Below, one piece after another: positions 1-35,884 of a stretch of DNA of 35,884 nucleotides. The notes under the pieces are model-generated. The model saw only the letters and a program-made list of their open reading frames with translations. It was not told the origin of the DNA and searched no databases. The translations under genes were made by a program, and so were the position numbers. Position 1 is the stretch's first letter; each line of letters begins with the position of its first letter. The stretch covers positions 1 through 35,884 of the forward strand of contig WSYB01000048.1 in NCBI GenBank assembly GCA_009773645.1, written 5' to 3'. This DNA is from Geobacteraceae bacterium (GTDB lineage Bacteria; Desulfobacterota; Desulfuromonadia; Geobacterales; Geobacteraceae).

Positions 1-186
1 GTTTCCCGTGAGCCGATTGCAGCGGACAACCCGCTCCTTTTCGTAAAAAACTGCCTGATTACACCTCACATTGCCTGGGCGAGCCTTGCCGCAAGAAAGA
101 GGCTGATGGCGACTGCCGCACGAAACATCGCGGCATTTCTTCAGGGGAGCCCCATTAATGTGGTCAACAAGGATTACCTCAGGTAA
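1..186 (+). CDS. D-2-hydroxyacid (glycerate-type) dehydrogenase, 3' end only
   Basis: The reading frame is open from base 1 and ends at TAA 184-186, giving 61 C-terminal residues of a larger protein. The segment TPHIAWAS at residues 21-28 of the fragment is the conserved block around the catalytic histidine of NAD-dependent D-2-hydroxyacid dehydrogenases. It is followed by the usual C-terminal helix rich in Ala and Arg, and a short tail with INVVN. In this family the IAWA form is common in glycerate or hydroxypyruvate reductases, which interconvert D-glycerate and hydroxypyruvate using NAD(P)H. The start and the Rossmann domain lie outside the window, so substrate choice cannot be judged. The next gene follows on the same strand after 65 bp. 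Confidence 0.85.
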   Translation, partial: VSREPIAADNPLLFVKNCLITPHIAWASLAARKRLMATAARNIAAFLQGSPINVVNKDYLR

Positions 187-211
187 CGCCTCTACAGCCT
201 TTCCAGAGGCG
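187..211 (+). other. Stem-loop directly after the dehydrogenase stop codon
   Basis: CGCCTCT at 187-193 and AGAGGCG at 205-211 can form a 7-bp stem with an 11-nt loop, starting at the base after the stop codon. There is no T-run behind it, so it is not a standard intrinsic terminator. It could protect the mRNA 3' end or be incidental. Confidence 0.35.
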
Positions 212-251
212 GTTCCAGGATGAGTTGTCATAAGGAGGGGCGAAAAAACCC

Positions 252-734
252 ATGACCCAGGGAAAAACTCCCGTTACCCCGGCAGTCCGTCTGCTCCGGG
301 CGGAGAAGGTGGCCTTTACCGAGCACCTTTACGCCTATGAGGAGAAAGGTGGAACAGCCGTTTCCTCCCGTGAGCTGGGGGTGGACGAGCATAGCGTGAT
401 CAAGACTCTGATCATGGAGGACGACCGGAAAAACCCCATGATAGTTCTCATGCACGGCGACCGGCAGGTTTCGACCAAGGAGCTGGCCCGTGTCATCGGC
501 GTCAGGACCATCTCCCCCTCTTCCCCCGACACTGCTCAGAAGCAGTCGGGCTACCAAGTGGGAGGGACCTCGCCGTTCGGCACCAGGCGGGCCATGCCGG
601 TATACATGGAGGCAACTATCCTGGAACTCCCCACAATCTATATCAACGGTGGCAAAAGGGGGTTTCTGGTCGGCCTGGACCCACAGGAAGTGGTGAGGAT
701 TTTGCGGCCGACGCTTGTCAGGGTGAGTATTTAG
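252..734 (+). CDS. ybaK: YbaK/ProX-type aminoacyl-tRNA deacylase (Cys-tRNA(Pro) editing)
   Basis: The 160-residue product has the length and fold signature of the YbaK/EbsC family, free-standing editing domains that hydrolyse tRNA mischarged by prolyl-tRNA synthetase (typically Cys-tRNA(Pro)). Lys51 in the segment VIKTLI matches the family's conserved catalytic lysine. GGTSPFG at 104-110 is the signature glycine loop, and a second glycine-rich turn (NGGKRG) lies near 132-137. The ATG at 252 is chosen because a strong Shine-Dalgarno sequence (AAGGAGGGG, 232-240) precedes it. The gene stands alone between a dehydrogenase and a sirtuin. I see no promoter of consensus quality, so it may be read from upstream. 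Family assignment is firm; exact substrate specificity is inferred from the family. Confidence 0.9.
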   Translation: MTQGKTPVTPAVRLLRAEKVAFTEHLYAYEEKGGTAVSSRELGVDEHSVIKTLIMEDDRKNPMIVLMHGDRQVSTKELARVIGVRTISPSSPDTAQKQSGYQVGGTSPFGTRRAMPVYMEATILELPTIYINGGKRGFLVGLDPQEVVRILRPTLVRVSI

Positions 735-807
735 TTTTCATCCGGAAACTAGGTGACGTGGCAAACGGGGAATGGTTATTCGTAAAGGGACAGTGAGGAG
801 AAGGAAA

Positions 808-1638
808 ATGGAACTTCAGGAGAGGTATCACCGTGCTGCCGAGGCGGTCAGAAATGCCGGCGCAATTGTCATCACTGCCGGCGCCGGGATGGGGGTAGAT
901 TCGGGGCTCCCCGATTTCCGGGGCGACCAGGGGTTCTGGAAGGCCTATCCCATGTATGAACGGCTTGGGATCAGCTTTGTCGGCGCCGCCAATCCGGTCC
1001 ACTTCGAACGGGACTCCGCCTTCGGCTGGGGTTTTTACGGCCATCGCACCAATCTCTATCGGGAAACCATCCCCCATGCGGGGTTCGACATCCTGTTGAC
1101 ATGGATCGAGCGCTTCGGGCTGGATTATTTCGTCGTCACGTCCAATGTGGACGGCCAGTTCCAGAAGGCGGGCTTCGCTGAAGACCGGATATTGGAGGTG
1201 CACGGCTCCATCCACCATCTGCAGTGCATAAAGCCGTGCTCAACGGCCATATGGGACAATAACGAGACAATCCCGGTAGACTTTGAAACCATGCGGGCCC
1301 GGCATATTCCTCAATGCATCCAATGTGGAGATGTAGCCCGCCCCAATATCCTCATGTTCGGTGACTATTCCTGGATAAGTGCCCGGACGGCCAGGCAGGA
1401 GCGAAACTATGACGAATTCCTGGCCGGCTGCCGGGGAAACCCCATGGTGGTGGTCGAGATAGGCGCCGGCACCGCCATCCCCACCATCCGGTATACGAGC
1501 GAACAGCTGGGCGACCGCTATGGGGCCGTGGTCATTCGCATAAATCCGCGGGAGTCGCAGATCAAGGCTCCTCACATTTCCCTTTCCCGCGGGGCGCTGG
1601 AAAGTGTGCAGGGGATCGAGGCCGAGCTTTATACATAA
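808..1638 (+). CDS. Sir2-family NAD-dependent protein deacylase (sirtuin)
   Basis: Sirtuins remove acyl groups from lysines using NAD, releasing nicotinamide and O-acyl-ADP-ribose. The NAD-binding signature GAGMGVDSGLPDFRG is at residues 25-39, TSNVDG at 111-116, and the catalytic histidine is H132 in EVHGS. Four cysteines, C140, C144, C170 and C173, can bind the structural zinc; the first pair is spaced C-x3-C rather than the usual C-x2-C. A second nucleotide-binding glycine segment (GAGTAIPT) lies near residue 220. I chose ATG 808 (276 aa) because GAGGAGAAGG sits just upstream and the alignment to sirtuins starts there. An in-frame ATG at 772 would add 12 basic residues. It ends next to a hairpin that may terminate transcription. 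The partner substrate is not evident from context. Confidence 0.88.
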   Translation: MELQERYHRAAEAVRNAGAIVITAGAGMGVDSGLPDFRGDQGFWKAYPMYERLGISFVGAANPVHFERDSAFGWGFYGHRTNLYRETIPHAGFDILLTWIERFGLDYFVVTSNVDGQFQKAGFAEDRILEVHGSIHHLQCIKPCSTAIWDNNETIPVDFETMRARHIPQCIQCGDVARPNILMFGDYSWISARTARQERNYDEFLAGCRGNPMVVVEIGAGTAIPTIRYTSEQLGDRYGAVVIRINPRESQIKAPHISLSRGALESVQGIEAELYT

Positions 1639-1671
1639 AAAGGCCCGGCAACTCCCTTCACCAAGCCTTTT
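1638..1671. terminator. Bidirectional hairpin with A/T tails between the sirtuin gene and a small antisense ORF
   Basis: AAAAGGC at 1638-1644 and GCCTTTT at 1665-1671 form a 7-bp stem with a 20-nt loop, beginning at the sirtuin stop codon. Read on either strand it ends in a T-rich tract, so it could end both the sirtuin mRNA and a transcript arriving from the - strand small ORF. The large loop makes it weaker than a classical terminator. A second hairpin (ACGCT...AGCGT) is present around 1698-1717. Confidence 0.45.
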
Positions 1672-1717
1672 CTCCTTCGCCTTTATGATCCAGCCAAGAC
1701 ACGCTGTTCAAAGCGTC

Positions 1718-1888
1718 TTATTTATGAGTTCCACCTTTTTTGGCGATTTTCATGCTGCTCTCTCCGGTAGTAATCCGGGTGGATGTACTACCCCCCCGCT
1801 TCATGCTCTTACTGGTCATTTCCCGCCCCGTTGTCCGGCTTTTTCCAACCTCTTTCACGCTGCCGACTTTTTCTTTCGAGCCTCTCAT
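1718..1888 (-). CDS. Possible 56-aa small basic protein, function unknown
   Basis: On the - strand an ATG at 1888 opens a 56-codon frame ending in TAA at 1720-1718. The product is unusually rich in Lys, Ser, Thr, Gly and Arg, has no hydrophobic segment and no cysteine, and ends in KKGGTHK. It would be basic and probably disordered. The case for a real gene is its context: an extended -10 promoter lies 50 bp upstream on the same strand, a ribosome site (AAAGGGGG) sits about 9 nt before the ATG, and hairpins follow the stop. It fills most of an otherwise empty 500-bp gap. I do not recognise a family. It could also be a non-coding RNA with a chance ORF. The opposite strand has open frames here, but they have pyrimidine-driven, implausible compositions. 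Confidence 0.45.
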   Translation of the reverse strand: MRGSKEKVGSVKEVGKSRTTGREMTSKSMKRGGSTSTRITTGESSMKIAKKGGTHK

Positions 1889-1938
1889 CTCTGGCGCCCC
1901 CTTTCTTCAGTTGCCTCGTCTTATACTTCTTCAATATA

Positions 1939-1966
1939 ATTATAGCACATTTAGAGAAAACGCAAA
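1939..1966 (-). promoter_or_regulatory. Extended -10 promoter for the small antisense ORF
   Basis: Read on the - strand, TGCTATAAT (1947-1939) is a perfect -10 hexamer with the TGn extension. TTTGCG or TTGCGT about 15-16 bp upstream is a weak -35. Transcription would start near 1932 and give a leader of roughly 45 nt before the ATG at 1888. Confidence 0.55.
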
Positions 1967-2069
1967 TCATTATCAAAATAATTCATGGCCCCCTTTACCG
2001 ATGAGGGATGGTATGCCGTCAATAAAGTTTCCAGAGGCCGGGAGCTTTGCGCTTTCCCACCCTCCCTGC

Positions 2070-2098
2070 TTGCGGTATCGGGTGATTTATGCCATAGT
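2070..2098 (+). promoter_or_regulatory. Weak candidate promoter for the THUMP methyltransferase gene
   Basis: TTGCGG (2070-2075) and CATAGT (2093-2098) are spaced by 17 bp, 50 bp upstream of the ATG at 2148. Each hexamer matches consensus only partly. Nothing else recognisable lies in 1967-2069. Confidence 0.3.
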
Positions 2099-2147
2099 GC
2101 CTGTGTTTGTGGGAACAGAGTCTGCATAAGCGTCCTGAGGAATTGTC

Positions 2148-3278
2148 ATGACCGAAACATCATTTTTTGCCACAACCGCCAGGGGGGTTGAGGAAGTGTT
2201 GGCCGGAGAACTGCGGGCTCTGGGAATGAACGTCGCCGCTGTCGAAACCGGAGGGGTCCGTTTCAGCGGCGACCAGGCGGCCTGCTACCGGGCCAACCTC
2301 TGGCTGCGCACTGCCAGCCGGATATTGATGCCCCTGACCGAGTTCACTTGCGAAACACCGCAGGAACTTTACGACGGGGTGCGCGGCATTCCGTGGGGCG
2401 GTTATCTTACCCCCGATATGACCCTCGCAGTGGACTGCAACCTGCGCGACTCAAAACTCACCCACTCGGGGTTCGTGGCGCTCAAGACCAAGGATGCCAT
2501 TGTGGACGAGATCCGTGACCGGTGCGGGCGAAGACCCAGCGTGGATACCAGCGACCCCGACCTGCGGATAAACGTGCACCTGGCCCGTAACCGCTGTACC
2601 TTGAGTCTCGACGCTTCCGGCGCCCCGCTGGACAGGCGCGGCTACCGTCTTGCCAGGACTGAGGCTCCGCTCAGGGAGACCCTGGCAGCCGCTCTGATTG
2701 AGCTTACCGGTTGGGACGGCTCCATCCCGCTGGTGGACCCCATGTGCGGCTCAGGGACCATCCCCATTGAAGCGGCCCTCAAGGCATCACAGCGCGCCCC
2801 CGGCCTCGCGCGACAGAGTTTCGGTTTTCAGCGCTGGCTTGATTTCGATCCTCACCTGTGGCAGCGCGTGATCGGGGAGGCTCAGGAACGTGCGCTCGAT
2901 TCCCTCCCCGTGCCGATACTCGGCTACGACGCTTCGGCCAGGGCGATAGAGACAGCCCGCCAAAACTGCCATCGGGCCGGGGCGGAAAAACTTGTCGCCT
3001 TAGCAAAAGGGGATATCCGTGATTTAGTGCCTCCGCCGCCGCCGGGAATCCTCCTTATGAACCCTCCTTACGGCCAGAGGCTCGGGGATGAAGAGGCATT
3101 AAAGCCGCTCTACCGGGAGATCGGCGATGTTATGAAGCAGCGCTGCAAGGGGTATACGGCCTACCTTCTTGCCGGAAGTTCCGACCTTGCCAAGTGTGTG
3201 GGACTTAAGGCCTCCCGGCGGATAGTCCTCTTCAACGGGCCGATAGAATGCAGACTTTTGAAATATGAGCTGTATTGA
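2148..3278 (+). CDS. THUMP-domain class I SAM RNA methyltransferase (RlmL N-terminal-half type)
   Basis: The 376-residue protein matches the THUMP-MTase architecture of enzymes that methylate guanine N2 in 23S rRNA (RlmL of E. coli, position 2445, or its stand-alone relatives). The N-terminal 60 or so residues form the ferredoxin-like part, a THUMP RNA-binding domain follows to about residue 155, and the Rossmann methyltransferase occupies 165-376. The SAM-binding motif DPMCGSGTIP is at 197-206, the acidic motif GYDAS near 264, and the catalytic NPPYG at 305-309. Unlike E. coli RlmL there is no second (RlmK) methyltransferase domain, as is usual outside the gammaproteobacteria. The ATG at 2148 has a short GAGG site upstream. 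The exact target nucleotide is inferred. Confidence 0.88.
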   Translation: MTETSFFATTARGVEEVLAGELRALGMNVAAVETGGVRFSGDQAACYRANLWLRTASRILMPLTEFTCETPQELYDGVRGIPWGGYLTPDMTLAVDCNLRDSKLTHSGFVALKTKDAIVDEIRDRCGRRPSVDTSDPDLRINVHLARNRCTLSLDASGAPLDRRGYRLARTEAPLRETLAAALIELTGWDGSIPLVDPMCGSGTIPIEAALKASQRAPGLARQSFGFQRWLDFDPHLWQRVIGEAQERALDSLPVPILGYDASARAIETARQNCHRAGAEKLVALAKGDIRDLVPPPPPGILLMNPPYGQRLGDEEALKPLYREIGDVMKQRCKGYTAYLLAGSSDLAKCVGLKASRRIVLFNGPIECRLLKYELY

Positions 3279-3299
3279 TGGGGCCGAGTGTAAAAAAAC

Positions 3300-3328
3300 T
3301 TGACACCTTTTAGGTAATGGCCTATATT
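3300..3328 (+). promoter_or_regulatory. Strong sigma-70-type promoter of the tRNA gene
   Basis: TTGACA (3300-3305), a 17-bp spacer and TATATT (3323-3328) form a near-consensus promoter. Transcription should begin near 3335, less than 10 nt before the mature tRNA 5' end. The GC-rich stretch GCGGGCC after the -10 could act as a stringent-type discriminator. Confidence 0.85.
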
Positions 3329-3343
3329 TTACTTTCGCTTTGC

Positions 3344-3419
3344 GGGCCTATAGCTCAGTTGGTAGAGCTACCGGCTCATAACCGGTCGGTCCCAGGTTCG
3401 AATCCTGGTGGGCCCACCA
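3344..3419 (+). tRNA. tRNA with CAU anticodon (elongator Met, or Ile2)
   Basis: The 76-nt sequence folds as a full cloverleaf: acceptor GGGCCTA/TGGGCCC with one G-T pair, D-arm GCTC/GAGC, anticodon stem ACCGG/CCGGT with loop CTCATAA (anticodon CAT at 3377-3379), T-arm CCAGG/CCTGG with TTCGAAT, and encoded CCA. It is not the initiator, because position 1-72 is a G-C pair. A CAU anticodon fits elongator methionine, or isoleucine if the C is changed to lysidine by TilS. The C4-G69 and C5-G68 pairs are features that E. coli TilS uses in tRNA-Ile2, so the Ile2 reading should be kept open. It has its own promoter and terminator. Confidence 0.95.
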
Positions 3420-3491
3420 CTTAATTACCAGGATGATGTGGGGATGCCCTTAAAGCGCCTTTTCAGACGAAGGAATACCCGGCTAGGGAAG

Positions 3492-3530
3492 AAAAAGAGT
3501 GCACACCGAAAGGTTGCACTCTTTTTCTTT
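3492..3530 (+). terminator. Strong intrinsic terminator downstream of the tRNA
   Basis: AAAAAGAGTGCA (3492-3503) pairs with TGCACTCTTTTT (3515-3526), and ACC-GAAA-GGT inside (3505-3514) closes the stem with a GNRA tetraloop after one bulged C. A T-rich tail follows. It should end the tRNA transcript. The next gene's start codon is only about 10 nt beyond it. Confidence 0.9.
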
Positions 3531-3538
3531 TGTACGTG

Positions 3539-4657
3539 ATGACAACTCCCAAAGTATCAGATATAGTTGGAATTATTAATATAATTGCCCCATTTGGCCA
3601 TGCCGAAGAGTGGGATAACGTGGGGTTGCAGGTGGGCAACTCAGCGGGCCCGGCCGGGAAAATCATGGTGGCGCTGGATGCAGGCCCGGCTGCCGTTGAT
3701 GCCGCTGTCGCCAATAAATGCCAACTCCTGTTGACCCACCATCCCCTCATCTTTACCCCCTTAAAAAAGATCGCCTTATCCGACCCCATCGGTCGCATCC
3801 TTGCCCTTGCCATCAGACATGACCTGGCCGTAGTTTCTCTTCACACAAATTACGACGTTGCGGAGGGCGGGGTGAACGACCTGCTGGCCGGAAGGCTGGG
3901 AGTACAATCCTGCGAGCCGCTCAAGATTGGCGCCATGGAAGAACTGGTTAAGCTTTCCGTGTTTGTCCCAAAGGGTCATGAGGAGCGGGTGCTCGACGCC
4001 CTGTTTCAGTTCAGCGGCTTTATCGGCAACTACCGCGACTGTTCGTTCCGAACCTCGGGCATCGGTACCTTCAAACCGCTGGAGGGGGCCAAGCCTTTTC
4101 TGGGGGAAGTGGGAAAGCGGGAGCATGCCGAGGAAAACCGTCTGGAGGTTCTTCTGCGAAGGACTGATCTGACAGCGGCGGTGAATGCGCTGCGGAAGGT
4201 TCACCCCTACGAAGAACCGGCTTTCGACCTTTACCCGCTGTTGAATCAGGGGAAGGCCCGCGGATTGGGAAGGATTGGAGTGTTGTCGGAAGCCGTCACC
4301 CTGGAGCATTTCGCCGCAACAGTTAAAGAGCGGCTTTGCCTGAGCGGGATGAGGTTCGTAGGCGATGCCGGCCATAAGGTGAAGAAAGTTGCCCTCTGCG
4401 GCGGGAGCGGTGCTTCGCTTTTGCGGGACGCCAGTTATAAAGGGGCTGATGTGCTGATTACAGGCGATGTCAAGTATCATGAGGCCAGGGAAGCCGAGGC
4501 GCTTGGTCTGGCGCTTATTGATGCAGGGCATTTTGCCACCGAGCGTCTCATGGTGTGCGGGGTGGCTGACAGACTCAAAATAGAGTTGGGAAAGAAAAAA
4601 TTCGAGGCGGAAATAGTAACGTTTGATGGGGAGCGGGAACCTTTCAGGTACATCTGA
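3539..4657 (+). CDS. Nif3-like dinuclear metal-centre protein with PII-like insertion (YqfO type)
   Basis: The protein (372 aa from ATG 3539) belongs to the Nif3/YbgI family, which forms toroid hexamers with two metal ions per subunit; its biochemical role is still debated (annotated as GTP cyclohydrolase I type 2). Expected metal ligands are visible: H67-H68 in LLTHHPL, H102 and D106 in LHTNYD, and H331/E335 in DAGHFATE. Residues of about 130-235 form the extra domain found in the long YqfO branch and absent from the 250-aa YbgI branch. TTG 3530 and GTG 3536 are possible alternative starts. No Shine-Dalgarno sequence is visible, and the start sits directly after the terminator stem described above, an odd arrangement. 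The following gene (184 bp on) is often its neighbour in related genomes as I recall it. Confidence 0.88.
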   Translation: MTTPKVSDIVGIINIIAPFGHAEEWDNVGLQVGNSAGPAGKIMVALDAGPAAVDAAVANKCQLLLTHHPLIFTPLKKIALSDPIGRILALAIRHDLAVVSLHTNYDVAEGGVNDLLAGRLGVQSCEPLKIGAMEELVKLSVFVPKGHEERVLDALFQFSGFIGNYRDCSFRTSGIGTFKPLEGAKPFLGEVGKREHAEENRLEVLLRRTDLTAAVNALRKVHPYEEPAFDLYPLLNQGKARGLGRIGVLSEAVTLEHFAATVKERLCLSGMRFVGDAGHKVKKVALCGGSGASLLRDASYKGADVLITGDVKYHEAREAEALGLALIDAGHFATERLMVCGVADRLKIELGKKKFEAEIVTFDGEREPFRYI

Positions 4658-4725
4658 AGATCTCCTCCCTTTTTTTCATGACGCTTCGTATATAAATCCA
4701 AAGGACTTATCGTTGCCATGCCACT

Positions 4726-4768
4726 AAAAAGCCCATCTGCGGCGGCATTCGTGCTACGTGCTGCATAT
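4726..4768. repeat. Short intergenic repeat, copy A
   Basis: The block with AAAAAGCCCATCTGCGG, followed by CGGCATTCG and CTGCATAT, recurs in reduced form at 5571-5602. Similar sequence is a frequent intergenic repeat in Geobacter genomes as I recall them. It lies in the 184-bp gap after the Nif3-like gene. Nothing else recognisable is in that gap. Confidence 0.5.
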
Positions 4769-4841
4769 TTGCATGTAGTTCGCTGAATCGATAGCTTTAT
4801 ATTTCACCGGTCGAAACAAAAGAATAAAGGGGAGGCGGGTT

Positions 4842-5561
4842 TTGCGAAAGAATTTGAAGATGCTTGACGAATTGCAGGCGATTGATCTGAAGCTTGACGG
4901 CGTGAAAGGCGAAAAGGAGGCTTTTCTGCAAGCGATGGCCGTGCTGGAGGGAAATGTGGCCGAGGCGCAGAGCGGAATCGCCGAGAGAAATGCGGAGTTA
5001 GCTGCCCTGGAGGAGGAAAAACAGGGGCTGGAAGAGACTCTTGCCGCGGAAACGGAGAATATTGCCAGGTCCGAGGCGCGTCTGAAGGAAATAAAGACGC
5101 AGAAGGAGTATCAGGCGGTATCCAAGGAGATTGCCACCGCAAAAAAGCTGAAGGCCGAACTGGAGGAGCAGGTACTGCAGAAAATCAGCCAGTTTGATGA
5201 ACTGAAGGGTGAAATTGCCGGCAGAGAAGAGAATCTACGGGCACTGGAAGAAAATGTTGACAGTCAGAAGGCCGAGTTGCAGGCAAATATAGAGCGGCTG
5301 GAAGCCGATACGGTATCGGATGTAACAGCCAGGGAGGCAGCCGTAAAAAGCTTGCCGGCCTCGGTGATCAGGCGTTACAGCCTCTTGCGGGAACAGAGAA
5401 AGGGGCTTGCCGTGGTAGAGGCGAAGGACGGTTACTGTCTCGGCTGCAATATGAACCTTCCTCCCCAGCTCTACAACAGCCTGTTCCGAGGTGATGACCT
5501 GATAACCTGTCCCCACTGCCAGCGGATGCTGGTGTTGCGCCAGGAAGCCGAAAAAGGTTAA
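4842..5561 (+). CDS. Coiled-coil protein with C-terminal C4 zinc ribbon
   Basis: The 239-residue product consists of a long heptad-rich, Glu/Lys/Ala-rich coiled coil (about residues 5-165) and a C-terminal zinc ribbon with C199-x2-C202 and C223-x2-C226. This layout defines the family often annotated as C4-type zinc ribbon domain protein (related to chlamydial CT398), suggested to bind RNA or the transcription/secretion machinery; no reaction is known. The start is TTG 4842, supported by an excellent Shine-Dalgarno sequence (AAAGGGGAGG) about 7 nt upstream; no in-frame ATG fits as well. It precedes rnpB by about 85 bp. Confidence 0.85.
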   Translation: MRKNLKMLDELQAIDLKLDGVKGEKEAFLQAMAVLEGNVAEAQSGIAERNAELAALEEEKQGLEETLAAETENIARSEARLKEIKTQKEYQAVSKEIATAKKLKAELEEQVLQKISQFDELKGEIAGREENLRALEENVDSQKAELQANIERLEADTVSDVTAREAAVKSLPASVIRRYSLLREQRKGLAVVEAKDGYCLGCNMNLPPQLYNSLFRGDDLITCPHCQRMLVLRQEAEKG

Positions 5562-5570
5562 CGGCTTCGT

Positions 5571-5602
5571 AAAAACCCCATCTGCGGCATTGCGCTGCAT
5601 AT
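5571..5602. repeat. Short intergenic repeat, copy B (partial)
   Basis: AAAAACCCCATCTGCGGC followed by GCTGCATAT is a shortened version of the block at 4726-4768. The preceding CGGCTTCGT matches the usual left edge of this repeat family as I remember it from Geobacter. It lies between the zinc-ribbon gene and the rnpB promoter. Confidence 0.5.
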
Positions 5603-5629
5603 GAACTTTTTTCTTTGTCGTAGATGTCA

Positions 5630-5635
5630 TATAAT
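5630..5635 (+). promoter_or_regulatory. -10 element of the rnpB promoter
   Basis: A perfect TATAAT lies 10-15 nt upstream of the expected RNase P RNA 5' end. No good -35 is visible 16-18 bp upstream; that region is a run of T (5607-5612). Confidence 0.6.
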
Positions 5636-5644
5636 AATATATAG

Positions 5645-6033
5645 AGCTTGGCCGAAGTAGACCAGATGGCCGCTGCCCTTCAGGGGAGAGGAAAGTCCGG
5701 GCTCCACAGGGCATGGTGCTGGATAACGTCCAGCGGGGGTGACCCCAGGGAAAGTGCCACAGAGAGAAGTCCGCCCGCCGGAGCTTTGGCGAAGGCAGGT
5801 AAGGGTGAAAGGGTGAGGTAAGAGCTCACCGGGTCCGACGGTGACGCCGGATGCCAGGTAAACCCCACCAGGAGCAAGGCCAAATAGGGAAGCGTTAAGG
5901 ACGGCCCGTCCGTGCTTCCGGGTTGGCTGCTTGAGGCCGTCGGCAACGACGGCCCTAGAGGAATGGCCATCGCCCGTCCCAGGGAGATCTGGGATGGGAA
6001 CAGAACCCGGCTTATGGGCTGCTTCGGCCAATA
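5645..6033 (+). ncRNA. rnpB: RNase P RNA, bacterial type A
   Basis: This is the catalytic RNA that matures the 5' ends of tRNAs. The P1 helix is formed by TTGGCCGAAG near 5648 and GCTTCGGCCAA near 6021-6031. Hallmark conserved blocks are present in order: GAGGAAAGTCCGGGCTCC (about 5688-5705), the CAGGGCATGGTGCTGG region, GAGTAA-like AGGTAAGAGCTCACCG, and the 3' block ACAGAACCCGGCTTATGGGC near 6000-6020. About 389 nt is normal for type A. The ends are assigned from helix P1, so they may be off by a few bases. Several open frames cross this RNA on both strands and should be ignored. Confidence 0.95.
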
Positions 6034-6056
6034 TTTGTAAAGGTATGAGGTAACAG

Positions 6057-6158
6057 GAATTCCGGGGACATGACCCGAATTCGTCTGGGGACACGGACCG
6101 CTCCCCTGCGGGGCTTCCGGTCCATGTCCCCGAATTCGGGATCGTGTCCCCGGAATTC
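6057..6158. repeat. 102-bp imperfect palindrome
   Basis: The left arm starts GAATTCCGGGGACA (6057) and runs to GGACCG (6095-6100). The right arm runs from CGGTCC (6118-6123) to TGTCCCCGGAATTC (6145-6158). Each arm also holds GAATTCG-type and GGGGACA/TGTCCCC sub-blocks. The apex is a small perfect hairpin, CCCC-TGC-GGGG (6103-6113). It lies between rnpB and the YkgJ-like gene. It looks like a mobile palindromic (REP/MITE-like) unit and could also end rnpB transcription structurally, though it has no T-run. Confidence 0.75.
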
Positions 6159-6187
6159 AGCGTTCCTCGCACCTGTAGGTGTGAACC

Positions 6188-6733
6188 ATGACAGACATGG
6201 AAATGTGGAAACTGGGGGTCGCTGCGGTTGAGAGAGAGTATGCGGCCCTGTCTCCCCTGTTCCTTGCCGGCTTCAGAGAGCGCACGGAGGCCATAAAGAG
6301 CTGCAAAAACGCCATCCATGCCTTTGCCGAAGCGATGAACGGCAGGGAGGTCTGTGCAGTCTGCCAAGGGGAGTGCTGTGTTACAGGGAAGCATCATTTC
6401 ACGGTTATTGATCTCCTTGTCTATCTTGCCAGCGAGAGGCAGCTTTTTGAGCCCCGCTTTGAACGAGGGCGCTGCCCGTACCTCGGTGAGAACGGATGCC
6501 TCATGGAGCCGGAATACCGCCCCTTTAACTGCGTAACGTTCAACTGCGAGCGGGTACAGGGGCCGATGGCGTCTCTGGAGATAGAGCGTTTCCATGCAAT
6601 GGAACGGGAACTCCTCGCCATGTACAAAGAGCTGGAGGAACTGTTCGACAACCGTTTCATGTACGGCCTTCTGATAAATTGTGAGCGGGACCTTTTGCAG
6701 GGGAAGACCGCCATTCTGAGAACAACAACATAA
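6188..6733 (+). CDS. YkgJ-family cysteine-cluster protein (UPF0153-like)
   Basis: The 181-residue protein has the cysteine pattern of the YkgJ family, predicted Fe-S or zinc binding proteins of unknown function: C56-x2-C59-x3-C63-C64 in CAVCQGECC, then C96, C104, C115 and C120 with the typical RPFNC context. Cys39 is extra. The C-terminal third is helical and Glu/Leu-rich. There is no signal peptide or membrane segment. ATG 6188 is preceded by only a weak ribosome site (TAGGTG); an in-frame ATG at 6197 is an alternative. The palindrome ends 30 bp before it. The next gene is 60 bp downstream on the same strand and may be co-transcribed. Confidence 0.75.
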   Translation: MTDMEMWKLGVAAVEREYAALSPLFLAGFRERTEAIKSCKNAIHAFAEAMNGREVCAVCQGECCVTGKHHFTVIDLLVYLASERQLFEPRFERGRCPYLGENGCLMEPEYRPFNCVTFNCERVQGPMASLEIERFHAMERELLAMYKELEELFDNRFMYGLLINCERDLLQGKTAILRTTT

Positions 6734-6793
6734 GGTTACGGCGTGTGGAGGCATTTTGGCCGTGTCTCCGCCAGGTGCAGGGGAGGATTGCGG

Positions 6794-7141
6794 ATGGCAG
6801 TCATAAACGATCTTGTGCTCGTGCATGTGGAGAATAAACCCGGTTTTTACGCCAGGATAGAAGACATCTCTCCCGATGTGAAGCCGGGATGGTGGCAAGT
6901 CAAACTGCTCGTCCTCACGTTTCCGCTTCAGATCTACAGCTGGATATTGGACGAGAGCCAGATAGGCGGTGCGCCATTCACCATGGGAGGGACGCCGGTT
7001 AAACTGGAAAAAGTTGTCTCTCCCGCCCCGAAGGCGGGAAAAACGGAGCACTCCGCTGTCCGGCAGAATGAGCCGAAGTGTGACGGCGAAAAGGCCGGCG
7101 CGAAGGTGGTCCCACTTTTTGACAGAAAAAAAGGAAAGTAA
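6794..7141 (+). CDS. Small conserved-looking protein of unknown function
   Basis: A 115-residue product is predicted from ATG 6794, chosen because AGGGGAGGA lies just upstream; a GTG at 6743 would add 17 Arg/Cys-rich residues that look non-coding. Residues 1-75 look like a compact beta-rich domain (VLVHVENKPGFYARIEDI, then WWQVKLLVLTFPLQIYSWIL). The rest is a low-complexity Lys/Pro/Ala tail ending PLFDRKKGK. No catalytic motif, signal or membrane helix is seen. I do not recognise a family. It is the last gene before the division cluster, whose promoter starts 160 bp on. Confidence 0.7.
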   Translation: MAVINDLVLVHVENKPGFYARIEDISPDVKPGWWQVKLLVLTFPLQIYSWILDESQIGGAPFTMGGTPVKLEKVVSPAPKAGKTEHSAVRQNEPKCDGEKAGAKVVPLFDRKKGK

Positions 7142-7304
7142 CGGTTTGCAGGGAGTTTTGTTTTTCGGCAATAAATTCTTTATGTTCACGCAAATCACCA
7201 CTGTTTCAAGCACGTTTTCTTCCCGTCTCTTTCCTCCCCCTCACCACCCTTTCAACTCCTTAATAAATCGCCGAAAAATTTCGCTTTTTAAGGTCAATTT
7301 TGCC

Positions 7305-7333
7305 TTGACAGCTTCCTTGGCCGCTAGTATAGT
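7305..7333 (+). promoter_or_regulatory. Promoter of the dcw cluster (Pmra)
   Basis: TTGACA (7305-7310), a 17-bp spacer and TATAGT (7328-7333) form a near-consensus sigma-70 promoter. Transcription would start near 7340, just at the repeated MraZ-type boxes. The 160-bp gap before it holds nothing else I can name. Confidence 0.85.
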
Positions 7334-7341
7334 TTGACCAC

Positions 7342-7378
7342 AAAGTGGTAAAAAGTGGTAAAGTGTGGCAAATGGCGG
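7342..7378 (+). promoter_or_regulatory. MraZ-binding boxes, 10-bp direct repeats
   Basis: AAAGTGGTAA (7342-7351), AAAGTGGTAA (7352-7361) and AGTGTGGCAA (7362-7371) repeat with exactly 10-bp period, with a degenerate ATGGCGG behind. MraZ proteins bind tandem GTG-containing repeats at one-helical-turn spacing in front of their own gene (TGGGN in E. coli, AAAGTG-type in Mycoplasma). The boxes cover the predicted transcription start, which suggests that MraZ represses its own operon. The identification rests on pattern and position. Confidence 0.7.
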
Positions 7379-7392
7379 CCGATAAGGGATAT

Positions 7393-7863
7393 ATGTTCTG
7401 GGGTGAGCACACAGCGACAATCGATGGCAAGGGGCGCACCAGCATTCCCGCAAAGTATCGGGAAATCTTTGTCGAAGCCTTTGATGACGAGCGCTTCTTT
7501 ATCACCAAATGCTTGGTGGACATGGGGAATGGCGAGGTCGGCCGGGGGTTGACCGCCTATCCATACAAGGAGTTTATCGCTTTTGCCGGTGGGCTGAACA
7601 AAATGGGGTATTCCGCCAATCAGATCAATGCCATACAGAGACTCGTCGTGGGCCCGGCGGTGGAGTGTTCCGCCGATAAGCTGGGGCGGGTCCTGATCCC
7701 GCCGACGCTCCGCTCATACGCCGGCCTGGAACGTGATTTAGTAGTTATAGGCATGCAGAACAAAATCGAAATCTGGAGTCAGGAGAGCTGGGACCGGGTA
7801 ATTCGTCAGGCTGAAAAGGACTACCTGAGCGCCGCTGACGCCCTGGCCATACCGGGCATCTAG
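7393..7863 (+). CDS. mraZ: MraZ, DNA-binding regulator of the dcw cluster
   Basis: MraZ carries two AbrB/SpoVT-like swapped-hairpin repeats and forms rings that bind boxes before its own gene. Repeat 1 is at residues 1-50 ([19 protein letters not shown]) and repeat 2 at about 75-125 ([16 protein letters not shown]). I chose ATG 7393 (156 aa): AAGGGA lies 5 nt upstream, and homologues start with MF-GE at this point. Upstream in-frame starts at 7345 and 7372 lie inside the MraZ boxes and lack a ribosome site. The protein is slightly longer than the usual 143-152 residues, with the extra part at the C-terminus. It is followed after 2 bp by rsmH. Confidence 0.93.
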
Positions 7864-7865
7864 AC

Positions 7866-8801
7866 GTGGAATTTCGTCATATCTCAGTCATGCCCGCGGA
7901 GGTGATCCATTATCTGGCGCCAAAGCCGGGAGGAGTATATGTGGACGGCACCGTGGGCGGCGCCGGCCATGCCGTGGAAATACTTGAAGCCTCCTCACCC
8001 GACGGCCGTTTGATAGGCCTCGATCGCGACGCTGAGGCCCTCAAGGCTGCAGCCCTCAGACTTGCCCCTTATAAGGAGAGGGCAAGCCTGCTCCATATGA
8101 ATTTCGCCGGAGTTGCCGAGGGGCTGGCGGAGCTTGGCATCGAAGAGATTGACGGGTTTCTCCTCGATCTGGGGGTTTCCTCCTACCAGTTGGATAAAGG
8201 GGATCGAGGTTTCAGCTTCCAGCACGACGCCCCCCTCGACATGCGGATGGATACAGGTTCGGGCGCACCCGCGGCCGATCTGGTAAATACGCTGCCGGAG
8301 GAGGAACTGGCGAGGATCATCCGTGAATACGGCGAGGAGCGCTGGGCCAAACGGATCGCGTCGTTCATCGTCAGGGCGAGAGTAGAGTCCCCTATCATCA
8401 CCACCCTGCAACTGGTGGATATCATCAAGGGGGCGATTCCCCGGGCAAAATGGGAAGAGAGGCTCCACCCGGCAACCAGAACTTTCCAGGCCCTGCGGAT
8501 TGCGGTAAATGAGGAGCTCACGAGCCTCGAACAGGGCTTGGCCTCTGGCCTAAGGCTTTTGAAAAAGGGAGGGAGAGCGGTAGTCATATCGTTTCACTCC
8601 CTGGAAGACAGGATAGTAAAGAATACCATCCGCACCCTGGCACAGGGATGCGTGTGCCCGAAAACAATTCCTGTCTGTGTCTGCGGCAAGACTCCCGCAT
8701 TGCGGATACTGACAGGCAAGCCGGTTATGGCCGGGGAGCCGGAAGTGGCGGCGAATCCCAGGGCGCGCAGCGCAAGGCTCAGGGGCGCGGAAAAATTGTA
8801 A
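7866..8801 (+). CDS. rsmH: RsmH, 16S rRNA m4C1402 methyltransferase
   Basis: RsmH (MraW) N4-methylates C1402 in the ribosomal P site using SAM. The 311-residue protein has the family's N-terminal HISVMPAEV box, the SAM loop [10 protein letters not shown] near residue 25, GLDRDAEAL near 53, [11 protein letters not shown] near 102-112 and [13 protein letters not shown] near 240. The start is GTG 7866, two bases after the mraZ stop, so translation is probably coupled. It has normal length and an intact sequence, with the usual basic C-terminal tail. The position directly after mraZ is canonical. Confidence 0.95.
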
Positions 8802-8869
8802 AAAGTTCTAAACTCGATGTTAATAACCTTGATCCTCGGACCTCGAACCTGTTTTTTAAGGAGGTAGCC

Positions 8870-9205
8870 ATGGCCAACGCCAAGGCCGCATACAGCAAGG
8901 TGGCGGCTCCCAAAAAGTTAGCCGCCGAATATGCCCAGCGCGGGGACCTTTTTCCCTATCTTATCGTGGTAATGGTTCTTCTGACGCTGGTCTCGATCTT
9001 TCATGTCTGGTCACGGGTTGAGGTGATCGACCTGAATCTCCGGATTGCCGAGGTGAAGCGGCAGCTGAAGGAGCAGCAGCAGGAGCATAACAGGCTCACG
9101 CTGGAGGGGGCTTCGCTCAAAACGCCGGCGCGGATAGAGGCGCTGGCAAAAGGGGAGCTGGGAATGGCGCTTCCGCAGGACCAACAGGTGGTCGTCGTAA
9201 AATGA
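8870..9205 (+). CDS. ftsL: FtsL-type divisome protein
   Basis: The 111-residue product shows the FtsL layout: a short cytoplasmic N-terminus, one transmembrane helix at about 27-46 (LFPYLIVVMVLLTLVSIF) and a periplasmic coiled coil (about 50-85, QLKEQQQEHNRL), ending in a short tail. FtsL forms a trimer with FtsQ and FtsB and activates FtsWI. ATG 8870 is selected for its strong AAGGAGG site; the frame is open further upstream but without support. Position between rsmH and ftsI confirms the call, because FtsL sequences are poorly conserved. The 68-bp gap after rsmH shows nothing notable. Its stop overlaps the ftsI start (ATGA). Confidence 0.88.
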   Translation: MANAKAAYSKVAAPKKLAAEYAQRGDLFPYLIVVMVLLTLVSIFHVWSRVEVIDLNLRIAEVKRQLKEQQQEHNRLTLEGASLKTPARIEALAKGELGMALPQDQQVVVVK

Positions 9206-11166
9206 AGGACGGCAAAGAGAAATGGGCAAGGGTCCGTATTCGACTGATCGGCGGCCTTTTTGCGTTTTTCTTTGCCATTACCTCGGCCCGTGCCTTCTAC
9301 CTCCAGGTGATAAATAAAGAGCAGCTGATCAAGCTGGCGGATAAGCAACACCAGAAAATCGTTCCCCTCACCCCGGTTCGCGGGGCCATTTACGACCGAA
9401 ATAGCGCCGAACTGGCGGTATCCATAGATATGGACTCCTGCTATGCAGAGCCCCGCAACATGGAGAACATCAGGGAGGCAGCAGCCAGGCTTGCACCTGT
9501 CCTGGGGATTGCGAGGGAGACCCTCGAAAAGAAGCTGACCGGCAGCAGGCATTTTGTCTGGCTGCAGCGGCGTATCACACCGGATATAGTCAAGAAGATC
9601 AAGGACCTGGAGATTGAAGGTGTCGGTTTTGTCAAGGAAAGCAAACGGTTTTATCCCCACTCGGAGATGGCGAGTCATGTGATCGGCTTCACGGGAGTCG
9701 ACCCGGAGGGGCTGGAAGGGATCGAGCTCAAGTACGATGCCACTATCCTGGGGAACACCGGTTATCTAGTGACGGAACGGGATGCGCTGGGGCGTGACAT
9801 AGCCTTGAAGGGAACAGTGGTGAAGAGCGCATCCCGAGGGCACAACGTCACCCTGACACTGGACAAAAATATCCAGTACATAGCCGAAAAAGAGCTGGCC
9901 AAGGCCGTGGAGTCATGCGGCGCCAAAGGAGGGATTGCGCTGGTCATGGAGCCTGAGAGCGGCAAAGTGCTGGCAATGGCAAATTATCCCGGTTTCAATC
10001 CCAACTCCTATTTCAGATATCAGCCTGGCCTGTTGCGGAACAGGTCCATTGCGGACAGCTTTGAGCCGGGGTCCACCTTCAAGGTATTCCTTGTTGCCGC
10101 TGCACTGGAGGAACGGGCGGTTACCCCCCGAGACGGCTTTAACTGCGAAAACGGCAGTTACTCCATAGGGGGGAGAACCATCCATGACACCCATAAATAC
10201 GGGCATCTCAGCGTTGCCGAGGTTCTCAAATATTCCAGCAATATCGGGGCTGCCAAAATTGGGAGCAGGCTTGGGCAGGACAGGCTTTATGGCTATTTGA
10301 AGAAATTCGGCTTTGGCGAAAAAAGCGGCATCGACCTCCCCGGCGAGGCTGGTGGCCATTTGCGCGACAAAAGTCAGTGGTTCGGCGTTGACCTTGCCAC
10401 CATATCGTTCGGGCAAGGGGTTTCATCGACCTCCATCCAGCTGGCAGCGGCCATATCGGCGGTTGCCAACGGAGGCCTCCTGATGAAGCCCTTTGTGGTG
10501 GAAACAATCACCGACGAAAACGGCAATGCGCTGCAGCAATTCTCACCCCAGGCGCGGCAGCGGGTAATATCTCCGGAAACCGCCAGTATAGTGGCAAAGA
10601 TGATGGAAGGGGTTACGGTTGAAGGGGGGACCGGCGCGGCAGCGGCTGTCGAGGGGTACCGCGTGGCGGGCAAGACCGGCACCGCCCAGAAGGTTGATCC
10701 GGTGACCAGAGGGTACTCTGTAGACAAGCGCACCGCCTCCTTCATCGGCTTTGTGCCTGCCGACAAACCACGGCTGACGATTCTGGTGGTCATCGATGAA
10801 CCTAAAACCAGTCCTTACGGGGGGGTGGTGGCTGCCCCGGCTTTCGGCGCCATTGCTTTGCAGTCACTCTGTTATTTAAAGGTGCCGCCGGGCAAAAGTG
10901 AGCGGACCAAGCACGAAAAAAACGTGGTGAAAGCGGTTGAGCCTTCCGAAATGGCCGCGGAGGGAACAATAGATGAGGGGACCGAAGGCGGGGTCATGCC
11001 CGATTTTCGGGGGATGAGCATGCGCCATGTGTTGCGGTCAATGGAGAAGAAGGGTCTGAATGTGAAACTCATCGGTAGCGGGCGAGCCGTGGAGCAAAAT
11101 CCTCAGCCCGGCCGAAAAATCGGGGCGTCGGATCGGGTATGGGTAAAATTTGCGCCTGCAGCGTGA
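9202..11166 (+). CDS. ftsI: FtsI/PBP3-type septal transpeptidase with C-terminal PASTA domain
   Basis: FtsI crosslinks septal peptidoglycan as partner of FtsW. The 654-residue protein has an N-terminal transmembrane helix (about 13-33), a PBP dimerisation domain and a transpeptidase domain with all three active-site motifs: S291-TFK (SxxK), S345-S-N347 (SxN) and K491-TG. Residues 594-652 (from MPDFRGMSMRHVL to the end) form one PASTA domain. PASTA is common in division PBPs of Gram-positives and deltaproteobacteria but absent from E. coli FtsI. Translation is coupled to ftsL by a 4-bp overlap. No defects are seen. Confidence 0.95.
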   Translation: MKDGKEKWARVRIRLIGGLFAFFFAITSARAFYLQVINKEQLIKLADKQHQKIVPLTPVRGAIYDRNSAELAVSIDMDSCYAEPRNMENIREAAARLAPVLGIARETLEKKLTGSRHFVWLQRRITPDIVKKIKDLEIEGVGFVKESKRFYPHSEMASHVIGFTGVDPEGLEGIELKYDATILGNTGYLVTERDALGRDIALKGTVVKSASRGHNVTLTLDKNIQYIAEKELAKAVESCGAKGGIALVMEPESGKVLAMANYPGFNPNSYFRYQPGLLRNRSIADSFEPGSTFKVFLVAAALEERAVTPRDGFNCENGSYSIGGRTIHDTHKYGHLSVAEVLKYSSNIGAAKIGSRLGQDRLYGYLKKFGFGEKSGIDLPGEAGGHLRDKSQWFGVDLATISFGQGVSSTSIQLAAAISAVANGGLLMKPFVVETITDENGNALQQFSPQARQRVISPETASIVAKMMEGVTVEGGTGAAAAVEGYRVAGKTGTAQKVDPVTRGYSVDKRTASFIGFVPADKPRLTILVVIDEPKTSPYGGVVAAPAFGAIALQSLCYLKVPPGKSERTKHEKNVVKAVEPSEMAAEGTIDEGTEGGVMPDFRGMSMRHVLRSMEKKGLNVKLIGSGRAVEQNPQPGRKIGASDRVWVKFAPAA

Positions 11167-11181
11167 GGGGAAAACAAGTGC

Positions 11182-11207
11182 GGGAAAAAACTTTTGACAT
11201 TTTTCCC
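11182..11207 (+). other. Stem-loop between ftsI and murE
   Basis: GGGAAAAA (11182-11189) and TTTTTCCC (11200-11207) form an 8-bp perfect stem with a 10-nt loop, in the 54-bp gap ahead of the murE start at 11221. There is no T-run after the stem, so it is more likely a processing or translation-modulating structure than a terminator. Confidence 0.45.
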
Positions 11208-11220
11208 CCAATGAGGTCAA

Positions 11221-12747
11221 ATGCTTCTTGCCGACTTAATTAAATCTGTTACTCCGCTGTCGGTAGGCGGGAGTACCGAACTGGAGATCCAGGGGCTCTT
11301 CTATGATTCACGGAAGGCTGAGCCCGGGGGTCTCTTTTTCGCTTTAAGGGGAGCTGCTTTCGACGGCCACCGCTTTATCGAGACCGCGGTGAAGGCCGGT
11401 GCTACTGCAGTAGTAGTGGAAGACGAATCGTTAGTCCCGTCGGGAGTCACCTATGTAAAGGTGGCCGACGCCCGCCTCGCCATGTCCCGGATGGCTGCAG
11501 CCTTCTATCGCAATCCGACCGCCGCTGTTCCTCTCATCGGAATTACCGGCACAAACGGTAAAACCACTACCACCTACCTGATTGAAGCGATTCTGGAGAA
11601 GGCGGGAATAGCCGTGGCCGTGCTCGGAACCGTCAGCTACCGTTTCAGGGAGAGGGCCATCCCGGCGCCCCACACAACCCCGGAGTCGGTGGACCTGCAA
11701 ATGATCCTGCGGGACCTGGTTGGCCTGGGGGCCGGCGGGGTGGTGATGGAAGTCTCATCCCACGCCCTTGAGCAGCACAGGGTTGACGGCTGCCAATTCG
11801 ACATCGGCGTCTTCACCAATCTGACCCGCGACCACCTTGACTACCACCACGACATGGAGTCGTACCTGGCGAGCAAGATGCGGCTCTTCTCCGAACTTTT
11901 GACCGCCGATGAAGCCAAGCCCGTGCGCCGGGCCGTGGTCAACATAGATGATCCCTACGGGCATTTGATTGCACGGGGAGCGGCCTGCCCGGTGATTACC
12001 TACGGGCTGGTGGCCGATTCCCTGGTTACCGCCAGGGACGTTGAATTTTCGGTCGCGGGCATCTCCGGGGTGCTGGTGACCCCCAAGGGGGAAATACCGT
12101 TTCGTTCCCGCATGCTGGGGCGGTTCAACCTCTACAACATCCTTTCAGCGGCCGCTGTTGGGGCCGCTCTTGACCTGCCGCTTTCCGCGATCCAGGCGGG
12201 CATTGAGGAGCACAAAAATGTGCCGGGAAGACTTGAAAGGGTTGCCGGCGACCGGGGAGTTACCCTGCTGGTCGATTACGCCCATACCGGCGATGCCCTG
12301 GAGAATGTTCTCCGCACTCTGAAGGACTTGGCTGTCGGGCGGATCATCACGGTATTCGGGTGCGGCGGAGACCGGGACCGGGGGAAACGGCCGGTAATGG
12401 GGGAGGTGGCCGTGACCTACAGCGACCTGGCTGTCATCACTTCCGACAATCCCCGCTCCGAGGAGCCCCGTGCCATCATGGAGGATATCAGGGCCGGCAT
12501 ACTGCCGCTTGGGATGAGGGAATACCGTGAGGCGGAGTTGGCTGACGATTTTCTCGGGAAGGGATTTGTCGCCATCGAGGCCCGCCGCGAGGCCATAAGG
12601 CTTGCGGTCAGGCTTGCCATGCCCGGCGACATCGTTCTCCTGGCCGGCAAGGGACACGAGGATTACCAGATAATCGGCAATGTAAAGCACCATTTCGACG
12701 ACCGGGAAGAGGCGGCAGCCGCCTTCCGGGAGTTGCAGGCAGGGTAA
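11221..12747 (+). CDS. murE: MurE, UDP-MurNAc-dipeptide:meso-diaminopimelate ligase
   Basis: MurE adds the third residue of the peptidoglycan stem peptide in the cytoplasm, using ATP. The 508-residue protein has the ATP loop [11 protein letters not shown] near residue 106-117, the central-domain carbamylated-lysine region, and the amino-acid selectivity motif DNPR at 409-412 (SDNPRSEEP). DNPR is diagnostic for meso-diaminopimelate rather than lysine, so the wall is the Gram-negative A1-gamma type. Start ATG 11221 follows GAGGTCAA. Length and domains are normal. murF follows within 30 bp. Confidence 0.96.
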   Translation: MLLADLIKSVTPLSVGGSTELEIQGLFYDSRKAEPGGLFFALRGAAFDGHRFIETAVKAGATAVVVEDESLVPSGVTYVKVADARLAMSRMAAAFYRNPTAAVPLIGITGTNGKTTTTYLIEAILEKAGIAVAVLGTVSYRFRERAIPAPHTTPESVDLQMILRDLVGLGAGGVVMEVSSHALEQHRVDGCQFDIGVFTNLTRDHLDYHHDMESYLASKMRLFSELLTADEAKPVRRAVVNIDDPYGHLIARGAACPVITYGLVADSLVTARDVEFSVAGISGVLVTPKGEIPFRSRMLGRFNLYNILSAAAVGAALDLPLSAIQAGIEEHKNVPGRLERVAGDRGVTLLVDYAHTGDALENVLRTLKDLAVGRIITVFGCGGDRDRGKRPVMGEVAVTYSDLAVITSDNPRSEEPRAIMEDIRAGILPLGMREYREAELADDFLGKGFVAIEARREAIRLAVRLAMPGDIVLLAGKGHEDYQIIGNVKHHFDDREEAAAAFRELQAG

Positions 12748-12777
12748 CCTGTTTTGATAAAGAGGTCGGTATTCAGT

Positions 12778-14188
12778 ATGTTCACAGTTGAAGAAATAGC
12801 CCGGGCTACCGGCGGTACCGTCATCGGCAATAAGGACGCCGTGGTAACCGGCGTCTCAACCGATTCACGGCAGGTCCGGGCCGGTGAAATTTTTGTCGCC
12901 CTGAAGGGGGCCAGTTTCGACGGCCACGATTATATCGCTGCGGCCGCGGAAAGGGGGGTCCGGGTGGGTTTTCCTTGCGGAAGCCGGGTGGGCCGGTCGC
13001 ACCAGGATTCCCGATGGGGCCTCCTGCATTGCCGTGCCCGACACCTTGAGGGGACTGGGGGATGTGGCCGCCTTTCACCGCAAAAGGTTTACAATACCGG
13101 TGGTCGGCGTCACCGGGAGCAACGGCAAGACCACTACCAAGGAGATGCTGGCCGCAATCCTGGCGAGGACCGGGCCGGGTCTGAAAACCAGCGGCAATCT
13201 GAACAACCTGATCGGCCTGCCGCAGATGCTGCTGTGTCTGACCGAAGGAGACCTCTGGGCGGTGCTGGAAATGGGGATGAGTGAACCGGGAGAGATCGAC
13301 AGGCTGGCGGAACTGGCCATGCCGGCTGTAGGGGTAATAACCAATGCCTTTCCCGCCCACCTGGAGAGCATGGGGAGTGTAGAGGCGGTTGCCAGGGCCA
13401 AGGGGGAGCTGTTCCTCCGTCTCCCGGTAGGAGGCTGCGCGGTGTATAACGCCGATGATCCCCTGATTGCCGGCTCTCCTTCCCCGGAAGGGGTAAAAAG
13501 GCTCTCCTTCGGCCTCCATGGAGCGGATGTAAGCGCCGGAGAAATCAAGGGCTGCGGAGTGAACGGCCAGAGCTTTATGCTGCGTCTGCCGGGAGAACAC
13601 CTGCCGGTCAGGATGAAGGCATTCGGGGTGCACAATATCTATAACGCACTTGCCGCCGCCGCGGCGGCAACGGCCCTGGAAGTGGCGCCGCAGATGATCC
13701 GGGCGGGACTGGAGGCGTTCATCCCCTATGAGAAGCGGTTTAACCTGGAAGAAGTTGACGGGATCATCCTCATTGACGACAGCTACAACGCCAATCCCGC
13801 TTCCATGGAAGCCGCCCTGGTGACGTTGCGCGATATGAAAGAGGAGTGCCGCGCCATTGCGGTGTTGGGAGACATGCTGGAGCTGGGGAAAGGGTCGCCT
13901 CAGGCACACCGTGAGCTGGGAAGGCTCGCCGCCTCCTGTGCGGACCGCCTCTATGTCATGGGAGAGATGGCGGACCTCACGGCGGCAGGGGCAGCCGAGG
14001 CGGGACTTGCATCTGACGAGATCATTAAAGCGCAGAGCCATGAGGATATCCTTTCAGATCTCCGGCGGACCCTGACCAAGGGAGACTACCTTCTCGTCAA
14101 AGGGTCGCGCGGCATGCGGATGGAGACCGTGGCGGAGGGGGTCCGGCGCGGGTTCGATGTGGTCCGGATGACTGAGGGGGCGGCCTGA
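12778..14188 (+). pseudogene. murF: MurF, UDP-MurNAc-tripeptide:D-Ala-D-Ala ligase, interrupted by a +1 frameshift
   Basis: MurF adds D-Ala-D-Ala to complete the UDP-MurNAc-pentapeptide. The N-terminal domain is read in one frame from ATG 12778 (MFTVEEIARATGGT) to about 12966, and the rest (VFLAEAG, then VPDTLRGLGDVAAF, the ATP loop VTGSNGKTTTKE, DDSYNANPASME, GDMLELG) in the next frame from about 12968 to TGA 14186-14188. Removing one G in the G-rich stretch 12952-12968 restores one continuous MurF of normal length (about 470 aa). Both parts are well conserved and no other murF is in view. The gene is normally essential, so a sequencing or assembly error is the simplest cause; a true lesion or recoding is possible. 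The end overlaps the mraY start. Confidence 0.88.
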
Positions 14189-15264
14189 TGCTCTACCATC
14201 TCTTCTATCCGCTGGCGTCAAGCTTCAAGTTCTTCAACGTCTTCAAGTACCTGACGTTCAGGACCATCTACGCCATGATCACGGCGCTCATCGTCTCCTT
14301 CATCCTGGGCCCCTGGATCATCCGCAGGCTGGAGGCTATGCAGGCGAGGCAGGTGATCAGGACCGACGGCCCCGAGTCCCACCTGAAAAAGGCGGGGACC
14401 CCGACCATGGGAGGGGTGCTGATCCTGGCGGCCATCGTGATACCGACCCTGTTGTGGGCCGACCTGACCAATATCTACATCTGGGTGACCCTCTTCATCA
14501 TTATAGGCTACGGCCTGATCGGTTTTGTGGACGACTATAAGAAGGTGGTGGAAAAAAATCCCAAGGGGCTTTCCCCGCGGCAGAAAACCTTCTGGCAGGT
14601 GCTGTTGGCCGCCGCCGTGGGGATATTCCTCTATAACCTGCCGGGATTTTCCACCGATCTCTTCGTCCCGTTCTTCAAGAGGTTCCACCCGGACCTGGGG
14701 CTCCTCTTCATCCCCTTTGCCGCAGTGGTCATCTTCGGGGCGAGCAGTGCCGTCAACCTGACCGACGGCCTGGACGGCCTCGCCATCGGACCGGTGGCGA
14801 TCAATGCCGCCACCTATATGCTCTTTACCTATATAGCCGGCAACACCAAGTTTTCCAGTTATTTACAGATTCCGTACGTGCCGGGTTCAGGCGAGCTTGC
14901 CGTGCTGTGCGGCGCCATGGTCGGGGCGGGCCTCGGCTTTCTCTGGTACAACTCCTATCCGGCCGAGGTCTTCATGGGTGATGTGGGGTCCCTCTCACTG
15001 GGAGGGGCTCTCGGCACCCTTGCGGTCATCACCAAACAAGAGATACTCCTCGTCATCGTCGGGGGGATATTTGTGATCGAGGCGCTGTCGGTAATTTTCC
15101 AGGTGGGCTCCTATAAATACCGCGGCAAGAGGATCTTCCGCATGGCCCCCATCCATCACCACTTCGAGCTTAAGGGGGTGGCGGAGCCGAAGATCATCGT
15201 CCGGTTCTGGATCATCACCATCATCCTGGCGCTGGTGGCCATATCGACACTTAAGATGCGGTAG
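14188..15264 (+). CDS. mraY: MraY, phospho-MurNAc-pentapeptide transferase
   Basis: MraY moves phospho-MurNAc-pentapeptide from UDP to undecaprenyl phosphate in the inner membrane, making lipid I. The 358-residue protein has about ten hydrophobic helices and the family's catalytic loops: DDYKK with [10 protein letters not shown] near residues 113-132, [12 protein letters not shown] near 190-202, and HHHFELKG near 322-330. The ATG overlaps the murF stop by one base (TGATG), so it is coupled to murF. Length and sequence are normal. Confidence 0.96.
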
Positions 15265-15278
15265 TACCGTGCTGCGTA

Positions 15279-15316
15279 ATCCGACGGATCGGTCCGATCC
15301 GACCGATCCGTCGGAT
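15279..15316. repeat. Perfect 16-bp inverted repeat between mraY and murD
   Basis: ATCCGACGGATCGGTC at 15279-15294 and its exact complement at 15301-15316 flank the 6-nt loop CGATCC. The unit is built from the repeated words CCGATC/GATCGG. It lies in the only sizeable gap between mraY and murD, with an A-run, not a T-run, behind. It looks like a short dispersed palindrome (REP-like) or an RNA processing hairpin. Confidence 0.7.
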
Positions 15317-15336
15317 CAGAAAAAAGGGCACGCAGG

Positions 15337-16704
15337 ATGCCAATGGAACTGAAACATAAAAAAATACTCGTCGTGGGGCTCGCTCGCACCGGCGTTGCCG
15401 TGGCCCGCTTCCTGGCGGACCGGGGAGCCGTGGTCACCATCACCGACATGAAGGATGAAGAGGCGCTTGTCCCATACCTGGAGCAGCTGGCAGACCTGGA
15501 GGTCAACTTCGAACTCGGCCGGCACGACAAACACACCTTTCTCATGGCCGATCTCATCGTGGTGAGCCCCGGCGTGCCTATGGATATAAAACCGCTCCTC
15601 CTGGCCAAGGCCCACAGGAGGCCCGTGATCAGTGAGATCGAACTGGCGAGCAACTTCATAAAGGCTTCGCTGGTCGCCATTACCGGCACCAACGGAAAAA
15701 CCACCACCACAACGCTGACCGGCGAGATATTCAATGCGTGCGGTTTTAAAACCTATGTCGGCGGGAATATCGGCAATCCCCTCATTGAGCTCGTCACTTC
15801 CGGGGAAAAGGCGGAGCGGGTGGTCGCCGAGATCAGCTCCTTTCAACTGGAAGGGATCAGGAATTTCCACCCCCGGGTCGCTGTCCTCCTCAATATCACC
15901 GAGGACCACCTGGACCGCTATGAAAGCTTTCAGGAATACATCGACGCCAAGATGCGGATCTTCGAGAATCAGACCGGCGAGGATTTTGCCGTCATCAATA
16001 CGGATGATCCCCTCGTGGCGGAGCAGGCGGGTAAGATAAAGGCGCAGATCATTCCCATGAGCAGACAAAAAGAGCTTTCCCAGGGGATTTACCACCGGGA
16101 CGGCTTCATCACCTTCAGATGGGCCGGGCGGGAAGAGCGTTTCTCCACAGCAGGTTTCAAGCTGCAAGGGGTGCACAATATCGACAACATCATGGCAGCC
16201 CTGGCAGCAACGCTTCTCATGGGGTGTGCGGCGGATAAGGCACTGGCTGCGGTAAACGGATTTTCCGGCCTGCCGCACCGAATGGAGTTCGTTCGGGATG
16301 TGAACGGCGTTGCCTACTACGAGGACAGCAAAGGGACCAACGTCGGGAGCGTGGTAAAGTCCCTGGAGAGCTTCGTGGGCGGTGTGACCCTCATTGCCGG
16401 CGGAAAGGACAAGGGTGGAGATTATTCTCCGCTTGCCGACCTGGTGAGAGAACGGGTCAGATACCTGATTCTCCTGGGAGAGGCGAAAGAACGCATCAAC
16501 GGGGCGCTGGGTAACTTGACCTCCACCCATCTTGTCGGGAGCCTGGAGGAAGCGGTGACCCTGGCGCACCAACTGACCGAGCCGGGGGGCGTAGTCCTAT
16601 TTTCCCCTGCCTGTTCCAGCTTCGACATGTTCAAAAATTACGAGGAGCGCGGCGAGCGGTTCAAAGCCGTGGTACGCGCCCTTTCAAGCGGGGAAGCCGA
16701 GTGA
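15337..16704 (+). CDS. murD: MurD, UDP-MurNAc-L-alanine:D-glutamate ligase
   Basis: MurD adds D-glutamate to UDP-MurNAc-L-Ala. The 455-residue protein starts with a Rossmann-like uracil-binding domain ([19 protein letters not shown]), has the ATP loop [11 protein letters not shown] near residues 113-123, a central domain with [10 protein letters not shown] near 187-196, and the C-terminal domain with [10 protein letters not shown] and LIAGGKDKG. Two starts are possible, ATG 15337 (AAAGGG 8 nt upstream) and ATG 15343 (AGGA upstream, homologue-like MELKHKK). I keep the first but the difference is two residues. Its stop overlaps the ftsW start (GTGA). Confidence 0.95.
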
Positions 16705-17804
16705 ATAAGCTCGACAGGTATGATTTCGTGGTCCTGATGATGGCGGTGGCGCTTACCTGCTTCGGCGTGGTCATGGTCTATTCCGCCTCTTCGGTCATGG
16801 CTGCCAAGAAGTTCCACGACGGTTTCTATTTCCTGAAACGGCAGGGACTTTACGCTCTCATGGGCTTTGGAGTCATGGCCCTTGCCATGCGGATCGATTA
16901 CCATTTTTGGCGGCGGATTGCCGTGCCGGTATTGCTCGTCTGTCTTGCTCTCCTTGTGCTGGTGCTGATTCCGGGGATAGGGGGGAGCGCGGGAGGGGCC
17001 TCACGCTGGATCAGGTTTCCCGGCTTCTCCCTGCAGCCGTCGGAACTGGCCAAGATTGCGCTGATCATGTATATGGCGTACTCCCTGGATAAAAAACAGG
17101 AAAAGGTAAGGTTCTTTTCCTCGGGATTTCTCCCTTACATGGTGGTGCTGGCGGCCTTGCTCCTCCTCCTCATCAAGCAGCCCGATCTGGGGGCGTCCCT
17201 CACCCTCGGGGCGGTTGCCGTTATCATGCTCTTCGCCGCCGGAACCAGACCGACCTATCTCATATCGATGGTTCTCCTGGCGCTTCCGTTCCTATACTTC
17301 CTGGTAATGAACGTCGATTACCGAAGGCGGCGCATCATGGCGTTTCTCGACCCCTGGCAGGATCCGACCAATAGCGGTTTCCAGATCATCCAGTCGTGGC
17401 TCGCCTTCGGCACCGGCGGCATCTTCGGGCAGGGGCTGGGAGAAGGGAAGCAGAAGCTTTTTTATCTGCCCGAGGCCCACACCGATTTTATCCTCTCGGT
17501 TGTGGGAGAGGAGCTGGGTTTCCTGGGGGTCATGGTGATTGCCGCCATGTTCTTTCTCCTGGTGCACCGGAGCATCCGTGTGGCGCTCAATGCAGAGGAC
17601 AACTTCGGCCGTTTTCTCGCTTTCGGCATCGCCGTGCTGCTCGGCATCGAGGCGTTCGTCAATATGGGGGTTGTTACCGGGCTTCTTCCCACCAAGGGGC
17701 TGGCGCTCCCCTTCATCAGCTACGGCGGCAGTTCTCTGATCATCAGTCTCTTTGCTGTCGGGGTACTGCTCAATGTCTCCAGCCGGATGCGGGGTACGCC
17801 ATGA
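16701..17804 (+). CDS. ftsW: FtsW, SEDS-family septal glycosyltransferase
   Basis: FtsW polymerises lipid II into septal glycan strands together with FtsI. The 367-residue membrane protein has the expected ten helices and SEDS motifs: MVYSASS near residue 26, [16 protein letters not shown] near 107-122, [10 protein letters not shown] near 160, and the C-terminal [19 protein letters not shown] near 329-347. The start is GTG 16701 overlapping the murD stop. No defects. Together with ftsI it forms the core septal synthase of the cluster. Confidence 0.95.
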
Positions 17805-18898
17805 GACTCCTTATTGCCGGAGGCGGCACCGGCGGTCATCTCTTCCCCGGTATTGCGGTGGCCGAAGAGTTCCTGGCCAGGGATGCGAACAATGAGGTCC
17901 TCTTCGTGGGGACAGAAGCCGGGATCGAGGCGCGGGTCCTTCCCCGGCGCGGGTATCGCCTGGAATACATTGCCGCGGCGGGCATGAGGGGGAAAAGCAG
18001 GCTTTCACAGGCGAGAAGCATGGCGATGCTCCTTTACGGCTATGCCCAATCACGGAAAATACTGAAAGGTTTTCGACCGGACGTGGTGTTGGGGGTGGGT
18101 GGGTACGCCTCCGGCCCGGTAGTGATGGCCGCGCGGGGGATGCAGATCAGGCGGTTCATCCATGAACAGAATGCGATCCCCGGTTTCACCAATAAGGTCC
18201 TTGCAAGGTTCGCCGAGGGGGTCTTCATCTCCCTTGAGGAATCGCGGACATTTTTCCCGCAGGGGAATACCATGCTGACCGGTAATCCGGTGAGGCACGA
18301 GATCCTGGCGGATGTACAGAAGGGGGAGGACGAAGACCGCAGCGGCAATGATTTCCGCCTGCTTGTGTTCGGCGGCAGTGCCGGGGCCCACAGTATTAAT
18401 CAGAGTATGATTGCGGCGCTCCCTTCCCTTGGCGCCTTCAGGGACAGACTTTCCGTCACCCACCAGACCGGGGAGAAAGACCTGGCCGAGGTGAGGGAGG
18501 CCTACCAACGGGGAGGATTCAAGGCGGAGGTGATCCCCTTCATCGACAATATGGCGGCGGCCTATCGCACGGCCGATCTGGTACTCTGCCGGGCAGGGGC
18601 CACCACCATAGCCGAGGTGACGGCCTGCGGCAAAACCTGCATCTTCATCCCATATCCCCATGCCGTTGATGACCACCAGCGGAGGAATGCCGAAGCGCTC
18701 CTGAAAAAAGGGGCCGGCTTCATGCTCCTTGAGCAGGAGTTGTCCGGCGAGCGGCTGGCACGGATGATCGTGGAACTCATGGAGGACCCCGAGAGGTTGG
18801 AAATGACCGGCCGATGCGCGAAAAGACTGGCGCGACTCGATGCAGCCCAGGTAATCGTGGACGAAATGCTGAAAGAATTACAACCGACGAAAGGCTAA
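17801..18898 (+). CDS. murG: MurG, UDP-GlcNAc:lipid I GlcNAc transferase
   Basis: MurG converts lipid I to lipid II on the inner face of the membrane. The 365-residue protein begins [19 protein letters not shown], with the GGGTGGH loop at 7-13, and carries the second-domain motifs VFGGSAGAHSIN near 187-199 and the UDP-GlcNAc site CRAGATTIAEV near 263-274, followed by the PYPHAVDDHQ box. The frame is open far upstream, but ATG 17801 overlaps the ftsW stop (ATGA) and fits the family's N-terminus exactly. Normal length. Confidence 0.96.
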   Translation: MRLLIAGGGTGGHLFPGIAVAEEFLARDANNEVLFVGTEAGIEARVLPRRGYRLEYIAAAGMRGKSRLSQARSMAMLLYGYAQSRKILKGFRPDVVLGVGGYASGPVVMAARGMQIRRFIHEQNAIPGFTNKVLARFAEGVFISLEESRTFFPQGNTMLTGNPVRHEILADVQKGEDEDRSGNDFRLLVFGGSAGAHSINQSMIAALPSLGAFRDRLSVTHQTGEKDLAEVREAYQRGGFKAEVIPFIDNMAAAYRTADLVLCRAGATTIAEVTACGKTCIFIPYPHAVDDHQRRNAEALLKKGAGFMLLEQELSGERLARMIVELMEDPERLEMTGRCAKRLARLDAAQVIVDEMLKELQPTKG

Positions 18899-18935
18899 GG
18901 GAAAACCAATCACCCTATAGCCCAAAGGAAGTTTC

Positions 18936-20315
<1,380 letters not shown>

Positions 20316-20340
20316 ACTGTGCCGTATGTGGGTATAATGC

Positions 20341-21282
20341 TTGAAAGATGAAATCAGCTCTTTGATAGCCGGCAGGATTCGGGGGACAGTGCTCCTCGAC
20401 GAGCCTTTGTCGCAGCACACATCGCTTAAGGTGGGGGGCACGGCCGATTGTTTCGTAACCCCCGCCGATGTGGATGATCTGCAACTGCTTATGGCGCTTT
20501 TGGACCAAAACGGCGCGTCGTACCTCGTGATCGGAGGAGGGTACAACCTGCTGGTCAGGGATGGAGGCTTCTGTGGAGTGGTAATTTCGCTGCGGAGGCT
20601 CCAGCGGCTTGAAGAACTTTCCGGCAGCCGTGTCAGGGTGGAAGCAGGGGTGAGCAACGGCGCTCTTGTCAGGTTCACCGAGGAGAAAAGCCTTGCCGGC
20701 CTTGAGTTCCTCTGCGGGATACCGGGTACGGTGGGCGGAGCACTTGCCGTGAATGCCGGCGCCCACGGGGAAGCGGTCCTTGAAAAAGTGGAAACGCTCA
20801 CCACCCTAAAAGATGGGGGAGTGACCGTGAGGAGAAGGGAAGAGCTCAATTTCGGCTACCGTCATCTTACGCTGGCACCGGGGGAAATCATCCTGACGGC
20901 GGACTTCCTGCTGGCAGCGGGAGACCGGAGAGAGATGGAAGGGCGTATCGAGGCCTTTCTGGCCCATCGTCATTCGGCCCAACGGGTCCGTTATCCGAAC
21001 GCCGGCTCGTTCTTCAAGAACCCGCCAGGAAAACAGGCCTGGCGTCTCATCGACGAGGCCGGGCTGAGGGGGTATCGTATCGGGGGGGCGCAGGTTGCCG
21101 AGGCGCACGCCAACTTCCTGGTGAACCGGGGGAGGGCGACGGCCGGTGATTTCATCGAACTCGCCGGGTTGATCAAGGCAAAGGTCAGGGAGCGAACCGG
21201 GATTACGCTGGAAGAGGAAGTACGAATAGTTGGAGAAGACCGGGATCAGGGATCCGGGAATAGGGATCGGCAAAACCAATGA
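20341..21282 (+). CDS. murB: MurB, UDP-GlcNAc-enolpyruvate reductase
   Basis: MurB reduces enolpyruvyl-UDP-GlcNAc to UDP-MurNAc with NADPH and FAD. The 313-residue protein has the FAD-binding segment [14 protein letters not shown] near 62-75, [16 protein letters not shown] near 126-141 (PP-loop region), and the catalytic-domain SFFKNP plus [19 protein letters not shown] blocks. The start appears to be TTG 20341: an ATG 15 bp upstream runs into a stop, and no other in-frame start precedes the conserved region. The ribosome site is weak. The last 12 or so residues ([10 protein letters not shown]) look like unselected extension into an intergenic repeat. Its stop overlaps the ddl ATG. Confidence 0.93.
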
Positions 21283-22202
21283 CGAGAGACGAATTGAAAA
21301 CGAAAAAGATCGGGGTCCTCATGGGGGGACTGTCGGCGGAGCGGGAAGTGTCGCTGGCAAGCGGCGCAGCCGTGCACAAGGCCCTCCTTAATCGCGGGTA
21401 TAATGCGGTTGCCATAGATGTGGGGCGGGACATTGCCCGGGTCCTGGCAGACGAGGGTGTGGACGTGGCGTTTGTCTGCCTGCACGGTCGTTTTGGTGAG
21501 GACGGCGCGGTACAGGGGGTGCTGGAGATGATGGAAATCCCCTATACCGGCTCCGGGGTTCTGGCCAGCGCGCTGGCCATGAACAAGATATTCGCCAAGA
21601 AGATATTCCAGGCCGCCGGGCTTACCGTGGCCCCGTACCGGGTAATGCGCAGGGGAGATGCGGCGATTCCCGGTTTTCAGCTTCCGGTGGTAGTCAAGCC
21701 GTCCCAGGAAGGATCCTCAGTCGGGGTGAGCATCGTGAGGGATGAGGCGCAGATCGCTCCCGCACTGGAGCTTGCGTTCACTTACGATGAAGAAATCCTT
21801 GTGGAGCAATTCATCAAGGGGCGGGAGGTCCAGGTCGGTATTTTGGAAGACAAGGCGCTCGGGGCCATCGAGATAGTGCCCAAAAAAGAGTTCTACGATT
21901 TCGAGGCCAAATATACACCCGGCATGGCGGAACATATTCTCCCCGCACCTCTCCCTCCCGTACTCTATCAGAAAGTCCTTGCGGCGGGTGAGGAGGCGCA
22001 CCGGGCGCTCGGCTGTTCCGGCTATAGCCGTGTCGACTTTCTCGTGACCGAACAGGAGGAATGTTACCTTCTGGAGGTGAACACCCTGCCGGGGATGACG
22101 GCTTTGAGCCTCCTCCCGGAAATTGCGGGGGGGGCGGGAATCGGTTTTGAAGAGCTGGTGGAGCGGATTTTAACGACCGCCGCTTTGAAAATCAGTCAGT
22201 GA
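21279..22202 (+). CDS. ddl: D-alanine-D-alanine ligase
   Basis: Ddl joins two D-alanines with ATP to supply MurF. The 307-residue ATP-grasp protein has [17 protein letters not shown] near 10-26, [13 protein letters not shown] near 138-150, the [14 protein letters not shown] segment near 169-182, and the C-terminal YSRVDFLV...[11 protein letters not shown] loop near 248-269, which holds the metal ligands. It overlaps murB by 4 bp. The size is that of the DdlB type found in dcw clusters. Nothing in the active-site loops suggests D-Ala-D-Lac specificity, although I could not align it. Confidence 0.95.
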
Positions 22203-22205
22203 AGG

Positions 22206-22275
22206 GTGAAATGTGAAATGTGAAATGTGAACCCGAGGCCTTTCGATTCACCTTTCACGCTTCACGTTTCACGGG
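22206..22275. repeat. GTGAAAT tandem heptamers with facing complement, between ddl and ftsQ
   Basis: GTGAAAT occurs three times in tandem plus a partial fourth (22206-22231). Facing it are TTCAC/TTTCAC words from 22246 to 22272 that could pair with it. This 79-bp gap is the only non-coding stretch between ddl and ftsQ. Such GTGAAA/TTTCAC blocks look like a slippage-grown palindromic repeat rather than a terminator. Confidence 0.6.
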
Positions 22276-22281
22276 TTTTTC

Positions 22282-23106
22282 ATGCGTGATCTGCGCCCTA
22301 CATTTAAAAAACAGAAGCCCCCTGCCAGAAATCGGGCAAAGAGACAGCGCAAACCGATCAATTACCGCAGCTTTTTTAAAAAGGCTGTGCGGCTGGTCAG
22401 CTGGGTTGTCGTCGTTGCGCTGGTCGGCGTCATCGGCTTCGAGGCTTACGGAGTGCTGGCCCGGACCACGTTCTTAAAGCTGGAGCGGATTGAGGTCACC
22501 ACCCTGAAGCGGCTCACCCGGGAAGAAGTTCTCACTCTGGCCGGGGTAAATCCGGGGGACGATATGCTGGCCTTGAGGCTTTCGCGCATTGGGGAACATC
22601 TGGCGAAAAACCCGTGGGTTGAAAAGGTCAAGGTCAGGCGCTATTTCCCCCATACCCTTGTCATTGAAATAGCCGAACGGGAGCCGGTTGCGGTAGCCAA
22701 TATGGGGTATCTCTATTACCTGGACAAAAACGGCGAAATATTTAAACCGCTGACGGTGGGGGACCGGCTCGATTATCCGGTTCTGACCGGGATAACCGAA
22801 GAGGAGATGGGGAAGGACCCGGCAGGCTCCAGAGAAGCCCTGAAGAGCGCGCTGGACCTGATTGCCTTGCTGAGCGGGGGAACGGTCTTTTCGCTTTCGG
22901 ACATATCCGAGATCCATTACGACAAGGGGTACGGCTTCACCCTTTTCTCCGCCCAGGGAGGGGTGCCGGTCAGGCTTGGAAACAGCGGCTTCGGCGATAA
23001 ACTGATGCGGTTTGCCAGAATTTACAGGGATCTGCAGGCGCAGATGCCAAACCTGCAATATATCGACCTTGACTACAGCGATAAGATCATAGTTAAGAAA
23101 TCATAA
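22282..23106 (+). CDS. ftsQ: FtsQ/DivIB, divisome scaffold protein
   Basis: FtsQ links FtsL/FtsB to the divisome from the periplasm. The 274-residue protein has a strongly basic cytoplasmic N-terminus (about 1-35), one transmembrane helix (36-58), a POTRA domain (about 67-135, beginning LERIEVTTLKRLTREEVL) and the FtsQ beta domain, ending with a conserved-looking NLQYIDLDYSDKIIVKK. ATG 22282 has only a weak ribosome site. The last base of the stop is the first base of another ATG (23106). The 3' end is partly duplicated downstream; see the entry at 23124. Confidence 0.92.
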   Translation: MRDLRPTFKKQKPPARNRAKRQRKPINYRSFFKKAVRLVSWVVVVALVGVIGFEAYGVLARTTFLKLERIEVTTLKRLTREEVLTLAGVNPGDDMLALRLSRIGEHLAKNPWVEKVKVRRYFPHTLVIEIAEREPVAVANMGYLYYLDKNGEIFKPLTVGDRLDYPVLTGITEEEMGKDPAGSREALKSALDLIALLSGGTVFSLSDISEIHYDKGYGFTLFSAQGGVPVRLGNSGFGDKLMRFARIYRDLQAQMPNLQYIDLDYSDKIIVKKS

Positions 23107-23123
23107 TGGCAAAGGGAGGGAGT

Positions 23124-23336
23124 ATGGCTGGTAAAAGAGGGAATCCGACTGCAGGACTCAATAACAGCACCACCAAGATCTGCGCCATTCTTGGCAGTTT
23201 TACCTCGGGAGGGATCGATATAGTTTACAGGGATATGCAGATGCCGATATTGAACCTGGACAATATCGACATCGACTGCTGCGACAGGATAAAAGTGAAG
23301 AAGGCGTCTGGCAAAAGGGGGAAGTATGTCCGGTAA
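23124..23336 (+). pseudogene. Fusion ORF from a degenerate ftsQ-ftsA tandem duplication
   Basis: This 70-codon frame is a chimera. Residues 1-30 (MAGKRGNPTAGL...TTKICAILG...GGIDIV) copy the first 35 residues of FtsA (MSGKRDNLIVGL...TTKICAIVG...DGIDIV). The rest (YRDMQMPILNLDNIDIDC...IKVKK) copies the C-terminus of FtsQ (YRDLQAQMPNLQYIDLDY...IIVKK). The order ftsQ end, ftsA start', ftsQ end', ftsA start is what a tandem duplication of the ftsQ-ftsA junction leaves behind. The FtsA phosphate-binding sequence LDIGTTK has become LNNSTTK, so no nucleotide binding is expected. The frame stays open and keeps its ribosome site (AAAGGGAGGG). ATG 23106 is an alternative start. It overlaps the true ftsA start by 11 bp. 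Confidence 0.85.
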
Positions 23337-24561
23337 AAGGGATAATCTGATCGTAGGGCTCGACATCGGCACCACCAAGATTTGCGCCATTGTGGGCAAT
23401 GCCACCGAAGACGGGATCGATATCGTCGGCATCGGTACCAGTCCGTCGAGGGGGCTGCGCAAGGGGGTGGTGATCAACATCGACAGCACCGTAGCCTCCA
23501 TCAGGAAGGCGGTGGAGGAAGCCGAGCTGATGGCCGGTTGCGAGATCAAGTCGGTATATGCGGGGATCGCCGGCGGCCACATCAGGGGGCTTAACTCTCA
23601 GGGGATCATAGCCATCAAGAACCGCGAGGTTTCGCCGGAAGATGTGAAAAGGGTGATCGAAGCGGCAAAGGCGATTGCTATTCCCATGGACCGCGAGGTG
23701 ATCCATATCCTTCCCCAGGAATTCATCATTGACGACCAGGACGGTATCCGCGAACCGCTGGGGATGAGCGGGGTGAGGCTGGAGGCCAAGGTCCATATCG
23801 TGACCGGCGCGGTGGCCAGCGCCCAGAACATCATCAAGTCATGCAACCGGGCCGGGCTGGACGTGGCCGACATCGTTCTGGAACAGCTCGCTTCCTCCGA
23901 GGCGGTCCTTTCCTCCGACGAGAAGGAACTGGGGGTGGCTCTGGTGGATATCGGCGGCGGCACCACCGACATCGCCATCTTTGTGGACGGTGCCATTAAA
24001 CACACGTCGGTCCTCTCCCTGGGAGGGAACCATCTGACCAACGATATCGCCGTGGGCTTGAGGACGCCGATGGCCGAGGCGGAGAAGATCAAACAGAAAT
24101 ACGGCTGCTGCATGGCCTCCATCGTCGGAAAGGAAGAAACCATCGAAGTGCCCAGCGTCGGGGGGCGGAAGCCGCGTGTCCTTTCCCGCCAGCTTCTGGC
24201 TGAAATACTCGAGCCGCGGGTGGATGAAATTTTCTCGCTGGTGAACCGGGAGATAGTAAAGTCCGGTTTCGAGGACCTGATCGCTTCCGGAATAGTGATC
24301 ACCGGCGGCAGCACCATCCTGGAAGGGATGCCGGAACTGGCGGAACAGGTTTTCAACCTTCCCGTGCGCCGCGGTCTGCCGCAGAACATCGGCGGGCTGG
24401 TGGATGTGGTAAACTCGCCGGTTTATGCCACCGGTGTGGGGCTGGTAGTCTACGGCAGCAAGAATGTGGGGATCAGCGAGTTCCCCACGACGCAGAGCGA
24501 TGAAAACCTGTTCAGGAGGGTGAGCAGGAGGATGAAGGAATGGTTCGGCGAATTCTTCTGA
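23326..24561 (+). CDS. ftsA: FtsA, actin-like membrane anchor of the Z-ring
   Basis: FtsA polymerises on the membrane and tethers FtsZ. The 411-residue protein has the phosphate-1 motif LDIGTTK at 12-18, the SHS2/1C domain (about 85-165), phosphate-2 VDIGGGTTDIAIF near 207-219, the adenosine motif GIVITGGSTILEGM near 325-338, and the C-terminal amphipathic membrane helix (RRVSRRMKEWFGEFF, last 15 residues). ATG 23326 is preceded by AAAAGGGGGAAGT, which is also the end of the fused remnant ORF, so the two may be translationally coupled. Confidence 0.96.
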   Translation: MSGKRDNLIVGLDIGTTKICAIVGNATEDGIDIVGIGTSPSRGLRKGVVINIDSTVASIRKAVEEAELMAGCEIKSVYAGIAGGHIRGLNSQGIIAIKNREVSPEDVKRVIEAAKAIAIPMDREVIHILPQEFIIDDQDGIREPLGMSGVRLEAKVHIVTGAVASAQNIIKSCNRAGLDVADIVLEQLASSEAVLSSDEKELGVALVDIGGGTTDIAIFVDGAIKHTSVLSLGGNHLTNDIAVGLRTPMAEAEKIKQKYGCCMASIVGKEETIEVPSVGGRKPRVLSRQLLAEILEPRVDEIFSLVNREIVKSGFEDLIASGIVITGGSTILEGMPELAEQVFNLPVRRGLPQNIGGLVDVVNSPVYATGVGLVVYGSKNVGISEFPTTQSDENLFRRVSRRMKEWFGEFF

Positions 24562-24562
24562 T

Positions 24563-24682
24563 GGAAACGCCACTTTTCCGCAATCTCTGCGTTGATCTGC
24601 GGGCTGGCGTGTGCGGCGTAGCGCTGCTACGCCTCCGTGCCATCCCTTGATCGCCTTGACCTTGCGAAAAATTGACGTTTCC
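24563..24682. repeat. 120-bp imperfect palindrome between ftsA and ftsZ
   Basis: The outer ends GGAAACG (24563-24569) and CGTTTCC (24676-24682) are inverted. Further matching runs inward (CCACTTTTCCGCAA facing TTGCGAAAAATTGA). The centre is a hairpin, GGCGTAGC-GCT-GCTACGCC (24615-24633). The unit starts just behind the ftsA stop codon. It looks like a non-autonomous palindromic element (MITE-like). As RNA it would form a long stem between ftsA and ftsZ. A weak promoter-like pair, TTGACG (24672-24677) and TAAATT (24694-24699), overlaps its right end and could serve ftsZ. Confidence 0.75.
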
Positions 24683-24735
24683 TGTGGCAAATTTAAATTC
24701 TAATGGGGTGCATTTATTAAAGAAAGGGGGCTGTT

Positions 24736-25887
24736 ATGTTTGAATTTGATGAAAGCATTGACCAGAGCGCGAGGATCAAAGTAGTCGGCGTAGGGGGAGG
24801 GGGGGGGAACGCCATCAACACCATGATCTCCAGCAACATCCATGGTGTCGACTTTATCGTGGCCAATACCGATGCCCAGGCCTTGCGCATGAACAAAGCG
24901 CCGGACAAGATCCAGATCGGCAGCAGTCTGACCAAGGGGCTGGGGGCCGGTGCCAATCCCAATATGGGGCGGGATGCTGCCGTGGAGGATAGGGAACGGA
25001 TGGCCGAACTCCTCAACGGAGCCGACATGATCTTCATCGCTGCCGGCATGGGGGGGGGCACCGGCACGGGTGCAGCGCCGGTTATTGCCGAAGTGGCCAG
25101 GGAAATGGGGGCGCTGACCGTCGGCGTGGTCACCAAGCCGTTTACCCGTGAGGGGAAGCAGCGGCTCGCCAAGGCTGAAGAGGGGATCAGAGACCTGAAG
25201 AAGCATGTGGACTCCCTCATCGTTATCCCCAATGACCGCCTGCTGGGACTGGCCGGCAGATCCATGTCGATCGTGGATGCCTTCAAGCCGGCAGACGATG
25301 TGCTCCGTCAGGCGGTGCAAGGCATCTCCGACCTGATCACCACCTCCGGCATGATCAACGTGGACTTTGCCGATGTGAAGGCGATCATGAGCGAGCGGGG
25401 GATGGCGATGATGGGGATCGGCATAGCCTCCGGTGAAAACAGGGCGGTTGAAGCGGCCACCAAGGCCATCTCCAGCCCGCTTCTGGAAGATATCGACATT
25501 TCCGGCGCCAGAGGGGTGCTGGTCAATATTTCCGGTTCCTCCTCCATGACCATGGACGAGTTCGATGCTGCCAGCCGCATCGTTCACGAAAAGGTCCACG
25601 AGGATGCCAACATCATCGTGGGTCTGGTTATTGACGAGGCATTGGGCGAGCACATCAAGATCACTGCCATCGCCACCGGCTTTGGAGACCGTTTCGATCT
25701 GGCAAAGGGGCGGGAGGAAGCGAAAAAAGTAGCGCCCCTCCCTTCCCGGCAGGAGATCAACAGGGAGATTCCGACCTTCATCAGGGAGAAGAACCAGCGG
25801 GACGCCTTAGTCCGGCAGCGCAGCTTCATGATGGACGATGAGGAGCAGTACGATATACCGACCTTTTTAAGGAAATCGGTCGATTAA
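24736..25887 (+). CDS. ftsZ: FtsZ, tubulin-like cell-division GTPase
   Basis: FtsZ forms the Z-ring at midcell. The 383-residue protein has the N-terminal [13 protein letters not shown] near 16-28, the GTP-binding tubulin signature GGGTGTG at 106-112, the catalytic T7-loop [11 protein letters not shown] near 208-218, a variable linker (about 320-370), and the C-terminal conserved peptide [11 protein letters not shown] that binds FtsA. ATG 24736 has a good ribosome site (AAAGAAAGGGG). The gap before it holds the palindrome above and possibly its own promoter. Hairpins follow its stop. Intact and normal in length. Confidence 0.97.
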
Positions 25888-25896
25888 TGTTAAAGT

Positions 25897-25975
25897 CCCC
25901 CTTTTGTAAAGGGGGATTTAGGGGGATTTAGCCCAGGTTGTAAATCCCCCCCATCCCCCCTTTACGGAAGGGGGG
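25897..25975. repeat. C/G-run palindromic repeat after ftsZ
   Basis: CCCCCTTTTGTAAAGGGGG (25897-25915) is a hairpin by itself, and a second hairpin, CCCCCC-TTTACGGAA-GGGGGG, occupies about 25955-25975. The two halves are also inverted relative to each other, with GGGGGATTTA words facing TAAATCCCCC. This type of repeat is widespread in Geobacter-like genomes as I recall. It may contribute to 3'-end formation of the dcw transcript. Another perfect hairpin, GGTGGCGG/CCGCCACC, follows at 26001-26021. Confidence 0.7.
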
Positions 25976-26038
25976 TGTGAAAACCCTCGCGTTCAACAAG
26001 GGTGGCGGGAGCTCCGCCACCGTCAAGGCTTTCTGTTC

Positions 26039-26084
26039 CCCGGCCTCCGTCTCTCCCCCTCCTTGGGGGGCCGGGTCTTTTTTT
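26039..26084 (+). terminator. Intrinsic terminator downstream of ftsZ
   Basis: CCCGGC (26039-26044) pairs with GCCGGG (26070-26075), and inside it CCCCC pairs with GGGGG around a TCCTT loop. A run of seven T follows (TCTTTTTTT, to 26084). This is the best intrinsic terminator after the dcw cluster. It ends 40 bp before the next coding start. Confidence 0.75.
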
Positions 26085-26123
26085 CCCTTTCAAACTTCTC
26101 GCCGTTCATGCTACCTTTTCACC

Positions 26124-27803
26124 ATGTCGTGGAAAATTATCGAAAAATATCGCAAAATACTGGCCGGCGAGAGCGGAGCCACCCGCAAAGACAGGGGCGG
26201 CAAGCTGACAGTCTGCCTGGTTTACCCGAACCATTACCGCATCGCCATGAGCAATCTCGGTTTCCAGGCGGTATATGCACTGCTGAATTCCCACACCGAT
26301 GTCCTCTGCGAGCGTGCCTTTTTACCCGACCCTGAAGAGAGGAGGGAGTACGAGAAGTCCCGTACCTCCCTTCTCTCCCTGGAATCACAGCGGCCGCTGA
26401 CCGAATTTGACGTGGTCGCGTTTTCGGTGTCTTTCGAGAGCGATTATCTGAACATCCCGGCCATCTTTCATCTGGCAGGCATTCCTCCCTTTGCCGCGAA
26501 GCGCGCCGGCTCCATGCCGCTTGTTATAGCCGGCGGAGCGGCCCTGTTCCTGAACCCGGAGCCGGTTGCCGACTTTATGGACCTGGTCGCGGTCGGGGAG
26601 GCCGAGGCGATCCTCCCCCGTTTGTTGGGGCTCCTGACGGCTGAGGGGAGCGAAGGGCGGGAAGAGCTGCTGCGAAAAGCCGTGGAGTCCCCCGGCATTT
26701 ATGTCCCAAGCTTTTACGAGGCGGTTTATGACGGGCCGAAACTGGTTGCGTTCAAGAGCCTTGCCGGCGAACTTCCGCCCGTGAAAAGGGGATGGGAACC
26801 TCAGCTCGACCGGCATCCGACCCACTCGGTCCTCCTTACCCCGGGTACCGAGTTTTCGGACATGTACCTGATCGAGCTCTCCCGCGGCTGTCCCCGCGGC
26901 TGCCGGTTCTGTGCCGCGGGTTTTATCTATCTTCCCTACCGGCAAAGGTCGCTGGAGGAGATCAAGACGGTGGTGGCAAGGGGGCTTGCGCAGAAGGAGA
27001 AAGTGGGGCTTGTGGGGGCTGCGGTTTCCGACTACCGCGGTATCGGTGAGCTGTGCAGACATATCCTGGAAAAGGGGGGGAAGGTCTCGGTTTCATCCCT
27101 GCGCATCGACGCCCTGGACGAAGAAATGATCGAGGTATTAAAGGCCAGTGGCCACAAAACCGTCGCCCTTGCCCCGGAAGGGGGTTCCCAGCGGCTGCGG
27201 GACCTGATCGGCAAAAATATCGATGAACAGCAGATTCTCGCTGCCTGTAACCGGCTGATCGAGAAGGATATTCTTAATCTCAAGCTCTACTTCATCATTG
27301 GCCTTCCTACCGAAACTTCAGACGACCTGGAGGAGATGGTGGGCCTGGTTACACGAATCAGGGAGCGGGTTATTGCGTCGGCCCGAAAGAACAGGAGGCT
27401 CGGTGAAGTGGTCCTGTCGATCAACCCGTTCGTGCCTAAGCCGTTCACGCCATTCCAGTGGTGCGGCATGGAAGGGATAAAATCCTTGGAACGAAAAATG
27501 AGGTTTCTGCAGCAGGCCGTCAGGCCGCTCTCCAACGTCAGAATGCAGATGGAAGGCCCCAAAGACGCATACCTTCAGGCGCTCCTTTCCCGCGGCGACC
27601 GCAGACTTTCCCGTCTTCTGGTCAGGGCGCATGAGCTGGGGAGCTGGAAACGGGCTGCTAAAGAGCTTTCTCTGGATACCGACTTCCTGGTCTGCCGTGA
27701 CATCCCGCTGGACGAGTTACTGCCGTGGGATTTCATCGAAAGTGGCGACAGGGAGCGGCTGGTCCGGGAAAATCGACTGGCGTTCGGAGATGGAGAAGAT
27801 TGA
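26124..27803 (+). CDS. B12-binding-type radical SAM protein
   Basis: The 559-residue protein belongs to the large class of radical SAM enzymes with an N-terminal cobalamin-binding-like domain. Residues 25-180 form that Rossmann domain (LTVCLVYPNHYRIAMSNLG, VVAFSVSFESDY, VIAGGAALFLNPEPV, VAVGEAEAI). The radical SAM barrel follows, with 4Fe-4S ligands C256, C260 and C263 (CPRGCRFC) and a TIM-barrel series to about 480 (LRIDAL, LAPEGGSQRLRD, FIIGLPTET). The substrate is unknown; relatives are often paired with a DUF2344 protein, which is not present here. ATG 26124 matches the expected N-terminus but has no ribosome site; the frame is open back to GTG 25977 through repeat sequence that is unlikely to be coding. 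It faces pcnB, 20 bp apart. Confidence 0.85.
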   Translation: MSWKIIEKYRKILAGESGATRKDRGGKLTVCLVYPNHYRIAMSNLGFQAVYALLNSHTDVLCERAFLPDPEERREYEKSRTSLLSLESQRPLTEFDVVAFSVSFESDYLNIPAIFHLAGIPPFAAKRAGSMPLVIAGGAALFLNPEPVADFMDLVAVGEAEAILPRLLGLLTAEGSEGREELLRKAVESPGIYVPSFYEAVYDGPKLVAFKSLAGELPPVKRGWEPQLDRHPTHSVLLTPGTEFSDMYLIELSRGCPRGCRFCAAGFIYLPYRQRSLEEIKTVVARGLAQKEKVGLVGAAVSDYRGIGELCRHILEKGGKVSVSSLRIDALDEEMIEVLKASGHKTVALAPEGGSQRLRDLIGKNIDEQQILAACNRLIEKDILNLKLYFIIGLPTETSDDLEEMVGLVTRIRERVIASARKNRRLGEVVLSINPFVPKPFTPFQWCGMEGIKSLERKMRFLQQAVRPLSNVRMQMEGPKDAYLQALLSRGDRRLSRLLVRAHELGSWKRAAKELSLDTDFLVCRDIPLDELLPWDFIESGDRERLVRENRLAFGDGED

Positions 27804-27823
27804 AGAGATAGTGGACCTTTTAA

Positions 27824-29227
27824 TCAGGATATTTCGGGGCCTTCACCGGGTTTCTCCCTTCCGTGGCTTCTTCTCCGCCTGCGTTTTCGCCTGCCGGTGC
27901 CGGTGGAGGGTTTTGGCGCCTGCTCCCCGGCCTGCCCGCCGTTTGGCGGGAGTGGATTTGCCTGGATAAAACTTTCCCACCAGGAGAGCGCATCCCGGTT
28001 TTTTCCCGTGATCCCGCAATCGAAACGGAGATAGTCCACGGCATCACCAAATCCGGGCCGCCCGATGAATGAGAGGGGATGCTTGCCGGGCGTTTTCCGG
28101 AACCGGTGCTGATACGCCAGAATATTGCGGACCAAAATCCCCGTCTTGTGGGGAATCATGACCGTCGGGGCCAGTTCTCCGAGAAACTCCGCCACTGCCA
28201 GGTCCAGGCTCTGTTGCGGGGGGACACCCGCCCTCCTGTGGTGTTCACCCTTTTCCTCGATGTACCGGCCGGACATCAGGGCAAGGAAAACTTGCGGAGA
28301 GACCTTTTCACCCATCCGAATTCGGTCGTCGATCCAGTCAAGGGCCTGGCCCACCCTGGTGTGGGGGAATCCGTCCGTTTCTTCCGCAAGCCAGTTGTTA
28401 AAATGGGGGAAGAGCGCGGCGAAGAGGCCTGTTTGCCGCAAAAGCTGGTAGGTCCTTTCTCCACAGCCTGCGAGAAAAAGTTTCAGGACTTCCTCGAACA
28501 GCCGCGCCGGGGCAGCCCTGGTAATGGTGTCACCCAGCTCCAGGATTGCGCGCCAGGTCAGATTTTCGATGTTAAAGCCGAGCATGGCGGCAAAGCGCAC
28601 GGCGCGTATCATCCGCACCGGGTCTTCGGTGAAACGCTCAAAGGGATCATCTATAATGCGGATGATGCCGCGCGAAAGGTCTTCCATCCCCCCCGCATAG
28701 TCGATGATGGAGAAATCCGCGATGTTGTAAAAGAGGGCGTTAACGGTAAAGTCGCGGCGCAGGGCGTCTTCTTCCGGCGTGCCGAAGACATTGTCCCGCA
28801 GAATCATCCCGTCAGCGCTTTTCAGATGTTCCGGGTGACGGCGTCTTGGTTCGGCGGCATCCGGCGCCGGCGTATCAGAGGCTTCCGGCTGCGGCTCGTC
28901 TTCAGTTTCGCCGGGTGCTTTCGATCGAAAAGTTGCCACCTCGATGATTTCGTCCTGAAAGTGGAGATGTGCGAGCCGGAACCGACGGCCGATCAGACGG
29001 CAGTTGCGAAAGAGCTTTTTTATCTGGTTTGGCGTGGCGTTTGTGACCACGTCGAAGTCTTTGGGTTCACGGCCGAGCAGCAGATCACGGACGCATCCCC
29101 CTACAAGATAGGCAATGAAACCGTGATCGCTCAACCGGTACAGCACCCGGACGGCGTTGGGGCTTAACAGGCTGCGCGAGACAGAATGCTCCGCGCGCGG
29201 GATAATCACAGGATTGACGGGTTTCAT
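27824..29227 (-). CDS. pcnB: PcnB-type poly(A) polymerase
   Basis: The 467-residue protein is a class II nucleotidyltransferase of the poly(A) polymerase/CCA-adding family. Motifs near the N-terminus are YLVGGCVRDLLLG, PKDFDVVTNATP and GRRFRLAHL; RRDFTVNALFYN and the RNA-binding DDPFERFTEDPVRMIRAVRFA follow. The Lys/Arg-rich C-terminal tail (GRRKRRRRRSHGREK) resembles that of E. coli PcnB, which adds 3' A-tails that speed RNA decay, and argues against a CCA-adding enzyme. The Geobacter group is known to have separate C- and A-adding tRNA enzymes besides a poly(A) polymerase, so assay would be decisive. ATG 29227 is the best start; the frame is open further upstream to 29488 but crosses the promoter of the next gene. 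A Pro/Glu-rich insert lies near residues 90-115. Confidence 0.85.
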   Translation of the reverse strand: MKPVNPVIIPRAEHSVSRSLLSPNAVRVLYRLSDHGFIAYLVGGCVRDLLLGREPKDFDVVTNATPNQIKKLFRNCRLIGRRFRLAHLHFQDEIIEVATFRSKAPGETEDEPQPEASDTPAPDAAEPRRRHPEHLKSADGMILRDNVFGTPEEDALRRDFTVNALFYNIADFSIIDYAGGMEDLSRGIIRIIDDPFERFTEDPVRMIRAVRFAAMLGFNIENLTWRAILELGDTITRAAPARLFEEVLKLFLAGCGERTYQLLRQTGLFAALFPHFNNWLAEETDGFPHTRVGQALDWIDDRIRMGEKVSPQVFLALMSGRYIEEKGEHHRRAGVPPQQSLDLAVAEFLGELAPTVMIPHKTGILVRNILAYQHRFRKTPGKHPLSFIGRPGFGDAVDYLRFDCGITGKNRDALSWWESFIQANPLPPNGGQAGEQAPKPSTGTGRRKRRRRRSHGREKPGEGPEIS

Positions 29228-29291
29228 ACCTGTTAGAAATAGCATATCCGGCGGGGAAAAGCAAAGAAAGGCGGCAACCTTGATGCCGATC

Positions 29292-29300
29292 TGGTATAAT
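29292..29300 (+). promoter_or_regulatory. Extended -10 promoter
   Basis: TGGTATAAT is a perfect -10 with TGn extension, 26 bp upstream of the ATG at 29327. No -35 of quality is seen. It lies in the 99-bp divergent region between pcnB and the next gene. Confidence 0.65.
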
Positions 29301-29326
29301 TTCATTGCATTTAAAGGAGTCACATC

Positions 29327-29746
29327 ATGTTCGGCTGGTTCAAAAAGGAAGCGGAGCTCCACGTTTTCGAGAGCAATCTCGCCGCGTTTGAATACGCCTG
29401 CGAGCATCTGGAAAATCGCCCTTTGCTGGAAGCGGTCATCCCTGCCATGGTCGAGGAAAAAGGGAAGGTAGGGGATGAAGGAGAGCAATATTTCCGGCTC
29501 CGCCTGGCCGGAAAGGGTGGCGGGAGGGAGCTGTGGGCCTGCACCCTCAAGGAGGCGACCGACTATCCCGAGGTGGGCGACCTTGTCGGCTTCAAGGTGG
29601 TAAAAGTCGCCTCGGACCTCCCCGAAGAAGCAAACATCATCGGCTTTATCGCGTTCACGCTGGAACCGGTGCTGGCGGAGAAAAAGGGGTGGCGGATCGC
29701 AAAGAGTTACGTACCGCAGAATATCAGGCCGACGGTGAGGTTTTGA
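29327..29746 (+). CDS. Conserved-looking small protein, function unknown
   Basis: A 139-residue soluble protein begins MFGWFKKEAELHVF and has an excellent ribosome site (AAAGGAG) and a promoter close upstream. Secondary-structure impression is mixed: an N-terminal helix (about 17-45) and then strands (YFRLRLAG, LWACTLKE, VGFKVVKVA, IGFIAFTLEP). There is no signal peptide, no membrane helix and a single cysteine pair too far apart for a motif. I do not recognise a family. Its stop codon overlaps the beginning of a second, start-less open frame. Confidence 0.8.
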   Translation: MFGWFKKEAELHVFESNLAAFEYACEHLENRPLLEAVIPAMVEEKGKVGDEGEQYFRLRLAGKGGGRELWACTLKEATDYPEVGDLVGFKVVKVASDLPEEANIIGFIAFTLEPVLAEKKGWRIAKSYVPQNIRPTVRF

Positions 29747-30047
29747 GAGTTGGCTTAAGGAGTTTCTCGACGAATACGCAGAACGGGGAGCGGTCCGCTT
29801 CGCTGAACGTCTGCAGGGGAGCTACAGGACCATGGTCGGGCATATATCCGACTTCGAAGAGATGGCGCCGGCCCGTCGCCGGTCGGTCAGCGGCAAATCG
29901 GTTACGGTAAGGTTTCCTCAACCTATTGATTATCTGGACTATTCCTGTATAATGCCAGCATATTTTAAAGAAAAACGTTCTCCGCTCGAAAAGGCGGATG
30001 CTGACAGGTCTTCACTACGAGCTGTGAGGAAAAGGGACACCATATGA
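29745..30047 (+). pseudogene. Open frame without a good start codon; possible gene remnant
   Basis: From 29745 to TGA 30047 one frame reads as a plausible soluble protein: ESWLKEFLDEYAERGAVRFAE, then SYRTMVGHISDFEEMAPARRR and SGKSVTVRF. Third-position GC is high up to about 29910 and then falls. An in-frame stop at 29736 closes it upstream and the first ATG is at 29832 without a ribosome site. The 3' part contains a promoter for the next operon, so the functional ORF, if any, probably once ended near 29910. It may be a decayed gene that lost its start, or may use a start created by frame-slipping from the upstream gene. Confidence 0.35.
29926..29953 (+). promoter_or_regulatory. Promoter of the MNT/HEPN pair
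   Basis: TTGATT (29926-29931), a 16-bp spacer and TATAAT (29948-29953) form a good sigma-70-type promoter. The start would be near 29960, giving a leader of about 100 nt before the ATG at 30058. Confidence 0.65.
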
Positions 30048-30057
30048 GGTTATACCG

Positions 30058-30393
30058 ATGATTGCCGTTACGGAAGCTATTCTCAAGGAAATGGCCGAAA
30101 AAATCGTTGCGGCAGTGAACCCGCGGATGATCATTCTTTTCGGTTCCCATGCGCTTGGAACGGCACGCCCCGATTCGGACCTCGACTTCATCGTTGTCGA
30201 GGACGGGCCTTTTGGCCCCGAGCGAAGCCGTCGCGCCGAGATGGTGAAGCTGTGGAGACTTCTGCGGGAGGTCCGTATTGCCAAGGACTTCCTGGTATTC
30301 ACTCCCGAGGAGGTGGAAAAGTGGCGAGATGCGCCGAACCATGTGGTGGCCCATGCGTTGCGGGAAGGACGGATACTGTATGAGCGCCATTGA
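30058..30393 (+). CDS. MNT-type minimal nucleotidyltransferase (partner of a HEPN protein)
   Basis: The 111-residue protein has the polymerase-beta nucleotidyltransferase signature GS-x10-D-x-D: G29-S30, then D41 and D43 in SDLDF. Minimal nucleotidyltransferases of this size are coded next to HEPN proteins in very widespread toxin-antitoxin-like pairs. In the studied MntA/HepT systems the MNT protein is the antitoxin and inactivates the HEPN RNase by adding AMP to a tyrosine. ATG 30058 follows a GAGG site. It overlaps the HEPN gene by 14 bp, showing a two-gene operon. Confidence 0.85.
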   Translation: MIAVTEAILKEMAEKIVAAVNPRMIILFGSHALGTARPDSDLDFIVVEDGPFGPERSRRAEMVKLWRLLREVRIAKDFLVFTPEEVEKWRDAPNHVVAHALREGRILYERH

Positions 30394-30772
30394 TAACGCC
30401 CGCATGCTTCTGGATATGGCTGCCAAGGATATCAGGGCAATGACGGCACTTGCCGATCCGGAATCAGTGGATGATGAGATTTTCGGTTTCCATGCTCAGC
30501 AAGCGGTGGAAAAGTCGTTGAAGGCATGGCTTACATCGATTGGCGGTACATATGGCAGGATTCATGACCTGAGTCAGCTTTTCGCACTTCTTACGGACCT
30601 GGGATGTGAAGTAAAGCGCTTCGAGGATCTGGATATGCTGAATCCATTTGCCGTCGAGTTGCGGTACGAAGCGCTGGAAACCGGGGAACCGAAACTTGAC
30701 CGTTCTTCCTGCATGATCCGGGTACAGGAGCTGTATGACCATGTCCGGCAGATTTTTGAGCGAATAGCATAG
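30380..30772 (+). CDS. HEPN-domain protein (putative RNase toxin partner)
   Basis: The 130-residue, all-helical protein has the HEPN pattern: a first helix with AARNML-like residues (NARMLLDMAAKDI), FGFHAQQAVEKSLKAWL near 35-51, and GRIHDLSQL near 57-65. Many HEPN toxins have an R-x4-6-H active site; I do not see the R-x4-H-x-Y form of the HepT branch here, so this belongs to the other (PF05168-like) branch and its RNase activity is uncertain. ATG 30380 is chosen because it gives the normal N-terminus and overlaps the MNT gene. It ends 7 bp from the stop of a convergent small ORF. Confidence 0.85.
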   Translation: MSAIDNARMLLDMAAKDIRAMTALADPESVDDEIFGFHAQQAVEKSLKAWLTSIGGTYGRIHDLSQLFALLTDLGCEVKRFEDLDMLNPFAVELRYEALETGEPKLDRSSCMIRVQELYDHVRQIFERIA

Positions 30773-30779
30773 AGAGTCT

Positions 30780-30902
30780 TTAGAAGGCCTGATAACGGCT
30801 CTCGGTGAGGCGCGGTTCGAAAAACTCGTTGAAAGCCACGCCGGCCGTTGCTGCCAGGAGCGTTGCTACACTCAAAAAAAGAAAGACCGCAACCCAACCC
30901 AT
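30780..30902 (-). CDS. Possible 40-aa single-helix membrane protein
   Basis: On the - strand an ATG at 30902 opens 40 codons ending TAA 30782-30780. Residues 2-24 (GWVAVFLFLSVATLLAATAG) form one clear hydrophobic helix, followed by a short polar tail (FNEFFEPRLTESRYQAF). A GAGGG ribosome site lies 6 nt upstream. The + strand over the same bases reads as an unlikely basic peptide, which supports the - strand. Its start codon overlaps the start codon of the divergent DUF3108-type gene (shared CATG at 30900-30903), and its ribosome site lies inside that gene's first codons. No family is recognised, and it is below the size most gene finders keep. Confidence 0.5.
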   Translation of the reverse strand: MGWVAVFLFLSVATLLAATAGVAFNEFFEPRLTESRYQAF

Positions 30903-31623
30903 GCGCACCCTCATTCTGATCGTCACTCTCCTCTCCCTGTCCACGCCGCTTGCCGCCGGTTCGGGGAAGATTCCGGAAAAGCTGACCTACGACCTGACCT
31001 GGACCGGCATCCCCGTGGGGTCTGCCAGCCAGAGCATCACGGCAGATGGCGATACCCTGCATATCAGCGCCCTGTTCAAGTCCAATGCCTGGCTTTCCGG
31101 CTTCTATCCGGTGGAAAACCGCATTGAAACTACCCTGGTCCGGAAACCAGATTACTTCCCCGGTGAGGTGCGCCAGTTCCGGATGCGCTTTCGCGAGGGG
31201 AGCAGAGTGCGCGACCGGAGCATTACCTTCAACCATGCCACCAACACCGCCCAGTATAAGGACCACCTGACCAACGAAAAGGCAATAGCGGCCATTCGGC
31301 CCGGCTCCGCCGATGTGATGACCGCCTTTTACCATGCCCGCCACCTTCCCATAGCACCGGGCGACACGATAAGCCTGCCGGTCATGGACGGCAAGGAACC
31401 CTACCTGCTGGAGGTGAAGGTGCTGCGGATGGAGAAACTGCGCACCATCCTCGGCAAGGTGGAAGCATTGGTGGTACAGCCGCTGGTGCGGCCGGAGGGG
31501 ACCTTCGAGGGGAAGCGGGGGATCACGCTCTGGGTCACCAATGACCAGCGGCGCATTCCGGTAAAAATGCGGACCAAAGTGACGGTGGGAAGTGTGACCG
31601 CTTCGCTGGCGGCCATGGAGTAA
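30901..31623 (+). CDS. DUF3108-type exported protein
   Basis: The 240-residue protein begins with a signal peptide (MRTLILIVTLLSLSTPLAAG, cleavage after about residue 20) and continues as a beta-rich periplasmic domain: EKLTYDLTWTGIPVGSASQSI near 25-46, then SNAWLSGFYPVENRIET, and PLVRPEGTFEGKRGITLWVTND near 200-221. This is the DUF3108 pattern, found in periplasmic proteins of unknown function in Gram-negatives. ATG 30901 is needed to give the signal peptide, but no ribosome site precedes it. The small coiled-coil gene 11 bp downstream may be co-transcribed. Confidence 0.8.
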   Translation: MRTLILIVTLLSLSTPLAAGSGKIPEKLTYDLTWTGIPVGSASQSITADGDTLHISALFKSNAWLSGFYPVENRIETTLVRKPDYFPGEVRQFRMRFREGSRVRDRSITFNHATNTAQYKDHLTNEKAIAAIRPGSADVMTAFYHARHLPIAPGDTISLPVMDGKEPYLLEVKVLRMEKLRTILGKVEALVVQPLVRPEGTFEGKRGITLWVTNDQRRIPVKMRTKVTVGSVTASLAAME

Positions 31624-31634
31624 TCCGGCACTTC

Positions 31635-31874
31635 GTGGAGCGGGTGTTCGAGAGTGATATCAACCGGCTGTCCCGCAGGATGGATGAACTGGACCGGAAG
31701 CGTTCTCGAGTCACGCCGGCCGGCTCGCTGAAAGAGGTGGAGCGCTCCCGAGAGCTTGCGGACTTCTACGAGCGGCTTCAGGGGAGGTACAGCAACGAGG
31801 CGGGGAGACTCCGGGTAGAGATCGGAGCCTATGAGGCGGAGCTGGCCGAGGTGTTGTCGGAGAAGAGGCGGTAG
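31635..31874 (+). CDS. Small coiled-coil protein, function unknown
   Basis: A 79-residue, highly charged product from GTG 31635 (VFESDINRLSRRMDELDRKR, then SRELADFYERLQGRYSNEAG and EAELAEVLSEKRR) is predicted to be one long alpha-helical hairpin or coiled coil. It has no cysteine, signal or membrane segment. No ribosome site is obvious; the start is 11 bp behind the DUF3108-type stop, so coupling is likely. High GC at third positions supports coding. It converges with the receiver-like gene 13 bp away. Confidence 0.6.
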   Translation: MERVFESDINRLSRRMDELDRKRSRVTPAGSLKEVERSRELADFYERLQGRYSNEAGRLRVEIGAYEAELAEVLSEKRR

Positions 31875-31887
31875 TCAACGCCCGGCT

Positions 31888-32259
31888 TCAGTGCTTCACG
31901 GCACAGGCCATGGCAGATAGCACAGCCTGCCGGATCTCTTCATTGTCTTCCGGGCTGTTGGATTTCAGTGCGTGGTAAAAGATCCCCTCGCTGCGAACTT
32001 TGCGCATCTGCGGCAGCGATGCCTCTCCTGACACCAGGATGATCTCGATTTTTTTGTTGCACTTTTTCAGCAGAGGGATCAACTCGGCGGCCGGTATTTC
32101 GTCGAGCTCGCTGCCCAGCAGAACTACCTTTATGACCTTTTTGAGCATGTCTTGCAGCATCATGCTGACGGAATCGGTGATGGTTACCGAATAGCCATCT
32201 TCGCCCAGCATTTTTGCTACCATGTTCATATCCTTGTCAGCTATCAATATCCCTTGCAT
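31888..32259 (-). CDS. Stand-alone degenerate receiver-domain protein
   Basis: The 123-residue product has the alternating strand/helix pattern of a response-regulator receiver (ILIADKD at 4-10, VVLLGSELDEIPAAELIPLL at 45-64, IEIILVSGEA at 71-80, FYHALKS at 94-100). The acidic pair D8/D10, S77 (Thr/Ser switch) and K99 are retained, but the phospho-acceptor aspartate at the end of strand 3 is replaced: the position reads VVLLG (G49). It therefore cannot be phosphorylated in the usual way, unless D53 or E51 takes over. No output domain is attached. A strong ribosome site (AAAGGAGATAA) precedes ATG 32259. It lies behind the terminator of the small membrane-protein unit on the same strand and could be a read-through product. 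Confidence 0.75.
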   Translation of the reverse strand: MQGILIADKDMNMVAKMLGEDGYSVTITDSVSMMLQDMLKKVIKVVLLGSELDEIPAAELIPLLKKCNKKIEIILVSGEASLPQMRKVRSEGIFYHALKSNSPEDNEEIRQAVLSAMACAVKH

Positions 32260-32291
32260 GAGAGTTATCTCCTTTGCACTAAAGACGCCGG

Positions 32292-32328
32292 AAAAAGAGA
32301 GGGCCGCATCGTTGGTAATGTGGCCCTC
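32292..32328 (-). terminator. Intrinsic terminator after the small membrane-protein operon
   Basis: On the - strand GAGGGCC (32328-32322) pairs with GGCCCTC (32305-32299), extended inside by CAT/ATG, and is followed by TCTTTTT. It separates the three small membrane-protein genes from the receiver-like gene. Confidence 0.8.
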
Positions 32329-32360
32329 GTCATTCTGGTATATGCTCGGACGTCCGCCAG

Positions 32361-32516
32361 TTAGTTATCAGTCTTGTGGATGTAGCGGTAGAAGGCCGGG
32401 AAGCCGCAGAAGAATGCGACACAAATCAGGTACTCTATGCCTTTGATGTACTGGTAAAAATCAACCATGGTGTACACGCCTTTTACTTCACCTATTGAAG
32501 AGAATATTTCAAGCAT
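32361..32516 (-). CDS. 51-aa membrane protein, function unknown
   Basis: An ATG at 32516 with a strong ribosome site (AAGGAAGGAG, spacing 8) opens 51 codons to TAA 32363-32361. The product has a short polar N-terminus (MLEIFSSIGEVKG), then VDFYQYIKGIEYLICVAFFC followed by GFPAFYRYIHKTDN: one hydrophobic helix rich in aromatic residues, with Cys and Tyr near its end and a basic cytosolic-type tail. It is 15 bp downstream of the 80-aa gene and therefore the third member of the operon. No homologue is recognised. It is too short for most gene finders. Confidence 0.7.
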   Translation of the reverse strand: MLEIFSSIGEVKGVYTMVDFYQYIKGIEYLICVAFFCGFPAFYRYIHKTDN

Positions 32517-32531
32517 GATCGAACTCCTTCC

Positions 32532-32774
32532 TTAATTATGAGTTTTTGTTTCGGCGGTTTCACGGTTCCTGTTTTCCGCATACCCTTTGAGCATGCCGAC
32601 CAGGGTCGTAATTGCGGGGATCAACTGGGCAACCACCACGAGTGCGCAGAAGCCGAGGAATACCAGTACCAGGACGCCACTCGAATATACCCGCGTGCTT
32701 GATGCTGCGAAGGCGGGGGTTACTGCTGCTAAACTCAGGGCCAATGTTGTAAGGATGATCCGTGCTTTTTCCAT
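32532..32774 (-). CDS. 80-aa small exported/membrane protein, paralog B
   Basis: The product starts with a signal peptide or first helix (MEKARIILTTLALSLAAVTPAFA, AFA-A cleavage site near 23), then has a second hydrophobic segment (GVLVLVFLGFCALVVVAQLI, about 33-52), a PAITTLVGMLKG motif, and a charged tail (YAENRNRETAETKTHN). It is clearly related to the upstream 77-aa protein: GVLxLxFxGFxxxVVxxQxIPxIxxLxxMLKG is shared. An AAAGGAGGAAG ribosome site lies upstream of ATG 32774. The function is unknown. The size and pairing recall small accessory subunits of membrane complexes, but this is speculation. Confidence 0.8.
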   Translation of the reverse strand: MEKARIILTTLALSLAAVTPAFAASSTRVYSSGVLVLVFLGFCALVVVAQLIPAITTLVGMLKGYAENRNRETAETKTHN

Positions 32775-32816
32775 GACTTCCTCCTTTGATTTTTATGCCT
32801 TATAGGCGTTGCTTGA

Positions 32817-33050
32817 TTATTTGTTTGCTACCGCACTGTTTTCTTTCGCCGGTGTTAGAACACCCTTGAGCATGGAATACAACATTACGATGCCGGGAAT
32901 GAACTGTAGTGCGACGACAATTGATCCGAATCCGATGAACAGAATCAGGAGAACTCCACTACCTTCATCTTCTGCTCCGCTTGCCGCAAACGCAAATGAA
33001 GCGAACCCGAGGATTGATGCGATTGCCATTGTGATAGTTCTGCTTCTCAT
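32817..33050 (-). CDS. 77-aa small exported/membrane protein, paralog A
   Basis: First gene of the - strand unit. It begins with a signal peptide (MRSRTITMAIASILGFASFAFA, cleavage after AFA), a short acidic linker (SGAEDEGSG), one hydrophobic segment (GVLLILFIGFGSIVVALQFI) and IVMLYSMLKG, followed by a polar tail. It shares the core with the downstream 80-aa protein, so the two arose by tandem duplication and diverged mostly in their linkers and tails. AGGAG lies 6 nt before ATG 33050. A sigma-54-like promoter lies about 55 bp upstream. A small palindrome, GCCTATAAGGC, lies in the 42-bp gap to the next gene. Confidence 0.8.
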   Translation of the reverse strand: MRSRTITMAIASILGFASFAFAASGAEDEGSGVLLILFIGFGSIVVALQFIPGIVMLYSMLKGVLTPAKENSAVANK

Positions 33051-33102
33051 GATCGTCTCCTCTCTTCTGTTTTTTCTGCTGCATGGTTTGATTTTCTATA
33101 AA

Positions 33103-33118
33103 GCATCGACCATGCCTA
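33103..33118 (-). promoter_or_regulatory. Candidate sigma-54 (-24/-12) promoter of the small membrane-protein operon
   Basis: Read on the - strand, GGCATGG (33116 downwards) and ATGCT keep the invariant GG-N10-GC spacing (GG 33116-33115, GC 33104-33103). 12 or so of the 15 informative positions of the TGGCACG-N4-TTGCW consensus match. Initiation would fall near 33092, 40 nt before the first gene. An inverted repeat, GCATGGT...ACCATGC, overlaps it and the leader. The upstream 200 bp are AT-rich, as expected for an activator/IHF region, but I found no clear enhancer palindrome. Confidence 0.45.
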
Positions 33119-33390
33119 AATGAAATTTTTTTTAGGTTTATCAGTTAATACATTGTAATGATTGGTTTTTAGTGAATTGAAAAGATTTGGCGTGAGGGGC
33201 TGAATGGTCTCAGGTGTATAAATAAATTGTACTAAAATGAAATAAATCTAAGGATGAGATTGCAGGACTTGAGAAATCAAGATAGTAAAATAAGGTAGTT
33301 AGTAGACAAAATGAGATGTATAAGAAAAAATTCATCCTGTATATTTACATAAAATTCTTGAAATGTATTTTAATTTGATATGAGCATCTT

Positions 33391-33454
33391 GAGGGGTCAA
33401 GTCTCAACTGCCTACATCTTCTTTCTTCTGTCTAGAGTTGAGACTTGACCCCTC
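33391..33454. repeat. Perfect 19-bp inverted repeat in AT-rich intergenic DNA
   Basis: GAGGGGTCAAGTCTCAACT (33391-33409) and its exact complement (33436-33454) surround a pyrimidine-rich 26-nt loop. It lies 50 bp from the end of the RAYT transposase unit and may be a related REP-like target; both contain GGGGTCA or GGGTCA. The rest of the gap 33119-33390 is AT-rich (ATTTTTTTTAGG, several A/T tracts), with no convincing ORF on either strand. Confidence 0.75.
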
Positions 33455-33499
33455 TATCTTCTGCGTTCCTCTTGCAGCCATTTGGAAACTGAAGTACAA

Positions 33500-34496
33500 C
33501 TAGGGTCAGGCTTGCACCCTTGCAATTTCCTCCCTTATTGCCTTACAATCCGCCAACAGCTGTGTATCCTTGCGCGCCCGGACCTGAAGCCGTTTTGCCC
33601 TAGAGCTGAGCGTGGAAAGATCACGACCCGTCATTTTTGCGAGCTCCGTGATGGTACATCCTGCCGATTCCAGTGCAATCCAGGCCGCCATAGCCCGTGC
33701 GTGAGAAGAATGATGCGTCCTTCCCTTGAGGTCATTTGCGCTGATTTGGTAATATCGGCAGACCGCATCCACCAGCTCGCCCATTCCAACCTGGCGGGCA
33801 GACACCTCTTCGCTCTGGGCCAAAACGCTCTCCACAAATGGTTCGTCTCCCAGCAGACGGCTGTCTATAGCTGCCAGACCATGAAACTCCGGGCGGTGCC
33901 CCTCATTGATTCCTTCAATCACGAACTGATGAAAATTCTTTCGCGCCACATCTCTCAGCTTCCCGAACGAAGACAGTGTCGGGTCGACCGTGACCCATGG
34001 GATGGCTTCTTTACCCAAATAGGCCCGGTGGCTGCTCCAGGCATAACCCAACGGTTCCTTTGTCATTCCCGCCCTTACCGGATTGAGGTGAAGGTATCGA
34101 ACAAGCTCTGCAAGATACTCATCGGAGTCGATAACTACAGCCTTGTACCGTCCTTGAAAGAGATGTCCGGATTTACCGTGCTTCCAGTTGAACCAGCGCG
34201 TATACCGGAAGGAGACATTCTGCATGATCCTCGATAGTGGAACATCCTCCACCTGAACGAGGAGATGAACATGGTTGGTCATGAGGCAGAACGCATGGAC
34301 AAGGTGGCGGTAGCGCTCGATCCCCTCCTGGAGAAAGAGGGAAAAGCGATAACGATCGTCGTCGACAATGAAGATGTCCTGCTTGCCGTTTCCACGAAGC
34401 ATTACGTGGTAGAAAGCGCCGGTATAATGAATTCTAGGTTTTCGTGCCATATGGGGAATATACCATTAAAGTCAAATTATGCAAGCCTGACCCCAG
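33500..34496 (-). mobile_element. RAYT (REP-associated tyrosine transposase) unit with inverted ends
   Basis: The left end CTAGGGTCAGGCTTGCA (33500-33516) and the right end, the complement of CTGGGGTCAGGCTTGCA (34480-34496), are inverted copies with a single mismatch. They bracket one gene, a RAYT. Both ends also serve as coding sequence: the left end contains the RAYT stop codon, and the right end contains the last codons of the neighbouring small ORF. The unit is about 1 kb. No direct target duplication was seen, which is normal for Y1 elements. Confidence 0.7.
33506..34450 (-). CDS. REP-associated tyrosine transposase (Y1, HUH) with DnaA-C-like C-terminus
   Basis: The 314-residue protein has the HUH motif H60-V-H62 in CLMTNHVHLLV, and the probable catalytic tyrosine Y119 in LVRYLHLNPVRAGM. 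The basic KHGKSGHLFQGRYK segment lies near 90-103. This is the Y1 transposase of the IS200/IS605 superfamily, RAYT branch, which cuts single-stranded palindromic REP sequences. Residues of about 220-300 (LVDAVCRYYQISANDLKGR, then SSHARAMAAWIA and GRDLSTLSSRAKRL) resemble the DnaA C-terminal helix-turn-helix domain found in one RAYT group. ATG 34450 has no obvious ribosome site. It appears intact. Confidence 0.9.
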   Translation of the reverse strand: MARKPRIHYTGAFYHVMLRGNGKQDIFIVDDDRYRFSLFLQEGIERYRHLVHAFCLMTNHVHLLVQVEDVPLSRIMQNVSFRYTRWFNWKHGKSGHLFQGRYKAVVIDSDEYLAELVRYLHLNPVRAGMTKEPLGYAWSSHRAYLGKEAIPWVTVDPTLSSFGKLRDVARKNFHQFVIEGINEGHRPEFHGLAAIDSRLLGDEPFVESVLAQSEEVSARQVGMGELVDAVCRYYQISANDLKGRTHHSSHARAMAAWIALESAGCTITELAKMTGRDLSTLSSRAKRLQVRARKDTQLLADCKAIREEIARVQA

Positions 34497-34629
34497 GCTT
34501 TTTCTTGAGGCGCATCCGCGTGCCACGTATCTTTCTCCTGATAATATCGGTAGCTTGATAATGGTTCTCGACGGGGATCAGGACTGCCCTCTCCAGAAAA
34601 TCTATGAGCTGCTCTTTTGTCGCCTTCAT
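34477..34629 (-). CDS. 50-aa small protein ending in the RAYT terminal repeat
   Basis: From ATG 34629, with a good ribosome site (CAGGAGAGA), the frame gives MKATKEQLIDFLERAVLIPV, then YQATDIIRRKIRG, a short helical basic protein. Its last codons (GVRLA, stop 34479-34477) are supplied by the RAYT inverted end, so the original C-terminus was probably replaced. The same frame is open upstream to about 34715 (RVITIRSSGEPAV..SAVESGE), which looks like real protein and suggests a larger gene cut by the incoming AT-rich neighbour. No family recognised. Confidence 0.5.
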   Translation of the reverse strand: MKATKEQLIDFLERAVLIPVENHYQATDIIRRKIRGTRMRLKKKPGVRLA

Positions 34630-34688
34630 AGTCTCTCCTGATTCAACGGCTGAGAGCACAGCGGGTTCACCGCTGCTGCGTATGGTTA

Positions 34689-35756
34689 TTACCCTTTCAA
34701 TGACTTTACTAAGTTTCCAAGCTGATCTATTCCATCAAAGGTACTCGGTAGCTTTTCTGGATCTGCAAGTATTCCACTGAAAATTAGATTCTCAAATTTT
34801 TCAAGAGCAGTTTTATCTTGCTTCTTTATTTTCTCGGAATATTCGGCGTAACTTTGTATGAACTGACATAATGTTTGTCTCAGTTCAATTTGCAGTTTCT
34901 GAGCTTTTACTGAATTAAAGTTGTGCAATATAACTCTGAAATAATAAATAAAAATCACTTCAATGGTAATTAAAGGTATAATAACTACTAAATGGTCTAA
35001 GCTTAATGCTCTATTTTGATATACTCCATTGACAGCAATTATTATTTCAATTATTAGCGGCAATACTATAATGATACCCATTACGATTAGAGACCAAAAT
35101 AATTTTGAAGCCTCACTTTCTTTTTGTTCACCCAATCTTTCGAACCCTTTATAAAGACCAACAAAATTAAAGCCTGTTTTATATTCGCTTAATTTCTCTT
35201 TTATGGCATCTGTTTCAGTCTTTTTGACATTAATCTCTTCATCCCACTGCTTCTTAAGTTTTTCTGCCTCGCTTTTTTTAGCCTCAAATTCACGAAAACT
35301 TCCAATATTACTATCATTTATAAACTCTTTTGCTATGTTGGCTGGCATGATATAAGAGGCATAGATTATTTGCGATCGGACATTTTCATCCATTTCCGCT
35401 ACATCAGATTCGATTTGGCCCTTGATACGCCGAAGCTCCATCCCTAATTCTTTTCCTGGACCAACCAAAAAGTCGAACTCACAAAGAAATCGATAAACTA
35501 TGCAATAGATCTGATCTATATGGTCATTCTTTGTTGAATCAAAGTCGCGCAGCCACTGTAAAAACTGATTACCAATGTGCTTTATATTAAAGGTACATCG
35601 TTCATCCCATCCTTCTGGAGACTTGTAGATATATCCTACAATCTCCCTTGAAACAGATAGCCGTTTCGCCCTTGCTTCGTCTTCAATATGGGCTGCTTCT
35701 GCTTTACGCAAAAATTTGCCCATAACTTGCGCGTTATTTTCATCGCCGAAAAACAT
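34689..35756 (-). CDS. AT-rich coiled-coil membrane protein of unknown function
   Basis: The 355-residue protein has a soluble N-terminal half (about 1-140), a charged coiled coil (about 150-195, KKSEAEKLKKQWDEEI and KKTETDAIKEKLSEY), two transmembrane helices (about 222-243 LFWSLIVMGIIIVLPLIIEI and 258-280 LVVIIPLITIEVIFIYYF), and a C-terminal helical domain. Base composition is strongly AT-rich compared with the dcw genes and codon choice favours A/T endings, so it is likely acquired. A strong ribosome site (AGGAGATAAT) precedes ATG 35756. I recognise no family. The setting between a RAYT and a transposase, and the coiled-coil plus two-helix layout, would suit a phage-defence or stress membrane effector, but no catalytic motif is visible. 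Confidence 0.85.
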   Translation of the reverse strand: MFFGDENNAQVMGKFLRKAEAAHIEDEARAKRLSVSREIVGYIYKSPEGWDERCTFNIKHIGNQFLQWLRDFDSTKNDHIDQIYCIVYRFLCEFDFLVGPGKELGMELRRIKGQIESDVAEMDENVRSQIIYASYIMPANIAKEFINDSNIGSFREFEAKKSEAEKLKKQWDEEINVKKTETDAIKEKLSEYKTGFNFVGLYKGFERLGEQKESEASKLFWSLIVMGIIIVLPLIIEIIIAVNGVYQNRALSLDHLVVIIPLITIEVIFIYYFRVILHNFNSVKAQKLQIELRQTLCQFIQSYAEYSEKIKKQDKTALEKFENLIFSGILADPEKLPSTFDGIDQLGNLVKSLKG

Positions 35757-35818
35757 ATTATCTCCTGTCTATTCCTTGCATTTTCATTTACTAAGTAGTA
35801 CAAAAGTAACTCGACATG

Positions 35819-35827
35819 TGCTATACT
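35819..35827 (+). promoter_or_regulatory. Extended -10 promoter of the partial transposase gene
   Basis: TGCTATACT (TGn plus TATACT) lies 7 bp upstream of the ATG at 35834; a clear -35 is not seen. The 77-bp divergent gap holds nothing else I can identify. Confidence 0.5.
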
Positions 35828-35833
35828 GCCACC

Positions 35834-35884
35834 ATGGAAAAAACAGACGGCAGGAAAATAGATCGCAAGAGCCGCGAGGCAATA
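35834..35884 (+). CDS. IS630-type transposase, 5' end only
   Basis: Seventeen codons are visible before the window ends: MEKTDGRKIDRKSREAI. The DGR..DRK..EAI pattern is typical of the N-terminus of IS630-family transposases, whose helix-turn-helix domain follows (RIRAV...). The start is ATG 35834. The ribosome site is weak. Terminal inverted repeats cannot be judged because only one side is available. If correct, it confirms that 33.4-35.9 kb is a mobile-element-rich accessory region. Confidence 0.6.
   Translation, partial: MEKTDGRKIDRKSREAI

Follow-up and report, generated by a model that had tools for sequence, protein, structure and literature searches.

A probable chimeric small-protein gene at a tandem-duplication join between ftsQ and ftsA in a Geobacteraceae bacterium and its relatives

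Organization of the ftsQ-ftsA junction

The analysed stretch of DNA (the window; 35,884 nucleotides of contig WSYB01000048.1 from a Geobacteraceae bacterium) carries ftsQ at 22282..23106 (+ strand; 274 aa; Pfam POTRA_1, 2.2e-16, and FtsQ_DivIB_C, 1.4e-15) and ftsA at 23326..24561 (+ strand; 411 aa; Pfam FtsA, 4.8e-52, and SHS2_FTSA, 5.6e-34), separated by 219 nt. At their junction lies a head-to-tail duplication of a unit of about 203 bp, which starts near codon 247 of ftsQ and ends near codon 34 of ftsA; it was detected as two overlapping direct repeat pairs (D1/D2). One pair is 118 nt long (23107-23224 / 23309-23426; 75% identical, spacing 202) and the other 96 nt (23021-23116 / 23224-23319; 71% identical, spacing 203). 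Unit 1 (23021..23223, +) holds the ftsQ 3' end, a spacer and an ftsA-like 5' end; unit 2 (23224..23426, +) holds an ftsQ-like 3' end, a spacer and the true ftsA 5' end. The real ftsQ terminates in the first unit, the real ftsA starts in the second, and the leftover half-units join at about 23224-23226.

Both repeat pairs bear out the order given in a preliminary description of this DNA (ftsQ end, ftsA-like start, ftsQ-like end, true ftsA start) and supply the DNA similarity to ftsQ and ftsA that it expected. That description also had the copies drifting by several substitutions and small indels. The substitutions are there, but the 1-nt difference in spacing between two ungapped repeat pairs points to one net 1-nt indel, the remaining drift being substitution.

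The chimeric open reading frame

An ORF of 70 codons (23124..23336, +) crosses the unit join in frame, with both parent genes intact on either side, as in a chimeric gene. Codons 1-34 correspond to FtsA residues 1-34, codons 35 to about 60 to approximately the last 26 residues of FtsQ, and the frame then reads through the former ftsQ stop into the ftsA start. The ribosome-site-like sequence AAAGGGAGGG (23111..23120, +) lies ahead of it, and the three other copies inspected for such a site likewise have a G-rich stretch before their start. An alternative upstream ATG at 23106 would extend the ORF to 76 codons. Its coordinates, the ribosome-like site and the change of LDIGTTK to LNNSTTK were all as first reported. 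When the window's FtsA was used as a query, an extra copy was recovered at 23124-23225 (62% identity, E 1.5e-4), and another in G003, a single-contig genome of a different genus.

The end of the fusion ORF overlaps the ftsA start by 11 nt (23326..23336, +) in the window and in four of the other five carriers described below, and by 20 nt in G003. The ribosome-site-like sequence of ftsA, AAAAGGGGGA (23313..23322, +), falls within the fusion ORF.

Four fusion copies were scanned against domain libraries. Pfam gave no match up to E 1, and NCBIfam gave nothing above cut-off, the best FtsA score being 13.6 bits against a cut-off of 175.85. The POTRA and FtsQ_DivIB_C domains present in the window's FtsQ were not found in these four copies. 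The DIGTT motif, which we take to be the phosphate-1 loop of the parent FtsA, is exact in none of the six copies: it reads NNSTT in the window, DFGST in G003, DIGTA in G057 and G056, GLGGK in Geobacter sp. OR-1 and ALGNK in G054. ATP binding by the predicted product is unlikely, because this loop is changed in every copy and the remaining FtsA core is absent. Residues invariant across the six copies include CA, GxF, GxxIVY, a D in the former FtsQ strand, and DR. AlphaFold2 models of the fusion protein reached a mean pLDDT of 40.8 and 44.0 (two models, three-sequence alignments), too low to use.

Distribution among relatives

A profile of the ORF recovered stop-free fusion copies in 6 genomes out of 277 of the class, in three genera, so that the duplicate sought in related genomes is not confined to the window's assembly. 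The same six were the yield among 141 genomes of the order (four-row profile A1), where the next-best matches, at E 1e-12 or weaker and over positions 1-34, fell on the starts of true ftsA genes. Sampling the phylum more thinly (395 genomes) gave two hits, both of them known carriers. The carriers are the window's own genome (G000) and G003, from two genera of family f1, and G054-G057, which make up all four genomes of genus g17 in a different family, f3. All six copies sit between ftsQ and ftsA and have no internal stop; five match profile positions 1-70, and the G054 copy, an ORF of 69 codons, matches positions 8-70. An assembly artefact is an unlikely source of the duplication, because the identical structure occurs in assemblies of other species, including the single-contig genome G003.

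In a separate set of 80 loci kept of 305 found, the fusion was present in two, Geobacter sp. OR-1 (L037) and a groundwater MAG (L047); these are G055 and G057, respectively, with identical FtsQ and FtsA. The other 78 loci have ftsQ-ftsA gaps of at most 155 nt. No such profile match was obtained in 46 of the 48 family f1 genomes or in 9 of the 13 of f3, some of these assemblies being incomplete; G005 and G047, within the 46, gave no match of any kind, and their assemblies may lack the locus. In the nine f3 genomes without the fusion ORF, the spacers measure 19-81 nt.

Decaying relics of the fusion in relatives were considered and rejected. In alignments of 12 longer ftsQ-ftsA spacers to the six copies, no spacer was distinguishable from shuffled sequence; the best candidate, the L036 spacer, was equalled by 30 of 200 shuffles, whereas the fusion copies reached scores of 43-132, with 25-28 as the highest values among the shuffles. 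Seven of the nine f3 non-carrier spacers went through the relic test, and no relics were found. The junction sequence had no match in phages. One other ftsA of the sample, at G033:C2:170193-171423, lies in two overlapping frames, an apparent frameshift of the assembly.

Origin and history of the copies

The join is the same in all six copies: the FtsA part stops at residue 34 (33 in G054, which has one codon fewer) and is followed by an FtsQ-derived Y. The former ftsQ stop has been replaced in each of them and the frame continues into ftsA. The distance from the fusion start to ftsA is 202 nt in all four copies measured. F26 is common to the six copies, whereas FtsA of the same species has A or V at that position. 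In a tree of the copies with 61 parental segments, which carried few-columns and long-branch warnings, the copies fell on one side of a branch (SH-aLRT 87).

In a tree of concatenated FtsQ and FtsA (61 rows), the carriers grouped with two further rows, Geobacter argillaceus and a relative (SH-aLRT 84), and constraining the six carriers as one clade raised the likelihood by 12.9 (p-AU 0.87). In a 25-row rpoB tree, G000 and G003 stood next to family f3, apart from the other members of f1, the family assigned to them (SH-aLRT 94); the root was weak (69), the tree included one foreign long-branched row, and 5 of 29 genomes gave no rpoB. On the rpoB placement, the minimal history of the fusion gene by our own count is one gain and one loss; on the family codes, with G000 and G003 in f1, more losses or a transfer would be needed.

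The window's assembly gave three rpoB matches, on contigs C24, C59 and C56 (L149, L172 and L174). One is Geobacter-like and the two others are only about 60% and about 50% identical to the G003 protein, so that the assembly probably holds foreign contigs.

Selection on the fusion

Codon models were fitted to the six copies over 67 codon columns, with the ftsA-overlapping columns excluded; six sequences give limited power. The dN/dS calculation proposed in the preliminary description gave an omega of 0.229, well under 1 (LRT against 1, 63.9; p 1.3e-15), or 0.254 when a transition rate was added. Each half was significant alone (FtsA half, omega 0.205, LRT 39.4; FtsQ half, omega 0.232, LRT 24.1). 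The parents of the same species yielded 0.062 for ftsQ and 0.013 for ftsA, the fusion being less constrained than either. For the two closest pairs, NG86 gave dN 0.11 and dS 0.54 (OR-1/G054) and dN 0.013 and dS 0.12 (G057/G056), and 24 of the 40 differences in these pairs lie at third positions (p 5e-4). Distant pairs are saturated at synonymous sites; of the 15 pairs, NG86 could not yield a dS for 4 and YN00 for 5.

Simulations used approximate branch lengths chosen from pairwise dS values. When evolution was unconstrained, none of 20,000 replicates kept all six frames open. When only an open frame was required, none of 100 reached the observed LRT (maximum 14.1; mean omega 0.92, lowest 0.51), the one value of 14.1 making the tail of this null heavier than chi-square. 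Retention by selection, as proposed earlier, is supported by the open frame in six species together with the low omega, and the label "degenerate" that went with it is misleading, given purifying selection in both halves beyond the requirement for an open frame.

Discussion

The computations establish the structure, the sharing of one and the same join by six species from three genera, and the action of purifying selection on each half. We consider, with a probability of roughly three in four, that the locus carries a chimeric small-protein gene that arose at a duplication join, whose residues are under purifying selection and which is positioned for translational coupling to ftsA. The fusion thus probably encodes a functional small protein rather than being a scar. 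A 203-bp tandem duplication over the ftsQ-ftsA junction would have made the in-frame chimeric gene at its join, and loss of the ftsQ stop in the copy would have let the frame run into the ftsA start. From the layout, the fusion would be translated between FtsQ and FtsA and end just inside the ftsA start, where termination and restart would feed ribosomes into ftsA and the peptide would be made in step with FtsA. At a further remove, the predicted product, a small protein, may reside in the cytoplasm and influence the division machinery or FtsA output, possibly through its FtsA-derived beta-hairpin and FtsQ-derived edge strand. For an ftsA-coupled small protein acting on the divisome or on FtsA supply, we have good confidence in the putative gene and low confidence in any specific partner. 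The interaction with FtsA or FtsQ partners suggested in the preliminary description is a hypothesis. That the product is a lineage-specific division protein, fused from FtsA and FtsQ pieces inside the operon of these two genes and tuning the divisome or the supply of FtsA through mimicry of its parents, is put forward only tentatively.

Selection for translational coupling into ftsA, suggested in the preliminary description, agrees with the overlap seen in all six copies, but coupling alone is insufficient because selection on the residues exceeds that of the open-frame-only simulations. If the ORF were a pure coupling leader, only the passage of ribosomes to ftsA would count and the residues of the peptide would be irrelevant. 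The terminal overlap and the internal position of the ftsA ribosome-like site fit such a leader, which we nonetheless regard as improbable: the observed LRT lies far beyond the simulated maximum, and in most relatives a short gap, with a G-rich stretch ahead of ftsA, separates the two genes and the ORF is lacking, so it is not generally required. RNA folding near the ftsA start, examined in four carriers and three non-carriers, was also unremarkable (z -0.88 to 1.22), which counts against a leader and gives no sign of an RNA structure hiding the ftsA site in these seven sequences. Less probable still is a neutral remnant, open by chance; the fusion is indeed more diverged than ftsA and ftsQ and is missing from most relatives, but the omega and the six open frames leave this the least likely of the explanations weighed here.

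Instead of selection on a single old gene, gene conversion from ftsA and ftsQ or a series of independent duplications might have preserved the similarity to the parents. In ungapped, codon-guided identities against the parents of nine species, the window copy has its highest values with its own ftsA and ftsQ (0.73 and 0.72) and reaches at most 0.66 and 0.64 with any other copy. It is, however, nearly as close to foreign parents (0.72 to ftsA of G034, 0.69 to ftsQ of G003), its own parents being best in the two halves by 0.01 and 0.03 only, and in neither half does any of the five other copies match its own parent best. The identical join and the fit of the carriers as one clade also count against this explanation, to which we give very little weight. 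A similarly slight chance attaches to the fusion acting as an FtsQ decoy, in which its FtsQ-derived strand would bind FtsB in competition with FtsQ. The copied segment does align with the end of the FtsQ beta domain. In E. coli, FtsB pairs with the last FtsQ strand, centred on Y248, Y248F is functional, and the contact is periplasmic (PMC6134095). The g17 copies have F at the Y248 position and the D245-equivalent residue is kept in all six; the Y248-equivalent is, however, C in the window and L in G003, leaving the aromatic in g17 only, and neither an export signal nor a membrane segment is evident in the fusion protein by eye. This alternative is accordingly weakly supported.

The preferred reading, a chimeric small-protein gene under selection, belongs to a known kind of event. 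Where a tandem duplication covers parts of two genes, its join fuses them, and a new gene can result; in Drosophila, chimeric genes have reportedly formed at such joins. The present fusion was likewise born where a tandem duplication spans two genes, but its product has 70 residues, it lies in a bacterial division operon, it is found across genera, and its parents are intact on both sides. Codons 1-34 come from the first strands of FtsA (PF14450, TIGR01174), but the fusion is without the SHS2 domain or nucleotide-binding core, and its altered DIGTT loop retains the D in three copies. The C-terminal part comes from the end of FtsQ/DivIB (PF03799, PF08478), but the POTRA domain is absent and a membrane segment is not evident. 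Translationally coupled leader ORFs contain the ribosome site of the next gene and overlap its start with their own end. By its layout in the sequence the fusion shares both features, but it is also under selection at interior residues, beyond its frame and end.

The titles and abstract openings of the papers retrieved, a scope that leaves subscription journals mostly outside, yielded no described ORF between ftsQ and ftsA in these bacteria and no bacterial division operon with a conserved duplication-join fusion gene. Such operons rank with the most conserved ones of bacteria. A gene born in one by a single small duplication, with its parents adjacent and in several species, would be a clean case of gene birth. 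Should the protein act on FtsA or FtsQ, a natural regulator would have been built from the very parts that it regulates. The carriers are several related environmental bacteria, and the fusion gene is unnamed in Pfam and NCBIfam.

Repeats near the locus

Immediately upstream of ftsQ, an imperfect inverted repeat was noted by eye on GTGAAATGTGAA / TTCACGTTTCAC (window 22203-22272). Directly after ftsA lies a dispersed repeat (window 24561-24690) with at least 41 matches in the window's genome, itself included (E 1e-3 or better; a lower bound, since scoring covered 40 of 67 candidates). The 155-nt ftsQ-ftsA gap of L007/L045 is filled by an element that, by eye, resembles this repeat.
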